DNA from: Rhizobiaceae bacterium
Lineage (GTDB): Bacteria > Pseudomonadota > Alphaproteobacteria > Rhizobiales > Rhizobiaceae
Assembly: GCA_014238155.1 (NCBI GenBank)
Contig: JABABQ010000072.1
Span: 1-64,000, forward strand
DNA: 64,000 nucleotides
Reading direction: 5' to 3'
Part shown: positions 1 to 64,000 of the stretch, piece by piece
How the letters are laid out: every line of letters starts with the position of its first letter
How positions within the stretch are numbered: position 1 is the first letter of the stretch
The notes under the pieces: model-generated
The model's input: the letters and a program-made list of their open reading frames with translations, nothing else
Told to the model about the DNA's origin: nothing
Database searches by the model: none
Position numbers and translations under genes: made by a program

Positions 1-342
1 AAGCGGAAATCCATCGGGGCTCGCGGCGATGATACTTCTGGCCGCATACAGAAGCCGGATATACGTCAGCAACCGTGAAGCCAATCCAGCCCTAAAAAAG
101 ACGTTGCAATAAGGCGGGGTCCATATACATCCACACAGGACAAAATACCGTTTTCAATTTGAATTGCTGTCCAGCCAACGACATGGCCCCAAAGACAAAA
201 TGTGCCAATTGCCGCCATTGCAAGAGCTGTGGTTAAAGGTTGAGTTTTGGCTATGCGACTTAAATTGGAACCGTCGCAATGAGAATGGCCGCAAAACATT
301 TAGGTTGTGCCTCAGTAGTCAGAGATTATACGTCGTTGGTTT
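1..342. other. No convincing gene; possible degenerate coding on minus strand
   Basis: This stretch lies downstream of the last permease of the minus-strand operon. A 77-codon minus-strand reading frame (299 to 66) has no clear ribosome binding site and resembles no family I know. The leftmost ~70 bases read on the minus strand as a plausible alpha-helical peptide (RLLTYIRLLYAARSIIAASP) that joins other coding-like text only through frame changes. This could be the edge of a broken gene, but I cannot identify it. Confidence 0.25.
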
Positions 343-1269
343 TCAACGTGACTCGGATCCGTCATAGCTTTCGCCCAGCGCAAAGGGAGCGTGCAATTTC
401 AGACGGGCGGCATTTGTCGATATAATCGCCAATACAACAATTGTTACTATATAAGGAAGGCTGGACAAAAGTTGTGATGGAACCGCCGCTCCCAGAGACT
501 GTGCGATCAATTCTCCCAGTGAGACCATACCAAACAGATAGGCGCCCAGAATTATCCGCCCGGTCTTCCAGGTTCCGAAGACAACCAGGGCAACGGCGAT
601 CCATCCCCTGCCTGCAATCATCCCGTCGGCCCAAAGCGGAGTATATATTGTTGAAGCGTAAGCGCCCGCAAATCCGGCGAAGAGACCACCGAAAACCACG
701 GCTCCATAACGTATCAGAGGAACTGAATAACCAAGTGCCTGGGCGGCATGAGGGTTTTCTCCAACCGATCTGATAGCCAGTCCCAATCGTGTATATTTAA
801 GGCAATAACCAATTGCGACAGCGGTCGCAAGCGTCAGATACACCACAATATTGTGCTGAAACAACACCGGCCCCAGCAATGGAATATCGCTCAACATTGG
901 AATATGCACGTTTCCGGCGGATGCAACCGTCAGACTTTCATGTTTGCGTCCAATCAACGCGGACAGGCCCAACCCCAAAATTCCAACCGCGAGTCCGGTT
1001 GCGACCTGATTGGCCAAAAACGTAATCGCTACGGTGGCGTAAACTAAAGAAACGATGATCCCGGCAAATCCCGCGACCGCAAAGCCAATCAGATGACTTC
1101 CAGTCTCATATGTTGCGACAAACCCAGCAGCAGCAGACACCGCCATCATGCCTTCGACACCAAGGTTAAGCATACCGGATTTTTCAGCGATCAATTCTCC
1201 CAATGCAGCCAGCAAAAAAACTGTGGCTGCACTCATTGTTCCAGCCAAAAAGAATTCAATGGTGGTCAT
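343..1269 (-). CDS. ABC transporter permease, BMP/nucleoside-type importer (second permease)
   Basis: An integral membrane permease of 308 residues in the BPD-transporter-2 family that also holds RbsC, YufQ and NupQ. The sequence is hydrophobic almost throughout, with about 8-10 predicted helices, and carries the family signature GxLNLGVEGMM near residue 35 (KSGMLNLGVEGMMAV). Its ATG overlaps the stop of the upstream permease by 4 bases, so the two are translationally coupled and probably form a heterodimeric channel. With the ATPase at 2347-3912 and the lipoprotein-like binding protein at 3982-5070 it makes a complete importer. Known members of this subfamily (YufOPQ, NupNOPQ, RnsABCD) carry nucleosides; a purine substrate is inferred from the adjacent deaminase and oxygenase genes. 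Confidence 0.9.
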   Translation of the reverse strand: MTTIEFFLAGTMSAATVFLLAALGELIAEKSGMLNLGVEGMMAVSAAAGFVATYETGSHLIGFAVAGFAGIIVSLVYATVAITFLANQVATGLAVGILGLGLSALIGRKHESLTVASAGNVHIPMLSDIPLLGPVLFQHNIVVYLTLATAVAIGYCLKYTRLGLAIRSVGENPHAAQALGYSVPLIRYGAVVFGGLFAGFAGAYASTIYTPLWADGMIAGRGWIAVALVVFGTWKTGRIILGAYLFGMVSLGELIAQSLGAAVPSQLLSSLPYIVTIVVLAIISTNAARLKLHAPFALGESYDGSESR

Positions 1270-2357
1270 GAGCTCACCTTGGCTGACTGAAGAACTCCAG
1301 GCCTATGAATGCGAAGACGGTAGTTCACGAACGTGTAAGTTGCGAGATAGAAGACCAACAAAAGGCCCTGAAACACATGCACAGCGCTAATCGGCACGTC
1401 AGCGGATACCAACGCAACATCTCCGCCAATCTGAATGACGGCCAGAAAGAACGCAGCGAAAATGATGCCTAAGGGGTGTAGCGCACCCAGATAAGCAACA
1501 ATAATCGCGGAGTACCCATACCCAGACGTAATTGATCTTTGTAGTTGTGCAATTGGGCCCGCGACTTCACTCATACCAGCCAGACCTGCAGCAAATCCGG
1601 CAAGCAACAAGCTGCTCCATACAGCTCCCTTAGCACTGAAACCGGCATAAGTTGCGGCATTAGGCGCAAGCCCGCCAACTTCCAGTTTAAACCCGCCAAA
1701 CCGCTTCTCCATGAATATCCAGACCGCTATTGTAAAGAGGATTGGAATAATGATGGAGGTGTTCAGCCTTGTTCCCTGAAACAGCGGTGTAAACAGCGCC
1801 TCATCTTGAAACATGACGCTTTGAGGGAAATTAAAACCCATCGGATCTTTCCAGGGACCCAACAACAAATAATACAATATCTGCAGGGCGATCGACGTGA
1901 GCATCAGTGTGACCAGAATTTCGTTTGCATTGAACCGAGTACGCAAAAAGGCGGCAATAGCTGCCCAACCCATGCCTCCCAGAGCTCCCAGCGCAAGCAT
2001 GGCGGGCAACAAAAATATAGATGTGCTTTCAACAAGATAAACCGGAACCGCACTGGCAGCGACTGCGCCCATAATCATCTGACCTTCGGCGCCGATGTTC
2101 CAGACCTTAGCCCTAAAGCCGACTGCGAGGGCCTGAGCAATCAAAAGCAACGGTCCGAACTTCAGGAAAATCTCGGTAATTGAATAGAAGTTTTCAAACG
2201 GAGCAATGAAGAACGAGTACATCGTCAAAGGAACCGATTTACCCAAAATCGTCAACAATATGCTGCTCACAAGAATCGACAGTCCAATCGTGATGACCGG
2301 CACGGCAAGCAGCACTTTCTTAGAATATTCTATGCGGCGCTCAAACTTAATGTGCAT
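1266..2357 (-). CDS. ABC transporter permease, BMP/nucleoside-type importer (first permease)
   Basis: Membrane permease of about 363 residues in the YufP/NupP branch of the sugar/nucleoside permeases. The family signature is visible as RAKVWNIGAEGQMIMGAVAA in the middle of the protein. A longer frame exists, but the start is placed at the ATG at 2357 (MHIKFERRIEY), which overlaps the end of the ATPase gene by 11 bases; the extra upstream residues are not permease-like. It ends overlapping the second permease by 4 bases. It is the larger permease of the importer and probably has about ten helices. The substrate is inferred, not shown, to be a purine nucleoside or base. Confidence 0.9.
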   Translation of the reverse strand: MHIKFERRIEYSKKVLLAVPVITIGLSILVSSILLTILGKSVPLTMYSFFIAPFENFYSITEIFLKFGPLLLIAQALAVGFRAKVWNIGAEGQMIMGAVAASAVPVYLVESTSIFLLPAMLALGALGGMGWAAIAAFLRTRFNANEILVTLMLTSIALQILYYLLLGPWKDPMGFNFPQSVMFQDEALFTPLFQGTRLNTSIIIPILFTIAVWIFMEKRFGGFKLEVGGLAPNAATYAGFSAKGAVWSSLLLAGFAAGLAGMSEVAGPIAQLQRSITSGYGYSAIIVAYLGALHPLGIIFAAFFLAVIQIGGDVALVSADVPISAVHVFQGLLLVFYLATYTFVNYRLRIHRPGVLQSAKVSS

Positions 2358-3912
2358 TGGCAAATTCCGGTTCGTTTTGAGGAGCATCACCAGGTGCACC
2401 CGCCGTACCAATCATATATTCTCCAATGTCATCCGGTGTCACATCGGCGGTGATCAGGGACGGCGACAGCGTACCATTCCGGATAACATGCAGCCGGTCG
2501 CAAATTTCAAAAAGCTCTTCCAGTTCTTCAGAAATGACCAGAATTGCGATCCCCTCGTCCCGCAAATTCAGCAGGTGTTGACGAATTGCAACCGCGGCTC
2601 CGATATCAACGCCCCAGGTCGGTTGTGACAAAAAAATAAGTTTCGGCTTGAGCATCAGTTCACGCCCGACGATAAATTTCTGCAGATTTCCACCGGACAA
2701 TGAATTCGCGCTAGCCTGTGTGCCGGAACATCTGACATCAAAATCTTCGATGCATTTTGATGTATAATCATTGACCTGGTCTTTGCGAATAAATCCCCGA
2801 TTCAACATTCCCTTGTCATACGCCGTTAGCAACGAATTCTGCGCCAACTTCATTGGCGGCACCGCGCCCCGACCGAGCCTTTCTTCGGGAACGAAAGAAA
2901 ATCCAAGCTTTCGTCGTTCCGTTGCGTTGAGCGAAGCAACCGGTTCGTTCAGCATTTCGATTGTTGATACCGGTAGATTATGGCTGAGATCTTCACCGGA
3001 GATTATACGGGCCAGTTCCTGCTGCCCATTTCCGGAAACTCCGGCAATACCGACAATTTCACCTCCGAATACTGATAGGTCAATATCCGTGAGATGGGTT
3101 CCAAACGGATCAGGATTTTGAGCGCTGAGCTTTGTGATTCTTAAAACCGGCTCGTCCGTATCGCGCTGATGAGGCCTGGCTTCAATTTGCGGGATGTTTC
3201 GACCGATCATCAGGGTCGCCAGCTCACGGGCGGTCTTCTCATTCGGGTTGACGGCTCCGGTAACCTTGCCACCGCGAAGAATTGTTGCGGTATCACAAAG
3301 CTCGCGGATTTCTTCAAGCTTGTGCGAAATGTACAAAATGGAGACACCTTTTGACTGTAGTTTCCGCAACGCATCGAACAATGAGCGCACATGTTGCGGA
3401 GGTAATACCGATGTTGGTTCATCCAGGATAAGAAGTTTTAGATCCTGCAACAGACAGCGAATAATTTCGACCCTTTGACGTTCTCCGACGGATAGCGAGT
3501 GAACAGAAGCCTGTGGGTCGACTTCCAGATGAAAGGTCTCACCGAGTTCCAATACTCGTTTGGCCAGTTCCTTGCGGTTGCCAGGAATTGTCATTGAAAT
3601 GTTTTCGACGACACTGAGAGTTTCGAAAAGAGAGAAATGCTGAAACACCATGCCAATACCCAAGCGCCGCGCTGTTGCGGTGTTACGCAAGTCTACTCTT
3701 TCACCTTCCCAGTAAAACTCACCGTCATCAGCTTCTATTACACCGTAAATGAGCTTCATCAGTGTGGACTTGCCCGCACCATTTTCCCCCAAAACGGCAT
3801 GAATTGACCCGGACATGACATCCAGATCAATCTGATCGTTGGCAATAAGAGCGGGATAGCGCTTGGTGACTTTTCGAAGTGAAAGCAGTGGCGTAGTGGT
3901 GGCTTCAGACAT
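2347..3912 (-). CDS. ABC transporter ATP-binding protein with tandem nucleotide-binding domains
   Basis: A 521-residue double ATPase of the simple-sugar/nucleoside class (relatives: YufO, NupO, MglA). Domain 1 is complete: Walker A GENGAGKST, signature LSVGERQ, Walker B LLILDEPTSVL. Domain 2 is the usual degenerate partner: its P-loop reads GVSGNGQQE, the signature is LSGGNLQ, and Walker B is LIFLSQPTWGVD, where the usual Asp-Glu pair has become Ser-Gln. Such asymmetry is normal in this family. The start is placed at the ATG at 3912 (MSEATTTPLL) rather than an in-frame TTG 15 bases upstream. It lies 69 bases after the binding-protein gene and overlaps the first permease. Confidence 0.93.
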   Translation of the reverse strand: MSEATTTPLLSLRKVTKRYPALIANDQIDLDVMSGSIHAVLGENGAGKSTLMKLIYGVIEADDGEFYWEGERVDLRNTATARRLGIGMVFQHFSLFETLSVVENISMTIPGNRKELAKRVLELGETFHLEVDPQASVHSLSVGERQRVEIIRCLLQDLKLLILDEPTSVLPPQHVRSLFDALRKLQSKGVSILYISHKLEEIRELCDTATILRGGKVTGAVNPNEKTARELATLMIGRNIPQIEARPHQRDTDEPVLRITKLSAQNPDPFGTHLTDIDLSVFGGEIVGIAGVSGNGQQELARIISGEDLSHNLPVSTIEMLNEPVASLNATERRKLGFSFVPEERLGRGAVPPMKLAQNSLLTAYDKGMLNRGFIRKDQVNDYTSKCIEDFDVRCSGTQASANSLSGGNLQKFIVGRELMLKPKLIFLSQPTWGVDIGAAVAIRQHLLNLRDEGIAILVISEELEELFEICDRLHVIRNGTLSPSLITADVTPDDIGEYMIGTAGAPGDAPQNEPEFANAH

Positions 3913-3981
3913 ATTGTTCAATCGCAAAATTCAACACAGCCGATATCGATTTCGACACCGGCTGTGGTGATTCTGCACTAC

Positions 3982-5070
3982 CTATTTCGGCAGCGGTGAG
4001 TTCACACCTTGAACGTGCCAGTTCATTCCCAGGATGGCACCGTCTACAAGTCGCTTACCGGCAGCAACAACTTCTTTGCCTTCCTGATTGACCAGCGGGC
4101 CATCATAGACATGCTTTTCTCCTGATGCGATCGCAGCCTCTGTAGCCTTGATCTTGGCCATCATGTCGGCACTAATGTCCGAGCTCCAGTCTTCAACCAC
4201 TACAGTATCTTCTTTCATACCCAGCCATTGGTTCTGGCCTTTAAATTTCCCAGCCAAATGAGCTTCCACTGATGCCATGAAAAATGGTGCCCAGTCAGTT
4301 TTAACGACGCCAAGATATTTCTTCGGAGCATATTCTTTCATGGAACTGTTCAGATTGTATACATAGACACCGGCTTCCTCAGCTACCGAAACGACTGATG
4401 GAGTGTCCTGTGCGTTGGAGAACAACACATCCGATCCGCCAGCTATGAGAGCCTTGGCTGAATCCCGCGCCTTGGCCGGGTCGAACCAAGAATTGATCCA
4501 GACAACATCAACAGTAATTTCAGGGTCAATACTCCGTGCGCCCAGAGCAAATCCATTGATCGTCGAGATCAGTTCCGGAATGGCAAACGCCGATACCACA
4601 CCCAGTTTTTTTGTCTTGGTCAGTTCCGCAGCCGCCATCCCCATCAGGTAGGCACCTTCGAAATATTTCGCTGTGAACGGAGAAAAGTTCTTTGCAACCT
4701 TATAGCCGGATGCATGAACGAACGACAGGTTCGGGTTTCGCTTAGCCAGTTTCAGTCCACCATTCATGTAACCGAACGACCCAAGTACCAGGAACTTGTT
4801 TCCGTCGCCGACCATCTTGTTCATGATACGCTCAGCGTCAGGTCCTTCCTGAATGTTCTCTACCAGATTGATTTTGACTTTATCGCCGTGCTTCGCTTTG
4901 ACCTTGTCCAAACCGTCAGCAAGTGCTTTTGACCACCCCACATCAGCCAGTGGCGATGGTGTCAAAAGTCCAATCTCAAGCGGTTCCGCAGTTGCAGCTG
5001 AATGGGCGAAGACCCCGGCTAGGGTTGCAGCCAATGAAAGCTTTGCCAGGCTCTTTAGAATGGATTTCAT
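3982..5070 (-). CDS. BMP family ABC transporter substrate-binding protein
   Basis: A periplasmic binding protein of 362 residues in the BMP/PnrA family (PF02608), the nucleoside-binding class. An N-terminal signal peptide is clear (basic MKSILKSLAK, hydrophobic core, cleavage near AHSAATAEP). The mature part starts with the family pattern IGLLTPSPLADVGWSKALADG and has the conserved DTPSVVSVAEEAGVYVYN stretch. A strong Shine-Dalgarno (AAAGGAGG) sits 9 bases before the ATG. The gene follows the amidohydrolase by only 28 bases, so uptake and catabolism appear co-transcribed. PnrA and relatives bind guanosine, inosine and other purines, which supports a purine-like ligand here, but binding-site residues were not checked against a structure. 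Confidence 0.92.
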   Translation of the reverse strand: MKSILKSLAKLSLAATLAGVFAHSAATAEPLEIGLLTPSPLADVGWSKALADGLDKVKAKHGDKVKINLVENIQEGPDAERIMNKMVGDGNKFLVLGSFGYMNGGLKLAKRNPNLSFVHASGYKVAKNFSPFTAKYFEGAYLMGMAAAELTKTKKLGVVSAFAIPELISTINGFALGARSIDPEITVDVVWINSWFDPAKARDSAKALIAGGSDVLFSNAQDTPSVVSVAEEAGVYVYNLNSSMKEYAPKKYLGVVKTDWAPFFMASVEAHLAGKFKGQNQWLGMKEDTVVVEDWSSDISADMMAKIKATEAAIASGEKHVYDGPLVNQEGKEVVAAGKRLVDGAILGMNWHVQGVNSPLPK

Positions 5071-5098
5071 GGATTGATATTCCTCCTTTTGTTAAACA

Positions 5099-6499
5099 TT
5101 AGCTCTCGCTGTAAACAACCCGATTGACGTGGTGCTGAGCCTGAGCTGCCAATTGCATTTCATCGATCCCAGGAAACTCCCCATCCCTCCAGACAACCTG
5201 TCCGTTAATCATTGTCAGGTCAACATTATCCGCAATTCCCACTTTTGCAATCAGGCTTTCAGGATCATGAAGTGTGCCGACAAACTCTATCTTTCGGGTA
5301 TCTATTGCAAACAGATCAGCGGCCATACCTACTCCCAGCACGCCTAAATCCGGCCGCCTCAACACATCAGCGCCACCGCGAGTGGCGTAGTGCAGAAATC
5401 GCTGCGGATCGGGGACAGGATGAGCGCGACTTGAAGCCACCAGAGCCTGCAACATGTAGGCGCTGTGGATACAATGCATCAGATTGGAATTGTCGTTCGA
5501 AGCGGCGCCATCTGCACCAAGACTGATCCGTACCCCCATGGCTTCCATTTCAGGTATAGGCGTAACCTCTGCGCCAACCAGATAAACCGGCTCCGGACAG
5601 TGAGAGACACCGGTTTTGGTTTGGGCAAGTTTGCTGATTTCTTCGGACGTTAGTTCCCAGCAATGGGCAAGCCAGACATCTTCACCAACAAATCCGATGT
5701 CCTCGCACCAGTCTACAGTTCGCATTCCGGTGCGTTGTTTGATGACTTCGCTTTCCCCCTCACCAACATGAGAATGCAGCAGAACACCTTTGTCGCGGGC
5801 AAGCGCAATCGATTCGACAAACGTTTCTCTGTAGGAATTGACCGGTTGGCACGGCGCGATTGCAACCTGACGCATGCTGAAAGGGTCACTGTCGTGATAG
5901 GTGTCGATTAGTCGCGCGCAGTCTGAAATAAACTCATCCGTGCTCTCCCTCATTTCATCGGGGATTGTACTGCCTTGCGACTTGGGCAGTGTGTTTCCAC
6001 CCCGGCCGGCATGGAACCGCATACCCAACAGCGACGCAGCTTCAAACTGCCGGTCGACGATGTTTTTGCCGGCATGTCGTGGGAAGTTGTATTGATGATC
6101 GAAAGCCGTGGTGCAGCCATGTTTGATCAGCTCGCCCATTGCCACGACGGAAGAATGATAGAAACACTCTTCATCCAGACGGCAAAATACGGGATAGATG
6201 CGATCCAGCCACTCAATCACTGTCAGTTTCGTCCAGTCCAGTTCCGCATTGTTACGGACAAAGCACTGAAAGAAATGATGGTGAGTATTGATCAGACCAG
6301 GATATATAAAATGCCCCGATGCATCGATGATGTCTGTACCTTCAGGCAAGACATCCCCCGGAATATCCCGAGCAATTTTTTCGACACGATTGCCGGAAAC
6401 CAACAGGTCAGAATTACGATAAATGGTACGGGCATCATCGCAGGTCACAATGGCATCGCATGACCTGAAAAGTGTGTGCTTCAGTCCAGACACCGTCAT
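5099..6499 (-). CDS. Amidohydrolase, guanine/8-oxoguanine deaminase-like (AtzB/TrzN superfamily)
   Basis: A 466-residue metal-dependent amidohydrolase. The layout matches bacterial 8-oxoguanine deaminase and hydroxyatrazine hydrolase: LINTHHHFFQ with the HxH pair at 73/75, then LHSHVGEGE (His244, Glu247), LAHCWEL (His279) and SLGADGAASND (Asp330), which together supply the mononuclear metal site and proton shuttle. Around residue 300 the usual substrate loop CPSSN is replaced by CPEPVYLVGA, so the exact substrate may differ. Expected chemistry is hydrolytic deamination of an amino-purine or similar N-heterocycle. The ATG overlaps the GST stop by 4 bases, placing it in the same transcript as the split oxygenase and BMP transporter. 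It could act before or after the oxygenase. Confidence 0.82.
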   Translation of the reverse strand: MTVSGLKHTLFRSCDAIVTCDDARTIYRNSDLLVSGNRVEKIARDIPGDVLPEGTDIIDASGHFIYPGLINTHHHFFQCFVRNNAELDWTKLTVIEWLDRIYPVFCRLDEECFYHSSVVAMGELIKHGCTTAFDHQYNFPRHAGKNIVDRQFEAASLLGMRFHAGRGGNTLPKSQGSTIPDEMRESTDEFISDCARLIDTYHDSDPFSMRQVAIAPCQPVNSYRETFVESIALARDKGVLLHSHVGEGESEVIKQRTGMRTVDWCEDIGFVGEDVWLAHCWELTSEEISKLAQTKTGVSHCPEPVYLVGAEVTPIPEMEAMGVRISLGADGAASNDNSNLMHCIHSAYMLQALVASSRAHPVPDPQRFLHYATRGGADVLRRPDLGVLGVGMAADLFAIDTRKIEFVGTLHDPESLIAKVGIADNVDLTMINGQVVWRDGEFPGIDEMQLAAQAQHHVNRVVYSES

Positions 6500-7155
6500 A
6501 GAGTGTTCTCCGTATCACGCAATTTATGCACTTCATGAATACCGGGCATTGTAACGAAACCATCCAGGCTTCGGATCGCATATAGCCAGTTTCGGATGAC
6601 CGGATAATCATCGTGTTCAAGTCCGGCATCGGGCGCTAACGCAGCATATGGAAAGCAGGCAATATCAGCGATGGTCGGGTTTTCGCCCACAAGCCACTGG
6701 CTTCCCCTAAGGCTTTGCTCTGTAAGACGCGCTTCCAGTAAACGCAGGGCTCGTTTTCCCCCTGCCAATGCACGATCCACGTCGACATCACGATTTAGCA
6801 TTGAGTGCAGTCGGGCTTCGCCGATTGTCAATGTCAGGTCTGACGCAAAACCGAGCCACTGAATAATTAGCGTTATCTTTGTCGGTTCGTTAACTGGCCA
6901 CCAATTCTTCCCGGCATCAAATTTGCTGGCCATCCAACCCAGCATCGCTGAAGTTTCGGTCAGGACCATGTCGTCAGCCAGCATGATCGGAAGGGTTTCG
7001 GCCGGGCTAATCTGTAGCAGTTTTTCGCCCTTATGCTCTTGTCCGGGATGGAAATCGACAGCTATCGACTCATAAGAAACACCCAGCAAACTCGCAAACA
7101 ATCTGACTTTGTAGCAATTGCCGGACAGCACATAATTATACAACCTGAAACTCAT
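6496..7155 (-). CDS. Glutathione S-transferase-like protein (possible NdmE-type partner)
   Basis: A 219-residue protein with the two-domain GST layout: an N-terminal thioredoxin-fold half (SGNCYKVRLFASLLGVSYES, cis-Pro motif ETLPIML near residue 56, glutathione-contact ETSAM near 68) followed by an all-helical half. The Ser/Cys of SGNC is at the usual catalytic position. It overlaps both neighbours by 4 bases, lying between the Rieske-less oxygenase and the amidohydrolase. In Pseudomonas caffeine catabolism the GST-like NdmE is a structural partner needed for the Rieske-less NdmC to work with NdmD; the same gene neighbourhood suggests that role here, but this is inference from context. An ordinary glutathione-dependent isomerase or lyase is the alternative. 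Confidence 0.8.
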   Translation of the reverse strand: MSFRLYNYVLSGNCYKVRLFASLLGVSYESIAVDFHPGQEHKGEKLLQISPAETLPIMLADDMVLTETSAMLGWMASKFDAGKNWWPVNEPTKITLIIQWLGFASDLTLTIGEARLHSMLNRDVDVDRALAGGKRALRLLEARLTEQSLRGSQWLVGENPTIADIACFPYAALAPDAGLEHDDYPVIRNWLYAIRSLDGFVTMPGIHEVHKLRDTENTL

Positions 7156-8000
7156 ACAGCCTCCGTCAGCGCGCCATATAGAGCGCCACTTCGTTTCAGC
7201 CAGCGACGGTAGGCAATTGACGTCATATCCGCCCGTGTCGGGATTTCCATTCGGGGATCCAGCGGCAATTTTCGCGGTATCTGATTTTCCAAAATGGACC
7301 GGTCCTGGACAAATATCATCTGCTGAAAACTGATCATATCGGCCATCGAGTTTTCATAATCATACAGTGCCATCCAAGGCCAGACGTCACAGGTTTCCTC
7401 ATCCAACGGCTGAACAAACAACGTGATGACGTCCTGTGCTTCAGGCTTTGGCGGGCAGGTTTTGTACAATATCGACACCATCGGAGCCGCGACCCTGTAA
7501 ACATAATCGGTGACAATCCCGTCGCCCGCCGACTTTGCGGCCTGTGGCTGAAAGAACTTTACCTTTGTCGCAATGACTTCATTTTTAGATTCATCAATTT
7601 TAACATCGTAAGGCGCAACTTCGGTGTGCGGTTCTGCTCCCAGAATATCGGTATGCACAAACGGGAAATGGGCAATGTCGAGAAAGTTCTCAACGGCACG
7701 CAATGGCGAACACTTCACCCGAACAACACCACAGGGAACCCGCACCCTTCCTGGCTCATCACCCTCAGGAATATCAAACAGGGGGCGCGGGTTGTCGCAA
7801 AACGTGGTCCAAACATGATCAAACTTCACCTGGACTGCCAGATCGGTTTCCCCGAAATTTACGGAAATGGCGCCGTTTTTTCCCCCGTGCAGAGTAATTT
7901 CAAAACCCAGTAATCTGGTCGTGTGACTTTCGCACTCTCCCATGCTTCCGGCGATAGCGACCGGGTACCAGTCATCTTTTGCTCGTTCCAGTCCCAGCAT
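7152..8000 (-). CDS. Rieske-type oxygenase catalytic subunit with a decayed Rieske domain (NdmC-like)
   Basis: A 282-residue protein carrying the catalytic half of an aromatic-ring-hydroxylating/N-demethylating oxygenase. The non-heme iron site is intact: EN-FLD-IAHFPFVH gives the bridging Asp108 and ligands His111 and His116, and VQDRSILENQ gives Asp233. The N-terminal ~95 residues begin like a normal oxygenase (DDWYPVAIAGSM, TRLLGFEITL) but the two CxH / CxxH cluster-binding motifs are absent and the domain is shortened. It therefore needs an external Rieske centre, most likely the protein encoded immediately upstream (8000-8701, one-base overlap). NdmC, the caffeine-pathway N7-demethylase, is also a Rieske-less oxygenase of about this size. 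Substrate is unknown; purine or N-methylpurine is inferred. Confidence 0.85.
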   Translation of the reverse strand: MLGLERAKDDWYPVAIAGSMGECESHTTRLLGFEITLHGGKNGAISVNFGETDLAVQVKFDHVWTTFCDNPRPLFDIPEGDEPGRVRVPCGVVRVKCSPLRAVENFLDIAHFPFVHTDILGAEPHTEVAPYDVKIDESKNEVIATKVKFFQPQAAKSAGDGIVTDYVYRVAAPMVSILYKTCPPKPEAQDVITLFVQPLDEETCDVWPWMALYDYENSMADMISFQQMIFVQDRSILENQIPRKLPLDPRMEIPTRADMTSIAYRRWLKRSGALYGALTEAV

Positions 8001-8701
8001 TATAATTCGTCCTGACAGTCTGAATTTGGTACGTTTTTTGTTCGCTCTGCCTGTCTCCTGACAGTTTCACTCCACCTTGAAATCCCGATCATCCCGTCAA
8101 CGGACCAATCGCCTGCCGCCAAGATATGCGCTATCATGGATTGATCGGACGGCTGTTGAAGCAACACAACCACACTGTTCAAACCGTTTGCAGATTTGAA
8201 TTCCAACCGGTTTGAGCCTTCCGCGATATCGTGGATCGACAGTTCACCGCCACTTCCATCAGCAACTGAAGAGCCGATCAAAGCATCTTTGGCCGCTTTA
8301 GCAGAGCATGAAAAAGTGATGCTTCTTACCGGTTTAGAATCGCCAGGGAGATCTTGTCCGCCTGCAGCCCCGTCGACAGAGACCCAAAGTACCCCGTCCT
8401 GATCGATGATTGAAAATACGGTCGTTTGAATAGTACCAGGCGGTTCGAGGTCGGGGTGAGCTGGAATATAGTTGCAGACACCATCACTTCCATAGTGCCA
8501 GCCATGGTAAAGACATGCGAGAGATTCTCCACGAACAAATCCGTGGGAAAGACGCATACCACGGTGGGGACAGCGATTAAGCCAGGCTGACAACTTGCCG
8601 GACACACCCCGCCATACAGCGATATCTGCATCTCCCACTCGGGCCTGCATAACCCTTTGGCTGGGAAGATTTACAGAAAGGCCGACCGGCTCTGTTGTCA
8701 T
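8000..8701 (-). CDS. Rieske [2Fe-2S] protein, separate cluster subunit of a split oxygenase
   Basis: A 233-residue protein whose N-terminal 110 residues form a Rieske domain: NRCPHRGMRLSHG supplies Cys44 and His46, and LACLYHGWHY supplies Cys63 and His66. The C-terminal ~120 residues look like a worn-down oxygenase catalytic domain: VVVLLQQPSDQSMIAHILAA lines up with VITLFVQPLDEETCDVWPWM of the neighbouring protein, but the iron-binding HxxxxH helix and the carboxylate are missing. This suggests the pair arose by duplication of one Rieske oxygenase followed by opposite losses. The gene ends in TAATG shared with the next start. It should receive electrons from a reductase encoded elsewhere and pass them to the 7152-8000 protein. 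Confidence 0.85.
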   Translation of the reverse strand: MTTEPVGLSVNLPSQRVMQARVGDADIAVWRGVSGKLSAWLNRCPHRGMRLSHGFVRGESLACLYHGWHYGSDGVCNYIPAHPDLEPPGTIQTTVFSIIDQDGVLWVSVDGAAGGQDLPGDSKPVRSITFSCSAKAAKDALIGSSVADGSGGELSIHDIAEGSNRLEFKSANGLNSVVVLLQQPSDQSMIAHILAAGDWSVDGMIGISRWSETVRRQAERTKNVPNSDCQDEL

Positions 8702-8853
8702 AAATAATTACAGCGCACCCAAGCGCACTGGTCCCAATGTTCCAATACTCAGCTTAACGATCTAAACAGATTGATTAACGCTTGCATACCGATTGGCCCA
8801 TCGTGTTTAGCGGAATCGTGGATAAAAAATGCCTTCGAACCATTGAAACAGTT

Positions 8854-9135
8854 TCAAATAATCTCGACAAAGCCACTAACGGATTTAGTCCAAATTGCTG
8901 ACGTCGCTTCAATATCATCAACGGTCACGCTGTACGGACCGATACTACAGGCTAATTCCAATGCTTCTAGCAACACGGGGTTGCCATGAACCAGAACTTC
9001 AATGTGAGTATCGTCTTGAACTTTCACCCAGCCCGCCAAATTCAGCACGCCTGCCCGATGACATATCCAATCAGGAAACTCACCACTTCGGAATTGCCCG
9101 CATATGCTTAGTTGCAACGTGATATCATCCTGCAT
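8854..9135 (-). CDS. Acylphosphatase-fold protein lacking both catalytic residues
   Basis: A 93-residue protein that follows the acylphosphatase pattern: an N-terminal strand, a glycine-rich loop ending in W23, helix, GWV at 35-37, IEVLVHG, a second helix (LLEALELACSIGP) and SVTVDDIEA. In active enzymes the loop ends GVGFR-x-W and the strand reads GWVRN; here the Arg is Pro21 and the Asn is Val39, so acyl-phosphate hydrolysis is not expected. It lies 152 bases upstream of the Rieske gene in the same orientation, and is probably the first gene of the operon. A structural or ligand-binding role is possible. The family call rests on pattern recognition alone. Confidence 0.65.
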   Translation of the reverse strand: MQDDITLQLSICGQFRSGEFPDWICHRAGVLNLAGWVKVQDDTHIEVLVHGNPVLLEALELACSIGPYSVTVDDIEATSAIWTKSVSGFVEII

Positions 9136-9620
9136 TGTCGGCGACCATGTTCAATTCCCGAATATCTTATTCATGAATTCTAACGACACACGTCCACAAC
9201 CCCAAGAATTGTATTTGTATTGGTAAAGGGATTGAGAAAAATCCATCAACAGGTTGTGTCACAAATTTGGTGGACAATGAGTGCATTCAGCTAATTTGGC
9301 TTCGCTGTTAACATAGCAAAATTCAAAACTCGAAGTCCGCATTGGGCCATCATTGACAAACTAATGTATGCCCAACTGTTCAAATTGCACCTTCATCGGT
9401 TCGGTCAAAATCGGCTCGAAGTAACCCTTGACCAATTTCCTGATCGCTCAAGGTCAACGGCAGGAAGCAGACAAACCACCGTTTTCAAATTTTATAGCTG
9501 CTGAAATTGCGACGCGCCTGCCATGGTCGCTTTATGCCTGGAGTATTCATCTGCCATCCCGACATAATCGTAGATCTTCTCAGACTCAGTCGGTACACTA
9601 AATGTTGAAGGGGATTGTGC
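9136..9620. other. Intergenic region between divergent operons; possible degenerate coding
   Basis: This 485-base stretch should hold the promoter of the minus-strand operon and of the cyclase gene. No perfect FNR-type or other palindrome stood out. On the minus strand, bases about 9600 to 9480 read as a coding-like peptide (EKIYDYVGMADEYSRHKATM) ending in a stop, and about 9450 to 9365 in another frame reads RKLVKGYFEPILTEPMKVQF before a stop. These could be fragments of a decayed gene of unknown family. The signal is weak. Confidence 0.25.
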
Positions 9621-11351
9621 GTGGCGCGTAGGTTATCAGCGATAATGGCCGCAGATATGGTCGATTACTCCCGGCTTATGGGAGAAGATCAGGCACGCAC
9701 GCTTGGTGCACTCCGGCTATTTCGAGAGACACAGTTTGAGCCCGCAGTGAAAGAGCATGGCGGCAATGTCGTTAAAGGCATGGGCGACGGCTGGATCGTC
9801 GAGTTTCCGTCCATTATGGACGCGGTTGCTTGTGCGATAATGGTCCAGGAAAACTTGACGGATCATGAGATCATAAAGATCCGAATTGGCATCCACATCG
9901 GAGACGTTGTTTTTGAGGCCGAAGATGTATTTGGCGATGGAGTGAATATTGCTGCGCGCCTTGAAGCGTTGGCCGATCCCGGGCAAATATTGATCTCCGA
10001 AAACGCATACCACAGCCTGGATTCGAAAAATGGACAAAGTTTTATTGGGGGAGGACCCCAACAGCTAAAGAATATTGCCCGGCCTGTTCATGTTTGGCGC
10101 TGGCAAGGAACTGGGTTGCGGGATACAGCGGCAGTTATTGCAGGCCCGACTCCGACAGGCAATCGTCCCGCGATTGCGGTATTGGCTTTCGACAACATGT
10201 CCGGCGACCCCGAACAGGAGTTCTTTTCTGACGGCATCGCTGGAGACATAATCACAGAATTGTCCCGCTTTTCATGGTTGAAGATAATCGCCCAAAACTC
10301 TTCTTTTTTATACAAAGGGAAAGCTGTCGACCTACGTCAGGTTGGTCAGGAATTGGGTGTGCGCTACATTTTGGAAGGCAGCGTACGCAGAGCAAGTGAT
10401 CGCGTGCGGGTGACAGCGCAGTTGATCGATACGCGCATGGGCGACAACATCTGGGCAGACCGTTACGATCGTGATCTCGACGATATCTTTGCCGTTCAGG
10501 ATGAAATTACGCGAGCGATTACCAGGTCCATCGCTCCCAATTTGGAGTTTGCGGAAATGGACCTTGCGCGGCAACGAGAACCGGCCAATTTGGATAGTTG
10601 GGAACTGACGCATCGCGCCCATTCGGAGTACTACCGCCTCGACAAGAATAATACCGTGCGGGCTAACGAACTTCACCGTCAGGCAGTCGAACGTGATCCG
10701 AAAGCGGCTCTGGCGCGTGCCTATCTTGCGCTCGGGCTCACCGCATCAGTCATTCTTCGTCAGACGGTGACGCCTGATGAGGCGTTGATTGAGGCCGAAA
10801 CGCAGGCTCGAACCGCGCTTGAAATTGATCGAAAAAATACCGTCGCGTTGTGGGCCTTGGGCCAAGTCGCATTGCTTTCAGGAGAAAATGAAAAAGCCTG
10901 CAGATATATCGAGCGGGCAGTCGCTGTAAACCCTAATGATGCTCGTATCCAGGCTGCTCTCGGGCAGAGTAATATCATGTGTGGGCGATATGAAGCGGGA
11001 ATCGAGGCCATCCTCAAAGGCATTGAGATTAGTCCGCGCGACCCCCATTTGGCCACAGAATATTCGAATATGGCCTTTGCCAATTTCCAATCGGGTCGTC
11101 TTGATATGGCTTGTGAGTGGGCTGAAAAGGCACTGGAGGAAGCGCCGGATTACGGCCCCGGCTTGCGTTATGCAGCGGCGATCCATGCCTCTCTTGGAAA
11201 CATCGAATTGGCGCGGCGTCATATTAACAAACTAAAGACGTTAGACCCAAAGATTACCATAAGCACCATCGCTGAAATGCCAATGTATTCCGCTGCTGTT
11301 GATCTTGTGCGTTTATTGGAAGCTCTGCGCAACGCCGGATTGCCGGAGTAG
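9621..11351 (+). CDS. Class III adenylate/guanylate cyclase with TolB-like and TPR domains
   Basis: A soluble 576-residue regulator. Residues 1-165 form a class III cyclase domain: metal-binding Asp in MAADMVDYS, GMGDGWIVEF with the second Asp, and DVFGDGVNIAARLE carrying the purine and transition-state residues, so activity is expected. Residues about 185-310 match the TolB/FlgO-like domain common in these proteins (IAVLAFDNMSGDPEQEFFSDGIAGDI, LEGSVRRASDRVRVTAQLID), and the rest is TPR helices. No membrane segment lies between the domains. The start is placed at GTG 9621 because the Shine-Dalgarno GAAGGGG (9607-9613) is 7 bases away; the in-frame TTG at 9615 is too close. A CpdA-like phosphodiesterase lies at 32.5 kb. 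Confidence 0.9.
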   Translation: MARRLSAIMAADMVDYSRLMGEDQARTLGALRLFRETQFEPAVKEHGGNVVKGMGDGWIVEFPSIMDAVACAIMVQENLTDHEIIKIRIGIHIGDVVFEAEDVFGDGVNIAARLEALADPGQILISENAYHSLDSKNGQSFIGGGPQQLKNIARPVHVWRWQGTGLRDTAAVIAGPTPTGNRPAIAVLAFDNMSGDPEQEFFSDGIAGDIITELSRFSWLKIIAQNSSFLYKGKAVDLRQVGQELGVRYILEGSVRRASDRVRVTAQLIDTRMGDNIWADRYDRDLDDIFAVQDEITRAITRSIAPNLEFAEMDLARQREPANLDSWELTHRAHSEYYRLDKNNTVRANELHRQAVERDPKAALARAYLALGLTASVILRQTVTPDEALIEAETQARTALEIDRKNTVALWALGQVALLSGENEKACRYIERAVAVNPNDARIQAALGQSNIMCGRYEAGIEAILKGIEISPRDPHLATEYSNMAFANFQSGRLDMACEWAEKALEEAPDYGPGLRYAAAIHASLGNIELARRHINKLKTLDPKITISTIAEMPMYSAAVDLVRLLEALRNAGLPE

Positions 11352-12072
11352 CGCCCAGCTCCGTAATAGGTAAAAAAATGCCATTGGTGCGTCCATCAAT
11401 CTATTTAAGCAGCGACAACCTCAAATGGGTAACAACGGGCTCGATGCAGACCTTGCCCCGTATTCCAGTCGCCAAATATCCACGCCGACTCTGGCCGATG
11501 TCGATAACTTACATTTAATGCCGCAAATGTCCGCACACCCAAGAGTAGCCGTCAGAATAACTGGAATTGCTGGTTAAGCCAGCAGAGCCTTTCGGGCTTC
11601 TTTTTCGCCGCCAGCACTGTCAACACCGGACCAAAAACAGGCGTTCGCGGGGCGAATCTATCGTGATCGAATTTATGCTGTGAAGCCTTGGTAACAAAAC
11701 AGGTCAACGGCAGCAACGCGAACCTTTTGACTTGGCTTACCAATCACTGATGTTCGAGGAGCGACAGAGCCCGAAATGGTAAATTTGGGGGAAGCGGTCG
11801 TTGGTCGATTGTGAATTGGATCAGCCCAGTTCGACGAAGCACACCTAAAAGCCTCTAAGTGCGTGAAATCGCGAACGGCAGGACCGAGCGCCATTTCTAC
11901 AAGATCGTACGTGTCGTCAAATGAGCATCCACTCCAAGCTTACTTATCTGTGATATCCCCAACCTGTCTTTCAGCCCAATTCCTAATTTCGCTTGAATCT
12001 TCTCATGAGCAGCCTTTCGAATGGATGCAAGGAATTCCGCGCGACATGACGGCGATGCGGACAACGCCGATA
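11352..12072. other. 721-base intergenic region without a recognisable gene
   Basis: Between the cyclase and the convergent M20 peptidase gene. Short frames on both strands (for example 11894-11673 minus) show no family features, no ribosome binding site and no codon pattern like the neighbours. The only structured element I see is a short GC hairpin followed by a T tract at 11585-11605. The region may hold decayed genes or an unannotated small RNA. Confidence 0.4.
11585..11605 (+). terminator. Possible Rho-independent terminator
   Basis: A four-to-five base stem (AGCC/GGCT with loop TTTCG) followed directly by CTTTTT. It lies 234 bases after the cyclase stop, far for a simple terminator, so it could instead end a small RNA in the gap. 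The short stem keeps confidence low. Confidence 0.3.
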
Positions 12073-13605
12073 TCACATTTTGTATTTGATGGTCGATTCC
12101 ATTGCTTCAATGCGTTTCTCGTTGTGTAATCTTCCGCCAATAGAATTACTAATCAAGTGGATATAGAATTGAATAAATTCCGCATAGTTTGAGATGGCAA
12201 TCCGCTCATCAATACCATGCATGCGCTTGAGGTCATCTGGGCCAAGTCGCATTGGTAAAAATCGAAAACTGTTTTCGGCAATTTCGCTGTAGTGGTGGCT
12301 GTCCGTCCTCCCAATTACTAGACCTGGAGCGACTGTTACATTTGGAAAAACCTGCAAGATCGATCGCTTAAGCATCAAATAGCTGGCAGAACTTCTATCA
12401 GAAACCATTGTTGGATCTGAAGGTTTGTTGCCAACAATGCGTACGGAAATATCTGTGTCGTCAATGGTGTCGATCACATGACGTCTCACGCTGGCGACCG
12501 TGTCGCCGAGAAGAATACGAAAATCAACGACAGCCCGGCTTATGGTTGGTAAAATATTTGGCTTAAGTCCACCTTGAATTATGGTGGGGGCCGTTGTTGT
12601 TCTGACTGTTGCATTGCCAGCAGGTGTTTTTTCCAGCTGAGATATTATCATGGCCTGGGAAATCCAGGTATTTGCAAGCGCTATTCGATAGTCCAGCGAC
12701 ATTATGGGTGCCAGATTGGCAAACATTTCGGTGGTGGGACTCTGGAGTCGTGCTGGAAATTGGTTCGCCGTCAATTGGTTCAAAGCTCGGCTAAGCTTAC
12801 CCACGGCTGTTTTAGATGGTGGCATAGAAGAATGGCCGCCTTTATCGTGGGCAGTGAGTTCCAGGGTGACTCTGCCTTTTTCAGCCAATCCAATTAGCGC
12901 TACAGGGCCGGACACACCTGGAACAAGGCCCATGCTTATTGGCATTCCTTCGTCCAGCGTGAACAGTAATTTTACGCCCCGATTTTTGAGTGCTTTGACA
13001 ATCGAAGCCGTGCCATGCGTTCCGCCGAGTTCTTCGTCGTGGCTAAATGCCAGATATAGTGTTCTGGTAGGTTCAAACCCTTGTCCGACTAAATTTTCGA
13101 CCGCTTCCAGTATTCCTGCCAGGGAAGCCTTCATATCGAGTGTACCACGTCCCCAGATGAAGCCATCGTCAATTGAACCAGAAAATGGATCGTGGCTCCA
13201 TTGCGATAACGTAGATTGCTCCACCGGCACAACGTCCATATGGGCGATGAACAATATCGGTTTAAGGTCCGGTCTACTACCAGGCCAACGATAGAGGAGA
13301 CTAAAATCTCCCAATATCTCGCGCTCCATCTTCGCATGCGCCAAAGGAAAACTTTTCGCAATAGTGTCGTGCATTTCAAAAAATGCATTTTCGGCAACTG
13401 GCGATTTTGGGCTGACAGAGATGGTCTTGATTTGCACCAAATCAGCTAGCCGCCGAGCGCTCGCAGTTATGTCGATTTTCGCTGCAACGACTGACTTTAC
13501 CGACGTATTGGTCGCCTTGCCAAACCTGATCGTGTTGATGGTAATGAAACTTATCAATATGAAAAGCACCGCGCAGATTGCTTGCATTGTGAATTTCAGG
13601 GCCAT
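12073..13605 (-). CDS. M20 family metallopeptidase, PM20D1/carboxypeptidase S-like
   Basis: About 510 residues with one N-terminal membrane anchor or uncleaved signal (FTMQAICAVLFILISFITIN). The M20 di-zinc motifs are complete: IAHMDVVPV, IWGRGTLDMKASL, SHDEELGGTHG and a C-terminal TDSHHYSEIAENSFRFLP. The match is closest to the PM20D1/CPS1 subgroup: AEKGRVTLELTAHDKGGHSS, ATVRTTTAPTIIQGGLKPN and the final HGIDERIAISNY follow human PM20D1 almost phrase by phrase. PM20D1 makes and hydrolyses N-fatty-acyl amino acids, so an amidase acting on acyl-amino acids is possible besides peptide hydrolysis. The start is ATG 13605, with AAAGGAG 8 bases upstream inside the end of the desaturase gene (10-base overlap). 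Confidence 0.87.
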   Translation of the reverse strand: MALKFTMQAICAVLFILISFITINTIRFGKATNTSVKSVVAAKIDITASARRLADLVQIKTISVSPKSPVAENAFFEMHDTIAKSFPLAHAKMEREILGDFSLLYRWPGSRPDLKPILFIAHMDVVPVEQSTLSQWSHDPFSGSIDDGFIWGRGTLDMKASLAGILEAVENLVGQGFEPTRTLYLAFSHDEELGGTHGTASIVKALKNRGVKLLFTLDEGMPISMGLVPGVSGPVALIGLAEKGRVTLELTAHDKGGHSSMPPSKTAVGKLSRALNQLTANQFPARLQSPTTEMFANLAPIMSLDYRIALANTWISQAMIISQLEKTPAGNATVRTTTAPTIIQGGLKPNILPTISRAVVDFRILLGDTVASVRRHVIDTIDDTDISVRIVGNKPSDPTMVSDRSSASYLMLKRSILQVFPNVTVAPGLVIGRTDSHHYSEIAENSFRFLPMRLGPDDLKRMHGIDERIAISNYAEFIQFYIHLISNSIGGRLHNEKRIEAMESTIKYKM

Positions 13606-14195
13606 GTTCTTGCTCCTTTGCCGTTGGTGGACCAATTTGGGTTTTGACGTGCCAACCAACTGGGCTCTGGCCGTTTCTTAACTCCGAACATTTTCAGGGT
13701 GAGATATTCCAAACCCCGCCAGAATCCGATTGAATCCAAAACCGGGTTGATTACGTTTGTGATCACGCAATAATGGCTGTCTTTGGTACCTTGGTGGTGT
13801 CTGGCATGGTGTTTGGGCGACTGCAATATTCGCGCTGCCTGCATCCAGACCACAATCAATGGACGCTTATTGCTTGGCAAATGGTTCCACTTGTGGATCT
13901 GATTTGCATTGACGCCAATCGCCACAAACAACAGCAACTGCCAACTCACAACGCCTATCATCCAGGCGATTGCGACGATCAAAGCCCCGATAATCAAAAG
14001 CACCGCCGCACTGTGCGACCAAGTGTTGGTGGTGAACGCCATCGGATCTATGTGATGCAAATCATTGGGTTGTGTGACCCATTTTCCAGTCAGGGGGTAC
14101 TTTGCGTGGCCGTAGCTGTCTTCCAACCAATGAAGCAGTCCCGACCCAAAATCGACTGCCAATACAACCAGGAGTATGTCGATCATAATATGCAT
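13596..14195 (-). CDS. CarF/PEDS1-type lipid desaturase (plasmanylethanolamine desaturase family)
   Basis: A 199-residue membrane protein of the Kua/TMEM189/CarF lipid desaturase family (PF10520). Diagnostic histidine-rich motifs are in order: LLHWLEDSYG near residue 22, NDLHHIDP near 46, NQIHKWNHLPSNKRP near 100 and HHARHHQGTKDSHYCVITNVINPVLD near 130, with hydrophobic segments between. CarF of Myxococcus and animal PEDS1 introduce the vinyl-ether double bond of plasmalogens, using a di-iron centre and oxygen; the same reaction is expected here, which would require ether lipids in this organism. The start has AAAGGAG 8 bases upstream. It overlaps the PM20D1-like gene, and a LysR regulator is transcribed divergently 130 bases away. 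Confidence 0.87.
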   Translation of the reverse strand: MHIMIDILLVVLAVDFGSGLLHWLEDSYGHAKYPLTGKWVTQPNDLHHIDPMAFTTNTWSHSAAVLLIIGALIVAIAWMIGVVSWQLLLFVAIGVNANQIHKWNHLPSNKRPLIVVWMQAARILQSPKHHARHHQGTKDSHYCVITNVINPVLDSIGFWRGLEYLTLKMFGVKKRPEPSWLARQNPNWSTNGKGARTWP

Positions 14196-14325
14196 TTTTT
14201 GGTCTCCTTTCTTTCAAACGAGAGATTGCTATTGGCTCGAATGTTTCATTTCGACATTTGCCTCGCCACGGGTCAGAGGTTACACTCCCCTAAGCTGTGC
14301 TTAGGTAGAATGAGATGGCTTAAGA

Positions 14326-15246
14326 ATGACGAAGGGTGTGTATGATCCACTAGACTTGAAGGCCTTGCTTTGTTTTTCAACAATGGCAAGTCAACAAAGT
14401 CTCACGCGGGCTGGCATTGAACTTGGTATTTCCGACTCTGCCGTCTCGCAGCGCATTCGAGCGTTGGAGAAACGTCTGGGAACCAAACTTTACGAGGCAC
14501 GGGGTGGCAAGGTAAAACTGACTGACGCGGGGCGACGAACCAATCAATTTGCTTCTCATCTGTTCGATCAAATTCGCGAACTGGAAGAAGAAGTTCGAGA
14601 CCAGGAATATCGAGGCACAGTTGTGGTAAGCACCAGTCAGACTGTGATCCGCCATCAGTTGCCCGAAATCGTTGCAACGTTTCGAAACGAATATTCGCTC
14701 GCTCACATGCAGTTGCAAAGTCAGTCAATAAGCGACACCACAGAACTGGTTCGCCATAATCAAGTCGACTTCGGAATAATCCCATTCAGAGAGAACCTGC
14801 CTTCGGAGTTGGTGTTTTATCCTTGGCGCACCTTTCGCGCGTCCGTTTTGATTCCAAGAGGGCACGCGCTGGCTCGAACTGGCGTACCATCGCTCAAAAA
14901 CATATTGACAAAAGAAACGCTGTCGCGATTTCCGCAAGTCGTGCCAGTAATCGACGAGGTGCAGGACCAAAGAGTGAAACTTGGGCTGGAGGCCCTGGGG
15001 CTTCCCTACAATGTTTCGTTGGAGGTCGGTGACCTGGATCAGGCAAAACACTATTGCAGGTTGGGACACGGGCTAGCGGTTGTGAACGGTGTTTGCTTGT
15101 CTGAAGAAGACAAGGAAATTTTTCATATTATTGAAATCCCCAAAGCCTTTGAATCTGATGTTACTTATGGCCTCGTGCTGCTGAAGGGAAAATTTATTTC
15201 GAAACCGTTATCCATGTTACTGACATATTTCAAAAATTCTTGCTGA
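14326..15246 (+). CDS. LysR family transcriptional regulator
   Basis: A 306-residue LysR protein: winged helix-turn-helix at residues 10-65 (FSTMASQQSLTRAGIELGISDSAVSQRIRALEKRLG) and a periplasmic-binding-like effector domain from about 90 (TVVVSTSQTVIRHQLPEIVATFRNEY). It is divergent from the desaturase-peptidase operon with only 130 bases between starts, the classic arrangement for a LysR protein acting on the neighbouring promoter. The effector is unknown; a lipid or an oxidative signal would fit the context but nothing in the sequence shows it. Confidence 0.92.
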   Translation: MTKGVYDPLDLKALLCFSTMASQQSLTRAGIELGISDSAVSQRIRALEKRLGTKLYEARGGKVKLTDAGRRTNQFASHLFDQIRELEEEVRDQEYRGTVVVSTSQTVIRHQLPEIVATFRNEYSLAHMQLQSQSISDTTELVRHNQVDFGIIPFRENLPSELVFYPWRTFRASVLIPRGHALARTGVPSLKNILTKETLSRFPQVVPVIDEVQDQRVKLGLEALGLPYNVSLEVGDLDQAKHYCRLGHGLAVVNGVCLSEEDKEIFHIIEIPKAFESDVTYGLVLLKGKFISKPLSMLLTYFKNSC

Positions 15247-15528
15247 TTGGACACAATGTTCCGACCTGTTTTTGGGCGCGAAATTCGAATTCGCCAAATT
15301 ACGGTTCGACTAATTTCAAAGTCTGCTATCAACGAAAGCTTGCAGAGTACACTTAATAGCGCCAACGACTGCACTCCTGCATGTCTATGACAACAAGTAT
15401 CGAATCTTGAGCTCGGATTAACATCGTGCCCCTTCACATGAGAAAGACTAAGCCTGAGTTTTGTTGTTCTGTGCCAATCGGTCGTCGATCAGAAGAACCG
15501 TGTGATCGACTTCATCCAACCGCATAAA

Positions 15529-16227
15529 TTAAACGGACCGATCATCGATTAATCTGTCAGGCTTGGCGAAGGTTTCAAGAGCGTCCAGATCTTCTAATTC
15601 AATTCGATTGCCGAGTACTCGGACACCGTAGGGTTTCAGTGTGTTAAAAGCCCTCGACAAGTTCTCCGGCGTCATGCCTAACAGGCTCGCCAAAGTTTTC
15701 TTGTCGTGAAACAGCTCCAACGACCCGGTACTTCCCTGCTCCTTGTGGTATCTGATTAATCGGTTCGCCAGTCGCTCAATCGTTGTTCGCAATTTAAGAT
15801 TTTTTTGGTCTTTGACCACAGCCCGATAGCAACCAGCCAGTTCGATGACAATTGATCGGGTAAAGCCGGAGTCCGTTTCGAGGGCCGCGCGAACATTTGA
15901 ATTGGGAATCATCAATACCCGAGATCGCTGTACAGTTCTGGCTGACATCAGGTAGACCGCGTCCTTGAGCACAGCCGCCAGGATAAATGTATTGAAAGGA
16001 CGAACCATAGCCATGGTCGTTTCATGATCATTGGACTGGGCAAACAGTTCAATGGTTCCTTCCAGAACCACATACAGGAAATCGGATGGATCTCCTTCAC
16101 GAATGAGTTCCGCTTGAGCCGGAAAGGTTTGCAGATAGGCCGCATTAAGCATGGCCTGAAAGTTGTCTTCCTGCATGTTTTCGAACAAATGCAGCTTTCG
16201 AACTTCTAAAATATCGTCTGGGCGCAT
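15529..16227 (-). CDS. Crp/Fnr family regulator, NarR-like (no Fe-S cysteines)
   Basis: A 232-residue Crp/Fnr regulator: cyclic-nucleotide-binding-like barrel (residues 15-130), dimer helix, then a C-terminal HTH (KKTLASLLGMTPENLSRAFNTL). The N-terminal cysteines that hold the oxygen-sensing 4Fe-4S cluster of FNR are absent; the only cysteine is in ELAGCYRAV. Paracoccus NarR, which activates narK and narG in response to nitrate or nitrite, also lacks them, and here the gene is divergent from narK, so a NarR role is likely. The NnrR/DNR nitric-oxide-sensing group is the alternative. A perfect FNR-type palindrome begins 12 bases before its start codon. Confidence 0.87.
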   Translation of the reverse strand: MRPDDILEVRKLHLFENMQEDNFQAMLNAAYLQTFPAQAELIREGDPSDFLYVVLEGTIELFAQSNDHETTMAMVRPFNTFILAAVLKDAVYLMSARTVQRSRVLMIPNSNVRAALETDSGFTRSIVIELAGCYRAVVKDQKNLKLRTTIERLANRLIRYHKEQGSTGSLELFHDKKTLASLLGMTPENLSRAFNTLKPYGVRVLGNRIELEDLDALETFAKPDRLIDDRSV

Positions 16228-16238
16228 GCGGATTAGGT

Positions 16239-16252
16239 TTGATATTTATCAA
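16239..16252. promoter_or_regulatory. Perfect FNR-type box in narR-narK intergenic region
   Basis: TTGATATTTATCAA matches the FNR consensus TTGAT-N4-ATCAA exactly. Its centre is 18 bases from the narR start codon and 243 bases before narK. It may repress narR or make it oxygen-responsive, or activate narK from a distal start site. Confidence 0.65.
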
Positions 16253-16372
16253 TTCATCTCTTGACACATGTAACAGCCAAACAACCGAGAATCAAACCCG
16301 AAGTTAACCATTGGCAAACCGGCAATTGTTTCTTTCGATTGTCGCCGAATCAGATGCCTATCCCCCCTTTTG

Positions 16373-16386
16373 TTGATCTATCGCAA
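16373..16386. promoter_or_regulatory. Second FNR/NarR-like box upstream of narK
   Basis: TTGATCTATCGCAA has one perfect FNR half (TTGAT) and a second half keeping the outer CAA. It is centred 109 bases before the narK start, better placed than the perfect box to activate narK, and could be the NarR site. Confidence 0.45.
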
Positions 16387-16488
16387 AGAAACAGGTGCAT
16401 TTGCCGGACCAACCTCGTGCAGATTTTGTGAAATCCCGAACGGCCACAAACTTCTGGTTTTTGTGAGCCTTCGATATGGAGGACAAAT

Positions 16489-17844
16489 ATGAGCACGCTT
16501 GTTGGAGTATCACGCACAGATCAAATGCGGGCACTGGGGCTAAGCACATTTGCCTTTACGGTCTGTTTTGCAGTCTGGACAATTTTTTCAATCATCGGCG
16601 TCAAGATCAAAGGCGAGCTTGGATTGAACGACACACAGTTTGGCCTGCTGGTGGCAACACCGGTCCTGACGGGATCAATAAGCCGCATCTTTTTGGGTGT
16701 GTGGACCGAACAGTTTGGCGGCAGGATCATGTTTCCGCTGCAAATGCTTGTAACCGCTATTGCTGTCTGGCTGCTTACCTCCGTTCAAACCTATGAAATT
16801 TTTCTGGTCGCCGCCCTCGGCCTCGGGCTCGCTGGTGGCTCTTTCATCATCGGTGTTGCCTATGTCTCGCAGTGGTATGAAAAAGAACGTCAGGGAACCG
16901 CACTTGGAATATTTGGTGCCGGCAATGTTGGTGCAGCGGTCACCAACTTTGCCGCCCCCTTCCTGGTCATTGCCATGGGATGGGAAGATACTGCACGCGT
17001 CTATGCAATCGTATTGGCTATCACAGCCGTAGTCTTTTATCTGTTGTCCAAGGACGACCCGGCGTTCGCGGCGCGCAAGCGCACTGGCGACAAGCCAGTA
17101 TCAACTGCCCAGCAGCTGGAGCCGCTGAAAGATATTCAGGTGTGGCGGTTCGCAACCTACTATTTCTTCGTCTTTGGAGCATTTGTAGCGCTCGCATCGT
17201 TCCTGCCACGCTATTATGTGGGTGCCTATGGGCTGGAACTGACGACAGCCGGGGTGTTTGCAGGCCTCTACTCTCTGCCGGGTTCTGTTTTTCGGGCACT
17301 GGGTGGCTGGATGTCAGACAAATGGGGCGCCCGTGCCGTCATGTATTTCACATTCATCGTGTCGCTCGTTTGCCTGTTCATCATGAGCTATCCGGAAACC
17401 TCCTACAGCGTGGTCGGGATTAATGGCACTATTACCTTTAACTTTGGTCTCAGCGTCGGCTTCTTCGTAGCTATGACCGTGATCCTTGGCTTTGTCATGA
17501 GCCTCGGTAAAGCCGCGGTCTATAAACATATTCCGGTTTATTATCCGCATCACGTGGGTTCGGTTGGAGGCCTGGTCGGCATGATCGGCGGGCTTGGCGG
17601 TTTCTTCCTGCCTATTGCTTTTGGCATTCTGCTTGACCTCACCGGCGTCTGGACTGCTCCCTACATGCTCTTGTTTGTTCTCGTGGCGGTTTCCACGATC
17701 TGGATGCATGTCGCTATTCGCAGAATGGAAAGAGTACGCCACCCTGCACTGGGCGAGGAAAAATACCTTTCCGATTTGCCGGAGAAACCACTGGCTAAAC
17801 CAGGTACTGCCCCGAAGGCCGTAACCGCCTCTCAGACAAGCTAG
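16489..17844 (+). CDS. narK: Nitrate/nitrite MFS transporter, NarK1 type
   Basis: A 451-residue major facilitator with 12 predicted membrane helices. NarK/NRT family features are visible: a conserved Arg in helix 2 (TGSISRIFLGVWTEQFGGR), the nitrate signature GAGNVGAAVTN in helix 5, and a second glycine-rich signature (GGLVGMIGGLGGFFLPI) in helix 11. NarK1 types act as nitrate/proton symporters that start nitrate respiration. It is the first gene of the nar operon; narK2 follows after the stop. In Paracoccus the two are fused into one protein; here they are separate. Fnr-type boxes lie upstream. Confidence 0.92.
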   Translation: MSTLVGVSRTDQMRALGLSTFAFTVCFAVWTIFSIIGVKIKGELGLNDTQFGLLVATPVLTGSISRIFLGVWTEQFGGRIMFPLQMLVTAIAVWLLTSVQTYEIFLVAALGLGLAGGSFIIGVAYVSQWYEKERQGTALGIFGAGNVGAAVTNFAAPFLVIAMGWEDTARVYAIVLAITAVVFYLLSKDDPAFAARKRTGDKPVSTAQQLEPLKDIQVWRFATYYFFVFGAFVALASFLPRYYVGAYGLELTTAGVFAGLYSLPGSVFRALGGWMSDKWGARAVMYFTFIVSLVCLFIMSYPETSYSVVGINGTITFNFGLSVGFFVAMTVILGFVMSLGKAAVYKHIPVYYPHHVGSVGGLVGMIGGLGGFFLPIAFGILLDLTGVWTAPYMLLFVLVAVSTIWMHVAIRRMERVRHPALGEEKYLSDLPEKPLAKPGTAPKAVTASQTS

Positions 17845-17910
17845 TTCAAACACTTGGATTCGGGCGGTTCGGGCCGCCCCTTTCCTGCAAATTCAACGAA
17901 GGAGAGCACT

Positions 17911-19518
17911 GTGGGACAAGACCTCAGAAACTGGAACCCGGAAGATGGGAGCTTCTGGCGCGAAAGGGGAAAGAGCATTGCCAATCGCAATCTCTGGATA
18001 TCAATTCCCAGCCTGTTGTGCGGATTTGCAGTCTGGCTTTACTGGGGCATTATCACTGTGCAGATGCTCAATCTGGGATTTGCATTTGAGAAATCAGAGC
18101 TGTTCACTCTGGCGGCAATCGCGGGCCTGACTGGCGCAACGCTGAGAATTCCAAGCACATTCTTCATTCGCATAGCTGGTGGCCGTTATACCATATTTTT
18201 CACTACTGCACTGTTGATGATCCCTGCCATTGGCGCCGGTGTGGCCTTGCAGGACCCTGACACGCCGCTGTGGCAGTTCCAGATCCTCGCTTTCCTGTCC
18301 GGCATTGGCGGCGGAAATTTTGCCTCATCCATGTCGAATATTTCCTTCTTCTTTCCAAAAAAGATGCAGGGTTACTCGCTGGGCATGAACGCCGGACTTG
18401 GTAATTTCGGTGTGACCACGATGCAAATTCTCGTGCCACTCGCCATGACCATGGGTATTTTTGGAGGTGCATCACGCACCTTGCAAAATGCCAGTGGGAC
18501 TTTGATCGGAAAAATTCCCGCTGGTACCGAAACTTTTATTCACAACGCTGGCTATATCTGGCTTGTTTTTCTAATTCCGCTGGCTGTTGCCGGTTGGTTC
18601 GGCATGAACAATATTCGCGACGAGCATGTCTCGCCCAATGTTGGCAACCCGGTCAGTGCATTCGCAATCATCACATTCATGTTGATTATCGGCTTTTTCA
18701 CCGCTGCCTGCGGACTGTGGTTGATGCTCCCCGCCGGTGTCGGCGGTTCGGGTTTCGATGTCAGCAAATGGATTGTCCTCCCGCTGGTCATTGCAGCAAC
18801 CGTTTTACTGCTCAAGCTGATCCCGGGCCAGGTCGGCCAGAGCCTGACCCGCCAATACCAGATTTTTGGAAACAAGCACACGTGGGCCATGACCATCATC
18901 TACACGATGACCTTTGGTTCCTTCATCGGATATTCCGCAGCCTTTGCTTTAGCCATTAAGGTAATATTCGGTTTCCAACATATTCTGGTTGAAGGGGTCA
19001 TGACCCATAATACCGTCAACACCAATGGTCCGAGCGCTTTGACCTACGCCTGGATGGGGCCGTTCATCGGTGCGCTTATCCGCCCGGTTGGCGGCATGAT
19101 CTCCGACAAGCTCGGTGGTGCAAAGGTGACGCAGATCGTTTCGGTCGTCATGGTGATAAGTGCATTGGGCGTCGCCTACTACATGCAACAGGCCTATGCT
19201 TCTGCAACACCGGAAGACCATTTCATTCCCTTCCTGCTGTTGTTCCTGGTACTGTTTACAGCCACCGGTATCGGAAACGGTTCAACCTTTCGCACCATTG
19301 CAGTCGTTTTTGACAGGGAACAAGCCGGCCCTGTTCTCGGCTGGACCTCCGCAGTGGCGGCCTATGGCGCATTCATCATTCCAAAAGTTCTGGGCGAGCA
19401 AATCAAACTCGCAACGCCGGAAATCGCACTCTACGGCTTTGCCGCATTCTACGTGCTCTGCATCATCATCAACTGGTGGTTCTACCTGCGGCCCAACGCT
19501 TACGTCAAAAATCCGTAA
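17911..19518 (+). CDS. narK2: Nitrate/nitrite antiporter, NarK2 type
   Basis: A 535-residue MFS transporter with 12 or more helices, longer than NarK1 because of an extended loop (residues ~180-215). Its N-terminus, NWNPEDGSFWRERGKSIANRNLWIS, is the typical NarK2 opening, and the two nitrate signatures appear as GIGGGNFASSMSN and a C-terminal glycine-rich stretch (ATGIGNGSTFRTI). NarK2 types exchange external nitrate for internal nitrite. The start is taken at GTG 17911, which has GAAGGAG 6 bases upstream; an in-frame ATG at 17854 lacks such a site. NarG follows after 62 bases. Confidence 0.92.
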   Translation: MGQDLRNWNPEDGSFWRERGKSIANRNLWISIPSLLCGFAVWLYWGIITVQMLNLGFAFEKSELFTLAAIAGLTGATLRIPSTFFIRIAGGRYTIFFTTALLMIPAIGAGVALQDPDTPLWQFQILAFLSGIGGGNFASSMSNISFFFPKKMQGYSLGMNAGLGNFGVTTMQILVPLAMTMGIFGGASRTLQNASGTLIGKIPAGTETFIHNAGYIWLVFLIPLAVAGWFGMNNIRDEHVSPNVGNPVSAFAIITFMLIIGFFTAACGLWLMLPAGVGGSGFDVSKWIVLPLVIAATVLLLKLIPGQVGQSLTRQYQIFGNKHTWAMTIIYTMTFGSFIGYSAAFALAIKVIFGFQHILVEGVMTHNTVNTNGPSALTYAWMGPFIGALIRPVGGMISDKLGGAKVTQIVSVVMVISALGVAYYMQQAYASATPEDHFIPFLLLFLVLFTATGIGNGSTFRTIAVVFDREQAGPVLGWTSAVAAYGAFIIPKVLGEQIKLATPEIALYGFAAFYVLCIIINWWFYLRPNAYVKNP

Positions 19519-19580
19519 GCACATTGCCAATTCATTGTCGGGCGTACAGTCCGCCGAACGAAACTTGAGAGGAACTAGAT

Positions 19581-22500
19581 ATGAGCCATCTGCTGGACCG
19601 CCTGAACTTCCTGGCCAAAAAATCCGTCGGCACATTTTCCGATGGTCATGGAGTGACAACCAACGAAAGCCGTTCCTGGGAAGACAGTTATCGCAAACGC
19701 TGGCAGCACGACAAGATCGTGCGGTCAACCCATGGTGCCAACTGCACCGGATCCTGCTCCTGGAAAATCTACGTCAAAGGCGGCATCGTCACCTGGGAGA
19801 CCCAGCAGACAGACTATCCGCGCACCCGGCCGGACCTTCCCAATCATGAACCACGCGGATGCTCGCGCGGCGCCAGCTACAGCTGGTACATGTATTCGGC
19901 CAACCGGGTAAAATATCCCCTCATCCGGTCTCGCCTGCTGAAGCTGTGGCGCAAAGAACGGGTGCTCAAGACACCTGTCGGCGCCTGGGCCGCCATCCAG
20001 GAAGACAAGGCCAAGCGCCGCGATTACACCAAGATGCGTGGCCTTGGTGGTTTTGTACGCGCCACCTGGGAAGAATCAAACGAAATCATTGCCGCCGCCA
20101 ATGCGTATACGGCAAAGAAATGGGGACCCGACCGGGTTATTGGCTTCTCTCCGATTCCGGCCATGTCGATGGTTTCCTATGCTGCAGGTTCCCGCTATCT
20201 GTCTCTTCTGGGCGGGACCTGCATGTCATTCTATGACTGGTATTGCGATCTGCCACCAGCCTCACCCATGACCTGGGGCGAGCAGACCGATGTTCCAGAA
20301 TCCGCCGACTGGTACAATTCCGGTTTTATCATGTTGTGGGGTTCCAATGTGCCTCAGACCCGCACGCCCGATGCACACTTCTATACAGAAGCGCGCTACA
20401 AAGGAGCCAAGTCGGTTGTCGTATCACCAGACTATTCGGAAGCTGCAAAATTTTCAGACATGTGGCTGCATCCGAAACAGGGTACGGACGCCGCTCTGGC
20501 CATGGCGCTGGGTCATGTCATTCTCCGCGAATTCCATCTTGACCGGCAGGCTGCCTATTTCGAGGATTATTGTCGACGCTACACCGACATGCCAATGTTG
20601 GTGCGGTTGGTTGAAAAAGACGGTCAGTTCATTCCGGAACGCCAGTTGCGCGCATCGGATTTTCCCCGCGCTCTGGGTGAAACAAATAACACCGAATGGA
20701 AAACAGTTGCCGTCGATCGCAAGACAAAGAAAATCGTCGTGCCGCAAGGATCCGTGGGCTTCCGCTGGGGCGAAGAGGGCAAATGGAACCTGGAACCGAA
20801 AGACGCAAAGGGTAATGACGTAGAGCTCGAAATGAGCCTAATCGTGGACGAAGACCATGATGATATCCTTTCCGTTGCCTTCCCTTATTTCGGCAACCGC
20901 GAACACGACCATTTCAAAGGCACAGATCACGAAAGCGTTCTTGAGCGCCGCGTTCCCGCCAAAAAAGTAAAACTGAAGGAAGGTGAAGCCTGGGTGGCCT
21001 CGGTCTTTGATCTGTTTGTTGCAAATTATGGACTGGATCGCGGTCTCGGCGATAAGAACTGCGCCAAATCGTATGATGAAAACCTGCCCTACACACCAGC
21101 ATGGGCAGAGCAGATCACCGGAGTACCCAAGGACCAGATCATCACCGTTGCCCGGGAATTCGGTCTCAATGCCGAAAAAACCAATGGTCGCTCCATGGTT
21201 ATTCTCGGCGCCGGTCTCAATCACTGGTACCACATGGATATGAACTACCGTGGGATTATCAATCTCCTGGTTATGTGTGGTTGTGTGGGCCAGTCCGGAG
21301 GTGGGTGGAGCCACTATGTCGGGCAGGAAAAACTGCGTCCGCAGACCGGTTGGCTGCCTCTGGCCTTTGCTCTGGACTGGAACCGCCCGCCTCGGCAAAT
21401 GAACTCCACCTCATTTTTCTATGCTCACACCGATCAATGGCGTTATGAAACACTCGATGTTGACGAAATCCTGTCCCCGACGGCTCCGGAAGGGCCCTGG
21501 GACGGATCGCTGATCGATTATAATATTCGGGCCGAACGCATGGGCTGGCTGCCTTCTGCACCACAGCTGAAAACCAATCCGCTGGAAGTTGCAAAAGCGG
21601 CGGCGAAATCCAAGAAAGAACCAAAGGACTTTATCGCCGACCAGTTGAAATCGGGCAAGCTTCAAATGTCTTGCGAAGACCCGGACCATGAGGCCAACTG
21701 GCCGCGCAACATGTTTGTCTGGCGGTCAAATCTTCTCGGTTCATCCGGTAAAGGGCATGAATATTTCCTCAAACACCTGCTGGGGACCAACCACGGCGTA
21801 TTGGGCAAGGATCTGGGTGATGAAGGACGCCAGAAATCCCATGAAGCCGTCTGGCACGATGAAGCACCGGAAGGAAAACTCGACCTTCTGGTAACGCTCG
21901 ACTTCCGCATGTCCACGACCTGCGTCTATTCCGATATCGTCTTGCCGACAGCAACCTGGTATGAAAAGAACGATCTCAACACGTCCGACATGCACCCCTT
22001 TATCCATCCGTTGACGGCTGCAGCCGATCCGGCCTGGGAGTCACGCTCTGACTGGGATATATTCAAAGGCATCGCCGAGAAATTCTCTGAAGTTGCTCCG
22101 GAAGTCCTCGGCGTTGAAAAAGACGTGGTACTGGTGCCCATCCTCCACGATACCCCCAACGAAATGGCGCAACCATTTGACGTCGACGATTGGAAAACCA
22201 GCAAGTCGAAGCCACTGCCCGGCGTGACCATGCCGAACGTGGCTGTGGTCGAGCGGGATTATCCCAATCTCTACAAACGGTTTACCGCTCTTGGCCCGCT
22301 CCTGGACAAGCTCGGCAATGGCGGCAAGGGCATCTCCTGGAACACCGATCATGAAGTCGAACTGCTGGCCAAACTCAACGGTGTGGTCACCGATGAAGGG
22401 CCAACGCAAGGTCGGCCAAAAATCGAATCCGACATTGATGCAACCGAAGTGATCCTGTCTCTGGCTCCGGAAACCAACGGAGAGGTTGCTGTCAAAGCCT

Positions 22501-23330
22501 GGAAGGCCCTGTCCAAGAAGACCGGCCGCGACCACACCCATCTGGCACTGCCCAAGGAAGATGAAAAAATTCGCTTTCGCGACGTTGTTGCCCAACCGCG
22601 CAAGATCATCTCTTCCCCAACATGGTCGGGACTTGAATCAGAAAAGGTCTGTTACAATGCAGGATACACCAACGTCCATGAACTGATCCCCTGGCGCACC
22701 ATTACCGGTCGGCAACAACTTTACCAGGATCACCTATGGATGCGAGCGTTCGGGGAGGCGTTTTGTGTGTATCGACCACCCATTGATACCAAATCAATCA
22801 ATCCTGTTATCGCCGAAAAGGACGATGGCAGCCCTCAGGTAGTCCTCAATTTTATCACCCCCCACCAGAAATGGGGCATTCACTCGACCTATTCCGACAA
22901 CCTCATGATGCTGACACTGAACCGGGGCGGGCCTGTTGTATGGATTTCTGAAATTGACGCAGCCAAGGCTGAACTGACGGACAATGACTGGGTTGAAGTC
23001 TATAATGTCAACGGTGCCATATCGGCTCGCGTTGTCGTTTCCCAACGCTTGAAAGAGGGAACGATCTACATGTATCACGCTCAAGAAAAGATCGTGAATA
23101 CACCTGGATCGCAAGTCACGGGGCAACGCGGTGGAATTCACAATTCAGTCACGCGAGCCATTACCAAACCTACCCACATGATTGGCGGCTACGTCCAGCA
23201 GTCCTACGGTTTCAACTATTACGGAACCGTAGGATCCAATCGTGATGAATTCGTCATCGTCCGCAAGATGAGCAAAGTCGACTGGATGGAAGGGCCCTAT
23301 CAGGGCGACAAACTGGAGGCAGCAGAATGA
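19581..23330 (+). CDS. narG: Respiratory nitrate reductase alpha subunit NarG
   Basis: A 1249-residue Mo-bis-MGD catalytic subunit, matching the usual family length (about 1250). It reduces nitrate to nitrite on the cytoplasmic face. The FS0 4Fe-4S ligands are in place: His51, Cys55, Cys59 and Cys94 (STHGANCTGSCSW, PRGCSRGAS). The molybdenum-binding Asp is in GEQTDVPESADWYNS, and WGSNVPQTRTPDAHF follows. No Tat signal is present beyond the vestigial N-terminus normal in NarG. It overlaps narH by 4 bases. Molybdenum cofactor genes are not in the window. Confidence 0.98.
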   Translation: MSHLLDRLNFLAKKSVGTFSDGHGVTTNESRSWEDSYRKRWQHDKIVRSTHGANCTGSCSWKIYVKGGIVTWETQQTDYPRTRPDLPNHEPRGCSRGASYSWYMYSANRVKYPLIRSRLLKLWRKERVLKTPVGAWAAIQEDKAKRRDYTKMRGLGGFVRATWEESNEIIAAANAYTAKKWGPDRVIGFSPIPAMSMVSYAAGSRYLSLLGGTCMSFYDWYCDLPPASPMTWGEQTDVPESADWYNSGFIMLWGSNVPQTRTPDAHFYTEARYKGAKSVVVSPDYSEAAKFSDMWLHPKQGTDAALAMALGHVILREFHLDRQAAYFEDYCRRYTDMPMLVRLVEKDGQFIPERQLRASDFPRALGETNNTEWKTVAVDRKTKKIVVPQGSVGFRWGEEGKWNLEPKDAKGNDVELEMSLIVDEDHDDILSVAFPYFGNREHDHFKGTDHESVLERRVPAKKVKLKEGEAWVASVFDLFVANYGLDRGLGDKNCAKSYDENLPYTPAWAEQITGVPKDQIITVAREFGLNAEKTNGRSMVILGAGLNHWYHMDMNYRGIINLLVMCGCVGQSGGGWSHYVGQEKLRPQTGWLPLAFALDWNRPPRQMNSTSFFYAHTDQWRYETLDVDEILSPTAPEGPWDGSLIDYNIRAERMGWLPSAPQLKTNPLEVAKAAAKSKKEPKDFIADQLKSGKLQMSCEDPDHEANWPRNMFVWRSNLLGSSGKGHEYFLKHLLGTNHGVLGKDLGDEGRQKSHEAVWHDEAPEGKLDLLVTLDFRMSTTCVYSDIVLPTATWYEKNDLNTSDMHPFIHPLTAAADPAWESRSDWDIFKGIAEKFSEVAPEVLGVEKDVVLVPILHDTPNEMAQPFDVDDWKTSKSKPLPGVTMPNVAVVERDYPNLYKRFTALGPLLDKLGNGGKGISWNTDHEVELLAKLNGVVTDEGPTQGRPKIESDIDATEVILSLAPETNGEVAVKAWKALSKKTGRDHTHLALPKEDEKIRFRDVVAQPRKIISSPTWSGLESEKVCYNAGYTNVHELIPWRTITGRQQLYQDHLWMRAFGEAFCVYRPPIDTKSINPVIAEKDDGSPQVVLNFITPHQKWGIHSTYSDNLMMLTLNRGGPVVWISEIDAAKAELTDNDWVEVYNVNGAISARVVVSQRLKEGTIYMYHAQEKIVNTPGSQVTGQRGGIHNSVTRAITKPTHMIGGYVQQSYGFNYYGTVGSNRDEFVIVRKMSKVDWMEGPYQGDKLEAAE

Positions 23331-24865
23331 AGATACGCGCGCAAATTGGCATGGTGCTCAATCTCGACAAATGCATTGGGTGCCACACGTGTTCAGTAAC
23401 TTGCAAAAACGTCTGGACGAATCGCCAGGGGGTCGAATACGCTTGGTTCAACAATGTCGAGACAAAGCCCGGCGTCGGTTATCCCAAAGAATGGGAGAAT
23501 CAGAAAAAGTGGAACGGTGGCTGGGTTCGCAAGCCAAATGGCAAAGTGGAACCCAAAATGGGTGCCAAATGGCGCATCCTTGCCAAGATATTTGCCAATC
23601 CGGACCTGCCGGAGATCGACGACTACTATGAGCCCTTTGACTTCGACTATGGTCACCTGCAAACGGCCAAAGAGAGTCAAACCACGCCAACTGCACGACC
23701 CCGATCACAGATTACCGGCGAGCGAATGGAAAAGATCGAGTGGGGACCAAACTGGGAAGAGATTCTCGGCGGAGAATTCTCCAAGCGTTCCGCTGACTAC
23801 AATTTCGACGGTATTGAAAAGGAGATTTACGGCGAGTTCGAAAACACCTTCATGATGTATCTGCCACGGTTGTGCGAACACTGTCTTAATCCGACTTGTG
23901 TTGCGGCCTGTCCTTCCGGTGCAATCTACAAGCGTGAGGATGACGGCATCGTCCTGATCGACCAGGAAAAGTGCCGTGGTTGGCGCATGTGTGTATCCGG
24001 ATGCCCCTACAAGAAAATCTACTACAACTGGTCTTCCGGAAAATCCGAGAAGTGCATTTTCTGCTACCCGCGCATCGAAGCCGGCCATCCCACTGTTTGT
24101 TCGGAGACCTGCGTCGGTCGCATTCGATATCTCGGTGTTGTGCTTTATGACGCTGACCGTATCGAGGAAATGGCCTCGACCCCTGACGAGCAGGATCTCT
24201 ACGAAAAGCAGTTGGAAATCTTCCTTGATCCCAGCGATCCCAAGGTCATTGAACAGGCACGCAAAGACGGCATACCCGAAGCATGGCTCGAGTCAGCCCG
24301 GAGTTCGCCGGTCTACAAGATGGCCATGGACTGGAAGATCGCTTTCCCGCTGCATCCCGAATATCGCACTCTTCCAATGGTCTGGTATGTCCCACCTCTG
24401 TCGCCACTCCAGTCAGCGGCTGAAGCCGGAAAAATCGGTATGGATGGCGACATGCCGGACGTGCGCTCCCTGCGCATCCCGGTTCGCTATCTCTCCAATC
24501 TGCTGACGGCGGGTAAGGATGAGCCGGTAATCTCTGCACTTGAACGCATGTTAGCAATGCGCGCCTACATGCGGTCCAAATCGGTCGACGGAGTGATTAA
24601 TGAGTCGATTGCCGAAAAAGTCGGTATGACCGGCCAGCAGATCGAGGACATGTATCACATCATGGCAATCGCCAACTACGAGGATCGGTTTGTCATTCCA
24701 ACCAGCCATCGTGAAATAAGCGAAGACGCCTACGACGTACGAGGCTCCTGCGGTTTCTCGTTTGGCAACGGATGTTCAGGCGGCTCTTCAGAAACCGACT
24801 TGTTTGGTGCCAAACGGGCCAAGACCGTCCAGACACCAACTGATCTTTTCAAGGAGATAAGCTGA
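23327..24865 (+). CDS. narH: Respiratory nitrate reductase beta subunit NarH
   Basis: A 512-residue electron-transfer subunit with four Fe-S clusters. Cysteine groups are CIGCHTCSVTCK near the N-terminus, CEHCLNPTCVAACPSGA, CRGWRMCVSGCPYKK and CIFCYPRIEAGHPTVCSETC. The Trp in CRGWRMC replaces one cysteine, the hallmark of the 3Fe-4S cluster of NarH. It passes electrons from NarI haem b to NarG. It overlaps narG by 4 bases and narJ by one base. Confidence 0.98.
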   Translation: MKIRAQIGMVLNLDKCIGCHTCSVTCKNVWTNRQGVEYAWFNNVETKPGVGYPKEWENQKKWNGGWVRKPNGKVEPKMGAKWRILAKIFANPDLPEIDDYYEPFDFDYGHLQTAKESQTTPTARPRSQITGERMEKIEWGPNWEEILGGEFSKRSADYNFDGIEKEIYGEFENTFMMYLPRLCEHCLNPTCVAACPSGAIYKREDDGIVLIDQEKCRGWRMCVSGCPYKKIYYNWSSGKSEKCIFCYPRIEAGHPTVCSETCVGRIRYLGVVLYDADRIEEMASTPDEQDLYEKQLEIFLDPSDPKVIEQARKDGIPEAWLESARSSPVYKMAMDWKIAFPLHPEYRTLPMVWYVPPLSPLQSAAEAGKIGMDGDMPDVRSLRIPVRYLSNLLTAGKDEPVISALERMLAMRAYMRSKSVDGVINESIAEKVGMTGQQIEDMYHIMAIANYEDRFVIPTSHREISEDAYDVRGSCGFSFGNGCSGGSSETDLFGAKRAKTVQTPTDLFKEIS

Positions 24866-25584
24866 TGAACCGCGTTTTGAAAATTACGTCTCTGTTGCTG
24901 TCCTATCCGACAAAAGAGCTTCAAGACGAAATGCCTGAACTCGTCGCGGCTCTGATTTCCGCTGATCTTGCAAAAGTTCAAAAGCGGCGCTTGATCAAGC
25001 TGGCGGAAGATATCGCGGCTCTGGACCTCTATGATGCCCAGGAACGCTACGTATATCTGTTCGACCGAACCCGATCGCTGTCGCTTCACCTGTTCGAGCA
25101 CGTGCATGGGGAAAGTCGTGACCGCGGGCAGGCCATGGTGGACCTGAAGACGATGTACGAGGAACAGGGGCTGGAAATCGACACGCTTGAGCTGCCTGAC
25201 CACCTGCCGGTGTTCCTGGAATTCCTGTCAACTCAGCCGGCCGATGAGGCAGCTGAATTGCTGGGCCAGACAAGTCACATTTTGACGGTTCTTCGCGAGC
25301 GTTTGAAAAAACGTGATTCTATTTATTCCGGCGCCTTTCATGTGCTGGAATCCCTGGCTGCGGGAAAGGCTGAACCAAAACTGGTCGAGGAGCTCCTCGG
25401 CATGCCCGACGATGACCCCGATGACCTCGATGCCCTGGATAAGATCTGGGAAGAGGAAGCCGTCACCTTTGGCGGTAATGCCGGCGAAGGCGATTGCGGT
25501 CCTGACCGCCTGCAAAGGCAAATTCGAGCCGCAGCACGCAAGGCGCCCAACCTGCCCAAAACCGAAAACTCCAGGGAGATTTGA
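24865..25584 (+). CDS. narJ: Nitrate reductase assembly chaperone NarJ
   Basis: A 239-residue helical chaperone of the NarJ/TorD superfamily, needed for molybdenum cofactor insertion into NarG and for attachment to NarI, but not part of the final enzyme. Typical stretches are LLLSYPTKELQDEMPELVAAL at the N-terminus, YVYLFDRTRSLSLHLFEHVHGESRDRGQAM and ELPDHLPVFLEFLS. The start codon shares a base with the narH stop, and the end overlaps narI by 4 bases, the standard narGHJI arrangement. Confidence 0.97.
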   Translation: MNRVLKITSLLLSYPTKELQDEMPELVAALISADLAKVQKRRLIKLAEDIAALDLYDAQERYVYLFDRTRSLSLHLFEHVHGESRDRGQAMVDLKTMYEEQGLEIDTLELPDHLPVFLEFLSTQPADEAAELLGQTSHILTVLRERLKKRDSIYSGAFHVLESLAAGKAEPKLVEELLGMPDDDPDDLDALDKIWEEEAVTFGGNAGEGDCGPDRLQRQIRAAARKAPNLPKTENSREI

Positions 25585-26306
25585 CCATGGCCAGCTACCT
25601 CAACACACTGCTGTTTGGTATTTACCCCTACATTGCTCTGGTTGTTCTGGCCGTTGGTTCGGTGATCCGTTACGACCGCGAGCCTTATACCTGGCGATCC
25701 GGTTCAAGCCAGTTGCTGCGTCGCAAGCAATTGGTCATGGGGTCTGTCCTTTTTCATCTGGGCGTGATTGTCATTTTCTTCGGCCACCTGGTCGGTTTGC
25801 TGACTCCAATCCAGGTATTTGATGCACTGGGCATCAGTCACGGTGCTAAGCAACTTTTGGCGATCATTGCCGGAGGCGTGGCCGGTATCATGGCCATTAT
25901 CGGCGCAAGCATGTTGGTTCACCGGCGGTTGTTTGACGCCCGGGTGCGCGCTACATCAAGCCCATCCGATACTGGCATCATCATATTGTTGTGGTTGCAA
26001 CTGGCGCTGGGTCTGGCGACCATTCCTGTTTCCATGCAGCATCTGGATGGCCACGAAATGGTCAAGTTCATGAACTGGGCCCAGGGGATTTTCACATTCC
26101 GGGCGGATGCCTCCAGCTATGTCGCTGACGCGTCTCCTATATTCAAAGCCCATCTGTTTCTTGGTCTGACCATACTGTTGGTCTTCCCGTTCACCCGGCT
26201 GGTCCACATGCTCAGCGTACCAGTCCGGTATTTCTGGCGACCCGGCTACCAGGTGGTACGCACCAAAGTTCCATCAAAAACATCCTACAAAGCACCAGCG
26301 GAGTAA
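25581..26306 (+). CDS. narI: Respiratory nitrate reductase gamma subunit NarI (cytochrome b)
   Basis: A 241-residue di-haem membrane subunit with five hydrophobic segments. It oxidises quinol at the periplasmic side. Candidate haem-ligand histidines are in LFHLGVIVIFFGHLVG (helix 2) and in FKAHLFLGLTILLVFPFTRLVHM (helix 5). The N-terminus NTLLFGIYPYIALVVLAVGSVIRYDREPYTWRSGSSQLL is diagnostic of NarI. Only 7 bases separate it from the parvulin gene, so the transcript clearly continues. Confidence 0.97.
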   Translation: MTMASYLNTLLFGIYPYIALVVLAVGSVIRYDREPYTWRSGSSQLLRRKQLVMGSVLFHLGVIVIFFGHLVGLLTPIQVFDALGISHGAKQLLAIIAGGVAGIMAIIGASMLVHRRLFDARVRATSSPSDTGIIILLWLQLALGLATIPVSMQHLDGHEMVKFMNWAQGIFTFRADASSYVADASPIFKAHLFLGLTILLVFPFTRLVHMLSVPVRYFWRPGYQVVRTKVPSKTSYKAPAE

Positions 26307-26313
26307 AAAAACC

Positions 26314-27216
26314 ATGGTAACGCTTGTCAACAATGTTCAGCCTGCGGCTAACGACCCGCAATCCGGCTACGACACTTACCTCGAACCAGATACACGGGTG
26401 CCGCCCAAACCCCAATCAATGATGCCTGTGGTGAGCGTCAACGGTGTGGAGATTCCGGAATCCGAGATACTGGAGGAGGCTCAACACCACCCTGCAGACA
26501 ATCCCGGAGAAGCTCTTAAAGCAGCGGCTCGCGCCCTCGTCGTCAAGGAGCTGCTCTTCCAGGAGGCACAGCGACTTGAAATTACAGCGACCCCACAGGG
26601 AGATGACACCGGAGGGGTAGAAACCGAAGTTGATGCCGCCATTCGGGTTATGATCGGCCAGGAAATAGATATTCCGGTTGCGACCGACGCCGAATCCCGC
26701 CGTTACTTTGACAATAACCGGCACCGATTTCGTTCCGAACCAATTTATGAGGTCCGTCATATTCTTCTTGTCGCCTCACCAGCAGACCGTGAAGCCCGAG
26801 ACAAAGCCAGGCAGCAGGCCGTTTCCATGATCAATGTCTTGCAGAAAATGCCGGAACGGTTCGAACAACTGGCCGAGGAAGTGTCCGCCTGCCCATCTGG
26901 AAAGCAGGGTGGCAACCTTGGGCAGATTTCCAAGGGTGACACAGTTTTCGAATTCGAAGAGGCATTGGTCTCAATGGAACAAGGTGAACTGTCACAACAG
27001 CCGGTCGAGACGCCTTTCGGGATCCACATTATCGCCCTCGACCGCAAAATCGAAGGTTTCGAGCTGCCCTATGACCAGGTCAGTGACAAGATCTCAGCCT
27101 GGTTGCAGGCCGCCAGCTGGTCACGTGCCGTTTCACAATATGTCACCATTCTAGCCGGGCAAGCCAGGGTCGCGGGAATCGAATTAGCCAATTCCGATGG
27201 CCCGCTCGTTCAATAG
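26314..27216 (+). CDS. Parvulin-type peptidyl-prolyl isomerase linked to nar
   Basis: A 300-residue protein with a PpiC rotamase domain at about residues 140-245: YEVRHILLVASPADREARD, SACPSGKQGGNLGQISKGD, FEEALVSMEQGELSQQPVETPFGIHII. The first 130 residues are a helical region like the NifM/SurA N-domain. No signal peptide or membrane helix is seen, so it should be cytoplasmic and could help fold NarGHJ rather than envelope proteins. Nar-linked parvulins are also found in Pseudomonas and Paracoccus nar operons. It sits 7 bases after narI. Confidence 0.9.
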   Translation: MVTLVNNVQPAANDPQSGYDTYLEPDTRVPPKPQSMMPVVSVNGVEIPESEILEEAQHHPADNPGEALKAAARALVVKELLFQEAQRLEITATPQGDDTGGVETEVDAAIRVMIGQEIDIPVATDAESRRYFDNNRHRFRSEPIYEVRHILLVASPADREARDKARQQAVSMINVLQKMPERFEQLAEEVSACPSGKQGGNLGQISKGDTVFEFEEALVSMEQGELSQQPVETPFGIHIIALDRKIEGFELPYDQVSDKISAWLQAASWSRAVSQYVTILAGQARVAGIELANSDGPLVQ

Positions 27217-27228
27217 GACCCCAGTATA

Positions 27229-27810
27229 ATGGTACAGGTTCCAGCAGATCGCGACCTGAAATTGAAAACACTTCGGGAGTCGCCCCCATCTTCATTGTTG
27301 GACGACCCCCTTGAATATTTGATTGCCGAGCATGCCCGGCAACGCATGATGTGTGACGTGCTGGACGATATTTCCAATTCTGATGAACCGGACAAGGAAC
27401 TGGTTGGCGAGGTATTGAATTTCCTCAAAGAGGATTTTAAACGCCATGTGCTCGATGAGGAAATGGGCCTTTTGCCAGCGCTTGAACATGTCGGCCAGAC
27501 CGATGCCCGCTTCCGTGATGTTCTTGCTCGGCTGCGACAACAGCACGATGAACACCGCACACTCGTCACAGAGATCATCTCATTGTTGGAAAACCTCCTG
27601 AGCTCTGCGAAAGATTTAGTTCCTGATCGAAAATTGTCAAAAATGTTGCAAATTTTCGCCACGGTTGAACGAGACCACCTGATCCTGGAAAACGCAATCG
27701 TTCTTCCCATTGCCAAAGCAGAACTTTCCAGTGGCACGCTGGTCAAACTCAGCAGGGATATGATGGCCCGGCGGAGTATAGAGCCGGAAGGCGAAGACAA
27801 TGCTGAGTGA
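27229..27810 (+). CDS. Hemerythrin domain protein
   Basis: A 193-residue four-helix protein with the spacing of a hemerythrin HHE domain: LIAEHARQRM (His35), FKRHVLDEEMGLLP (His73, Glu77), QQHDEHRTLV (His106 or His109) and VERDHLILENAIVLP (His150, Glu154), a full di-iron ligand set. Such proteins in denitrifying operons are thought to bind oxygen or nitric oxide or to protect Fe-S and molybdenum centres. It is the sixth gene of the nar transcript and overlaps the carbonic anhydrase start by 11 bases. The exact role is not known from sequence. Confidence 0.88.
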   Translation: MVQVPADRDLKLKTLRESPPSSLLDDPLEYLIAEHARQRMMCDVLDDISNSDEPDKELVGEVLNFLKEDFKRHVLDEEMGLLPALEHVGQTDARFRDVLARLRQQHDEHRTLVTEIISLLENLLSSAKDLVPDRKLSKMLQIFATVERDHLILENAIVLPIAKAELSSGTLVKLSRDMMARRSIEPEGEDNAE

Positions 27811-28438
27811 TCTTCTGAAACACAATCGTGAATGGGCAGCTCAGCGCGAAGCGGAGGATCCCGACTATTTCAAACGCTTGTCGCAATTGCAGAAGCCGGA
27901 CTACCTGTGGATCGGTTGTTCCGACAGTCGTGTACCTGCCAACGTCATTACCGGCCTTGAACCCGGAGAAGTATTTGTTCATCGCAATGTTGCCAATCTC
28001 GTTCACCGCGGCGACTTAAATTTGCTTTCAGTGCTGGAGTTTGCGGTTGAAACGCTTGAGGTGGAGAACATTATAGTCTGTGGGCACCATGGGTGCGGTG
28101 GTGTTCACGCTGCAATGGACGGACACCGACACGGGATTATCGATCACTGGTTGCAACCGATCAGGGATATAGCCTCCGCAAATGAGGGCGGGCTGGCAAG
28201 ACTTCACGATCAGGAAGAAAAACTAGATTCACTTTGCGAACTGAGCATTGCCGCTCAAGTTGACAGTCTGGCAAAGACGCCAATCATCCAGTCGGCCTGG
28301 CGACGCGGCAAGAAACTCAATATTCACGGTTGGGTCTATTCACTCAATGATGGCTTGCTGCAAGACCTGGATTGTCGCCGCAGTTCAGTCGACGGCCTCC
28401 ATCAAAAATTAGCGCACAGGGCACATTATGACTTCTGA
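27800..28438 (+). CDS. can: Beta-class carbonic anhydrase
   Basis: A 212-residue beta carbonic anhydrase interconverting CO2 and bicarbonate. The zinc ligands Cys40, His96 and Cys99 and the Asp42-Arg44 dyad are visible in WIGCSDSRVPAN and IVCGHHGCGGVHAAM, with RNVANLVHRGDLN between them; it is of normal length and type. It overlaps both neighbours by 11 bases, so its expression is tied to the nar operon. A carbonic anhydrase could help with pH or bicarbonate balance during nitrate respiration; that link is inference. Confidence 0.95.
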   Translation: MLSDLLKHNREWAAQREAEDPDYFKRLSQLQKPDYLWIGCSDSRVPANVITGLEPGEVFVHRNVANLVHRGDLNLLSVLEFAVETLEVENIIVCGHHGCGGVHAAMDGHRHGIIDHWLQPIRDIASANEGGLARLHDQEEKLDSLCELSIAAQVDSLAKTPIIQSAWRRGKKLNIHGWVYSLNDGLLQDLDCRRSSVDGLHQKLAHRAHYDF

Positions 28439-28970
28439 TTCATCAATTGCAATCGTAAGATTCGACAAAGAACAAAACGTGGATTCGGTATTGGCCGGTG
28501 CGGCTAAAATGCTGAAACAACGTGGATATCGCGCCAGCGGTTTTTTGCAAAGGGAGCAGGATGAAAATGGCAGTGGCTGCTGTACCGATGTATTTTTAGA
28601 AGATATCGGATCTGGAAACCGCTTTCAGATAACCCAATCTCTGGGCGCGGGTTCCAAAGGATGCCGCCTTGATCCTGCCGGACTGGTTGAAGCTGTCAGT
28701 CACATGACGCAACAAATCAACGATCAAGTCGATGTGCTCTTTTTGAACCGGTTCGGAAAGGGTGAAGAAGATGGACGGGGATTCAGGCCGGTAATCGAGT
28801 CTGCCTTCATGTTGGGCATTCCAACGCTAATTGCCGTTCGCGATGCCTATCTTGATTCCTTCATGCAGTTTTGTGGCGACGATTACACTACTCTTCCTGT
28901 CAACGCCGAAGACATTGCAATTTGGGTTCAAAAACGGTGCCCACAGCCGGAATTGTTACAAAGCGCATGA
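28428..28970 (+). CDS. DUF2478 family protein (nucleotidase-like)
   Basis: A 180-residue cytosolic protein of the DUF2478 family: IAIVRFDKEQNVDSVLAGAA at the start, KQRGYRASGFLQREQ, the conserved GAGSKGCRLDPAGLVEA, VDVLFLNRFGKGEEDGRGFRP and IESAFMLGIPTLIAV. The fold resembles P-loop nucleoside-triphosphatases but without a classical Walker A motif. Members are commonly next to molybdate uptake or nitrate reductase genes, suggesting a part in molybdenum cofactor or metal handling; no activity is established. It is the last gene of the nar transcript as far as I can see. Confidence 0.82.
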   Translation: MTSDSSIAIVRFDKEQNVDSVLAGAAKMLKQRGYRASGFLQREQDENGSGCCTDVFLEDIGSGNRFQITQSLGAGSKGCRLDPAGLVEAVSHMTQQINDQVDVLFLNRFGKGEEDGRGFRPVIESAFMLGIPTLIAVRDAYLDSFMQFCGDDYTTLPVNAEDIAIWVQKRCPQPELLQSA

Positions 28971-29002
28971 ATCAACAGTCCCTGCAAAAGGATGGTTTCA
29001 GC

Positions 29003-29251
29003 TCAATGCCGATTCATGCGTTTCAATCGTTCGGCATTGGGACAAAATTCGGGGGGTTGCTTGGTACCGTTTGCTTCTGACAGCCACTTTTGACATTCAT
29101 CAACATTTCTGCATCCCAGGCAGGCCACGATGGCGCTCCTGATGTTACTGGCTCCGCGATGGGAAACGTCGGCATCCACTCTTGAATCAGTTCGTTCCAA
29201 CATCTGACTGAGTAAATCCAGGCGTTCTGCTGATTTTTGAAAAAATCCCAA
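29003..29251 (-). CDS. DUF6455 family small protein
   Basis: An 82-residue cytosolic protein. Its C-terminal half matches DUF6455: IRSAIVACLGCRNVDECQKWL and PEFCPNAERLKRM, with four cysteines in C-x2-C-x5-C and a lone PEFCPNA motif that could bind a metal. The frame stays open to 29395, but that would run through the hemN promoter; a TTG at 29251 with GGAG about 10 bases upstream is a better start. A perfect FNR box lies 67 bases upstream, divergent to hemN. The function of the family is unknown; anaerobic expression is inferred. Confidence 0.65.
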   Translation of the reverse strand: MGFFQKSAERLDLLSQMLERTDSRVDADVSHRGASNIRSAIVACLGCRNVDECQKWLSEANGTKQPPEFCPNAERLKRMNRH

Positions 29252-29311
29252 GGGACATATCTCCGTATTGATATTGCCATGATAGATTATTCCTGCACGT
29301 CTTCCGGGTCC

Positions 29312-29325
29312 TTGATCTGAATCAA
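29312..29325. promoter_or_regulatory. Perfect FNR box between DUF6455 gene and hemN
   Basis: TTGATCTGAATCAA matches TTGAT-N4-ATCAA exactly. It is centred 97 bases before the hemN start and 67 bases before the proposed DUF6455 start. On the minus strand TATCAT and TAATCT sit where a -10 could be for the small gene, so one box may activate both directions. Confidence 0.72.
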
Positions 29326-29415
29326 GGATCAATTGGGTCCCGCTCGGCATGTTGGCTGTAAGAACGGGGTTCAAATCGCACCTGCGACGGCCCACCGACC
29401 TACAAGATTCCGCTC

Positions 29416-30771
29416 ATGATTGACCCTGAAGCTGTACTGAATCACCATTGCAAGCCAGTCCCCAGATATACCAGTTACCCGACTGCTTCGATGTTCAAGG
29501 AAGGGCTTGGAGCCGTATTATTCGAACAATCCCTTGCCGGCCTTGATCCGGCCGATCCTGTTTCGACATATCTTCATATTCCCTATTGTGATCGGCTTTG
29601 CTGGTTTTGCGCCTGTCATACCAAACACACTTTGAAATATGCGCCTGTGGCTCGCTATGTGAGGTCCTTGGTTGCCGAAGTAAAACTGCTCAAACAGCAT
29701 CTGCCCTTTCGACCGCTGCTTGGCCAACTGCATCTTGGTGGCGGCTCCCCCAGCCTTTTGAAATCGGACGACCTTCTGCTTATTCGCGATGCACTCGAAC
29801 AGGTGTTCACGATCAATGCAGATACGGAAATCAGCGTCGAGATCGATCCCAGCGATGTTAATGGCTCGACAATAGACGGCCTGGCTGAATTCGGCCTGAC
29901 ACGGGCAAGTATCGGCGTGCAGGATTTCCACCCAGACGTACAGCAAGCAATCAATCGCCCACAAAGTTTCGAGATTACCCGCGATGTTGTCCAGCAATTG
30001 CGCGCAGCCGGGATCCGGTCATTAAACATTGATGCTCTCTATGGATTGCCGTTGCAGAGCGAAAGCCGTCTTCTTCGCACACTGGAACAATGCGTCAATC
30101 TTCACCCGGATCGAATGGCTTTGTTCGGCTATGCTCACGTACCCTGGTTGAAAAAACATCAAAACATGATCAACTGCGACGATCTGGCTGGCCCGCTGGA
30201 ACGCTACAAACATTCCCGCTCCGCAACGCAGGCCCTGGTGGCGGCCGGCTATCAGGCGATTGGCATAGACCACTTCGCCAAACCTGACGACTCGCTCGCA
30301 ATGGCAGCGCGCTTGGGTGAATTACATCGCAATTTTCAGGGCTACACCACCGACAATCACCAAACGATGATCGGTTGCGGCGCATCATCTATCGGTCGGT
30401 CCACAATCGGTTATGTACAGAACACCGTTCCGAGCAACCAGTATGAATCACAGGTTTCCGCGGGAACGCTGCCAAAAAACAAAGGATTGGTTTTCACGGC
30501 CGATGATCGATTGCGCAGACATATTATTGAACGGCTGATGTGTGACTTCGCGGTGGATTTCAACACACTTGACGCTTATCCGATTGAATTAGTTGACGCC
30601 TGTCGAAAACAGGCTCAACGGCTTGTATCCGAAGACCGGTTTGGCTTTTGCTCATTTGATGATTCAACTTTGCAGGTTCAACCGGTGGCCAAGCCATTCA
30701 CCCGCATTATTGCAGCAAACTTCGATGCCTATTATGAACCAGAACAGTTTCAATACTCAAAGGCCGTCTGA
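29416..30771 (+). CDS. hemN: Oxygen-independent coproporphyrinogen III oxidase HemN
   Basis: A 451-residue radical SAM enzyme that decarboxylates coproporphyrinogen III to protoporphyrinogen IX without oxygen, keeping haem synthesis going in anaerobic cells. The cluster motif HIPYCDRLCWFCACHTK gives Cys58, Cys62, Cys65 and Cys67, the C-x3-C-x2-C-x-C pattern specific to true HemN rather than HemW. PRYTSYPTA at the N-terminus and LHLGGGSPSLL (SAM binding) agree. It follows an FNR box. The TGA stop shares a base with the pdxH ATG. Confidence 0.97.
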   Translation: MIDPEAVLNHHCKPVPRYTSYPTASMFKEGLGAVLFEQSLAGLDPADPVSTYLHIPYCDRLCWFCACHTKHTLKYAPVARYVRSLVAEVKLLKQHLPFRPLLGQLHLGGGSPSLLKSDDLLLIRDALEQVFTINADTEISVEIDPSDVNGSTIDGLAEFGLTRASIGVQDFHPDVQQAINRPQSFEITRDVVQQLRAAGIRSLNIDALYGLPLQSESRLLRTLEQCVNLHPDRMALFGYAHVPWLKKHQNMINCDDLAGPLERYKHSRSATQALVAAGYQAIGIDHFAKPDDSLAMAARLGELHRNFQGYTTDNHQTMIGCGASSIGRSTIGYVQNTVPSNQYESQVSAGTLPKNKGLVFTADDRLRRHIIERLMCDFAVDFNTLDAYPIELVDACRKQAQRLVSEDRFGFCSFDDSTLQVQPVAKPFTRIIAANFDAYYEPEQFQYSKAV

Positions 30772-31367
30772 TGTCAGATCCTGACGACGCACTGACACTC
30801 TTTCGATCATGGTATGAGCAGGCGATTGCAGCAGAACCCAACGACGCAAATGCCATGTTTCTCGTGACAGCAGATGATACCGGCATGCCCAATGTGCGCG
30901 TCGTATTGATGAAGGAAATGAGTGAAAACGGGCTCGTTTTCTACACTAATCTTGAGAGCGCCAAGGGCCTCGAATTGTTGAACTCAAACAAAGCGGCAGT
31001 TTGTTTTGAATGGAAATCTCTTAACCGGCGGATCGTCATTAGTGGACAAACCGGACTGGTGAACGACGAAGAGGCCGATACTTATTATCAGTCCAGAGCC
31101 CGCCAGAGCCGCCTTGGTGCTTGGGCATCGCAGCAGTCGCGGCCTTTGAAAAGCAAGATGCATCTGTTGAAACAGGTGGCAAAAATCGCTCTCAAATACC
31201 CCATCGGCTCCATTCCGCGACCTCCCCATTGGTCCGGGTTTCGGCTTGTAGCCGACAGAATAGAATTTCTACAACACTGTGAAGGCGTTGAAACCTCACA
31301 GGTGGTTTTCAAATCTTCCCCAATTTCAACACAATTGTTGCGACAGCCATCGCAGAGCCGCGCCTAA
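30771..31367 (+). CDS. pdxH: Pyridoxamine 5'-phosphate oxidase PdxH
   Basis: A 198-residue FMN flavoenzyme that oxidises pyridoxine or pyridoxamine 5'-phosphate to pyridoxal phosphate. Conserved stretches are MPNVRVVLMKEMSENGLVFYTNLESAKGLELL (FMN binding), RRIVISGQ, and YYQSRARQSRLGAWASQQS. The usual C-terminal RLxP tail ends here in SQSRA instead, so the last residues are atypical (the RDR-x-W segment reads ADRIEFLQHCEG), and family enzymes normally end near WRxxRLAP. That divergence could alter FMN or substrate binding. It is translationally coupled to hemN, an odd pairing because PdxH normally needs oxygen. Confidence 0.88.
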   Translation: MSDPDDALTLFRSWYEQAIAAEPNDANAMFLVTADDTGMPNVRVVLMKEMSENGLVFYTNLESAKGLELLNSNKAAVCFEWKSLNRRIVISGQTGLVNDEEADTYYQSRARQSRLGAWASQQSRPLKSKMHLLKQVAKIALKYPIGSIPRPPHWSGFRLVADRIEFLQHCEGVETSQVVFKSSPISTQLLRQPSQSRA

Positions 31368-31500
31368 CCCGGCAAAAACCGAACAACACCGATAAATGTC
31401 TCACGCATCGGTACGTCCGTGGCCATTGCGGAAATGACGAAAACATTCACGCCCACTGGTGGCGTGATCAGGTCCAAACCAGTCGTTGTCATGAGCAACC
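31364..31500 (-). pseudogene. Remnant of a TRAP transporter large permease (DctM) C-terminus
   Basis: Read on the minus strand, this stretch encodes LLMTTTGLDLITPPVGVNVF and then VISAMATDVPMRETFIGVVR before a TAG stop at 31366-31364. The phrase GLDLITPPVGVNVFVI is the signature of the last helices of DctM-type TRAP permeases. The rest of the gene is missing: a stop codon lies just upstream in the same frame and no other DctM text follows. It ends convergently against pdxH, with the two stop codons overlapping. A fragment of this kind suggests past rearrangement here. Confidence 0.7.
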
Positions 31501-31584
31501 GGCCCGGTTTTTAGCGCCCATCAATACAAGCTCTGCTTGCCTTTCACATTGGACTTTAGCCTCCCCTTGCTCCTCTCCGTCAAT

Positions 31585-31598
31585 TTGCGCTTGCGCAA
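31585..31598. promoter_or_regulatory. Perfect Crp/Fnr-type palindrome upstream of the DUF1858 gene
   Basis: TTGCGCTTGCGCAA fits the TTGnn-N4-nnCAA frame of the Crp/Fnr superfamily but is not the FNR consensus. It is centred 58 bases before the DUF1858 start. Its CGCAA half also occurs in the second narK box, so the same regulator, perhaps NarR-like, could bind both. Confidence 0.4.
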
Positions 31599-31649
31599 GG
31601 ACGATGCCCTTGCAGGGTGTGATAATGGAGACCAACATGGGGAATTGCG

Positions 31650-31880
31650 ATGTCGGCCCTGCCTGAAATTGACCCGGATCAATCGATCGACGATATCATG
31701 CGCGTCTGGCCGCAAACGATCGCGATCATTCTTGGCTACGACATGCTTTGCGTAGGTTGCCCGCTCGCGTCATTTCACACGTCTGTGGATGCTGCGATCG
31801 AGCATTCTGTGAATGTTGAAGATTTTCTCAACGCGCTGAATCAGGCCTGGCACGAAAAACCTGCTATTACCGAAGAATAG
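31650..31880 (+). CDS. DUF1858 (hybrid-cluster-protein-associated redox disulfide) protein
   Basis: A 76-residue protein: SIDDIMRVWPQTIAIILGYDMLCVGCPLASFHTSVDAAIEHSV is a standard DUF1858 domain with the CxxC pair of CVGCPLA. These small proteins often lie near hybrid cluster protein, hemerythrin or nitrate respiration genes and may act as redox or Fe-S partners. GGGGAA lies about 10 bases before the ATG. It is a single-gene unit between the TRAP fragment and an inverted repeat. A Crp/Fnr-type palindrome is upstream. Confidence 0.85.
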   Translation: MSALPEIDPDQSIDDIMRVWPQTIAIILGYDMLCVGCPLASFHTSVDAAIEHSVNVEDFLNALNQAWHEKPAITEE

Positions 31881-32104
31881 TTGCCTTATTGCTGCTGCCC
31901 ATTTGCGACCATCAGCGGCATTGTCACGTTATCTCGACGATCGGCGCAAGGATGGGTAACTGTTGTTAAATGAGCAAAATGTCCCACGCACGTCACTGAT
32001 TTCCGTCGTCGGTAATCCAACGAGCAATATGGCTCTGCTTTCGCTTTCCGTTGAGCTTTCGAGACGTTGAGGACATTCTGGCGAAACGAGGGATCGATGT
32101 CAGC

Positions 32105-32392
32105 GCGGTGTTTCGACCGGGCGGCTCTTCGCCGCCGCCTGATACGGATAGTGCGGAATGCGCGGGATTATCGCCGGGGGCGTTGTGTTGTTTGATGTTC
32201 TGGGCTCGAGTTTTTGTTGGGTTTGAGCTCACGCTGTCGGGCTTGCGCCCTTCGCTCCGCGGGGGCGGCGCATAAGCGCCGGACGGCGCTTCGCCGTCTC
32301 TACGGATGGTTCAGAGTTGGCCGTAATCATCGACCGGCATATTCCACACCCACCGTATCAGGCCGCGAAGAGCGGCCCGGTCGAAAGACCGC
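32105..32392. repeat. Long imperfect inverted repeat, hairpin-rich intergenic element
   Basis: The left arm (about 32105-32165) and right arm (about 32334-32392) are near reverse complements over about 60 bases: both contain TTTCGACCGGGC-CGCTCTTCGC, CCTGATACGG and GTGxGGAAT. About 168 bases of loop lie between and hold a perfect 7-bp hairpin at 32282-32298 (GACGGCG-CTT-CGCCGTC). The element is more GC-rich than its surroundings, and frames on both strands within it look non-coding. It fills most of the 650-base gap 31881-32530, in which I see no gene. It may be a mobile non-autonomous element or a repeat-palindrome. Confidence 0.7.
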
Positions 32393-32530
32393 CCCAATTT
32401 CACAAAGGAGGGGAGCGGCGGCAAAACCGCGAACCAAACCGCAGCGGGCCTTCGCCCGCCTGCGTGAGCGCAAAATAAAACCACGGCGGGTCGCAGAAGC
32501 AGGCATCAATGCAGCTGTTGATCTGTCCTA

Positions 32531-33289
32531 TTAATCCGGGACAATCCGCAATTCAGTCGTAAAACCCCAGTCGGGATCATAGCTGTGTAGATGATAGATC
32601 GGGCAGGTCGTCAGGTCTGGTGGATAGTCGCCTTTGCGCAACGTTGTCGCGATGCTGGGCATTACCAGAACGGGAATATCTCCAACAAAACCCGCGACAC
32701 CTCGATGTACGTGGCCACAGAAAATATTCATGACCGATGCGGAACGCTGCAATGTGTGGCGAAAGCGTTGCAGGATTTCATCGGTTTTGAAGTGCAGGGG
32801 TTCCGGCCCCTCTGGCACAAGAAATGGCGGGTGATGGGCAAATACCGCTATCGGCTTATCGCTGTCGGCGTCGAGGATTTTAATCAGATCGGCAATTCTT
32901 TCCTCACAAAAGTCACCTTTGTTGCTCCCCGGGTGCAACGTATCCAGCACAACCAAGTTGACCGCAAAACCCTCGATCGAATAGGCAATAAATTCGGAAT
33001 TGGTCGACAAATAATCGGCGGATGAAAATGTTTTTCGAAGATTGGCACGATCATCCTTGTTGCCGACCATCAGATAAACCGGTGCGTTGGCCTTTTCCAG
33101 TGCTTCGGCTGCGCGCAGATATTCGTCGGGTCTGCCGTTTTGAACGATGTCGCCGGTATGAATGATAATGTCGGGTGCAGGATCGAGCGCGTTTATATCC
33201 CAGATCGTTCTTTCGAAATCCAGGATTCGTCGATCCGCATCGGGCATATCCAGGGCGATGTGGGTGTCAGAAATCTGCGCGATGATCAC
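32531..33289 (-). CDS. Calcineurin-like phosphoesterase, CpdA-type cyclic nucleotide phosphodiesterase
   Basis: A 252-residue metallophosphoesterase of the class III cyclic-nucleotide phosphodiesterase family (E. coli CpdA, Mycobacterium Rv0805). Metal motifs are in order: ISDTH (Asp8, His10), HTGDIV (Asp47), GNKDD (Asn77), FAHHPPF and FCGHVHRG. The fourth motif is normally GNHD, whose His takes part in catalysis; here that His is Lys78. The remaining six ligand positions look intact, so the protein should bind metals but may act slowly or on another substrate. It is probably the last gene of the sat transcript (16 bases from sat). Confidence 0.82.
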   Translation of the reverse strand: MIIAQISDTHIALDMPDADRRILDFERTIWDINALDPAPDIIIHTGDIVQNGRPDEYLRAAEALEKANAPVYLMVGNKDDRANLRKTFSSADYLSTNSEFIAYSIEGFAVNLVVLDTLHPGSNKGDFCEERIADLIKILDADSDKPIAVFAHHPPFLVPEGPEPLHFKTDEILQRFRHTLQRSASVMNIFCGHVHRGVAGFVGDIPVLVMPSIATTLRKGDYPPDLTTCPIYHLHSYDPDWGFTTELRIVPD

Positions 33290-33305
33290 AGTGTCAAACT
33301 CACGG

Positions 33306-34481
33306 CTAAGATTTCAGACCGGCATAATATTTCTTGAGGATCTTGACCACTTCAGGGCGGCCAAATTCCAACGGAATGTCGGCATCGTCTTCAAGCATCT
33401 GGCGCTGTTCGGTGCCGGAAACTGAAATATGGTGCTCCCTGTCGTGGGGACAGGTTTTGCCGGTCGCCATGCCATAGCACTTGCGACAATAGAAGGTGAT
33501 GTCGATCTTCAACGGTTTGGTCTGCAATGCACCGTTCCAAAGCTCATCGAAAATATTGTGCGCATCGAATGGGCCATAATAGTCACCAACTCCTGCATGG
33601 TCGCGCCCGACAATGAGGTGCGAGCAGCCAAAGTTTTGGCGAATGAGGGCATGAAACAGAGCTTCTCTTGGCCCCGCATAGCGCATCTCAATGGGATAGC
33701 CGGCCTGGACCACAGTGTCCTTTACAAAATAATTGTCGATCATCGCCTGAATGGCCTCGGTGCGAACTTCGGCCGGGATATCACCGGGCTTGAGAGCCCC
33801 CAGAACCTGATGAATGAATACCCCATCGGTAACTTCTACGGCGATTTTTGCGAGATGTTCGTGGCTGCGATGCATGGGATTGCGGGTTTGAAACGCGGCA
33901 ACCCGGGACCAGCCTTTTTCTTCAAACAGCGCCCGCGATTCCAAAGGTCTCAGATAAAGGTCGGGATATTTTGCCGGATATTCGCCTTCAGAAACAACTC
34001 GAACCGATCCTCCAAGATTAACCGCTTCCTGCGCCAGGACCTTTTGGACGCCGGGGTGAGCCGGATCCGTCGTACGATACACCTTTTCGCATTCAAGCTG
34101 CTTGTCGATTTCATATTTTTCACCGACCGACAGGATTGCCAGCACCTCACCACTTTCGCCATCACACAGCGCTACATCATCACCGATGGCAATGGTATTG
34201 GCGGTTTCAGTGCTGGCCGACAAGGTGACGGGAATCGGCCAGAATATGCCGTTGTCCAGTTTCATATCGACGCAAACACCGTACCAACTATCCTTCCCCA
34301 TAAACCCGGTTAGTGGTGTGTAAGCTCCCATGCCAAACATGAAAACGTCGGACGCCTCACGGGTGGTCAACGGTATCTGCGCCAGAGACTTTGCATGCTC
34401 AATCAACTGCGCCCGTTCGTCTGCTGGCACCAACAATGGCTGAACTGAATCCGACCCGTGCGGCGGTACGAGTTTCGACAT
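33306..34481 (-). CDS. sat: ATP sulfurylase (sulfate adenylyltransferase), Sat
   Basis: A 391-residue homo-oligomeric ATP sulfurylase. In sulfur oxidation it turns APS and pyrophosphate into sulfate and ATP. The active-site motif [11 protein letters not shown] (nucleotide HxGH-like loop) and [17 protein letters not shown] are clear, as is the metal-site stretch [17 protein letters not shown], which is the zinc-binding-type C-terminus. No APS-kinase domain is fused. Start at ATG 34481 with GGGAGAAC just upstream. It lies with aprMBA on the same strand, about 1.5 kb downstream of aprA, so together these complete sulfite-to-sulfate oxidation by the APS route. Confidence 0.95.
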
Positions 34482-34739
34482 GCTTGTTCTCCCGGAAAAG
34501 CTCATTTCGCAAATTTCTTTTTAAAACTCTGTGACTTAAGAATCCAGCTTCGACAAGCCTTTTCTAATGGCCCTGGGGGTCTTTTTGGAGATAATCGGCT
34601 ATCGGGCAGATTTCGGCTCCCGAAGCCTTTCTTCTGGCACCATAAACCTGTATTGTTCAGCCACGAAATTGGATCCGCTTCCCGGTCAATCCGCACCAAG
34701 TGCAGTTTGGAACAGGGCCAGCAAATGTTGGGACAGAAT

Positions 34740-34898
34740 ATGGCCGAAAAGAAAACCGTCGAAAAAATTCCTGAAGGCCAGGCACGTTTTTTCAAGACCC
34801 GGCAGATGGAACCAAATGACAAGGGCTTTGTTGGATTTGAAACTGTCTGGGAACCGTTCCAGAAAGAAGTCGAATACGAGACACCCAAAAAGCCGTAG
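34740..34898 (+). CDS. Small hypothetical protein ended by a transposable-element stop codon
   Basis: A 52-residue frame, MAEKKTVEKIPEGQARFFKT..., with balanced charged composition unlike random text; an in-frame ATG at 34725 adds five residues. GGGACAG sits about 5-10 bases before the later ATG. It runs opposite to sat. Its TAG stop at 34896-34898 is part of TAGAGCCGTTCACG, the end of the MITE family seen at 58.5 and 59.1 kb, so the natural C-terminus may have been changed. No family recognised. Confidence 0.4.
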   Translation: MAEKKTVEKIPEGQARFFKTRQMEPNDKGFVGFETVWEPFQKEVEYETPKKP

Positions 34899-34921
34899 AG
34901 CCGTTCACGATTTGAATGGGT
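34897..34921. repeat. Solitary terminal fragment of the MITE-like element
   Basis: GAGCCGTTCACGATTTGAAT matches the terminal repeat of the elements at 58505 and 59126 over its first ~17 bases and is preceded by TA. No second end lies nearby. It seems to be a remnant or a one-ended partial copy. Confidence 0.55.
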
Positions 34922-34962
34922 GATGTGCCGAGACCATTATGGTCTGGTGATCGACAGAGAAA

Positions 34963-35466
34963 TCAAAGGGGAACTTTGCGAACCCCGTCGATTTGACTGT
35001 CGGGTTGAACAGTTCCCCCAGCAGCCAGTTCTTCGTCGGTGGGCTCGCGCACGGTCAGCACTTCCAGAGTGAAGATCACTTCCCTGCCACAAAGCGGGTT
35101 ATTCCCGTCCACGGTGAGCGTTTCATCGTCCATCCGCGTAACAATGAAATTTCGAGGTTGTCCCTTGTCGTTTTCCATCGTGATGGTGGTTCCGATTTCC
35201 CGATATTGTTCAGGAACGTTCTCTATATGATCGGTAAAAACGAGTGACTCATCTCTGGGGCCATAAATTTGATTGCAATCAATCGGGACTTCCAGAACAT
35301 CACCAACCGATCTTCCCTCAAGGTCCTCAAGAACTTGCGGAGCAAGGGTATCGTTGTGGCCGTGAACATACCCAAGCGGAAATTCGACGCTACTGAGCAC
35401 GTTTCCCGATTTCCTGTCCGTCACCTGGTAAGTGAGCTCAACAAACATATCGTCTTGAATCGTCAT
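34963..35466 (-). CDS. FKBP-type peptidyl-prolyl isomerase, SlyD-like
   Basis: A 167-residue protein with the SlyD layout: an N-terminal FKBP half (MFVELTYQVTDRKSGNVLSS, EFPLGYVHGHNDTLAPQVLEDLEGRSVGDV), an inserted IF-type chaperone flap (TITMENDKGQPRNFIVTRMDDETLTVDGNNPLCG) and return to FKBP (REVIFTLEVLTV). The histidine-rich nickel tail of E. coli SlyD is absent. It probably helps fold redox enzymes. It is read from the same strand as aprMBA; start at ATG 35466 (MTIQDD). Confidence 0.85.
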   Translation of the reverse strand: MTIQDDMFVELTYQVTDRKSGNVLSSVEFPLGYVHGHNDTLAPQVLEDLEGRSVGDVLEVPIDCNQIYGPRDESLVFTDHIENVPEQYREIGTTITMENDKGQPRNFIVTRMDDETLTVDGNNPLCGREVIFTLEVLTVREPTDEELAAGGTVQPDSQIDGVRKVPL

Positions 35467-35492
35467 ACCCATAACAACATCAAACCAATCAA

Positions 35493-35843
35493 TCAGAAAA
35501 TTGAAGCGCCAAAAATTTTAACATCACCGTCTTCGTATCCAAGTACCAGCCTGCCCAACCACTCACCAGGTTTTGTCGTACTTCTTTGACGATACAGCAC
35601 GGTCACATGTTCTCCGCGGCGGATCAGGCCGAGGCAGTCAATCTCATAGGAAAGACTTTGTGTGAGCTCGCTGCTGGTAAATTGCCGCCCGACTTCAATC
35701 TCGTTCAACGCAAGAGCCAGCGACTTGGAAAAGTTGATCGAGAACTCCTGGTATCTGCCTTCGTTTGAGAATTTTACCAGGTCGAGCCACATCGGGTCAG
35801 CAACCGAGAGTATCTGTTCATCGGTTTGATCAATTATGTTCAT
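35493..35843 (-). CDS. Hypothetical protein between SlyD-like gene and aprA
   Basis: A 116-residue soluble acidic protein, MNIIDQTDEQILSVADPMWLDLVKFSNEGRY..., with a mixed alpha-beta pattern: an N-terminal helical region, then strands (EHVTVLYRQRSTTKPGEWLGRLVLGYEDGDVKIFGASIF) resembling the end of an NTF2-like fold. I cannot assign a family. It lies 112 bases after aprA and 20 bases before the SlyD-like gene on the same strand, so it may be part of the sulfite oxidation transcript. It has one cysteine. Confidence 0.6.
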   Translation of the reverse strand: MNIIDQTDEQILSVADPMWLDLVKFSNEGRYQEFSINFSKSLALALNEIEVGRQFTSSELTQSLSYEIDCLGLIRRGEHVTVLYRQRSTTKPGEWLGRLVLGYEDGDVKIFGASIF

Positions 35844-35901
35844 CTGTGATTTTTCACTATTACTTCAAGATGTAGGGTCTGGACCCTGGTGGGTTGAATT
35901 A

Positions 35902-35932
35902 CAAAGGCCACCATCATGGATGGCGGCCTTTG
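35902..35932 (-). terminator. Intergenic hairpin after aprA
   Basis: A strong palindrome, CAAAGGCC-A-CCATC with loop ATG and GATGG-C-GGCCTTTG, 13-14 paired positions interrupted by one mismatch. It lies 23 bases past the aprA stop. A T tract follows only on the plus strand, so on the aprA transcript it may be a processing or partial termination signal rather than a strong terminator. Confidence 0.5.
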
Positions 35933-35954
35933 AATATTTTTAAGTGCTGTTGTC

Positions 35955-37844
35955 TTATTCAGCAGCTACGACTTCTTCTTCCTCGTCATCAATCAGATGA
36001 TAACATGGCGCCTTCTCCATGGTATATTCGCCGGTTTCAGGATCGCGACGAGAAACCGTCAGCACATGCCAGTTCTCATCGTCCAGCTTCATCGCATCGC
36101 CACGATAGTAGTATCCGGGCCAGCGCGTTTCCTTGCGGAACAACGTATGTTGGGTAACACATTCTGAGGTACGATGACGGTGCTTCAGCTCCCAGGCGCG
36201 CAGCAACTCGTGAAGATCTTTTGCAGCAAGCTTATCAAGGTCTTCTTCCATGACTTTGAGTTTCTTGAGGCAAATGTTCAAAAGCTTTTCGTTGGTCATG
36301 TAGCCAACAGTCACACCGCCACAATACTCGTCCATCAGTTTTTGCAGACGGTCGAGACCTTGTTTTGGGTGATGGTAGCTTGGGCTAACCGTTCCAGCGA
36401 CAATTTCATTGCGATAGATTTTGTAGCGTTCCATCGGCGCAAAGATTTCTTCCTTACGGCCTTCGATCTGTTTGTCCGAAACAACAATTCCATCGGCTTT
36501 GCCATCATCGATATATTTACAGGCCGCTTTTGCAGCCAACCGGCCTTCGGTAAATGAGCCGGATGAGAAGGCATGCGGAGTTCCGCCAACAGCATCTCCC
36601 GCTCCAAACAGACCCTCAATGGTCATCATGCGGTTATAGCCCCAGAAATATTCTGGTGGCGATACATCTTCCGGCCCACTTGCCCAGCCACCGCAACCGG
36701 TCGCATGGGAACCCATGACGTAAGGCTCTGATGTGGTCAATTCCGGGTTTTCGTTCTTCGGATCGACATCAGTTGCCGCCCAAAGAACCGCCTGTCCGAT
36801 GGTCATGCCAAGGAAGTTTTCCCAACCCACTTCTTCAAGATGCGGGTCCTGGAAGGCCTTCATGGTCACCATGTGAATGGGGCCACGTCCGGCGTTTACT
36901 TCACTGATCATCGCATGGTTGCGAAGACAGGTGGGAATTGGCCGGTGCGTTCTGTGCGATAATTCTGGGTCCAGATATTCCTTGCCAACCATTTTTTGCA
37001 GACTTGGGAACCACTTGGATTCGTATTCTTCTCCCATGCCGTTCTGCGTATAGGTTTTGAGGTGCAGGAAATAGGCGCCAACGGGTCCGTAACCGTCTTT
37101 GAAGCGGGCCAGAACGATGCGGTTTTCCATTTGCGTCATCTTGGCGCCGGCGTTGATCATAAGCCCATATGCGGATCCCGAAGACCAGGGTGCGTACCAA
37201 ACGCGCCCGGCGCCTTCACCAACAGAACGCGGTTTGAAGATGTTGGAAGCTCCGCCCGCTCCACAGATTACTGTTTTGGATTTAAACACGTGATAGTCGC
37301 CGGTACGCACGTTGAACCCAACGGCACCGGCAATGCGGTTGTCTTTCGCGTCATCTGTCAGCAGGTGGGTAACACAAATGCGGTTGTACACTTTGTCAGC
37401 CGATTTCTTTGCAGCTTCCGCAACGATCGGTTTGTACGACTCGCCATGGATCATGATCTGCCAGCGGCCTTCACGAAGGTATTGTCCCGTCTTCGGGTCC
37501 TTCATGATGGGCAAACCCCAGTCTTCAAACTGGTGGACTGTTGAGTCAACGTGGCGTGCCATGTCGAACAACAAGTCCTCCCGGACCATTCCCATCAGGT
37601 CAATGCGTGCGTAGCGCACGTGATCTTCAGGATTATTCTCGCCCCAGCGGGTGCCCATGTAGCAGTTAATGGCATAGAGCCCCTGTGCGACAGCACCAGA
37701 ACGGTCGATGTTTGCTTTTTCAGCAATAACAATCTTTTTGTCCTGCCCCCAGAACCGGGCTTCCCAGGCAGCGCCTGTGCCACCAAGGCCTGCACCGACA
37801 ACAAGTACGTCAATATTGTCTTCTACAACGGTTTTGTGAGCCAT
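35955..37844 (-). CDS. aprA: Adenylylsulfate reductase alpha subunit AprA
   Basis: A 629-residue FAD flavoprotein of the cytoplasm that oxidises sulfite with AMP to APS (the sulfur-oxidiser direction is inferred from context; the same enzyme in sulfate reducers runs backwards). FAD motif NIDVLVVGAGLGGTGAAWEARFWG, active-site neighbourhood AINCYMGTRWGENNPEDHVRYARID, and the C-terminal PCYHLIDDEEEEVV tail are all present; no truncation. It follows aprB with one base overlap. The absence of dsr genes in the window leaves the sulfite source open. Confidence 0.97.
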   Translation of the reverse strand: MAHKTVVEDNIDVLVVGAGLGGTGAAWEARFWGQDKKIVIAEKANIDRSGAVAQGLYAINCYMGTRWGENNPEDHVRYARIDLMGMVREDLLFDMARHVDSTVHQFEDWGLPIMKDPKTGQYLREGRWQIMIHGESYKPIVAEAAKKSADKVYNRICVTHLLTDDAKDNRIAGAVGFNVRTGDYHVFKSKTVICGAGGASNIFKPRSVGEGAGRVWYAPWSSGSAYGLMINAGAKMTQMENRIVLARFKDGYGPVGAYFLHLKTYTQNGMGEEYESKWFPSLQKMVGKEYLDPELSHRTHRPIPTCLRNHAMISEVNAGRGPIHMVTMKAFQDPHLEEVGWENFLGMTIGQAVLWAATDVDPKNENPELTTSEPYVMGSHATGCGGWASGPEDVSPPEYFWGYNRMMTIEGLFGAGDAVGGTPHAFSSGSFTEGRLAAKAACKYIDDGKADGIVVSDKQIEGRKEEIFAPMERYKIYRNEIVAGTVSPSYHHPKQGLDRLQKLMDEYCGGVTVGYMTNEKLLNICLKKLKVMEEDLDKLAAKDLHELLRAWELKHRHRTSECVTQHTLFRKETRWPGYYYRGDAMKLDDENWHVLTVSRRDPETGEYTMEKAPCYHLIDDEEEEVVAAE

Positions 37845-38323
37845 CAGTAATATACCCCCTTCTTCATCTTCAGTCCGTTGGATTTGAGGGTATGTACTTC
37901 GCCCTCATCCATGCGGATGTATTTTGGCTCACTGTACAAATGTTGGCTGTCACGCTGTTCGCTTGTCGGCGCTGGCACATCCTTCAATTGCGGCGTGCCA
38001 GTTCCCCAGGGGATCGTCGTGATTGGCGACAGAAAATTCTTTTCAGTGCCATCCCGGAATTTGATCCGCCACGAGATGGTGCCCTTTTCCTCTTCTCTGC
38101 GCACACGCACACTATGGCCAAGCGGTGCAAAGTCTGCATAGCCACGGGCGTCAATTGCATTTTGCGGACAGGCTTTCACACAAGAATAGCACTCCCAGCA
38201 CATGTCAGGCTCAATGTTGTAAGCACGGCGATGGGTTGGGTCGATATGCATGATGTCCGACGGACAAATATCGACGCAATGACCACAGCCATCGCAACTC
38301 GTCATATATACAAAGGTTGGCAT
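37844..38323 (-). CDS. aprB: Adenylylsulfate reductase beta subunit AprB
   Basis: A 159-residue ferredoxin subunit with two 4Fe-4S clusters: CDGCGHCVDICPSD and CWECYSCVKACPQNA. The C-terminal half (SVRVRREEEKGTISWRIKFRDGT) forms the arm that wraps AprA. It carries electrons from the FAD of AprA to the membrane partner. Start ATG at 38323. It lies between aprM and aprA, the AprMBA order of purple sulfur bacteria. Confidence 0.97.
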   Translation of the reverse strand: MPTFVYMTSCDGCGHCVDICPSDIMHIDPTHRRAYNIEPDMCWECYSCVKACPQNAIDARGYADFAPLGHSVRVRREEEKGTISWRIKFRDGTEKNFLSPITTIPWGTGTPQLKDVPAPTSEQRDSQHLYSEPKYIRMDEGEVHTLKSNGLKMKKGVYY

Positions 38324-38367
38324 GATTGCTCCCTAGATTAATTCTCTAATTTTTTGCTGTCCGCCTC

Positions 38368-39213
38368 TTAATAATGACGCGGTTTTTCTCGTTTAATGCC
38401 AAGTCCCATATTCAAGGGAGCATCTTTCAAAAGTTCCATGGAGTGTCGGTCCCGGTCAGCGGCGCCAGTTCGGTCTGCTGGTGGTGGCAAGTTGGCCATC
38501 GAACCATTTGCAACACCAACTTTTTTCTGGAAAGCAGCAGCGGGCTTAAAGAACATATGGGCAAATTTGGACCACGGAACCCCGGCAAACAGCACAACCG
38601 TTGCAAGAAGATACAATCCCAGAAAAATGCTTGACCAAACACCAACGCCACCCAATTGCAGCAAGGCCCAAATCAGGCCAAATGTTGCGCTTGCCAAAAG
38701 CGAAAGAATGAACAGGTCGGCCCTGACAATGCGAAACGGTGAATTACCTTCTGCTGCGACATCAACACGGATGAAGAACCAGAACCAATAGCCGCCCCCA
38801 CACACCATCAAGGCACCCAGATACCATAAAAACGGCCAAATAGCTGGTGTCTGGGCACTCGGGCTGGCGTACCAGAAGACCATGGCCATTGTCGCGATCA
38901 GATTGAAAACGAATCCGTACATACCGAGCAGATGAGCAATACGTCGATGCGGATTGCAGAATTCAGACGAAGTCAGCACGTCCGAGGCAATGGTCTTTAC
39001 TGCCAACCCGACTTTTTCACCGTCGGTTACGTCTCGTGTACCTTCCTCCTTCGCCTTGCGAGCCGCGTTGAAAAAATATTCTGCGCTCCTTTTGTGGAGG
39101 ATGTCGAAAAGCGTTCCGCCAACCACCAAAAGGATCATGATGGCAACGAATGTCTGCATGAGTGATGGTGCGATAAAAGCTGAAATTTCGGCAAACGGAT
39201 TGCTGGTAAACAT
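38368..39213 (-). CDS. aprM: AprM-like membrane anchor of adenylylsulfate reductase
   Basis: A 281-residue membrane protein with five or six hydrophobic segments (for example FVAIMILLVVGGTLFDIL, GMYGFVFNLIATMAMVFWY, FLWYLGALMVCGGGYWFWF, LYLLATVVLFAGVPWSKFAHM). Conserved histidines in HRRIAHLLG and KFAHMFF could hold haem b. Directly upstream of aprBA, it fits AprM, which links Apr to the quinone pool in Allochromatium; no QmoABC genes are in the window. The charged C-terminal tail is cytoplasmic. It is the first gene of the minus-strand sulfur transcript, divergent from the SoeA-like gene. Confidence 0.85.
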   Translation of the reverse strand: MFTSNPFAEISAFIAPSLMQTFVAIMILLVVGGTLFDILHKRSAEYFFNAARKAKEEGTRDVTDGEKVGLAVKTIASDVLTSSEFCNPHRRIAHLLGMYGFVFNLIATMAMVFWYASPSAQTPAIWPFLWYLGALMVCGGGYWFWFFIRVDVAAEGNSPFRIVRADLFILSLLASATFGLIWALLQLGGVGVWSSIFLGLYLLATVVLFAGVPWSKFAHMFFKPAAAFQKKVGVANGSMANLPPPADRTGAADRDRHSMELLKDAPLNMGLGIKREKPRHY

Positions 39214-39490
39214 TTATGTAACTCTCCCCAGACCATAAAGTCTTTTTTTCAGGCGTAGACTATTTGATCATTCGGAGCAATGTGATCCAAACCGTTTAGT
39301 CGAGGTTTGAATGCTGGCACTAATTGATAGGGATTTCTGGCTCCATTATTTGTTTAAAATTGAAGCCAAAACGACGGCACCTTGATTGTGAGTTTGAGTC
39401 CAGCGAGACTACGCTGAACCCCAAAACGGCACGCGGTATCGATTCTATCGAGCACATTCAATCGCCTTTCAATCGGATCGGAATTACCTG
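39214..39490. promoter_or_regulatory. Divergent promoter region between aprM and soeA-like gene
   Basis: These 277 bases must hold promoters for both sulfur transcripts. I saw no perfect FNR box or long palindrome. TTTGATCATTCGG near 39260 contains only half a site. Confidence 0.4.
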
Positions 39491-42364
39491 ATGAACCATG
39501 TCGACCACAAAATTGATCTCTCTGCCCCGATCGGCGACGAGGTTCATCAAACGACGTGCTACATGTGCGCTTGCCGATGCGGCATCAACGTTCACATGAA
39601 GAAGGGGGAAGATGGGGTTAGCAAAGTTCGGTACATTGAGGGCAACCGCGACCATCCGGTCAACAAGGGTGTTCTGTGTGCCAAAGGTTCAGCGGGCATC
39701 ATGCAGCACTATTCCCCGGCCCGGCTCGAACAACCATTGCTGCGAACAGGCCCGCGAGGCTCGGGTGAATTTAAGAAAATCTCATGGGAAGAAGCACTCA
39801 CCATCGCTTCTGACTGGCTTTCGCCGCTGCGCAAAGACCCCAAAAAACTCGCATTCTTTACCGGCCGTGACCAGTCGCAATCACTGACCAACTTTTGGGC
39901 CCAACAATTCGGCACGCCAAATTATGCAGCTCATGGGGGTTTCTGTTCTGTCAATATGGCAGCAGCCGGGATCTATACAATTGGTGGGGCATTTTGGGAG
40001 TTTGGGTCTCCGGACTGGGAGCGCACAAAGCTGTTTGTGATGTTCGGTGTCGCTGAAGACCATGATTCCAATCCGCTCAAGATGGGCATTGGCAAGCTGA
40101 AGAAGAATGGTGGACGTTTCGTCTCGGTAAACCCGGTTCGTACAGGCTATTCCGCAGTTGCCGACAACTGGCTCGGCATTACGCCGGGAACCGACGGACT
40201 TCTTGTGCTTGCGCTGATCCATGAACTGTTTCGCACGCGCAAGATCGATATTGATTTCCTTATTCGGTATTCCAATGCTCCATGGCTGGTGATTGATGAT
40301 CCGGGAACCGCAGACCACGGTTTGTTTGCGCGAAACCGCGATGGCGTTGAGCTGGTTTGGGACAGCAAGAAGAACAAAGCCGTTGCGCATACCAACAAGG
40401 CTATTGTTCCAAATCTGACCCAGGAAGTTATTCTTCCAAACGGTCGAAAAGCCAAACCGGTTCTGCGGTTAATGGCCGATATGTACAGCGATGAGGCATT
40501 TGCTCCTGAAGCGGTCGCAGAACAAACAGGAATTTCTGCCGACGTCATAAAGGGTCTCGCAGCCGAAATCGCCAAGGTGGCTTTCGAAGAAGAGATCATT
40601 ATTGAGCAACCCTGGACCGACATGAAGGGCGAGCGCCACGAACACTTTATCGGGCGTCCGGTTTCAATGCACGCAATGCGCGGGATTTCGGCACATTCAA
40701 ATGGTTTTCAAACCTGCCGGGCGCTGCATGTATTGCAGGTACTGATTGGCTCCGTTGATTGTCCGGGCGGCTTCCGTTCCAAACCTCCCTATCCGAAGCC
40801 GGTCAAAGCACACCCCAAGCCACATGCGCGACGCCCCAGCGGAGATGCTACAGCGCCGTTGAACGGCCCACATCTTGGTTATCCCCTTGGACCGGAAGAT
40901 CTGTTGATTGAGGAAGACGGCCAGCCGCTGCGCATTGATAAGGCATTTTCCTGGGATGCACCGCTTGCCGCCCACGGCATGATGCACATGGTCATCGCAA
41001 ATGCTCATGCGGGTGACCCCTACAAGATTGATACGCTGTTCCTGTATATGGCCAACATGGCCTGGAATTCGTCGATGAACACCAAAGGTGTCATCGAAAT
41101 GTTGGAAGACAAAGACCCCGAGACCGGTGAATACGTCATCCCTCACATCATCTATTCTGATGCCTATTCCAGCGAAACAGTTGCTTATGCGGACCTAGTT
41201 TTACCGGATACCACCTATCTGGAACGGCACGATTGTATCTCGCTGCTTGACCGACCAATTTCTGAACCCGACGCGGTCAATGACGCGATCCGCTGGCCTG
41301 TCGTCGAGCCCGACCGCGACGTTCGCGGATTCCAGTCAGTGCTGATCGATTTGGGCGGCCGTCTCAAGTTGAATGGTTTTGTAAATGAACGCGGTGAGGC
41401 GCTTTACAAAGATTACGCCGACTACATCGTAAATCATCAACGCCGACCCAATATCGGACCGCTCGCCGGGTTTCGCGGCGAAGATGGAACGGCAGAGGGC
41501 AGGGGTGCTGCCAATCCTGATCAGCTCGAACGCTACAAAGCCAACGGATCGTTTTGGTCCAAACACATTCCGCTGGAAGCACAGTTTTTCAAGCACGCCA
41601 ACGCCGCATATCAGGACCTGGCGGTATCGTTGGGTTTTTTCGACGCGCCACAACCTGTGACATTTCAGCTTTACTGTGAAGAATTGCAGAAGTTTCGATT
41701 GGCCGCACAGGGCCATGGTAAGCACCAGCCTCCAGAACATCTGCGCAACAGTGTCGAGGCTAGTTTCGATCCCCTGCCCATCTGGTATGAACCATTTGAA
41801 TCCGCTGATCTTGGTGACCGTGCGATCGAAGAATTTCCCTATCACGCGATTACACAGCGTCCGATGGCGATGTATCACTCCTGGGGGTCGCAGAATGCAT
41901 GGTTGCGACAAATCCATACGTCCAACCGGCTCTTTGTGCCAGCAAACATTTGCGATGAAAAAGGTTTGAACGACGACGACTGGGCATGGGTTACTTCCTG
42001 GCACGGGCGCATCAAAGTGCGGATTATGCGAATGGATGCAGTCAACAGTCGAACGCTGTGGACATGGAACGCCATTGGTAAAAAGGGCGGTGCATGGGCG
42101 CTGAACCCTGATGCTCCTGAAGTCAAAAACGGGTTTCTTCTCAACCACCTGATCAGCGAATTGTTGCCTCCCAAGGGCGACGGACATCGCTGGTCGAATT
42201 CTGATCCGATTACGGGGCAGGCAGCCTGGTACGATTTGCGGGTGGATATTGAAAAAGCTGAGGCTGGCAAGCCAGTCAGTGAACCTGTATTCGGAATTCA
42301 GTCCCCGATAGGCGTCGGCGCCAAAGACGGCGATCTGCGCTACGGCGAAGAATGGACCAAATAG
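39491..42364 (+). CDS. soeA: SoeA-like cytoplasmic molybdopterin oxidoreductase (sulfite dehydrogenase alpha)
   Basis: A 957-residue Mo-bis-MGD enzyme. The N-terminal 4Fe-4S site is TTCYMCACRCGINVH (Cys23, Cys26, Cys30) with GVLCAKG later, and no Tat signal precedes it, so it should stay in the cytoplasm, like SoeA and unlike most relatives. AAHGGFCSVNMAAAGIY carries the likely Cys molybdenum ligand. SoeABC oxidises sulfite directly to sulfate and feeds the quinone pool. Here no soeB (Fe-S) or soeC (membrane anchor) gene follows; the next gene is an ABC binding protein. Electrons must leave by an unlinked partner, or possibly through AprM. Assignment rests on overall resemblance and the sulfur context. 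Confidence 0.78.
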   Translation: MNHVDHKIDLSAPIGDEVHQTTCYMCACRCGINVHMKKGEDGVSKVRYIEGNRDHPVNKGVLCAKGSAGIMQHYSPARLEQPLLRTGPRGSGEFKKISWEEALTIASDWLSPLRKDPKKLAFFTGRDQSQSLTNFWAQQFGTPNYAAHGGFCSVNMAAAGIYTIGGAFWEFGSPDWERTKLFVMFGVAEDHDSNPLKMGIGKLKKNGGRFVSVNPVRTGYSAVADNWLGITPGTDGLLVLALIHELFRTRKIDIDFLIRYSNAPWLVIDDPGTADHGLFARNRDGVELVWDSKKNKAVAHTNKAIVPNLTQEVILPNGRKAKPVLRLMADMYSDEAFAPEAVAEQTGISADVIKGLAAEIAKVAFEEEIIIEQPWTDMKGERHEHFIGRPVSMHAMRGISAHSNGFQTCRALHVLQVLIGSVDCPGGFRSKPPYPKPVKAHPKPHARRPSGDATAPLNGPHLGYPLGPEDLLIEEDGQPLRIDKAFSWDAPLAAHGMMHMVIANAHAGDPYKIDTLFLYMANMAWNSSMNTKGVIEMLEDKDPETGEYVIPHIIYSDAYSSETVAYADLVLPDTTYLERHDCISLLDRPISEPDAVNDAIRWPVVEPDRDVRGFQSVLIDLGGRLKLNGFVNERGEALYKDYADYIVNHQRRPNIGPLAGFRGEDGTAEGRGAANPDQLERYKANGSFWSKHIPLEAQFFKHANAAYQDLAVSLGFFDAPQPVTFQLYCEELQKFRLAAQGHGKHQPPEHLRNSVEASFDPLPIWYEPFESADLGDRAIEEFPYHAITQRPMAMYHSWGSQNAWLRQIHTSNRLFVPANICDEKGLNDDDWAWVTSWHGRIKVRIMRMDAVNSRTLWTWNAIGKKGGAWALNPDAPEVKNGFLLNHLISELLPPKGDGHRWSNSDPITGQAAWYDLRVDIEKAEAGKPVSEPVFGIQSPIGVGAKDGDLRYGEEWTK

Positions 42365-42506
42365 CTCAGGCGTTGCAATTCCAATGCAGGTAAATTGGCT
42401 AGGATCACTCCCTGGTTGGCAAATGGTGGTCATTTGACCCGGTGACCGAAATTGGTAGGGTGCAGACGGGCAAAGCAAAATATCCAATGCCTTAGGGAGA
42501 TGATCT

Positions 42507-43511
42507 ATGTTTAGAGCACTGACACGTGCCGTCGTTGCGGCCTCGATTTTTATTGGAGCACAGGGTCAGCTTCGAGCTGAAACAACATTGGAAATGGCCT
42601 ATATGCCGATTGTTCCATGCAGCCAGCTCTTTGTGATGGAAGGCATGGGTTGGGCGAAAGAGGCCGGATTAAATCTGCAGCTCACCAAATTTTCCAGCGG
42701 ACCCGCCATCGTTCAGGCAATTGCATCGGGCAAAATGGATCTGATGTGCTTTGGCATCGGACCCGCCATGGTGACCCGAGGCAAGGGCGTTAAACTGAAA
42801 GTTGTGGCGGCTGGTATCACCGAACAGATTGCCGTTATTGCGCAAGGTGATCTGGTTGAATATTTTGATAAATATGATTCAAAAGAAGCCCTGCGAAAAT
42901 TCGCTGAGGACAAGGGTCGCAAGGTCAAGATCGCAAGTTTCCCCAAAGGGTCTGTTCCCGACACGGTGACGCGTCACTGGCTGATTAAATCACTTGGTAT
43001 GGACCTGGACGAAGTGCAATTGATCGGCATGGGCGCGTCCAAAGTGCAGCAGGCATTGTTATCACGCTCGGTAGATGCAGCAGGAATTTTGGAACCTATC
43101 CTGACAATTGTTGAAGAAAAACTCGAAGGCTCCAAGGTCGTTGTGCGGGCTTCTGAAATGATGAACGGCCAGCCCGGATCAACGATCGCGGTTCGTGAGC
43201 ATGTCCTGGCAGAACACCGGGCCGCCATTGTCAAATTTGTCGAGCTGCACATCAGGGCAACCGAGTTTCTCAAAGAACACCCGGAAAAGGCTGCGCAGCA
43301 TGTGAAGGACTTCATTGCCAAGGGGTTGCTTAAGGAAGCGACAGTATTGAATGCGTTGAAATCGCCATCATCCAACTTCGCAGCGGATCCGAATTCCATA
43401 CTGAAGCAGACCGAGTATATGGCTGATTTTCAAAAGAACTATAAAATCAACACCAAAGTGTCCACGGACGGCTTGTTTGATTTCAGCATTTACAATGATG
43501 CAATCAAATAG
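42507..43511 (+). CDS. ABC transporter substrate-binding protein, TauA/SsuA type
   Basis: A 334-residue periplasmic protein of the NitT/TauT family. It starts with a signal peptide (MFRALTRAVVAASIFIGAQGQLRAE) and continues ETTLEMAYMPIVPCSQLFVMEGMGWAKEAGLNLQL, then FSSGPAIVQAIASGKMDLMCFG, standard for sulfonate, taurine or aromatic-sulfonate binding proteins. It is of normal length. The substrate is inferred to be an organosulfonate from its place behind the SoeA-like gene. It begins a transporter-sulfotransferase string; the intergenic gap to soeA is 142 bases, so it may share the transcript. Confidence 0.9.
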   Translation: MFRALTRAVVAASIFIGAQGQLRAETTLEMAYMPIVPCSQLFVMEGMGWAKEAGLNLQLTKFSSGPAIVQAIASGKMDLMCFGIGPAMVTRGKGVKLKVVAAGITEQIAVIAQGDLVEYFDKYDSKEALRKFAEDKGRKVKIASFPKGSVPDTVTRHWLIKSLGMDLDEVQLIGMGASKVQQALLSRSVDAAGILEPILTIVEEKLEGSKVVVRASEMMNGQPGSTIAVREHVLAEHRAAIVKFVELHIRATEFLKEHPEKAAQHVKDFIAKGLLKEATVLNALKSPSSNFAADPNSILKQTEYMADFQKNYKINTKVSTDGLFDFSIYNDAIK

Positions 43512-43543
43512 TCACTGATATTTGCGGTGGAGGAAATTAATCG

Positions 43544-44296
43544 GTGAATACAGCGCATAGATACGCGCTTTCGGTTACGGGGCTCGTCGGCTTTCTGGTG
43601 TTTTGGGAAGCCATATCGCAAAGCGGGTGGATATCCACCACGCTTCTGCCCCCTCCCAGTTCCATAGCCCCCAGTCTGGTTTCGGAAATCCAGGAAGGTA
43701 TCTGGCATTGGATGGTGTGGGCGAGCTTCCGTCACTATGCGATTGGATTTTTTATTGGTTCGTTTTTGGGCGTGACGCTGGGTGTGCTTGTCGCGTTATT
43801 TCCGAAAGTTGAGGCGTCCCAGGCCTGGCTTGCCCGGGTGCTCAGGCCAATCCCGCCGTTGGCGTGGATACCGTTTGCGATCATTTGGTTCGGTATTTCT
43901 GAGACAGCTGCCGCTTTCATCATTTCTATCGGCATTTTCTGGATAAACTATTTTACCGCCATGGCAGCGGTTCAGGCGGTCGACAAGGACCTGATCGAGG
44001 TTGCGCGTGCTTTCGGGCATCGAACATTTCCGGCGCTGTTGAAAAAAGTCATTTTGCCAGGGGCGGCTCCGGGCATCCTGAGTGGTCTTCGTGCTGGTTT
44101 AGGACAGGGGTGGATGACGGTGGTTGCCGCTGAGCTGTTCGGCATCGAAGGGATAGGCCAGCGCATGATGGAAGCCTCGGGCCTGCTGGCGACAGACGTG
44201 GTGATCCTCTACATGTTCTCAATCGCGCTTCTATATGGGATCAGCGACTACATATTTGTCTCCATTCAAAATAAGATTTTAGCATGGCAAAGGTGA
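43544..44296 (+). CDS. ABC transporter permease, TauC/SsuC type
   Basis: A 250-residue permease with about six helices and the BPD-transporter EAA loop: VQAVDKDLIEVARAFGHRTFPALLKKVILPGAAPGILSGLRAG. The start is GTG 43544, with GGAGGAAATT about 6 bases upstream. It overlaps the ATPase gene by 13 bases. Part of a NitT/TauT-type importer. Confidence 0.93.
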   Translation: MNTAHRYALSVTGLVGFLVFWEAISQSGWISTTLLPPPSSIAPSLVSEIQEGIWHWMVWASFRHYAIGFFIGSFLGVTLGVLVALFPKVEASQAWLARVLRPIPPLAWIPFAIIWFGISETAAAFIISIGIFWINYFTAMAAVQAVDKDLIEVARAFGHRTFPALLKKVILPGAAPGILSGLRAGLGQGWMTVVAAELFGIEGIGQRMMEASGLLATDVVILYMFSIALLYGISDYIFVSIQNKILAWQR

Positions 44297-45054
44297 TCGA
44301 GACCGAAGACCTGTCCGTCGCGTTCGGCGAAGGTGACGGACAAAACATCATATTCCGCCATCTCAACATTTCGGTTGAAGCCGGTGAGTTCGTCACCCTG
44401 GTTGGCGTTTCAGGGGCCGGCAAGTCGACACTGCTTCGTGTCATCGCTGATCTGATTCCACCTTATGAGGGATCGGTTAAGATCGATACACCGCAAGACC
44501 GGGCGCGACGGCGCATTGCCATGGTATTCCAGTCTGCAAATCTGATGCCGTGGCGCAAAATCGGCGACAATGTTGGTTTAGGGCTGGAGGGTATTGAGGT
44601 TTCCCCGGAACAGTGTCGGGAAAGGGTTCGCTCTACGCTCGATCTCGTGGGACTTGGAGACTTCAGCGACCGGTGGCCTTACCAGCTGTCCGGTGGTCAG
44701 CGCCAACGGGTCGGCATTGCCCGTGCACTTGCCGTCGATCCGGACATACTGCTCATGGATGAACCGTTTGGCGCACTGGATGCAATAACCCGAATTGCCC
44801 TTCAGGATGAATTGCTGCGCATCTGGCGAGAGACCAAAAAGTCCGTGCTGTTTGTCACCCACGATATAGAGGAAGCCGTTTACCTCGGCGACCGTGTGCT
44901 GTTGCTGGGCGACCGGCCAGCCCACATTGTCAATGAATACAAGATCGACATTGCCCGCTCCCAGCGTCGCGAAGGTGAGAATTTCATGCGCAAGGTCGAA
45001 GAAGTGAAAGCAGGCCTGGTCGATGCCATGGCACTTTCCGACGGTGCGGCATAA
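44284..45054 (+). CDS. ABC transporter ATP-binding protein, TauB/SsuB type
   Basis: A 256-residue ATPase with all motifs: Walker A VGVSGAGKST, Q-loop MVFQSANLMPW, signature LSGGQRQRVGIARAL, Walker B ILLMDEPFGALD and switch His FVTHDIEEAVYLGDRV. The length and the spacing match SsuB and TauB. It overlaps the permease gene and is followed by the sulfotransferase after 13 bases. Confidence 0.95.
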   Translation: MAKVIETEDLSVAFGEGDGQNIIFRHLNISVEAGEFVTLVGVSGAGKSTLLRVIADLIPPYEGSVKIDTPQDRARRRIAMVFQSANLMPWRKIGDNVGLGLEGIEVSPEQCRERVRSTLDLVGLGDFSDRWPYQLSGGQRQRVGIARALAVDPDILLMDEPFGALDAITRIALQDELLRIWRETKKSVLFVTHDIEEAVYLGDRVLLLGDRPAHIVNEYKIDIARSQRREGENFMRKVEEVKAGLVDAMALSDGAA

Positions 45055-45067
45055 TGGGGGTGCACTC

Positions 45068-46228
45068 ATGGCAATAGCACTTGCAGAACGGCCGGTATTT
45101 GTCATTGGTTCGGAACGTTCTGGTACCACGCTGGTGATGGCAATCCTGGGCTGCCATCCCCGTATCGCAGTGCCCGAGGTCACATGGTACTACCCGCGCT
45201 TTAAACCCTATCTTCACACCTTTGGAGACCTGGGTGACAAGGATAATTTCAAGACACTGGCGCATGAAATGGCGCATGGACTTCGCGTCCCCTATTGGCG
45301 CATGGATGTCGATCGGGACACATTCGGGGATAAAATTACCAAACGTGCAATGGAAATCGAACAAAGTTTCGCGGGTGTTTTCGCCGCCATGTTCGAGACC
45401 TATGCAGTCCATGAGGACAAACCCCGATGGGGCGAAAAGACGCCCTACAATATATTCTATCTGGACAGTATTCTTGAAGATTTTCCCAACGCTCAATTTG
45501 TCTACATTTATCGGGACGGTCGCGACGCAAGCGCCGAATTTCTGGATTCGGCCTTTGGTCCAACGAACATCTACAGTGCCGCCCGGATTTGGAAGGATGG
45601 GCAACAAGCTGCGCTGGAATTTCGCAACAAGTTGAGCGACGATCAGTGGTTCAATATCAAGTATGAAGAACTGGTTCTGGAACCGGTCGATCATCTGCGG
45701 CGACTTTGTGCATTTTTGGGCGAAGAATACACAGACAGATTAATGGCATTCCACACCACGCCAACAGCAAAGAGACGCGGCGCGACGAAGGATAACTGGG
45801 CGTTGGCACACCCAATAACCGATCGTCACGTTGGTATATACCGCCAACAGCTTAGTCTTCGCGATCAAAAGATTATGGCGTGGGTTGCCGGCGACATGCT
45901 GCATGAACTGGGGTATGAGAATATTCCCGAACCCCTGGAACTAGATGCGCAGCAGACCGAACTGGCGTTCGAAATGGACGGCCGCTATCGCGCCGCAGAG
46001 CTGGATTCGCCGGGTGGTTGGATTGTTTTTGAAAATTATAATGATGGCCTCGTGGATGCCCGGGAAGCGCGCCGCAAAGATGGCATTTGGTCGACGCCGC
46101 CCAATCCCGCGCCGTTTCCAATCGGTCACGTTTACGAAGAGTATTATTCGGGCTTGCGCGCGTCGCGAAAATGGAAAGATCATTTCAATATCAGGCGCGA
46201 TGCACCGGCCGGCAAAAGCCTGTTGTAG
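45068..46228 (+). CDS. Sulfotransferase family protein
   Basis: A 386-residue cytosolic protein with the PAPS-dependent sulfotransferase core: the 5'-phosphosulfate-binding loop VIGSERSGTTLVMAILGCH at the N-terminus and the 3'-phosphate site VYIYRDGRDASAEFLDSAF near residue 150, followed by KYEELVLEP. Residues beyond about 285 (AFEMDGRYRAAELDSPGGW...) form an extra ~100-residue C-terminal piece I do not recognise. Start at ATG 45068. It lies right behind a sulfonate-type importer and in the same locus as Sat, so it may sulfate a metabolite or lipid. No APS kinase is in the window, so PAPS must come from elsewhere. Confidence 0.82.
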   Translation: MAIALAERPVFVIGSERSGTTLVMAILGCHPRIAVPEVTWYYPRFKPYLHTFGDLGDKDNFKTLAHEMAHGLRVPYWRMDVDRDTFGDKITKRAMEIEQSFAGVFAAMFETYAVHEDKPRWGEKTPYNIFYLDSILEDFPNAQFVYIYRDGRDASAEFLDSAFGPTNIYSAARIWKDGQQAALEFRNKLSDDQWFNIKYEELVLEPVDHLRRLCAFLGEEYTDRLMAFHTTPTAKRRGATKDNWALAHPITDRHVGIYRQQLSLRDQKIMAWVAGDMLHELGYENIPEPLELDAQQTELAFEMDGRYRAAELDSPGGWIVFENYNDGLVDAREARRKDGIWSTPPNPAPFPIGHVYEEYYSGLRASRKWKDHFNIRRDAPAGKSLL

Positions 46229-46476
46229 AGCGAGCTCGACCACCGTATTTGTCCAACATTTGCAACCTGTTGAACCACCGCCACCGCCAGGCCGGAACTG
46301 CCCCTGTTTAAACCCACATCCGGTTCTCATTGAGGCTGATTTTTGGTGCAATTTTACGGATGATCTTCCTCCCATCTCTGGACAAGTCCAGCAAATTTCC
46401 TCTGTGCTAAGATTTCAGAAACCTGTACCGTTGATTCCAAATTGGGGTTTTAACCTCAAGCCAGGGATTGCACGTA

Positions 46477-47640
46477 ATGAATGTAACAGAACAACAAATA
46501 CTTGACAGACTTGCCAAGGTAAAAGGGCCCGACCTGTCAGACAATATAGTGTCACTGGGCATGGTCAGCGGGGTGCTGGTAGACAATGGCAAGGTGATCT
46601 TCTCAATCAACGTCCCTGCAGAGCGGGCTCAGGAACTGGAACCATTGCGCCTGGCTGCTGAGCAGAGCGTCAACAAGCTCGATGGTGTGGATCACGTCAT
46701 TGCGGTGCTGACCGGAGAGCGCAAAGCCGGCGATGTGTCACCGGTCCGACCGGCACCAACGTTTGATCAGGCCTCCGCGATACCCCCGCCGATGCAAGCG
46801 CAGGCAAGTAAGGCCGCAGCCGAAATACCCAACCAAAAAGCCGGGGTCCCCGGCATCAAGTCGATTATTGCGGTTGCGTCCGGAAAGGGTGGGGTCGGCA
46901 AGTCAACAACCTCGGTCAATCTGGCGCTGGGCCTTCTCAAGATTGGATTGAAAGTCGGTATTCTGGATGCGGATATATACGGTCCATCAATGCCACGATT
47001 GCTCGGCATTTCTGATCGACCAAGTGCCAATGGGCGGATACTTAATCCATTGGAAAGCTACGGGCTCAAAGTGATGTCCATGGGATTTCTGGTGGAAGAG
47101 GAAACACCGATGATCTGGCGTGGTCCCATGGTCATTTCGGCCTTGACCCAGATGTTACGCGAGGTCGCATGGGGCGAGCTGGACGTCTTGATCGTGGATA
47201 TGCCTCCAGGAACCGGAGATGCACAATTGACGATGGCGCAACAGGTGCCGTTGGCAGGTGCGGTCATCGTATCAACGCCTCAGGACATCGCTCTCATAGA
47301 TGCTCGAAAGGGGCTCAACATGTTTCGCAAGGTGGAAGTTCCAATTCTGGGCCTTATCGAGAACATGAGCACCTTTATCTGCCCGAGCTGCGGGGAGCGT
47401 TCAGACATATTTGGTCATGGCGGGGCCCGAAAGGAAGCAGAAAGTGTTGGAGTGCCATTTCTCGGGGAAATACCGCTTCATATCGATATCAGAAGCAATT
47501 CCGACGGTGGCACGCCGATAACGGTATCAGCCCCCGACAGTCCCCACGCCAAAATATATTGCACAATGGCCGGGCAGATAATCGAGCGAATTCGGGTCGA
47601 AAATGACGCTGCGGCAAAGCCGCAAATTATTTTTGAATAA
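46477..47640 (+). CDS. Mrp/NBP35-family Fe-S carrier ATPase
   Basis: A 387-residue protein: an N-terminal DUF59/MIP18-like domain (TEQQILDRLAKVKGPDLSDN to about residue 90), then a P-loop ATPase (VASGKGGVGKSTTSVNLALGL, deviant Walker A) and CPSC in ENMSTFICPSCGERSDIFG, the cluster-binding CxxC of Mrp/ApbC. It probably delivers 4Fe-4S clusters to apo-proteins such as the formate dehydrogenase downstream. The ATG at 46477 is preferred to an earlier TTG. It heads the formate dehydrogenase locus, 76 bases before the TorD-like gene. Confidence 0.93.
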   Translation: MNVTEQQILDRLAKVKGPDLSDNIVSLGMVSGVLVDNGKVIFSINVPAERAQELEPLRLAAEQSVNKLDGVDHVIAVLTGERKAGDVSPVRPAPTFDQASAIPPPMQAQASKAAAEIPNQKAGVPGIKSIIAVASGKGGVGKSTTSVNLALGLLKIGLKVGILDADIYGPSMPRLLGISDRPSANGRILNPLESYGLKVMSMGFLVEEETPMIWRGPMVISALTQMLREVAWGELDVLIVDMPPGTGDAQLTMAQQVPLAGAVIVSTPQDIALIDARKGLNMFRKVEVPILGLIENMSTFICPSCGERSDIFGHGGARKEAESVGVPFLGEIPLHIDIRSNSDGGTPITVSAPDSPHAKIYCTMAGQIIERIRVENDAAAKPQIIFE

Positions 47641-47715
47641 GTTATCAACTGATCAACAATCTCTTGTAAAATTCGCAAATCCGGTATCTACTCAGATTCA
47701 GGAGGAGTCCGTTCA

Positions 47716-48321
47716 TTGCGGAATCAAGCTGAATCTTTAGGTCTGGCAGCAGAAGATCAGATGCGAGCGGATGTTTATTTGCTCGTTGGCAGTTTGTTGT
47801 TCGATGTGCCGAGGGAAAAAACTCTCAAAAAATTACAGACTCTGAGCGGCGATGAATCCGAAATGGGGCGCGCTTTTGACGCTTTGTCCAAACTTGCTGC
47901 GGCCACCAATGTCGCTACAGCCCGCCGAGAATATGAAGATTTGTTCATCGGTATGGGTCGTGGTGAATTGCTGCCTTTTGGATCCTATTACCTGACCGGG
48001 TTTCTCAACGAGAAGCCGCTTGCCAAATTGCGCAAGTCGATGACTGATCTGGGCATCGCACGCAGCGAAGAAGTCAACGAGCCGGAAGACCATATAGGGT
48101 CACTTTTTGAAATGATGGCCGGCCTTATTGTTGGACGCTATGGTGTGCCGCTCGACATAGTCGGGCAAAGGGAATTTTTCGCCGTTCATATTGAACCTTG
48201 GGCGGGGCACTTTTTTAAAGATTTGGAAGCTGCGGAACTGAGTCGGTTATATCAGCCGATCGGGACCATCGGGCGGCTTTTTGTGGAAATTGAAACGGAC
48301 GCGTTCTCGATGGGGTCGTGA
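47716..48321 (+). CDS. TorD-family molybdoenzyme chaperone
   Basis: A 201-residue helical chaperone of the TorD/DmsD/NarJ superfamily: ADVYLLVGSLLFDVPREKTL, EYEDLFIGMGRGELLPFGSYYLTGFLNEKPLAKLR and EPEDHIGSLFEMMAGLIVG carry the family's conserved region (Y-x-x-LF, PxxSxY and ExxDHI). It should guard the Tat-exported formate dehydrogenase alpha subunit and help molybdenum or tungsten cofactor loading. The start is TTG 47716 with AGGAGGAG 8 bases upstream, a clear choice despite the rare codon. Confidence 0.92.
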   Translation: MRNQAESLGLAAEDQMRADVYLLVGSLLFDVPREKTLKKLQTLSGDESEMGRAFDALSKLAAATNVATARREYEDLFIGMGRGELLPFGSYYLTGFLNEKPLAKLRKSMTDLGIARSEEVNEPEDHIGSLFEMMAGLIVGRYGVPLDIVGQREFFAVHIEPWAGHFFKDLEAAELSRLYQPIGTIGRLFVEIETDAFSMGS

Positions 48322-48419
48322 TCGTTTTAAAATGATGCGGGTTCTGCCCCCGCATCTGGTGAGACTGGAGAACCATGCTTTTGTCTCGCTCATGGACCGG
48401 CAGATTGGAGGAGGGCCAA

Positions 48420-48611
48420 ATGGCCAATGATGAAAAAAGCGTCGAAGCGAGACGCGACTTTCTGAAGCTTGCAAGTCTCGGGACCGTCTTAGGTGGTGCC
48501 GCAATTGCAACCGGTGGAAGCGCGCAAGCGTCGCAAACGATCGACGAGACCGGAACCGGTTATCGCGAAACGGCTCATGTAAAGACCTATTACGAATCAA
48601 CCCGGTTTTAG
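48420..48611 (+). CDS. Formate dehydrogenase-region Tat-target small protein
   Basis: A 63-residue protein with a twin-arginine signal (EARRDFLKLASLGTVLGGAA) and a short mature tail QASQTIDETGTGYRETAHVKTYYESTRF. It matches the small Tat-target family found between fdh chaperone and alpha-subunit genes in proteobacteria. Role unknown. The ATG at 48420 follows GGAGGAGGG. An earlier in-frame ATG would add 15 residues before the signal. Confidence 0.85.
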   Translation: MANDEKSVEARRDFLKLASLGTVLGGAAIATGGSAQASQTIDETGTGYRETAHVKTYYESTRF

Positions 48612-48674
48612 TATCGATCACCGGTTGGATAATTAACGCGCATCCGTTCAGGGGCGCATCTGGAGGAGAAGTTC

Positions 48675-51581
48675 ATGCTTAGGAAGAAGGTAGGAAGGGT
48701 TGCTAGAGGCCCCGGACTGTCATCGACCGCAGGTTCAGCACTTGGCTCGATTACGAATGCGGCGATGGATCGCCGAGATTTTTTGAAAAGTTCCGGCTTG
48801 GCAGTTGGCGGCCTCGCAGCCATCAGCGCTGCGACAGTGGGCACGGCAACCACGGCGGAAGCCGCTGGCACAGCAGGCGGCAAAGTTGATGTCGTGAAGT
48901 CCGTGTGTACGCACTGTTCGGTTGGATGTACGGTCCTGGCTGAAGTGCAGGACGGGGTTTGGGTCGGTCAGGAACCGGCTTTTGATTCGCCATTTAACCT
49001 GGGTGCGCATTGTGCCAAAGGGGCAGCGGTGCGCGAACACGCCCACGGCGAACGCCGCTTGAAATATCCCATGAAACTGGTTTCGGGAAAATGGGAGCGC
49101 TTGTCCTGGGATGACGCTATCAATGAAATCGGCGATAGCATGATGAAAATTCGCGAAGAGAGCGGACCGGATTCGGTCTATTGGCTCGGTTCAGCGAAAC
49201 ACAGTAACGAACAGGCCTATCTGTTCCGCAAGTTTGCCGCCTATTGGGGCACAAACAATGTCGATCACCAGGCCCGAATATGTCACTCAACCACAGTTGC
49301 CGGTGTTGCAAACACCTGGGGCTATGGTGCGATGACGAATTCGTACAATGACATTCACAACTCCAAGGCGATTTTCCTGATTGGTTCCAATCCGGCAGAA
49401 GCGCATCCGGTATCGTTGCTTCATCTGTTGAAGGCCAAGGAATCCAACAATGCTCCGATGATCGTCTGCGACCCGCGTTTTACGCGAACTGCTGCTCATG
49501 CGGATGAATATGTTCGGTTCCGTCCAGGTACCGATGTTGCCCTGATCTGGGGTATTTTGTGGCATATTTTTGAAAATGGCTGGGAAGACAGAGAATTTAT
49601 TCGCCAGCGCGTCTGGGGCATGGATCAGATCAAGGCTGAAGTGGCCAAATGGGATCCCAAGGAAGTTGAGCATGTGGCCGGCGTTCCCGGTTCTCAGCTC
49701 AAACGTGTGGCACGCCTGATGGCGCAGAACCGTCCCGGCACCGTTATCTGGTGCATGGGTGGTACGCAGCATACCAACGGCAACAACAATACGCGGGCTT
49801 ACTGCGTGCTGCAGTTGGCTCTCGGCAATATGGGCAAGGCCGGTGGCGGAACCAATATTTTCCGCGGTCATGACAATGTGCAGGGCGCAACCGATTTCGG
49901 TGTGTTGTCTCATACCTTGCCCGGTTACTACGGCCTGAAAGCGGGCTCATGGGCTCACTGGGCCCGAGTTTGGGAGACCGATATTGGTTACCTGAAGGAC
50001 CGTTTTGCGAAAGTCACCGGTGCGGACGGCAAAGAAAAGAACCTGATGAACGTGACCGGTATTCCGGTTTCGCGCTGGATTGACGGTGTGCTGGAAGATC
50101 CGGCCAATATGGACAATCCCAACAAGGTTCGCGGAATGGTGTTTTGGGGCCACGCACCAAACTCCCAGACCCGCATGAAGGAAATGGCGAAAGCCATGGA
50201 GATGCTCGACGTTATGGTCGTGATTGATCCATATCCTACTGTATCCGCAGTGATGTCGGATAAAAAGGACGGCGTCTATCTGTTGCCGGCCTGTACGCAG
50301 TTTGAAACCTATGGTTCGGTGACGGCTTCAAACCGTTCGCTGCAATGGCGCGACAAGGTTGTCGATCCGCTATTTGAATCGCTGCCAGATCATACGATCA
50401 TGTACAAATTCGCCAAGAAGTTTGGCTTCGACGGCGAAATGTTCAAAAACATCAAGGTCGACAACGACGAACCTCTGGTTGAAGACATTACCCGGGAATT
50501 CAACCGGGGTATGTGGACAATCGGATATACTGGTCAGTCGCCGGAACGCATTCGTGCGCATATGGCGAACCAGCATACGTTCGACAAAACCTCGCTGCAG
50601 GCCCGCGGGGGTCCCGTTGATGGAGAATATTACGGCATGCCGTGGCCGTGCTGGGGAACTGCTGACATGAAGCATCCCGGTACGCCGATTCTTTATGATC
50701 CGTCCAAATCTGTGGCCGAGGGTGGCCTGACATTCCGCGCCCGCTTCGGTGTGGAACGGGATGGTGACAATCTGTTGGCCGAGGATTCCTGGTCGGTGGA
50801 TTCAGAGATTCAGGACGGTTATCCGGAATTTACCATGGCCATGCTTTCCAAGCTTGGCTGGGATGGCGATCTGACAGCGGACGAGAAAGCAGCCATCGAT
50901 AAGGTTGCCGGAGAGAAGACCAATTGGAAAACCGACCTTTCAGGTGGTATCCAGCGTGTCGCCATCGAACATGGCTGTGCCCCATTCGGCAACGCCAAAG
51001 CCCGAGCGGTGGTCTGGACCTTCCCGGATCCGGTACCGCTGCACCGCGAGCCGCTCTATACGCCGCGGCGGGATCTGCTCGACAAATACGCCACCTACGA
51101 AGACAAGAAGTTCTACCGTCTTCCAACGGCTTACGCGTCGATCCAGAAAAACGATTTCTCCAAGAGTCATCCGCTCATCTTAACATCCGGCCGGTTGGTC
51201 GAATATGAAGGTGGTGGCGATGAGTCTCGCTCAAACCCATGGCTGGCTGAATTGCAGCAAGACATGTTCGTTGAGATCAATCCGTCGGATGCCAATGACC
51301 TCGGCGTTCGCAACGGTGAACAGGTCTGGGTAGAAGGTGCAGAAGGAGCTCGGGTTAAAGTGATGGCCATGACGACTGATCGGGTCGGCAGAGGCGTTGT
51401 CTTCATGCCGTTCCACTTCGGTGGACATATGGAAGGTAAGGATCTGCGGGATAGATATCCCAAAGGTGCGGACCCCTATGTGCTTGGAGAATCTTCAAAC
51501 ACTGCACAGACTTACGGGTACGATTCAGTGACCCAAATGCAGGAATCTAAAACAACGCTTTGCAAAATTGAGCGGGCATAA
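48675..51581 (+). CDS. fdhA: Periplasmic formate dehydrogenase alpha subunit (Cys form)
   Basis: A 968-residue Mo/W-bis-PGD enzyme that oxidises formate to CO2. The Tat signal begins at residue 31 (MDRRDFLKSSGLAVGGLAA) after a basic leader. The first 4Fe-4S site is VCTHCSVGCTVLAE; the active-site motif ARICHSTTVAGV has Cys as metal ligand (not selenocysteine) followed by the catalytic His. SWAHWARVWETD and GDESRSNPWLAELQQDMFVEI close the protein. It is of normal length for NAD-independent FDH-N/O types. GGAGGAGA precedes the ATG. Tungsten use is possible because tupA lies at the end of the locus. Confidence 0.96.
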   Translation: MLRKKVGRVARGPGLSSTAGSALGSITNAAMDRRDFLKSSGLAVGGLAAISAATVGTATTAEAAGTAGGKVDVVKSVCTHCSVGCTVLAEVQDGVWVGQEPAFDSPFNLGAHCAKGAAVREHAHGERRLKYPMKLVSGKWERLSWDDAINEIGDSMMKIREESGPDSVYWLGSAKHSNEQAYLFRKFAAYWGTNNVDHQARICHSTTVAGVANTWGYGAMTNSYNDIHNSKAIFLIGSNPAEAHPVSLLHLLKAKESNNAPMIVCDPRFTRTAAHADEYVRFRPGTDVALIWGILWHIFENGWEDREFIRQRVWGMDQIKAEVAKWDPKEVEHVAGVPGSQLKRVARLMAQNRPGTVIWCMGGTQHTNGNNNTRAYCVLQLALGNMGKAGGGTNIFRGHDNVQGATDFGVLSHTLPGYYGLKAGSWAHWARVWETDIGYLKDRFAKVTGADGKEKNLMNVTGIPVSRWIDGVLEDPANMDNPNKVRGMVFWGHAPNSQTRMKEMAKAMEMLDVMVVIDPYPTVSAVMSDKKDGVYLLPACTQFETYGSVTASNRSLQWRDKVVDPLFESLPDHTIMYKFAKKFGFDGEMFKNIKVDNDEPLVEDITREFNRGMWTIGYTGQSPERIRAHMANQHTFDKTSLQARGGPVDGEYYGMPWPCWGTADMKHPGTPILYDPSKSVAEGGLTFRARFGVERDGDNLLAEDSWSVDSEIQDGYPEFTMAMLSKLGWDGDLTADEKAAIDKVAGEKTNWKTDLSGGIQRVAIEHGCAPFGNAKARAVVWTFPDPVPLHREPLYTPRRDLLDKYATYEDKKFYRLPTAYASIQKNDFSKSHPLILTSGRLVEYEGGGDESRSNPWLAELQQDMFVEINPSDANDLGVRNGEQVWVEGAEGARVKVMAMTTDRVGRGVVFMPFHFGGHMEGKDLRDRYPKGADPYVLGESSNTAQTYGYDSVTQMQESKTTLCKIERA

Positions 51582-51593
51582 GGGAGATCTATT

Positions 51594-52190
51594 ATGGCTA
51601 GAATGAAGTTCCTTTGTGATGCTGAACGGTGCATCGAATGTAATGCCTGTGTGACGGCATGTAAGAACGAACATGAAGTTCCGTGGGGAGTAAATCGCCG
51701 CCGGGTTGTGACCATCAACGATGGTAAGCCGGGCGAGCGGTCAATTTCCGTGGCCTGCATGCACTGTTCTGATGCTCCATGCCGGGCGGTCTGTCCTGTC
51801 GATTGCTTCTACGACACCGAAGAAGGTGTTGTGTTGCACTCCAAGGATCTGTGCATCGGCTGCGGTTACTGCTTCTATGCATGTCCGTTTGGTGCGCCTC
51901 AGTTCCCGCAGGCATCCAATTTCGGGTCACGCGGCAAGATGGACAAATGCACATTCTGTGCAGGCGGTCCTGAGGAAGATAATTCCGCTGCCGAGTTCCA
52001 GAAATATGGACGAAACCGTCTTGCAGAAGGCAAGTTGCCACTTTGCGCCGAGATGTGTTCGACCAAGGCTCTGCTGGCTGGCGACGGCGATGTTGTATCG
52101 GCGATCTATCGTGAGCGGGTTGTGTCGCGTGGCTTTGGCGCTGGTGCCTGGGGTTGGGGCACGGCCTACGAATCCAAAACCGGTGGCTGA
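51594..52190 (+). CDS. fdhB: Formate dehydrogenase beta subunit (four 4Fe-4S)
   Basis: A 198-residue polyferredoxin: CIECNACVTACKNEH, CMHCSDAPCRAVCPVDC, CIGCGYCFYACPFGAPQF and CTFCAGGPEEDNSA with LCAEMC, sixteen cysteines for four clusters. It has no signal peptide and should be carried across the membrane with FdhA by the Tat route. It lies 12 bases after fdhA. Confidence 0.95.
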   Translation: MARMKFLCDAERCIECNACVTACKNEHEVPWGVNRRRVVTINDGKPGERSISVACMHCSDAPCRAVCPVDCFYDTEEGVVLHSKDLCIGCGYCFYACPFGAPQFPQASNFGSRGKMDKCTFCAGGPEEDNSAAEFQKYGRNRLAEGKLPLCAEMCSTKALLAGDGDVVSAIYRERVVSRGFGAGAWGWGTAYESKTGG

Positions 52191-52351
52191 TCTGTTGCAC
52201 GGCAACGCGTCAGCGTTGGCACTACAATGAACAATGATGAGGCGGCCCAATTCAGCTGGTCGCCTCATTTGCTTTGATGAGTTTGCGTCGATAATGAGAG
52301 AGTCTGCAGTCTGGGGTCCTGATCCCGGGCCGTGGCTTCTGGAGAGGTTTA

Positions 52352-53542
52352 ATGACCGCATTGCAATCCGTGTTACGCCCAGTTTTGGGATTGATTTTGC
52401 TGTTCCTGTTGGCGGTTGCGGTGGACGGTTCATCAAATGCAGTATTTGCGCAGGCTTCGGGTATCGAAAAACCGGTTTCCGGATCAACACCTGGCGGGGT
52501 GAATGAGGGAACATCATCGGATGCCGAGCTTTGGCGGCAAATTCGTCAGGGAAAATCCGGTACCGTAGTTGGGGGCAACAAGTCTTCCGGTCTGATGATC
52601 CAGTCAGCTGGTCAGGATTGGCGTTTGATCAGAAACGGACCATTGCCCCGATATTCAGCCTGGGCCATTCTTGGAACATTGTTGCTGCTCTGCCTGTTCT
52701 TTGCTGTGCGGGGTCGCATCCGGATTGATCATGGTCCGTCTGGAAAGACCATGAAACGGTTTTCAGCCATCGAACGGGCCGGGCATTGGCTCCTGGCCTC
52801 CAGTTTCATCCTACTGGCGTTGACCGGCTTGAATCTGATTTTTGGTAAATTGCTGTTACTTCCACTTATTGGAAAGGATGTTTTCGCCAACATCACCGTG
52901 TTCGGCAAATATATTCACAACTATGTCGGATTCGCTTTCATGCTGGGCCTGGCCATGATCACTGTTATGTGGGTGGCCCACAACATTCCCAATTGGAACG
53001 ATATTAAATGGCTGCTGCGTGGTGGCGGCATGCTGGGCGGCGGCCATCCACCGGCGAAAAAATTCAACGCCGGACAAAAAATCATATTCTGGGTGGTCAT
53101 TCTGTGCGGCGTTTCGATATCAATATCTGGCTGGGCTTTGATGAATCCGTTTTCAACCCAGATGTTCGCTGACACCTTCAGCCTGAGCAACAATCTGTTT
53201 GGCACCGCCTTTGCCACAGATATTTCGCCGATCCAGGAACAGCAATATCAATCGCTTTGGCATGCCGTGATGGCGGTATTTATGATCGTGATTATCCTGG
53301 CCCATATCTATATAGGCTCGGTCGGCATGGAAGGCGCCTTGAGTGCCATGACAACCGGCGATGTGGACACCAATTGGGCCCGTGAACATCATTCCCTGTG
53401 GGTGGAGGAGGAGGAAGCCAGGTCTGCGTCGCAGTCAAATACCGCCCAGGTTTCGTTGGCAGCAACTGCGCAGGACACGACCTCTGAGCCGGCTGCCAAT
53501 CCTGTCACATCATCACCGGCCAGCGGTGGGGCACGGGATTAA
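52352..53542 (+). CDS. fdhC: Formate dehydrogenase gamma subunit (cytochrome b)
   Basis: A 396-residue quinone-side subunit. An N-terminal signal-like segment and a ~75-residue periplasmic stretch precede five membrane helices. The haem-bearing core is homologous to FdoI/FdnI: FSAIERAGHWLLASSFILLALTGLNL, GKYIHNYVGFAFMLGLAMITVMW, and the C-terminal SLWHAVMAVFMIVIILAHIYIGSVGMEGAL with further histidines. The extended alanine/serine-rich tail is unusual. It follows fdhB after 161 bases without an obvious gene between. Confidence 0.93.
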   Translation: MTALQSVLRPVLGLILLFLLAVAVDGSSNAVFAQASGIEKPVSGSTPGGVNEGTSSDAELWRQIRQGKSGTVVGGNKSSGLMIQSAGQDWRLIRNGPLPRYSAWAILGTLLLLCLFFAVRGRIRIDHGPSGKTMKRFSAIERAGHWLLASSFILLALTGLNLIFGKLLLLPLIGKDVFANITVFGKYIHNYVGFAFMLGLAMITVMWVAHNIPNWNDIKWLLRGGGMLGGGHPPAKKFNAGQKIIFWVVILCGVSISISGWALMNPFSTQMFADTFSLSNNLFGTAFATDISPIQEQQYQSLWHAVMAVFMIVIILAHIYIGSVGMEGALSAMTTGDVDTNWAREHHSLWVEEEEARSASQSNTAQVSLAATAQDTTSEPAANPVTSSPASGGARD

Positions 53543-53571
53543 CCGATTGGGGGCCGGTAACCGGCGATGTG

Positions 53572-54924
53572 ATGTGGCAACATTTCCAATTCAGGGCGGT
53601 CCATTCCGCCGGACTGATCTGGTGGACGCTGGTTGTCGCATTCATGAGTTTGCCCGCCCACGGCAATGATCTGCCCCTCAAACTTGTCGGCCATGGCGGT
53701 CCGATCAAATCAATATCGGTGTCTTCAGACGGCAAGCGTGCCCTGACTGCATCCTTTGATTATTCCATTATCTACTGGGATCTGACCGGTACGGAAGGGA
53801 AAATCCGGCATCGCCTCATTGGTCACGACAGCGCAGTCAACGATGTGGAATTTGTGCCGGGAAAACCGCGTGCGGTATCTGTGAGCGATGACGGATCGCT
53901 GGGAATCTGGGATCTGACAAATGGCAAGATGATCGCTCGCTTGCAAGCTGAAGTCTTCAAGGTTCTCGACGTGGCGGTTTCTGTGGACGGTGCGTCTGCT
54001 GCAGTGGCTCGTTGGGATGGCACGGCGCGGGTCTATGATCTCAACACGCAAACAGAGATTGCCCTGTTCAGGGGACATCGCGGCAATGTCAACGCGGTGA
54101 CGTTCTCTGCCGATGGCAAGAGATTGTATTCAGCCGCCTATGATGGGCAAATCATTGAATGGGACATTGCGGAGAATCGCCTGTTGCGACCGATTTATCG
54201 GCATGGTTGGGGGGTCAATTCAATTGCCCGACTTGATGATGATCGCCTGGTATTCGGCGCACTCGATGGCGCAGCCGGAGTGGTCAGCATCTCGAGAGCC
54301 GACAAGATTGCCGATCTTGTTCAGCGGGACCGACCGATACAGTCGGTCAAAGTATCTGCAGACAAAAGACACGTTGGTATCAGTGACGGACGTGGCCGGA
54401 TCGAAGTTTTTCAAAGCTCAAACCTGAAAAAAGTGGAAGAGTCGGAGGTCGCCTATGGTCCGGTCTGGGACTTTGACTTTATCGCCGGAACGTCACAATT
54501 GTACCACGTGGGTCTGGATGACTTCGCCATTCGCTGGCAGGTCAGTCCCCGCGAATTTTCCAGGGTGGAAAGCAAGTTTCCAAGACGATTTCAGCTCAGC
54601 TCAAGCGATGATCCCGGGGAACTGGAATTTCGTCGTAAATGCAGCGTGTGTCATACATTGACCCAGGATGACGCCAATCGGGCTGGCCCCTCCCTTTATG
54701 CCGTATTTGGCCGCAGGGCGGGAACCTTGCCGGGCTACACCTACAGCAAGGCGTTGCTGAACTCTGACGTCATCTGGAACAAGCTGACTATTGCCCGCTT
54801 GTTTGATGATGGACCAGACGTCATGATGCCGGGAACGAAAATGCCCATCCAACGACTCAAAAGCGTTGGCCGCCGGGATGATCTGATACAGTATCTGGAA
54901 CGCGCCACCGCACCGCGAAAATAG
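53572..54924 (+). CDS. WD40-repeat beta-propeller fused to a class I cytochrome c
   Basis: A 450-residue exported protein. A signal peptide (GLIWWTLVVAFMSLPAHGND) is followed by six or seven WD40-type repeats (LVGHGGPIKSISVSSDGKRALTASFDYSIIYWDL and others to about residue 330), then a c-type haem domain: CSVCHTL (about residue 357-361), VFGRRAGTLPGYTYSKAL, and the distal Met in DVMMPGTKM. The fold of the last 100 residues is that of cytochrome c550/c2. It probably carries electrons or scaffolds the periplasmic complex. It lies 29 bases after fdhC. Start taken at ATG 53572; a GTG three bases earlier is possible. Confidence 0.88.
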   Translation: MWQHFQFRAVHSAGLIWWTLVVAFMSLPAHGNDLPLKLVGHGGPIKSISVSSDGKRALTASFDYSIIYWDLTGTEGKIRHRLIGHDSAVNDVEFVPGKPRAVSVSDDGSLGIWDLTNGKMIARLQAEVFKVLDVAVSVDGASAAVARWDGTARVYDLNTQTEIALFRGHRGNVNAVTFSADGKRLYSAAYDGQIIEWDIAENRLLRPIYRHGWGVNSIARLDDDRLVFGALDGAAGVVSISRADKIADLVQRDRPIQSVKVSADKRHVGISDGRGRIEVFQSSNLKKVEESEVAYGPVWDFDFIAGTSQLYHVGLDDFAIRWQVSPREFSRVESKFPRRFQLSSSDDPGELEFRRKCSVCHTLTQDDANRAGPSLYAVFGRRAGTLPGYTYSKALLNSDVIWNKLTIARLFDDGPDVMMPGTKMPIQRLKSVGRRDDLIQYLERATAPRK

Positions 54925-54940
54925 TTTGAAGGGAAGCAGA

Positions 54941-55075
54941 ATGAAATCCGTATTGCTGGGAATCTGTCTCATGGTTGCCGTCAGCGCCATCGCCTGGGTT
55001 GTCACCGGAACCCAGGAAACTTCATCTGGTGAAGCATTCGTTTCCTCCAATAATTCCGTTCGCCTGAGCAATTGA
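54941..55075 (+). CDS. Small exported or membrane peptide
   Basis: A 44-residue protein: a basic start and hydrophobic segment (MKSVLLGICLMVAVSAIAWV) then a polar tail (TGTQETSSGEAFVSSNNSVR). GAAGGGAAGC sits 4-10 bases before the ATG. It is 16 bases after the WD40-cytochrome gene, and its TGA overlaps the TTG start of the protease, so it is in the same coupled operon. It could be a small subunit of the membrane part of the dehydrogenase. No family recognised. Confidence 0.7.
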   Translation: MKSVLLGICLMVAVSAIAWVVTGTQETSSGEAFVSSNNSVRLSN

Positions 55076-56031
55076 TATTTCGTTGGAGCCTCCAATTTAT
55101 CGGGTTCTGGTTTGTCATCTGCCGCGCTGCTGCAGGTGAACTGAATATTCAAGGTGAAGATTGCCGGAACAAGCTTGATTGCGCCCGTTCTTCGGTGGTC
55201 AGTGTTCTTCCGCTTTGGCCTTCAAATGTTTCCAGTAACGCCCAGCCGGAGGGATCGGGAATCGTTGTTGCCGATGGTCGTCTCATCGCCACAGCAGACC
55301 ATGTGATCGGGGTAGCAAAAAAAGTTTTGGTGCGCACGCATTCCGGCCAGGTGCTGGGCGCCGAAATCGTGTTGCGCGATAGCCATAGCGACATTGCCCT
55401 GCTGCGCGTCAAACGGCCCATGCAGCCTGTGCAGATTGCGAAAGACATAGCGGTCGGCGCACGTGCCTGTGCAATTGGCAATAGCTTCGGACTGGATGTA
55501 TCAGTGACCTGCGGCATCGTGTCGGCAACACGAATGTCTGGTACTGGATTTAACAGGATCGAAGATTTTGTGCAGACTGATGCTGCGGTTAATCCGGGGA
55601 TGTCCGGGGGGGCACTGGTCAATTCAGATGGCCAGCTGATTGGAATGTTATCTGCAATTTTCACAAAAAATTCGGACTCCAACATAGGTGTCAATTTTGC
55701 AGTGTCCGCGCGGTTGCTTGGCCGAATGCTGAAAGACTATTTTCAGTATGGCCAGTTGCAGCGCCTCTCCTCAGGCCTGCTCCTCAGACCAGCCTTGAAC
55801 AAAGGGCAGACCGGGGTGAGTGGCGCTCTTGTGGCCCGGGTCGAGAACGGCAGTGCAGAAGCAACTTCAGGGATTGAGGCCGGTGATATTATTCTGTTTG
55901 CCGGAAATCGTCGTATCAAAAGGGCAGGAGCATACCTGGCTGCACTGGCGCTTTTGGGAAAAGGCGATAGTCTGGTTCTTGATGTTCTCCGCGAGGGGAA
56001 ACGGCAAAAAATATCCGTGAGATATAAATGA
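55072..56031 (+). CDS. HtrA/DegP-like serine protease with PDZ domain
   Basis: A 319-residue periplasmic protease. A signal-like N-terminus (MIFRWSLQFIGFWFVICRAAA) precedes a trypsin-like domain with His77 (IATADHVIG), Asp107 (HSDIALLRV) and Ser178 (NPGMSGGAL; the oxyanion motif is GMSGG instead of the common GNSGG). A single PDZ domain follows (ALVARVENGSAEATSGIEAGDIILFAGNRRI). The start is a TTG in TTGA overlapping the previous stop. It may control quality of the formate dehydrogenase complex. Such proteases are usual in the alphaproteobacterial fdh neighbourhood. Confidence 0.88.
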   Translation: MIFRWSLQFIGFWFVICRAAAGELNIQGEDCRNKLDCARSSVVSVLPLWPSNVSSNAQPEGSGIVVADGRLIATADHVIGVAKKVLVRTHSGQVLGAEIVLRDSHSDIALLRVKRPMQPVQIAKDIAVGARACAIGNSFGLDVSVTCGIVSATRMSGTGFNRIEDFVQTDAAVNPGMSGGALVNSDGQLIGMLSAIFTKNSDSNIGVNFAVSARLLGRMLKDYFQYGQLQRLSSGLLLRPALNKGQTGVSGALVARVENGSAEATSGIEAGDIILFAGNRRIKRAGAYLAALALLGKGDSLVLDVLREGKRQKISVRYK

Positions 56032-56064
56032 CGGAATATAATCAACGACGTAAAGGGGTTGAGT

Positions 56065-56256
56065 GTGAGCGAAGAATTTAACATGTCGATGCGAAAGTTT
56101 CTTAAACAAGTTGGCGTGACGTCACAGCAGGAAATTGAGCGGATCGCTCGTGATGCTGATCTTTCCCAACAATCGTCCTTGTCCGTCAAGGTCGTGTTGA
56201 CGGCTGATGGAACCGATCTCAATCATGTGGTTGAAGGCAAGATTGCACTCGACTGA
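56065..56256 (+). CDS. DUF6494 family protein
   Basis: A 63-residue soluble protein, MSEEFNMSMRKFLKQVGVTSQQEIERIARDADL... ending ADGTDLNHVVEGKIALD, the full DUF6494 pattern. Start GTG 56065 with AAAGGGG 6 bases upstream; an earlier TTG is too close. It is common in formate dehydrogenase accessory clusters; function unknown. Confidence 0.8.
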   Translation: MSEEFNMSMRKFLKQVGVTSQQEIERIARDADLSQQSSLSVKVVLTADGTDLNHVVEGKIALD

Positions 56257-57015
56257 TTGAACCGGAAAATGAATGATACGCATCCGTCTTTTCCACCGCT
56301 TTTGAACGGCCACGCTGTTGTCGATGGAGAAAACCCATTCTCATCTGCAATCAGCGGTGCGCGGGCCGGCGAGTTGAGTGCCGGGAACCTTGTGTGGTCG
56401 CAGGATCCGAAGCGATTGCGGTTTGCTGTGGTTCTGGAACCAGAAGTCAATCGCGCCAGGTGTGCCGAAATGGTGTATGTCGCGATGGTGGCATTCGGTG
56501 ATGCGGCAGGGGCTCTGATCCCGCCGGAAGTAGCAATCACCTATCAATGGCCCAACGTCATTCAGATGAATGACGGTCAGATTGGCAGGGTCGGCCTGAT
56601 CATAAGTGACGGGGAAAGTGCCGGAATACCTGACTGGATGGTGTTGGGAGTTGAAATCCAGCTGTTCCCGGATATGTCGGATATGAACCCGGGCGAAAAT
56701 TATCATCACACCACTTTTTGGGATGAAGGATGTGGTGAAATCACTCAGACTCAATTGCTTGAATCTGTGTCTCGCCATTTGGTGAATGTTGTCCATACAT
56801 GGTCAGAAGACGGGTTTAGGCCGATTCACGCGCAATGGTCAGGACGCCAGAATAAGCAACATCCGCTGGTATCCGATGTCGGACCTGGCAATCTGAATTT
56901 CGTTGGACTTGATGAAATCGGGAACGGCCTGTTGTCCAATGGCAATCAGACAAACTCTTATGCCGTCATCGATGTGATGAAGGATTGGGAATTACAGCAA
57001 GATGACGCCCAATGA
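56257..57015 (+). CDS. Biotin/lipoate protein ligase-like family protein
   Basis: About 248 residues. The middle section, with PPEVAITYQWPNVIQMNDGQIGRVGLI, SAGIPDWMVLGVEIQL and SVSRHLVNVVHTWSEDGFRPIHAQW, follows the biotin/lipoate ligase-related family (with a DUF4444-type C-terminus) seen in alphaproteobacterial fdh clusters. The catalytic GRGRxG loop of true BirA is not found, and the lysine-rich lipoate-ligase loop is absent, so an actual ligase activity is doubtful. Starts are ambiguous: TTG 56257 or ATG 56269. It overlaps the next gene by 4 bases. Confidence 0.75.
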   Translation: MNRKMNDTHPSFPPLLNGHAVVDGENPFSSAISGARAGELSAGNLVWSQDPKRLRFAVVLEPEVNRARCAEMVYVAMVAFGDAAGALIPPEVAITYQWPNVIQMNDGQIGRVGLIISDGESAGIPDWMVLGVEIQLFPDMSDMNPGENYHHTTFWDEGCGEITQTQLLESVSRHLVNVVHTWSEDGFRPIHAQWSGRQNKQHPLVSDVGPGNLNFVGLDEIGNGLLSNGNQTNSYAVIDVMKDWELQQDDAQ

Positions 57016-57491
57016 AGTTTTTCAAGTCCATCCGTTTTGACCCATCAGACAGCAGGGTGTTCGACAACGCCGCCGGTCCGGATGAATGGGCAATTCCTGG
57101 CGGCTTCATCTTTGCGGGGGAATCGGAAGATGAGATCAGGGGAAAACTGAAGCAGGCGTTTAGCAACGGTTTTTTATCGTTGGAGAGCTTTGGTTTTTCC
57201 ACCTTTGTATCAGTTGCCGAAATTGATCAAACTAAGGTGGCGGCTCTGTCTGCGGGGCTGGCGCAATATTTCCACACTCATTTCGGCGCGCCGTCACCAG
57301 AGGTCGCAAAACCGGTCGCTGAGGCTGAGATTCAGTTCGTAATGGACCTGTGTTCAGATGTGTCCATCAATGAGATTTTCACATTGCGACGTTTTTTTGA
57401 TGAAAATGGCGAAATCAGAGAAGAATTCCGCATCATCGATGCGCCCGGAGCAAAACCCCACGCCCGGGTTTGGGAAGTGGTAGAGGACTGA
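57012..57491 (+). CDS. DUF6505 family protein
   Basis: A 159-residue soluble protein. The opening, FKSIRFDPSDSRVFDNAAGPDEWAIPGGFIFAG, is typical of DUF6505. It overlaps the ligase-like gene by 4 bases and precedes the DUF6352 gene by 3 bases, so the three form one coupled block. Function is not known; genomic association points to formate dehydrogenase assembly. Confidence 0.78.
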   Translation: MKFFKSIRFDPSDSRVFDNAAGPDEWAIPGGFIFAGESEDEIRGKLKQAFSNGFLSLESFGFSTFVSVAEIDQTKVAALSAGLAQYFHTHFGAPSPEVAKPVAEAEIQFVMDLCSDVSINEIFTLRRFFDENGEIREEFRIIDAPGAKPHARVWEVVED

Positions 57492-57494
57492 ACC

Positions 57495-58499
57495 ATGGAT
57501 TTCTGGAAGTCTGCAGGCATGCATCTGATAGAGCGCGACCCAAACGGTTGGGTGCAGGTGACAGATGATTATTTGCGGGCCTATTTTACCCGCCCGGAAA
57601 TTCATCCCGTTGATGAATCATGTCCGGCTGAACATGCCCTGTTTGAAAAACTGATGACGACACCGGATGTCTCGGTCAGCGAGGCTGAGGTTCTGGCCAT
57701 AAAGGATGGCGATGCGGCAGACAATTACCGGGTAATTTTGCGATTTCGCGATCACTTGCTTCTACACCAGACGTTGGAAGCCGCCTATAGTGCCCTGTTT
57801 GGTGGTGAGCCCATTGCCATTCCGCCGGTCTTCATTGACCAGATGGTGCATCTGATATTGCGCAACATTCTTGATGGCGTCGAAGATCCGATGCGGGCTC
57901 GTGCTGGTGAATTGTTTTTTCGTGAACAGATCATCACGCTTGGTGACGATCAGTTGGTGATGGCCGATCAGGAAATCGTCGAGATGCAAAGCCAGAGCGG
58001 ATTTGGCGGATTGGGACAATTGCTCGCCGAAGCCGGGACGCCAATGCGGGAAGTTGCACTTGATGTGTTGACCGAGGACAATAAAGCCAGCTACTGGGCC
58101 CGGTCCGACAGGTTTGATACGGCCATTGATTTCCGGTTCACCCAACCTGCTACTGACGCATTGGGGCGGGTTATCGAGGCCTGGATCGAGCACTTTCTGC
58201 AGATCAAGACTCGCATTCAAAGTGTCAAATCCATTCGGGATGAAGCCTGGTCCTGGCACATTGGCTGCGACCAGGAATCAACCCGTATCCTCAACGCGCT
58301 TTATGAGGGAGAAATCGTTTCCGATGATGTTCTGGTCAATATTCTGGCGTTGTACAAACTGGAATTCCTAAATCCTGCAGACGCAATGGACTCGGTGCAG
58401 GGAAAACCGGTATATTTGGGCGTGGCCATGAACAATGACAAGCGGCTGGTGTTTAAACCGCAGAATTTGCTGACCAACTTGCCGGTGCAACGCGCATGA
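57495..58499 (+). CDS. DUF6352 family protein
   Basis: A 334-residue cytosolic protein, DFWKSAGMHLIERDPNGWVQVTDDYLRAYFTRPEIHPVDESCPAEHALF, the standard DUF6352 opening. The protein is helical, has few cysteines and no membrane segment. It is the last of the coupled DUF block of the fdh locus. The region just after its stop is the first MITE-like element (58505-58775). Confidence 0.82.
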   Translation: MDFWKSAGMHLIERDPNGWVQVTDDYLRAYFTRPEIHPVDESCPAEHALFEKLMTTPDVSVSEAEVLAIKDGDAADNYRVILRFRDHLLLHQTLEAAYSALFGGEPIAIPPVFIDQMVHLILRNILDGVEDPMRARAGELFFREQIITLGDDQLVMADQEIVEMQSQSGFGGLGQLLAEAGTPMREVALDVLTEDNKASYWARSDRFDTAIDFRFTQPATDALGRVIEAWIEHFLQIKTRIQSVKSIRDEAWSWHIGCDQESTRILNALYEGEIVSDDVLVNILALYKLEFLNPADAMDSVQGKPVYLGVAMNNDKRLVFKPQNLLTNLPVQRA

Positions 58500-58504
58500 C
58501 TACT

Positions 58505-58775
58505 AGAGCCGTTCACGTTTAAATGGAACTATTCTGAAGGAACGCTTTTGTGACAGAACCAAGTAAAGGATCGCCGGTCGTATCGGGCATACGTCCAAGA
58601 GACTTTGCGCAGGTCATGGCGCAAAAACGTCCTTCCCGAAGGGTTTGCGATTGGCGGACACCCAAAGCCGAGCCACCCTTGCCCGATGCGAGGGCATCGC
58701 GCTGCGTGCGTCTCAACTCTGGATCATCTCGCCAATCACAAACAGAATTAGCTCCATTTAATCGTGAGCGGCTCT
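58505..58775. mobile_element. MITE-like element, copy A (with a 107-base internal insert)
   Basis: Left end AGAGCCGTTCACGTTTAAAT... (58505-58536) and right end ...ATTTAATCGTGAGCGGCTCT (to 58775) are imperfect inverted repeats of about 45 bases. The outer TAs flank it, as with Tc1/mariner-IS630 insertions. Positions 58644-58775 are about 90% like copy B at 59126, but 58537-58643 has no counterpart there. That insert begins GAAGGAAC and has a GTG with an open frame (MTEPSKGSPVVSGIRPRDFA) that reads into the element. No transposase gene is present. Confidence 0.75.
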
Positions 58776-58777
58776 AA
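58550..58777 (+). pseudogene. Gene start truncated by MITE copy A
   Basis: The GTG at 58550 has GAAGGA 6-11 bases upstream and codes for MTEPSKGSPVVSGIRPRDFA and QVMAQKRPSRR before entering repeat sequence at 58644. The rest of the 75-residue frame is arginine- and serine-rich repeat translation. This looks like the 5' end of a real gene whose remainder was lost or displaced. Confidence 0.4.
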
Positions 58778-58800
58778 GCAGCAACAGAAGGAACCTGAAC

Positions 58801-59127
58801 GTGACAACGGCTGATCAAACATCAAGTTTCGCAGACACCATTGTGGCCCGGTTACTGGCACTGGCAATTGCCATCGTGCTGGCATTGCTTCTTTGGCTGA
58901 ATTGGTCGTCAGACTTCAAGGTGTTGATGGCTGCCAACGATAGCGCAGCGCCCGCACTGACAGCTTCCCAACCGGCAAAACCTGCCAATCCTGCGCTGCA
59001 GGCATGTCTGGTTCAGCGCGTCGGAGATGTTGAGCGAATGAAACAGGAAGGCATTTTGTCCGACGCTCAATATGGCGCATTCCGGGACCGTGCGGAGGGT
59101 CTGTGCCGGGCTCAAAACCCAGGCTAG
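58801..59127 (+). CDS. Small membrane-anchored hypothetical protein
   Basis: A 108-residue protein: short polar start, one hydrophobic helix (LLALAIAIVLALLLWLNWS), an alanine/proline linker and a conserved-looking C-terminal domain with two cysteines (LQACLVQRVGDVERMKQEGILSDAQYGAFRDRAEGLCRAQNPG) that may form a periplasmic disulfide. GAAGGAACC precedes the GTG start. Its TAG stop (59125-59127) is supplied by the left end of MITE copy B, so its original end may differ. Confidence 0.7.
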   Translation: MTTADQTSSFADTIVARLLALAIAIVLALLLWLNWSSDFKVLMAANDSAAPALTASQPAKPANPALQACLVQRVGDVERMKQEGILSDAQYGAFRDRAEGLCRAQNPG

Positions 59128-59288
59128 AGCCGTTCACGATTAAATGGAACCATTCTGTTTGCGATTGGCGGACGCCCAGAACTGAGCCGCCCTTGCCCGA
59201 TGCGAGGGCATCGCGCTACGTGCGTCTCAACTCTGGATCATCTCGCCAATCACAAACAGAATGGTTCCATTTAATCGTGAACGGCTCT
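59126..59288. mobile_element. MITE-like element, copy B
   Basis: A 163-base element with nearly perfect 45-base inverted ends: AGAGCCGTTCACGATTAAAT...TTTGCGATTGGCG and its reverse complement, with one mismatch at GATTGGCG/CGCCAATC-A. The outer TA on each side is the expected target duplication of Tc1/mariner-IS630 elements. It lies exactly between two convergent genes and gives both their stop codons (TAG at 59125-59127 on the plus strand, TAG at 59289-59287 on the minus strand). The long hairpin could also act as a two-way terminator. Confidence 0.85.
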
Positions 59289-61332
59289 AATCATCCATCA
59301 AGAAATCCTCGATCGACCGATTGCCACGCTCTGCTTCGATATAGTCTTCAGTGGTGCGTACGCGCGGTCGGGCACCACCGGAAAACGGGTCCTCGGAACT
59401 GTTTGCCTGGGCTTCAACCCGGCAGTTCTCACACATTTGAATGAGTTTTGCCCGCTCGCTGCTGGCAAACATCGAATGTTTTCCGGCCAGCTGTTGCGAT
59501 ATGCGTTCAATGGTCGACTTTGTGGCGAAGGGCGTGTCGCAGACAATGCAGCAAAACGGTTCTTCTTCATAAAGTGTAAGCGGCTGCATGGCCGCAGGGG
59601 TCAAATTGAGTTGTGGGACCAATGCCAACGCGGATTCAGGACAAGTCGTTGTGCACAGGCCACATTGCACACAGGCGCTTTCCACAAATCGTAAAGTCGG
59701 TTCACCTGGTGTGTCAATTATGGCGTTGGCGGGGCAGGCGGACGTGCAGGCCATGCAAAGCGTGCATGCCGCAACATCAATATCGATACGGCCATACGGG
59801 GCATTTTCCGGCAGGGGAATAATCTCGGGTTTCTCGACCGATTGTGCCAGCAGATTACTGAACGCAAGTCGGGCAATGTCGCGCTTCGACCCAACAGCGG
59901 CGAAACGGCTGGTTTCCAGCTTTGGTTGATCAGCCAACTCCCAGATCACTCCTTCCAGTGCATCGGGGTCGGCCTCGACGACCAAACTGCAGCGAGATCC
60001 GTCGGATAAACCCATGCCGGCAACAATCGCATCCACGAGGGCTGTTTCGTCGGTCATTGCGGACAATTCGTCGGGCTTTGCGGGGTTGCAAACAAATATC
60101 AATTGTTGAGCACCACTTGCCAGCAAAGCTGCCATTTCCACATGTCCGACCATGCTGACGGCATGAATTTGCAAGGGAATAACACGAGCCGGCAATCCAC
60201 GCCCATAACGTGCCAGAGCTGCAATGAGATCTGCTCCAAATGGTTCGTCATGGACCAGCAATACCGGATTATCACCACCCGCGGCACGGAAGGCATTAAG
60301 CAGTACCTGGCCCCGTTCAATCAAATCGTTGCGCGGTGGATATTGGTAATCGATGGAACCTGTGGGACAAACCGCATGGCATGAACCACAGCCGCCGCAA
60401 ATTCCGCTGTCGATCGCCACACCGTCTCCGGCATCGCTGATCGCCCCTGCGGGACAGACGTCCAGACACTTTGTACAACCAGTTTTCTGAGACCGTGAAT
60501 GGGCGCATGTGGTGGCATTGTAATCAACATAAATGGGTTTTTCGAACTCACCCACCATGTCCGAAAGGTCGATAACCGCTCTCAGCACCGCGGCCGGATC
60601 GTTGGGATCGACACGTCGATACCCATCCCGATGGGTATGACCGGTAAACAGGGGCGTTTTGCCGGACAGATCAAGGATGAGACTGCAATTGGTCTTTGCG
60701 CCGTCGCGGGCCATCGCAAAATCGAGGCCTGCCCGTGCAGAGGGCATGCTGGGTGCATAATTGTTAACGGACAGGGAGAAGCCACCAAATGACCCCTCGG
60801 CGATATCTATGTCACCGCGATAAATCGGGATATTGGAAATCCGCGGCAGAATGAGGTCCTCATCCGCACTCAATAACAGGGTTACGGACAATCTCTGCGA
60901 CAGCAGTTCGGCGGCCTCCATTGCTTGCTGGCCTGCGCCATAGACCAGACACATGCCATCGGAATGGATCGATTTTAGCCGTGCCGGCTTGACCTCATGT
61001 TGCGACGCATGGAGCAGCGCCGCCATTTTGGGCGAGGCCTGATCGCATTCGTCAGACCAACCAGCCTGTTCGCGGATATTGACGAAAGTTACAGCTTTGG
61101 AGGTGTTGTTTTCTTCGACAATTTCCTGAAAAAGCGGCGCCTCCTGGGTACAGGCGACCACCAGTGGCCGGTCGCCACTCAAACTATTTTCAAATTGCCC
61201 AAGTTGGGTGCGACAAAGGTTATTGTGGATGGTGTCAACTTTGAACTCCAACGCTTTCGACAGATCTTTCGCGTTGAGGGCCATTGAGCCTTCGCAATTG
61301 CAAATTAAGCAGTTTCGGTCTTTCAGAGTCAT
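59287..61332 (-). CDS. Multi-cluster 4Fe-4S protein of the formate dehydrogenase locus
   Basis: A 681-residue soluble iron-sulfur protein. Two ferredoxin pairs are clear: CTKCLDVCPAGAI with CGGCGSCHAVCPTGS (residues ~290-330), and CTLCMACTSACPANAI with CVQCGLCTTTCPESA (~520-560). Extra cysteine motifs at the ends (CLICNCEG near residue 8; CCIVCDTPFATK and MCENCRVEAQANS near 600-640) may bind another cluster or zinc. This architecture is the fdh-associated 4Fe-4S protein of alphaproteobacteria; it may deliver electrons to, or assemble, the dehydrogenase. It is divergent from the DUF3305 gene. The last stop codon comes from MITE copy B. Confidence 0.85.
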   Translation of the reverse strand: MTLKDRNCLICNCEGSMALNAKDLSKALEFKVDTIHNNLCRTQLGQFENSLSGDRPLVVACTQEAPLFQEIVEENNTSKAVTFVNIREQAGWSDECDQASPKMAALLHASQHEVKPARLKSIHSDGMCLVYGAGQQAMEAAELLSQRLSVTLLLSADEDLILPRISNIPIYRGDIDIAEGSFGGFSLSVNNYAPSMPSARAGLDFAMARDGAKTNCSLILDLSGKTPLFTGHTHRDGYRRVDPNDPAAVLRAVIDLSDMVGEFEKPIYVDYNATTCAHSRSQKTGCTKCLDVCPAGAISDAGDGVAIDSGICGGCGSCHAVCPTGSIDYQYPPRNDLIERGQVLLNAFRAAGGDNPVLLVHDEPFGADLIAALARYGRGLPARVIPLQIHAVSMVGHVEMAALLASGAQQLIFVCNPAKPDELSAMTDETALVDAIVAGMGLSDGSRCSLVVEADPDALEGVIWELADQPKLETSRFAAVGSKRDIARLAFSNLLAQSVEKPEIIPLPENAPYGRIDIDVAACTLCMACTSACPANAIIDTPGEPTLRFVESACVQCGLCTTTCPESALALVPQLNLTPAAMQPLTLYEEEPFCCIVCDTPFATKSTIERISQQLAGKHSMFASSERAKLIQMCENCRVEAQANSSEDPFSGGARPRVRTTEDYIEAERGNRSIEDFLMDD

Positions 61333-61455
61333 ACTGTCTCACACGTGGAACGCTTTTTGCCGTCATCTTATACAGCTCGGTGTTTCCGTCTACCTGTTAA
61401 GTTTGCCTTGGATTTCAGATGTTTTTCTATAGGCTTCAACGTGAGGAGAATGCCG

Positions 61456-62004
61456 ATGACGAAGTCTCAGAGAAGCATCGACAAAAGCGAAGTCAGCATC
61501 CCGCTGGGCATCGTGGTTGAAAAGCGAGATTCTGATCACCCCTGGGCTGATTGTATCTGGATGCCGGTCTCTGTCTTTCTCAATGCTGCGCCAACCGTGA
61601 AATGGGAGAAGTTGAGGAGCTCCCCTGGCTGTATCCGTTATCATGCAGGCACTTTGTTGCTGACGTTACACCGCAAGGAAACCGAAGCGCTGCGGGCCAA
61701 TCTCATGTTGCCCGTCCCTGAACTTTACGTTGTTCTGCAGGAGGATGAGGATCCACATGCTGAATTCCCCTATTTTGCACATGCGGTGACGGCCTCCGCC
61801 TATGATGCCCAGGACATGATGGATGCAGGTGATGACATTGTTGAGAAAGTTGCCATGCCTGAAGTTGTAGCGGCTTTTATTCAGGCATTTGTCGAGGAAC
61901 ATCACGTCGATCAGGAATTTATCAAGCGCAAGCGAGACAAGTTGAAGCTTGAGGACCAAAAGTTCGGCAAGACTCCAATTTTTTCCAGCGTGACCAAGCA
62001 TTGA
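61456..62004 (+). CDS. DUF3305 family protein
   Basis: A 182-residue cytosolic protein: VSIPLGIVVEKRDSDHPWADCIWMPVSVFLNAAP is the DUF3305 signature, followed by ELYVVLQEDED. The start is ATG 61456, 8 bases after GAGGAG; an ATG six bases earlier is too close, and upstream frame is unlikely to be translated. The gene starts a DUF3305-DUF3306 pair (18 bases apart), usual partners of formate dehydrogenase maturation clusters. Confidence 0.85.
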   Translation: MTKSQRSIDKSEVSIPLGIVVEKRDSDHPWADCIWMPVSVFLNAAPTVKWEKLRSSPGCIRYHAGTLLLTLHRKETEALRANLMLPVPELYVVLQEDEDPHAEFPYFAHAVTASAYDAQDMMDAGDDIVEKVAMPEVVAAFIQAFVEEHHVDQEFIKRKRDKLKLEDQKFGKTPIFSSVTKH

Positions 62005-62022
62005 TAATATGGGAGCCAGACG

Positions 62023-62706
62023 GTGACTGAAGACGATGAAGACGAAAACAGACTTTCGCGCTGGTCCAGGCGCAAAATTGCGGTCGCCAACGAGCAGGTC
62101 CTGGAGAAAAATTCCGTTGAACAACTCGACCCAGAAGCGTCGGCTATAAGCGAAGCTGAACTTCAGGCAGAGTTGCAATCCAACCGTGAGACCGCTGAAG
62201 CGGTGGATCTGGAGACTCTTAACGAAGAAAGTGACTTTTCGGTATTTATGAAAGCGGGAGTTCCCGAAAGTTTGAAAAGGCGCGCCATGGCCACTTTATG
62301 GCGGTCCAACCCGGTATTTGCCAATGTCGATGGACTTGTCGATTATGATGATGATTTCGCTCATCCTGACCTGATCATGAAAACCTTCAAATCTGCCTAC
62401 GAGATTGGCAGAGGCTATTTCGATCAAAGCGATGAAAACGAAGACGAGGTGATTGCTGAAGACGATCAGCAGCCAGAGGCGGGTGAGGTTGATGACACGA
62501 TCGCAGACAGCAAACAGCAGGACGAAGAACCTCAGACCGATGAGTTGCAGGAACCCACCAGTCTTGCCGGGGAAGGTGCAGAAGAACTGCCAGAGAGCGT
62601 GGTACTGAATGAATATCCGGAACCCGAAGAAGACAGTGAACTTATTGAGCCAGCGCAGCCCAAGATTTCGTTGCGTCGACGCCTGGAGCTGGAACAATCG
62701 TCCTAG
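62023..62706 (+). CDS. DUF3306 family protein
   Basis: A 227-residue acidic protein. The N-terminal FLSRWSRRK-type motif appears as RLSRWSRRKIAVANEQ, and SDFSVFMKAGVPESLKRRAMATLWRSNPVFANVDGLVDYDDDF is the DUF3306 core. The C-terminal third is a low-complexity, Glu/Asp-rich tail (EDEVIAEDDQQPEAGE...). It starts with GTG 62023, 7 bases after GGGAG. It ends 4 bases into the opposite gene at 62703. Confidence 0.85.
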   Translation: MTEDDEDENRLSRWSRRKIAVANEQVLEKNSVEQLDPEASAISEAELQAELQSNRETAEAVDLETLNEESDFSVFMKAGVPESLKRRAMATLWRSNPVFANVDGLVDYDDDFAHPDLIMKTFKSAYEIGRGYFDQSDENEDEVIAEDDQQPEAGEVDDTIADSKQQDEEPQTDELQEPTSLAGEGAEELPESVVLNEYPEPEEDSELIEPAQPKISLRRRLELEQSS

Positions 62707-62999
62707 ACGCTGGGGTCGGCCAGATGGTTGCGCAACATTTCCTGATAGGACTTCAACATTTCAGTGACATAGGGTTCGTGTTCATCAACTTCGATGACAT
62801 TCTTGGCGACATGGGCGTTGTATCGAGCTGCGGCGTATAGAAAAACCATGTGCAGGTCGGTGGCTTGAACAGTTTGGTTTTCGCGGTTTGCCACGTCGAT
62901 GAATTTGTCCGCAATTTCCATAAAACGTTGATCAGTCATTTCTCCGCGGGCTGCGGCGGCACGTCGTTGTTTTCGGTTGGTGCTCGGATTGTCATCCAT
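62703..62999 (-). CDS. DUF3144 family protein
   Basis: A 98-residue helical protein. FMEIADKFIDVANRENQ and VFLYAAARYNAHVAK are the DUF3144 signature. A basic N-terminus (KQRRAAAARG) precedes it. It is convergent and overlapping with the DUF3306 gene by 4 bases and follows tupA by 11 bases on its own strand, so it is probably the distal gene of the tungstate transporter transcript. Function unknown. Confidence 0.8.
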   Translation of the reverse strand: MDDNPSTNRKQRRAAAARGEMTDQRFMEIADKFIDVANRENQTVQATDLHMVFLYAAARYNAHVAKNVIEVDEHEPYVTEMLKSYQEMLRNHLADPSV

Positions 63000-63010
63000 G
63001 ACGGGTCCTC

Positions 63011-63826
63011 TTAGTTTGGTCTTGCATTGGGAATAAAAAGCATTTCTCCGGCAATTTTATAATCACCAATCATTGCTTGAGCCTTGGCGCTGGTCAGCCA
63101 AATTTCCAGGGCTTTGGTGAGTTTGCTTTTCACATGGGGATGCTTTGCCGGGTTGATCGGCAGATAGGCATATTGGTTGAAAAGGACGGGATCTTTGGCA
63201 AACAGCAGAGTCAAATTCCCCTTATTGCCAAATTTCAACCAGCTTGCCCGGTCAGAGATGATATAGGCGTTCATACCGCTGGCTGCATTAAGCGCCGCAC
63301 CCATGCCCGAACCCACCGCACGGTACCAATCAGCCTGAAATTTCTGCGGATCATTTCCGGTAAATTGCCACAAGGCCCGTTCTTTGCGGTGAGTACCACT
63401 GTCATCGCCTCGACTGACGAAGTTCGAACGCATTTCATAGATTGCCGTCAGAGCATCTTTGGCAGATTTTGAAACTGCGATGTTGGCCGGGTCATCAATC
63501 GGCCCGACCAGCACAAAATCATTATACATGATTTCGCGCCGATGGGTGGCATGGGCGCTGGCGACGAATTTTTCTTCGGCCGTTTTTGAATGCACCAGGA
63601 TGGCATCGACATCGCCGGCGCGTCCCAGCTTCAGCGCCTGTCCCGTTCCAACGACGATGAGCCGAACATCCAGATCGAGATCGTGCTTTATCTGCGGCAA
63701 TAAAATATCGGAAAGGCCAGAATTGTGAAACGACGTGGTAACGGCCATGCGGAAATCTTCCGCGTGGACGAGACCCGTTGCTGCGCCCATTGCCAGTGTG
63801 AGCAGCAGTTTCACCACCAGTTTCAT
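63011..63826 (-). CDS. tupA: Tungstate ABC transporter substrate-binding protein TupA-like
   Basis: A 271-residue periplasmic protein with a signal peptide (KLVVKLLLTLAMGAATGLVHAED) and the TupA pattern: TTSFHNSGLSDILLPQI, VGTGQALKLGRAGDVDAILVHSKTAEEKFVA, REIMYNDFVLVGPIDDPANI and SRGDDSGTHRKERALW. The TTS, GTGQAL, RGD-SGTH stretches form the oxyanion site. Tungstate is preferred over molybdate in this family. Its place at the end of a formate dehydrogenase locus suggests a tungsten cofactor for FdhA (inference). It overlaps the upstream ATPase by 4 bases. Confidence 0.88.
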   Translation of the reverse strand: MKLVVKLLLTLAMGAATGLVHAEDFRMAVTTSFHNSGLSDILLPQIKHDLDLDVRLIVVGTGQALKLGRAGDVDAILVHSKTAEEKFVASAHATHRREIMYNDFVLVGPIDDPANIAVSKSAKDALTAIYEMRSNFVSRGDDSGTHRKERALWQFTGNDPQKFQADWYRAVGSGMGAALNAASGMNAYIISDRASWLKFGNKGNLTLLFAKDPVLFNQYAYLPINPAKHPHVKSKLTKALEIWLTSAKAQAMIGDYKIAGEMLFIPNARPN

Positions 63827-64000
63827 TCGAGTATTTCTCCATTCAGATAGGCCCTTGCAGCGTCGCTGTGCGGACCTTCAAAAAACACCTCTGCGGTTGA
63901 ATGTTCACACAACCTGCCTTTGTTGAGGAACACAACTTCTGTGGCCAGCCGTCGGGCCTGCCCAATATCATGTGTCGTCATGATCATTCGCGTGCCGCTG
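63823..64000 (-). CDS. Tungstate ABC transporter ATPase, C-terminal part (cut by window end)
   Basis: The last 58 residues of an ABC ATPase, reading TRMIMTTHDIGQARRLATEVVFLNKGRLCEHSTAEVFFEGPHSDAARAYLNGEILE before a TGA that overlaps the tupA start (ATGA). The switch His is in TTHDIGQARRLA, and VVFLNKGRL-HS-A follows the usual C-terminal pattern. Most of the gene lies beyond the window. TupC is the natural call; the order ATPase-then-binding protein is one of several seen. Confidence 0.85.
   Translation of the reverse strand, partial: SGTRMIMTTHDIGQARRLATEVVFLNKGRLCEHSTAEVFFEGPHSDAARAYLNGEILE

Follow-up and report, generated by a model that had tools for sequence, protein, structure and literature searches.

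Gene content and conservation of the locus

The window, which comprises 64,000 nucleotides of DNA from a member of the Rhizobiaceae, contains two adjoining open reading frames (ORFs) of 282 and 233 residues at the coordinates claimed in an earlier note on this DNA. They are accompanied by genes for a GST-like protein, a small acylphosphatase-like protein, an amidohydrolase and an ABC importer (Table 1). The Rieske and catalytic frames share one base (TAATG), and the catalytic and GST-like genes overlap by 4 bases. Rieske oxygenases normally have both metal centres in one chain, the chains being placed head to tail in a ring.

Table 1. Predicted features of the locus, with coordinates in the window
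Feature	Coordinates	Strand	Evidence
Free Rieske subunit, 233 aa	8000..8701	-	Pfam Rieske E 1.5e-18
Catalytic subunit, 282 aa, VanA_C type	7152..8000	-	Pfam VanA_C E 3.7e-22
GST-like protein, 219 aa, putative NdmE counterpart	6496..7155	-	GST_N/GST_C
Acylphosphatase-like small protein, 93 aa, upstream of Rieske gene	8854..9135	-	PF00708 E 1.8e-6
Amidohydrolase, 8-oxoguanine deaminase / triazine hydrolase kind	5099..6499	-	8-oxoguanine deaminase 7ww2 E 6.5e-95
BMP-family periplasmic binding protein, probable purine-type site	3982..5070	-	AtzT 6pi5 E 3.6e-79
ABC importer ATPase (start codon unsure)	2347..3927	-	ORF; homolog in same order where loci have importer
ABC importer permease	1266..2411	-	ORF; homolog >100 bits in 31/38 loci
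ABC importer permease (BPD_transp_2)	343..1269	-	Pfam E 3.9e-30; homolog >100 bits in 31/38 loci

Related loci were located with six short peptide patterns, a procedure that favours close relatives, and were scanned with flanks of up to 8 kb (shorter in some). Of the 38 related loci, 37 were testable for the gene pair; in all of these the Rieske gene lies directly upstream of the catalytic gene, and in 35 its stop overlaps the catalytic start. The GST-like gene follows the catalytic gene in 38/38 loci. A homolog of the acylphosphatase-like protein of L016 was found upstream in 35/38 loci at E <= 1e-5, 28 of them above 45 bits; judging from its sequence, this protein is perhaps catalytically inactive.

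A search for both halves across the Alphaproteobacteria, as proposed in the earlier note, found the two families in the same 9 of 385 genomes of the class; scoring was confined to the 6 or 8 best first-look candidates of each genome, with E-value limits of our own choice, and one survey genome (G310) is the same DNA as locus L022. In one of the nine genomes (G335) both matches lie within one full-length ORF. In the other eight, 9/10 catalytic genes adjoin a Rieske gene, the exception being a second catalytic gene in G326. At locus L055 the best catalytic match is located about 7 kb from a Rieske fusion, and two further catalytic genes adjoin the fusion; at L059 and L063 the catalytic and Rieske genes lie apart. 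Sequence, synteny and co-occurrence indicate that the Rieske domain is provided by a separate protein.

The earlier note had spoken of a stable two-protein oxygenase. The keeping of two complementary half-enzymes as a pair is borne out by synteny, overlapping frames and co-occurrence, but two proteins are too few in view of the GST-like gene. Both proteins resemble broken halves at first sight, but a decaying gene pair or an artefact (a frameshifted single oxygenase) has practically no probability left, since the same two ORFs recur in every testable locus down to 61% identity with invariant ligands, which rules out a frameshift or pseudogene, and since some form of both domains can be recognized in either protein. 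The genome of the window contains three other VanA_C matches, each in an ORF whose length and position coincide with those of a Rieske match; these are therefore full-length oxygenases. These matches do not support a full-length oxygenase as the true partner of the Rieske protein, and no such pairing was found elsewhere in this genome.

The catalytic and Rieske proteins

In the 282-residue protein the iron site (His111, His116 and Asp233) is intact and the Rieske ligands are absent, as the earlier note had reported with correct residue numbers. The catalytic alignment consists of 50 rows, the window protein and 49 homologs. E104, N105, D108, H111 and H116 are invariant in the 49 rows that cover this region (the L049 row is truncated there), and D233 is invariant in 50/50. 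None of the catalytic homologs of the alignment has CxH and CxxH together in the first 120 residues; single half-motifs occur as CESH in the window protein and CKH in L025. A canonical alpha subunit carries cluster and iron ligands in one chain, and the window catalytic protein does not. In 49/49 rows D108 is located three residues before the first iron histidine (H111), as in canonical Rieske oxygenase alpha subunits, where the aspartate bridges the Rieske cluster and the mononuclear iron.

The structure alignments had 37 and 38 rows, taken from the window and loci L015-L052. The model of the catalytic protein has a pLDDT of 82.5, with the iron loop (residues 113-124) below 50, and its best Foldseek matches are SxtT and GxtA. 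Residues 12-66 form six strands at the usual place of the Rieske domain; as modelled, the catalytic subunit retains the base strands of this domain without the cluster-binding part. Compared with the Rieske-protein profile, the catalytic profile aligns from the N-terminus onward (E 1.8e-10, probability 96.9). The N-terminus thus aligns with a Rieske protein and not with a non-Rieske family, and derivation from such a family is ruled out by the profile match together with the structure model.

The 233-residue protein contains Cys44, His46, Cys63 and His66, and its C-terminal half is without iron ligands, again in agreement with the earlier note. The four cluster ligands are invariant in 48/48 Rieske proteins, five of which are NdmD-type fusions; the pattern [DEN]xxHxxxxH is absent from residues 101-260 of all 48. 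The model of the Rieske protein has an overall pLDDT of 93.2; its C-terminal half is a confidently predicted small domain with a strand-helix-strands-helix layout. Cut at residue 122, this remnant matches the catalytic profile (E 5.1e-6, probability 86); cut at residue 118, it scores 39.3, against a maximum of 17.7 over 60 column shuffles. All profile-profile E-values refer to single comparisons, with the reductase parts of NdmD-type rows trimmed off. Both proteins thus carry traces of the half that they have lost, one in its N-terminal strands, the other in its C-terminal domain.

The Rieske protein could also be a small ferredoxin-like carrier acquired from elsewhere, its C-terminal domain unrelated to the catalytic domain. 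Many oxygenases are served by free Rieske ferredoxins, and the remnant match is local (36 columns) and becomes weaker with subsets of rows (probability 72 for free rows alone, 30 for NdmD-type rows alone). Such an origin is nevertheless quite improbable: the Rieske domain is nearest to oxygenase alpha subunits (SxtT E 6.4e-19, NdmA E 4.8e-13), whereas the best ferredoxin reaches only E 2.7e-4, the residue-118 cut outscores all shuffles, and GST and amidohydrolase control profiles match the remnant with a probability below 1. In Foldseek the Rieske protein superimposes on whole oxygenases with an rmsd of 4.8-9.8 A among the 50 matches listed, so its domain arrangement either differs from theirs or is poorly predicted.

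Relation to NdmCDE and origin of the pair

NdmCDE, the 7-methylxanthine N7-demethylase of Pseudomonas putida CBB5, shares with the window a Rieske-less catalytic subunit with a His/His/Asp site, a Rieske domain in trans, a GST-like third protein and a purine setting. The Rieske domain of NdmD is fused to a reductase, whereas the window Rieske protein is free and without reductase domains, as the earlier note had recognized. The window further differs in its gene order (Rieske-catalytic-GST), in the acylphosphatase-like gene upstream and in that no reductase was found in the locus. The earlier note had also taken the split itself to be different from that of NdmC/NdmD. This has to be corrected, as NdmD-type proteins carry the same Rieske-plus-remnant unit (the remnants match with E 2.5e-11), and the split is therefore the same, here without reductase fusion. 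From its genes, the window system appears to be an NdmCDE-type split oxygenase whose Rieske subunit is unfused.

NdmC and NdmE were compared via the proteins of NdmD-type clusters, the authentic P. putida CBB5 sequence compared being the NdmD ferredoxin domain only. From 313 plasmid records with a match, 15 were hand-picked (11 split-gene and 4 full-length outgroup records). Clusters of a catalytic gene, a Rieske-reductase fusion and a GST gene (NdmC-type) were present at L053, L054, L057 and L060, and the L054 fusion ends in a domain that matches solved NdmD (E 6.2e-36). At L056 the Rieske, catalytic, GST and reductase genes are all separate; at L061 the catalytic protein is fused to a reductase and the Rieske protein is free. 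The window catalytic protein is 41-47% identical to the catalytic proteins of NdmD-type clusters. The GST-like protein shares 40-43% identity with the GSTs encoded at L053, L054, L056 and L057; the best-scoring of 11 other GST matches in its own genome has 30% identity (range 24-35%). At the gene level a GST-like third subunit of the NdmCDE kind appears to be present.

SxtT and GxtA (SxtDIOX) are the best solved relatives of both window halves, by sequence and fold; each is one chain with both domains, and the entry titles name saxitoxin-type ligands. The methylxanthine N-demethylases NdmA and NdmB, among the next best solved relatives, differ from the window proteins by combining both domains and both metal sites in every chain. 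A one-chain oxygenase of Niallia taxi (L081) is 34% identical to the window catalytic protein over residues 63-276 and adjoins a guanine deaminase homolog and a gene read as a purine permease, but is full-length, a single protein of 330 residues with both the Rieske and the iron site. Passages of PMC12445004 and PMC10380055 describe an alpha3-alpha'3 assembly for NdmA/NdmB. A 3:3:3 composition of NdmCDE (complex of ~360 kDa) is given in a part of PMC10380055, and a scaffold role of NdmE in parts of that paper and of PMC4408171; the latter also mentions that Sinorhizobium and Mesorhizobium have homologous clusters, of unknown function. In the abstract openings of part of the matching open-licence literature, no description of the free-Rieske form, or of 7-methylguanine demethylation by it, was recognized.

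The most likely origin of the pair is that a one-chain oxygenase was duplicated and the two copies lost complementary parts; NdmD would have arisen later by fusion of the free Rieske subunit to a VanB-type reductase. Trees were calculated from hand-picked rows, 36 catalytic (31 split and 5 full-length) and 35 Rieske (30 split and 5 full-length), omitting L048, L049 and rows with X, and in the catalytic tree also L074; the tree program warned that long branches meet at the outgroups. The reverse order, in which the free Rieske form arose by fission of an NdmD-type fusion, is unlikely. The AU test does not reject one common origin for all six fused proteins (p-AU 0.191, with the root unsettled), and a tree of the Rieske domain only puts the fused proteins on one side of a branch (support 39/9). 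When the Rieske tree is set against full-length outgroups, however, its deepest split has free forms on either side, and free forms also occur inside the clade with the fused proteins, so that a fused ancestor would have to undergo fission several times over; the longer alignment requires two changes of the fused label.

Purine context and proposed function

The amidohydrolase scores 397.7 bits against NCBIfam PRK08203, below the cut-off of 532 for an 8-oxoguanine deaminase; a homolog above 100 bits was found in 31/38 loci. The guanine-binding periplasmic protein AtzT, a purine-binding BMP protein like 3s99, is the best relative of the importer's binding protein. Five of the seven AtzT guanine-site residues are identical (Y45 is replaced by W46 and N220 by D222), and the purine-type site residues are near-invariant in 34 window-type rows. 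Of the 38 loci, five whose sequence runs past the GST gene (L022, L028, L033, L037 and L044) contain neither deaminase nor importer. Guanine deaminase homologs occur in the stretches of the split relatives L029, L057, L063, L086 and L092 and of the full-length L081.

These neighbour genes, together with the identity that the catalytic protein shows to its counterparts in NdmD-type clusters, point to an N-methylpurine as substrate, perhaps 7-methylguanine or 7-methylxanthine. The same split oxygenase might instead hydroxylate a purine-like ring, or act on a pterin or triazine supplied by the importer. Weaker relatives include HpxD (L083 being one case), which carries a xanthine hydroxylase subunit annotation; the amidohydrolase has triazine hydrolases among its relatives, and AtzT also binds 2-hydroxyatrazine and ammeline according to a part of PMC6834077. 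HpxD is, however, far more distant (~30% identity) than the catalytic proteins of NdmD-type clusters, and the sole characterized system with a GST-like subunit in the review PMC4408171 is an N7-demethylase; a function other than N-demethylation is thus rather unlikely.

A reductase of the VanB/NdmD type was found in none of the 38 loci (queries: the L056 and L054 reductases, E <= 1e-5, flanks up to 8 kb). In the window's own genome the L056 reductase is best matched by domains within two multidomain proteins, 1097 and 1067 residues long.

Taken as an N-demethylase, the system would be a Rieske non-heme iron oxygenase of the NdmCDE type, with one gene for each of its halves. Electrons from a reductase encoded elsewhere would reach the free Rieske subunit and cross the subunit boundary past the bridging Asp108 to the catalytic iron. 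There the Rieske-less subunit would activate O2 and oxidize an N-methyl group, which would leave as formaldehyde. The GST-like protein may serve as structural partner, as NdmE does for NdmC and NdmD, and by analogy the complex would contain three catalytic, three Rieske and three GST subunits. The ABC importer would take up a purine-like base and the amidohydrolase would deaminate it, so that the pathway probably leads from an N-methylated guanine to xanthine, at best guess from 7-methylguanine via 7-methylxanthine. The explanation as a whole, with a split oxygenase of the NdmCDE kind, a reductase elsewhere, demethylation of N-methylpurines, duplication with complementary loss and later fusion to give NdmD, is considered reasonably probable.

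Methylated guanine is a common product of RNA breakdown. A wider reading is offered tentatively: the locus may belong to a family of obligately split Rieske oxygenases found across alpha-, beta- and gammaproteobacteria. In this family one copy of a duplicated alpha subunit would have lost its iron site and turned into a dedicated electron relay (alpha'), NdmD would be a later alpha' fusion, and the main task would be the breakdown of 7-methylguanine from RNA (import, deamination, N7-demethylation) and not of caffeine. A stable natural split in which the relay forms a small subunit of its own offers a way to study electron transfer between subunits and to mix catalytic with relay parts. Such a split may also account for the odd extra Rieske domain of NdmD and would place the caffeine enzyme in a wider family, and the methylated-guanine pathway becomes directly testable in culturable marine and soil bacteria. 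The window's own genome also contains xanthine dehydrogenase XdhB and a glutathione-dependent formaldehyde dehydrogenase, both above cut-off.

Gene cluster and conservation

Judged from the sequences, the two adjacent genes encode a Rieske oxygenase whose split is real and conserved. The cluster to which they belong is listed in the table below.

Features of the gene cluster in the window, in order of transcription
Feature	Position	Strand	Remark
Acylphosphatase-like small ORF	8854-9135	-	First in transcription order
Rieske protein, 233 residues	8000-8701	-	Pfam Rieske E 1.5e-18
Catalytic subunit, 282 residues	7152-8000	-	Pfam VanA_C E 3.7e-22
GST-like protein	6496-7155	-	Downstream of catalytic gene
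Amidohydrolase	5099-6499	-	After GST-like gene
BMP-type ABC importer	343-5070	-	Last in transcription order

From the Rieske gene to the amidohydrolase gene, neighbors in the window overlap by 1, 4 and 4 bases in turn. The genome_contigs collection was scanned with the catalytic protein, which gave 38 loci at 61-84% identity. The Rieske gene lies immediately upstream in 37 of these (in L049 the contig starts within the catalytic gene), and the GST gene lies immediately downstream in all 38. The end of the Rieske gene overlaps the beginning of the catalytic gene by four bases in 31 of 37 loci and by one base in four; a 7-base gap is found in two. The iron ligands, the bridging Asp and the Rieske ligands are all invariant in the aligned homologs. 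Chance or decay as the source of the gene pair is ruled out by this synteny and by the invariant ligands.

The acylphosphatase-like gene is present upstream in 35 of the 38 loci at E ≤ 1e-5 (not in L039, L049 and L051), and the amidohydrolase and the BMP protein each reach at least 100 bits in 31. A guanine deaminase homolog takes the place of the amidohydrolase in L029, the contigs of L017 and L019 stop inside or ahead of it, and neither deaminase nor importer is seen in five of the 38 loci searched (L022, L028, L033, L037 and L044). Arg and Asn are the usual catalytic residues of acylphosphatases; both are absent by eye from the window protein, which may be a structural component of the complex.

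Profiles of both proteins were run against 385 genomes of the class. At E ≤ 1e-40, nine genomes had a match to the catalytic profile, and the identical nine matched the Rieske profile at E ≤ 1e-30. In one (G335) both matches fall within a single full-length ORF; in the other eight, own genome included, a Rieske gene adjoins nine of ten catalytic genes, the exception being a second copy in G326.

Domains, traces of the lost halves and proposed mechanism

The earlier note took one protein as catalytic and the other as Rieske, each with traces of the missing half, and both points were borne out. The Pfam matches agree with the first; KshA_C, slightly below cut-off, was found beside VanA_C. A ScfRs match in the Rieske protein was far below cut-off and was treated as chance. 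Among solved structures, SxtT/SxtDIOX and next NdmA are the top relatives of both halves; the catalytic protein aligns from residue 57 on to their residues 110-333, and the Rieske protein to SxtT 27-122. SxtT/GxtA were also top for both proteins in Foldseek, where the predicted Rieske model gave a TM (query) of ~0.7 at an rmsd of 6-10 Å, so that its two domains are either placed unlike those of a normal oxygenase or poorly placed in the model.

The catalytic model (pLDDT 82.5, pTM 0.84; pLDDT below 50 in the iron-site loop 113-124) contains six strands within residues 12-66, ahead of the catalytic domain. The Rieske model (pLDDT 93.2, pTM 0.88) continues past the Rieske domain with a strand, a helix, more strands and a long final helix. 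In profile comparisons, with E-values per single comparison, the whole Rieske and whole catalytic profiles matched at E 1.8e-10, and the Rieske protein from residue 122 (the remnant) matched the catalytic family at E 5.1e-6 (probability 86, 36 columns, score 39.2). With the cut moved to residue 118 the score was 39.3, versus a maximum of 17.7 in 60 column shuffles of that cut. The probability for the remnant was below 1 with GST and amidohydrolase control profiles, and against the catalytic profile it was 72 for free rows alone and 30 for NdmD-type rows alone.

Ordinary Rieske oxygenases are described as having the cluster ~12 Å from the iron of the neighboring subunit and ~45 Å from their own (PMC12445004, PMC10380055). 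Electron transfer would thus already be inter-subunit, and moving the Rieske domain to another chain would cost little. A conserved bridging Asp108 without a cluster in the same protein would make most sense if the cluster docks from outside. The free subunit would then dock its cluster at the catalytic subunit, bridged by Asp108, and the remnant halves would preserve ring contacts between subunits.

Relation to NdmCDE and rearrangement of the components

In caffeine breakdown, NdmC is described as a Rieske-less oxygenase, NdmD as a reductase that carries an additional Rieske domain and NdmE as a GST-like protein required for solubility and activity of NdmCDE, a complex given as 3:3:3 and about 360 kDa (PMC4408171, PMC10380055). 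Homologous ndmCDE clusters of unknown function are reported for 18 further organisms, mostly Sinorhizobium/Mesorhizobium (PMC4408171). Among NdmC-type clusters from plasmid records, those of Klebsiella (L053) and P. putida (L054) combine a catalytic gene, a 585-residue Rieske-reductase fusion and GST. The same three components occur near a BMP importer in Mesorhizobium L057, with guanine deaminase, and in Sinorhizobium L060, with two catalytic genes. The final domain of the L054 fusion is a match to solved NdmD (E 6.2e-36), and the catalytic protein of the window shares 47% and 45% identity with its L053 and L054 counterparts, respectively. A matching remnant follows the Rieske domain in NdmD-type proteins (E 2.5e-11, probability 97); the split is therefore that of NdmC/NdmD and not, as the earlier note proposed, a different one. 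The Rieske part is fused to the reductase in NdmD but free in the window; by sequence likeness, the window system is of the NdmCDE kind in a free-Rieske version.

Split catalytic proteins (31 rows) stand apart from five full-length oxygenases (support 98/98), and the split Rieske domains, both free and fused forms in 30 rows, from full-length outgroups (100/99); the tree program flagged long branches joining at the outgroups. Six fused Rieske proteins fall within one clade (97/88), shared with free L075, L076 and L077; the other large Rieske clade (96/91) holds free forms exclusively. Two changes of the fused label are required with the longer alignment, where 3% of bootstrap trees show a single origin and the AU test does not reject one (p-AU 0.191). 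The six fused proteins make up one side of a branch (39/9) in the domain tree. Free form first and fusion later would be the cheaper reading of these trees, not proof.

Paracoccus L056 has four separate genes for Rieske, catalytic, GST and VanB-type reductase. In Variovorax L061 a free Rieske gene lies upstream of a catalytic-reductase fusion (604 aa, VanB-type reductase, L061:7968-9782), the opposite of NdmD, as the reductase is joined to the Rieske-less catalytic subunit. In R. tumorigenes L063 a divergent operon of Rieske and GST genes is set apart from the catalytic gene, and in Lichenihabitans the record start separates the catalytic gene from the Rieske and GST genes. Such rearranged fusions and orders are expected for components of one complex, and the shuffling would fit this. 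G326 (L086) contains two catalytic genes ~13 kb apart and a single free Rieske gene, and Sinorhizobium L055 three catalytic genes and one fusion within 9 kb. The stretches of L060, L055 and L086 each combine at least two catalytic genes with one gene for Rieske or Rieske-reductase, as though several catalytic subunits shared a single relay subunit.

The own genome also encodes proteins of 1097 and 1067 residues (L093:4202-7495 and L094:4188-7391) with 4Fe-4S, DmmA-like and plant-type ferredoxin domains. They are its top matches to the L056 reductase and possible candidate electron donors.

Putative substrate

The enzyme is probably an N-methylpurine demethylase. The nearest solved structure to the amidohydrolase is 8-oxoguanine deaminase (E 6.5e-95; below the NCBIfam cut-off). 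The nearest relative of the importer binding protein is AtzT, described as purified with guanine bound and binding guanine at 0.11 µM (PMC6834077). That paper names seven site residues of AtzT, of which the window protein shares five, with Tyr45 replaced by Trp and Asn220 by Asp; one numbering offset fits all seven letters. Across 34 window-type rows, six of these seven positions of the window protein never vary and N219 is kept in 33 rows; both Trp are also kept in 11 rows of other cluster types, where the remaining site positions vary. Five split relatives (L029, L057, L063, L086 and L092) and the full-length L081 have guanine deaminase homologs in their stretches. The own genome contains XdhB and glutathione-dependent formaldehyde dehydrogenase, both above cut-off, possible sinks for xanthine and formaldehyde. 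Together, the deaminase, the AtzT-like binder, the guanine deaminase homologs and the xanthine and formaldehyde enzymes favor N-methylguanine as the best guess for the substrate. By likeness to NdmC, N7 would be the methyl position.

The L081 oxygenase is the nearest full-length relative among the plasmid matches examined. On this Niallia taxi (Bacillota) megaplasmid (L081:1507-5660) the one-chain oxygenase lies beside the guanine deaminase homolog and a putative purine permease. Putative xanthine-dehydrogenase-like genes were noted by reading upstream in L015, L019, L021 and L050 (Pfam run on L015 and L019 only). In the nearest relative (L015:359-6867) the cluster is preceded by molybdopterin dehydrogenase genes, an AA_synth (PF06684) protein and 488- and 289-residue proteins with weak Pfam matches only, as if these formed a further purine or N-heterocycle pathway. 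Beyond the window, in the own genome (C38:93266-99173), the xanthine dehydrogenase XdhB and a full-length VanA_C-type oxygenase in a 392-residue ORF are ~2.7 kb apart.
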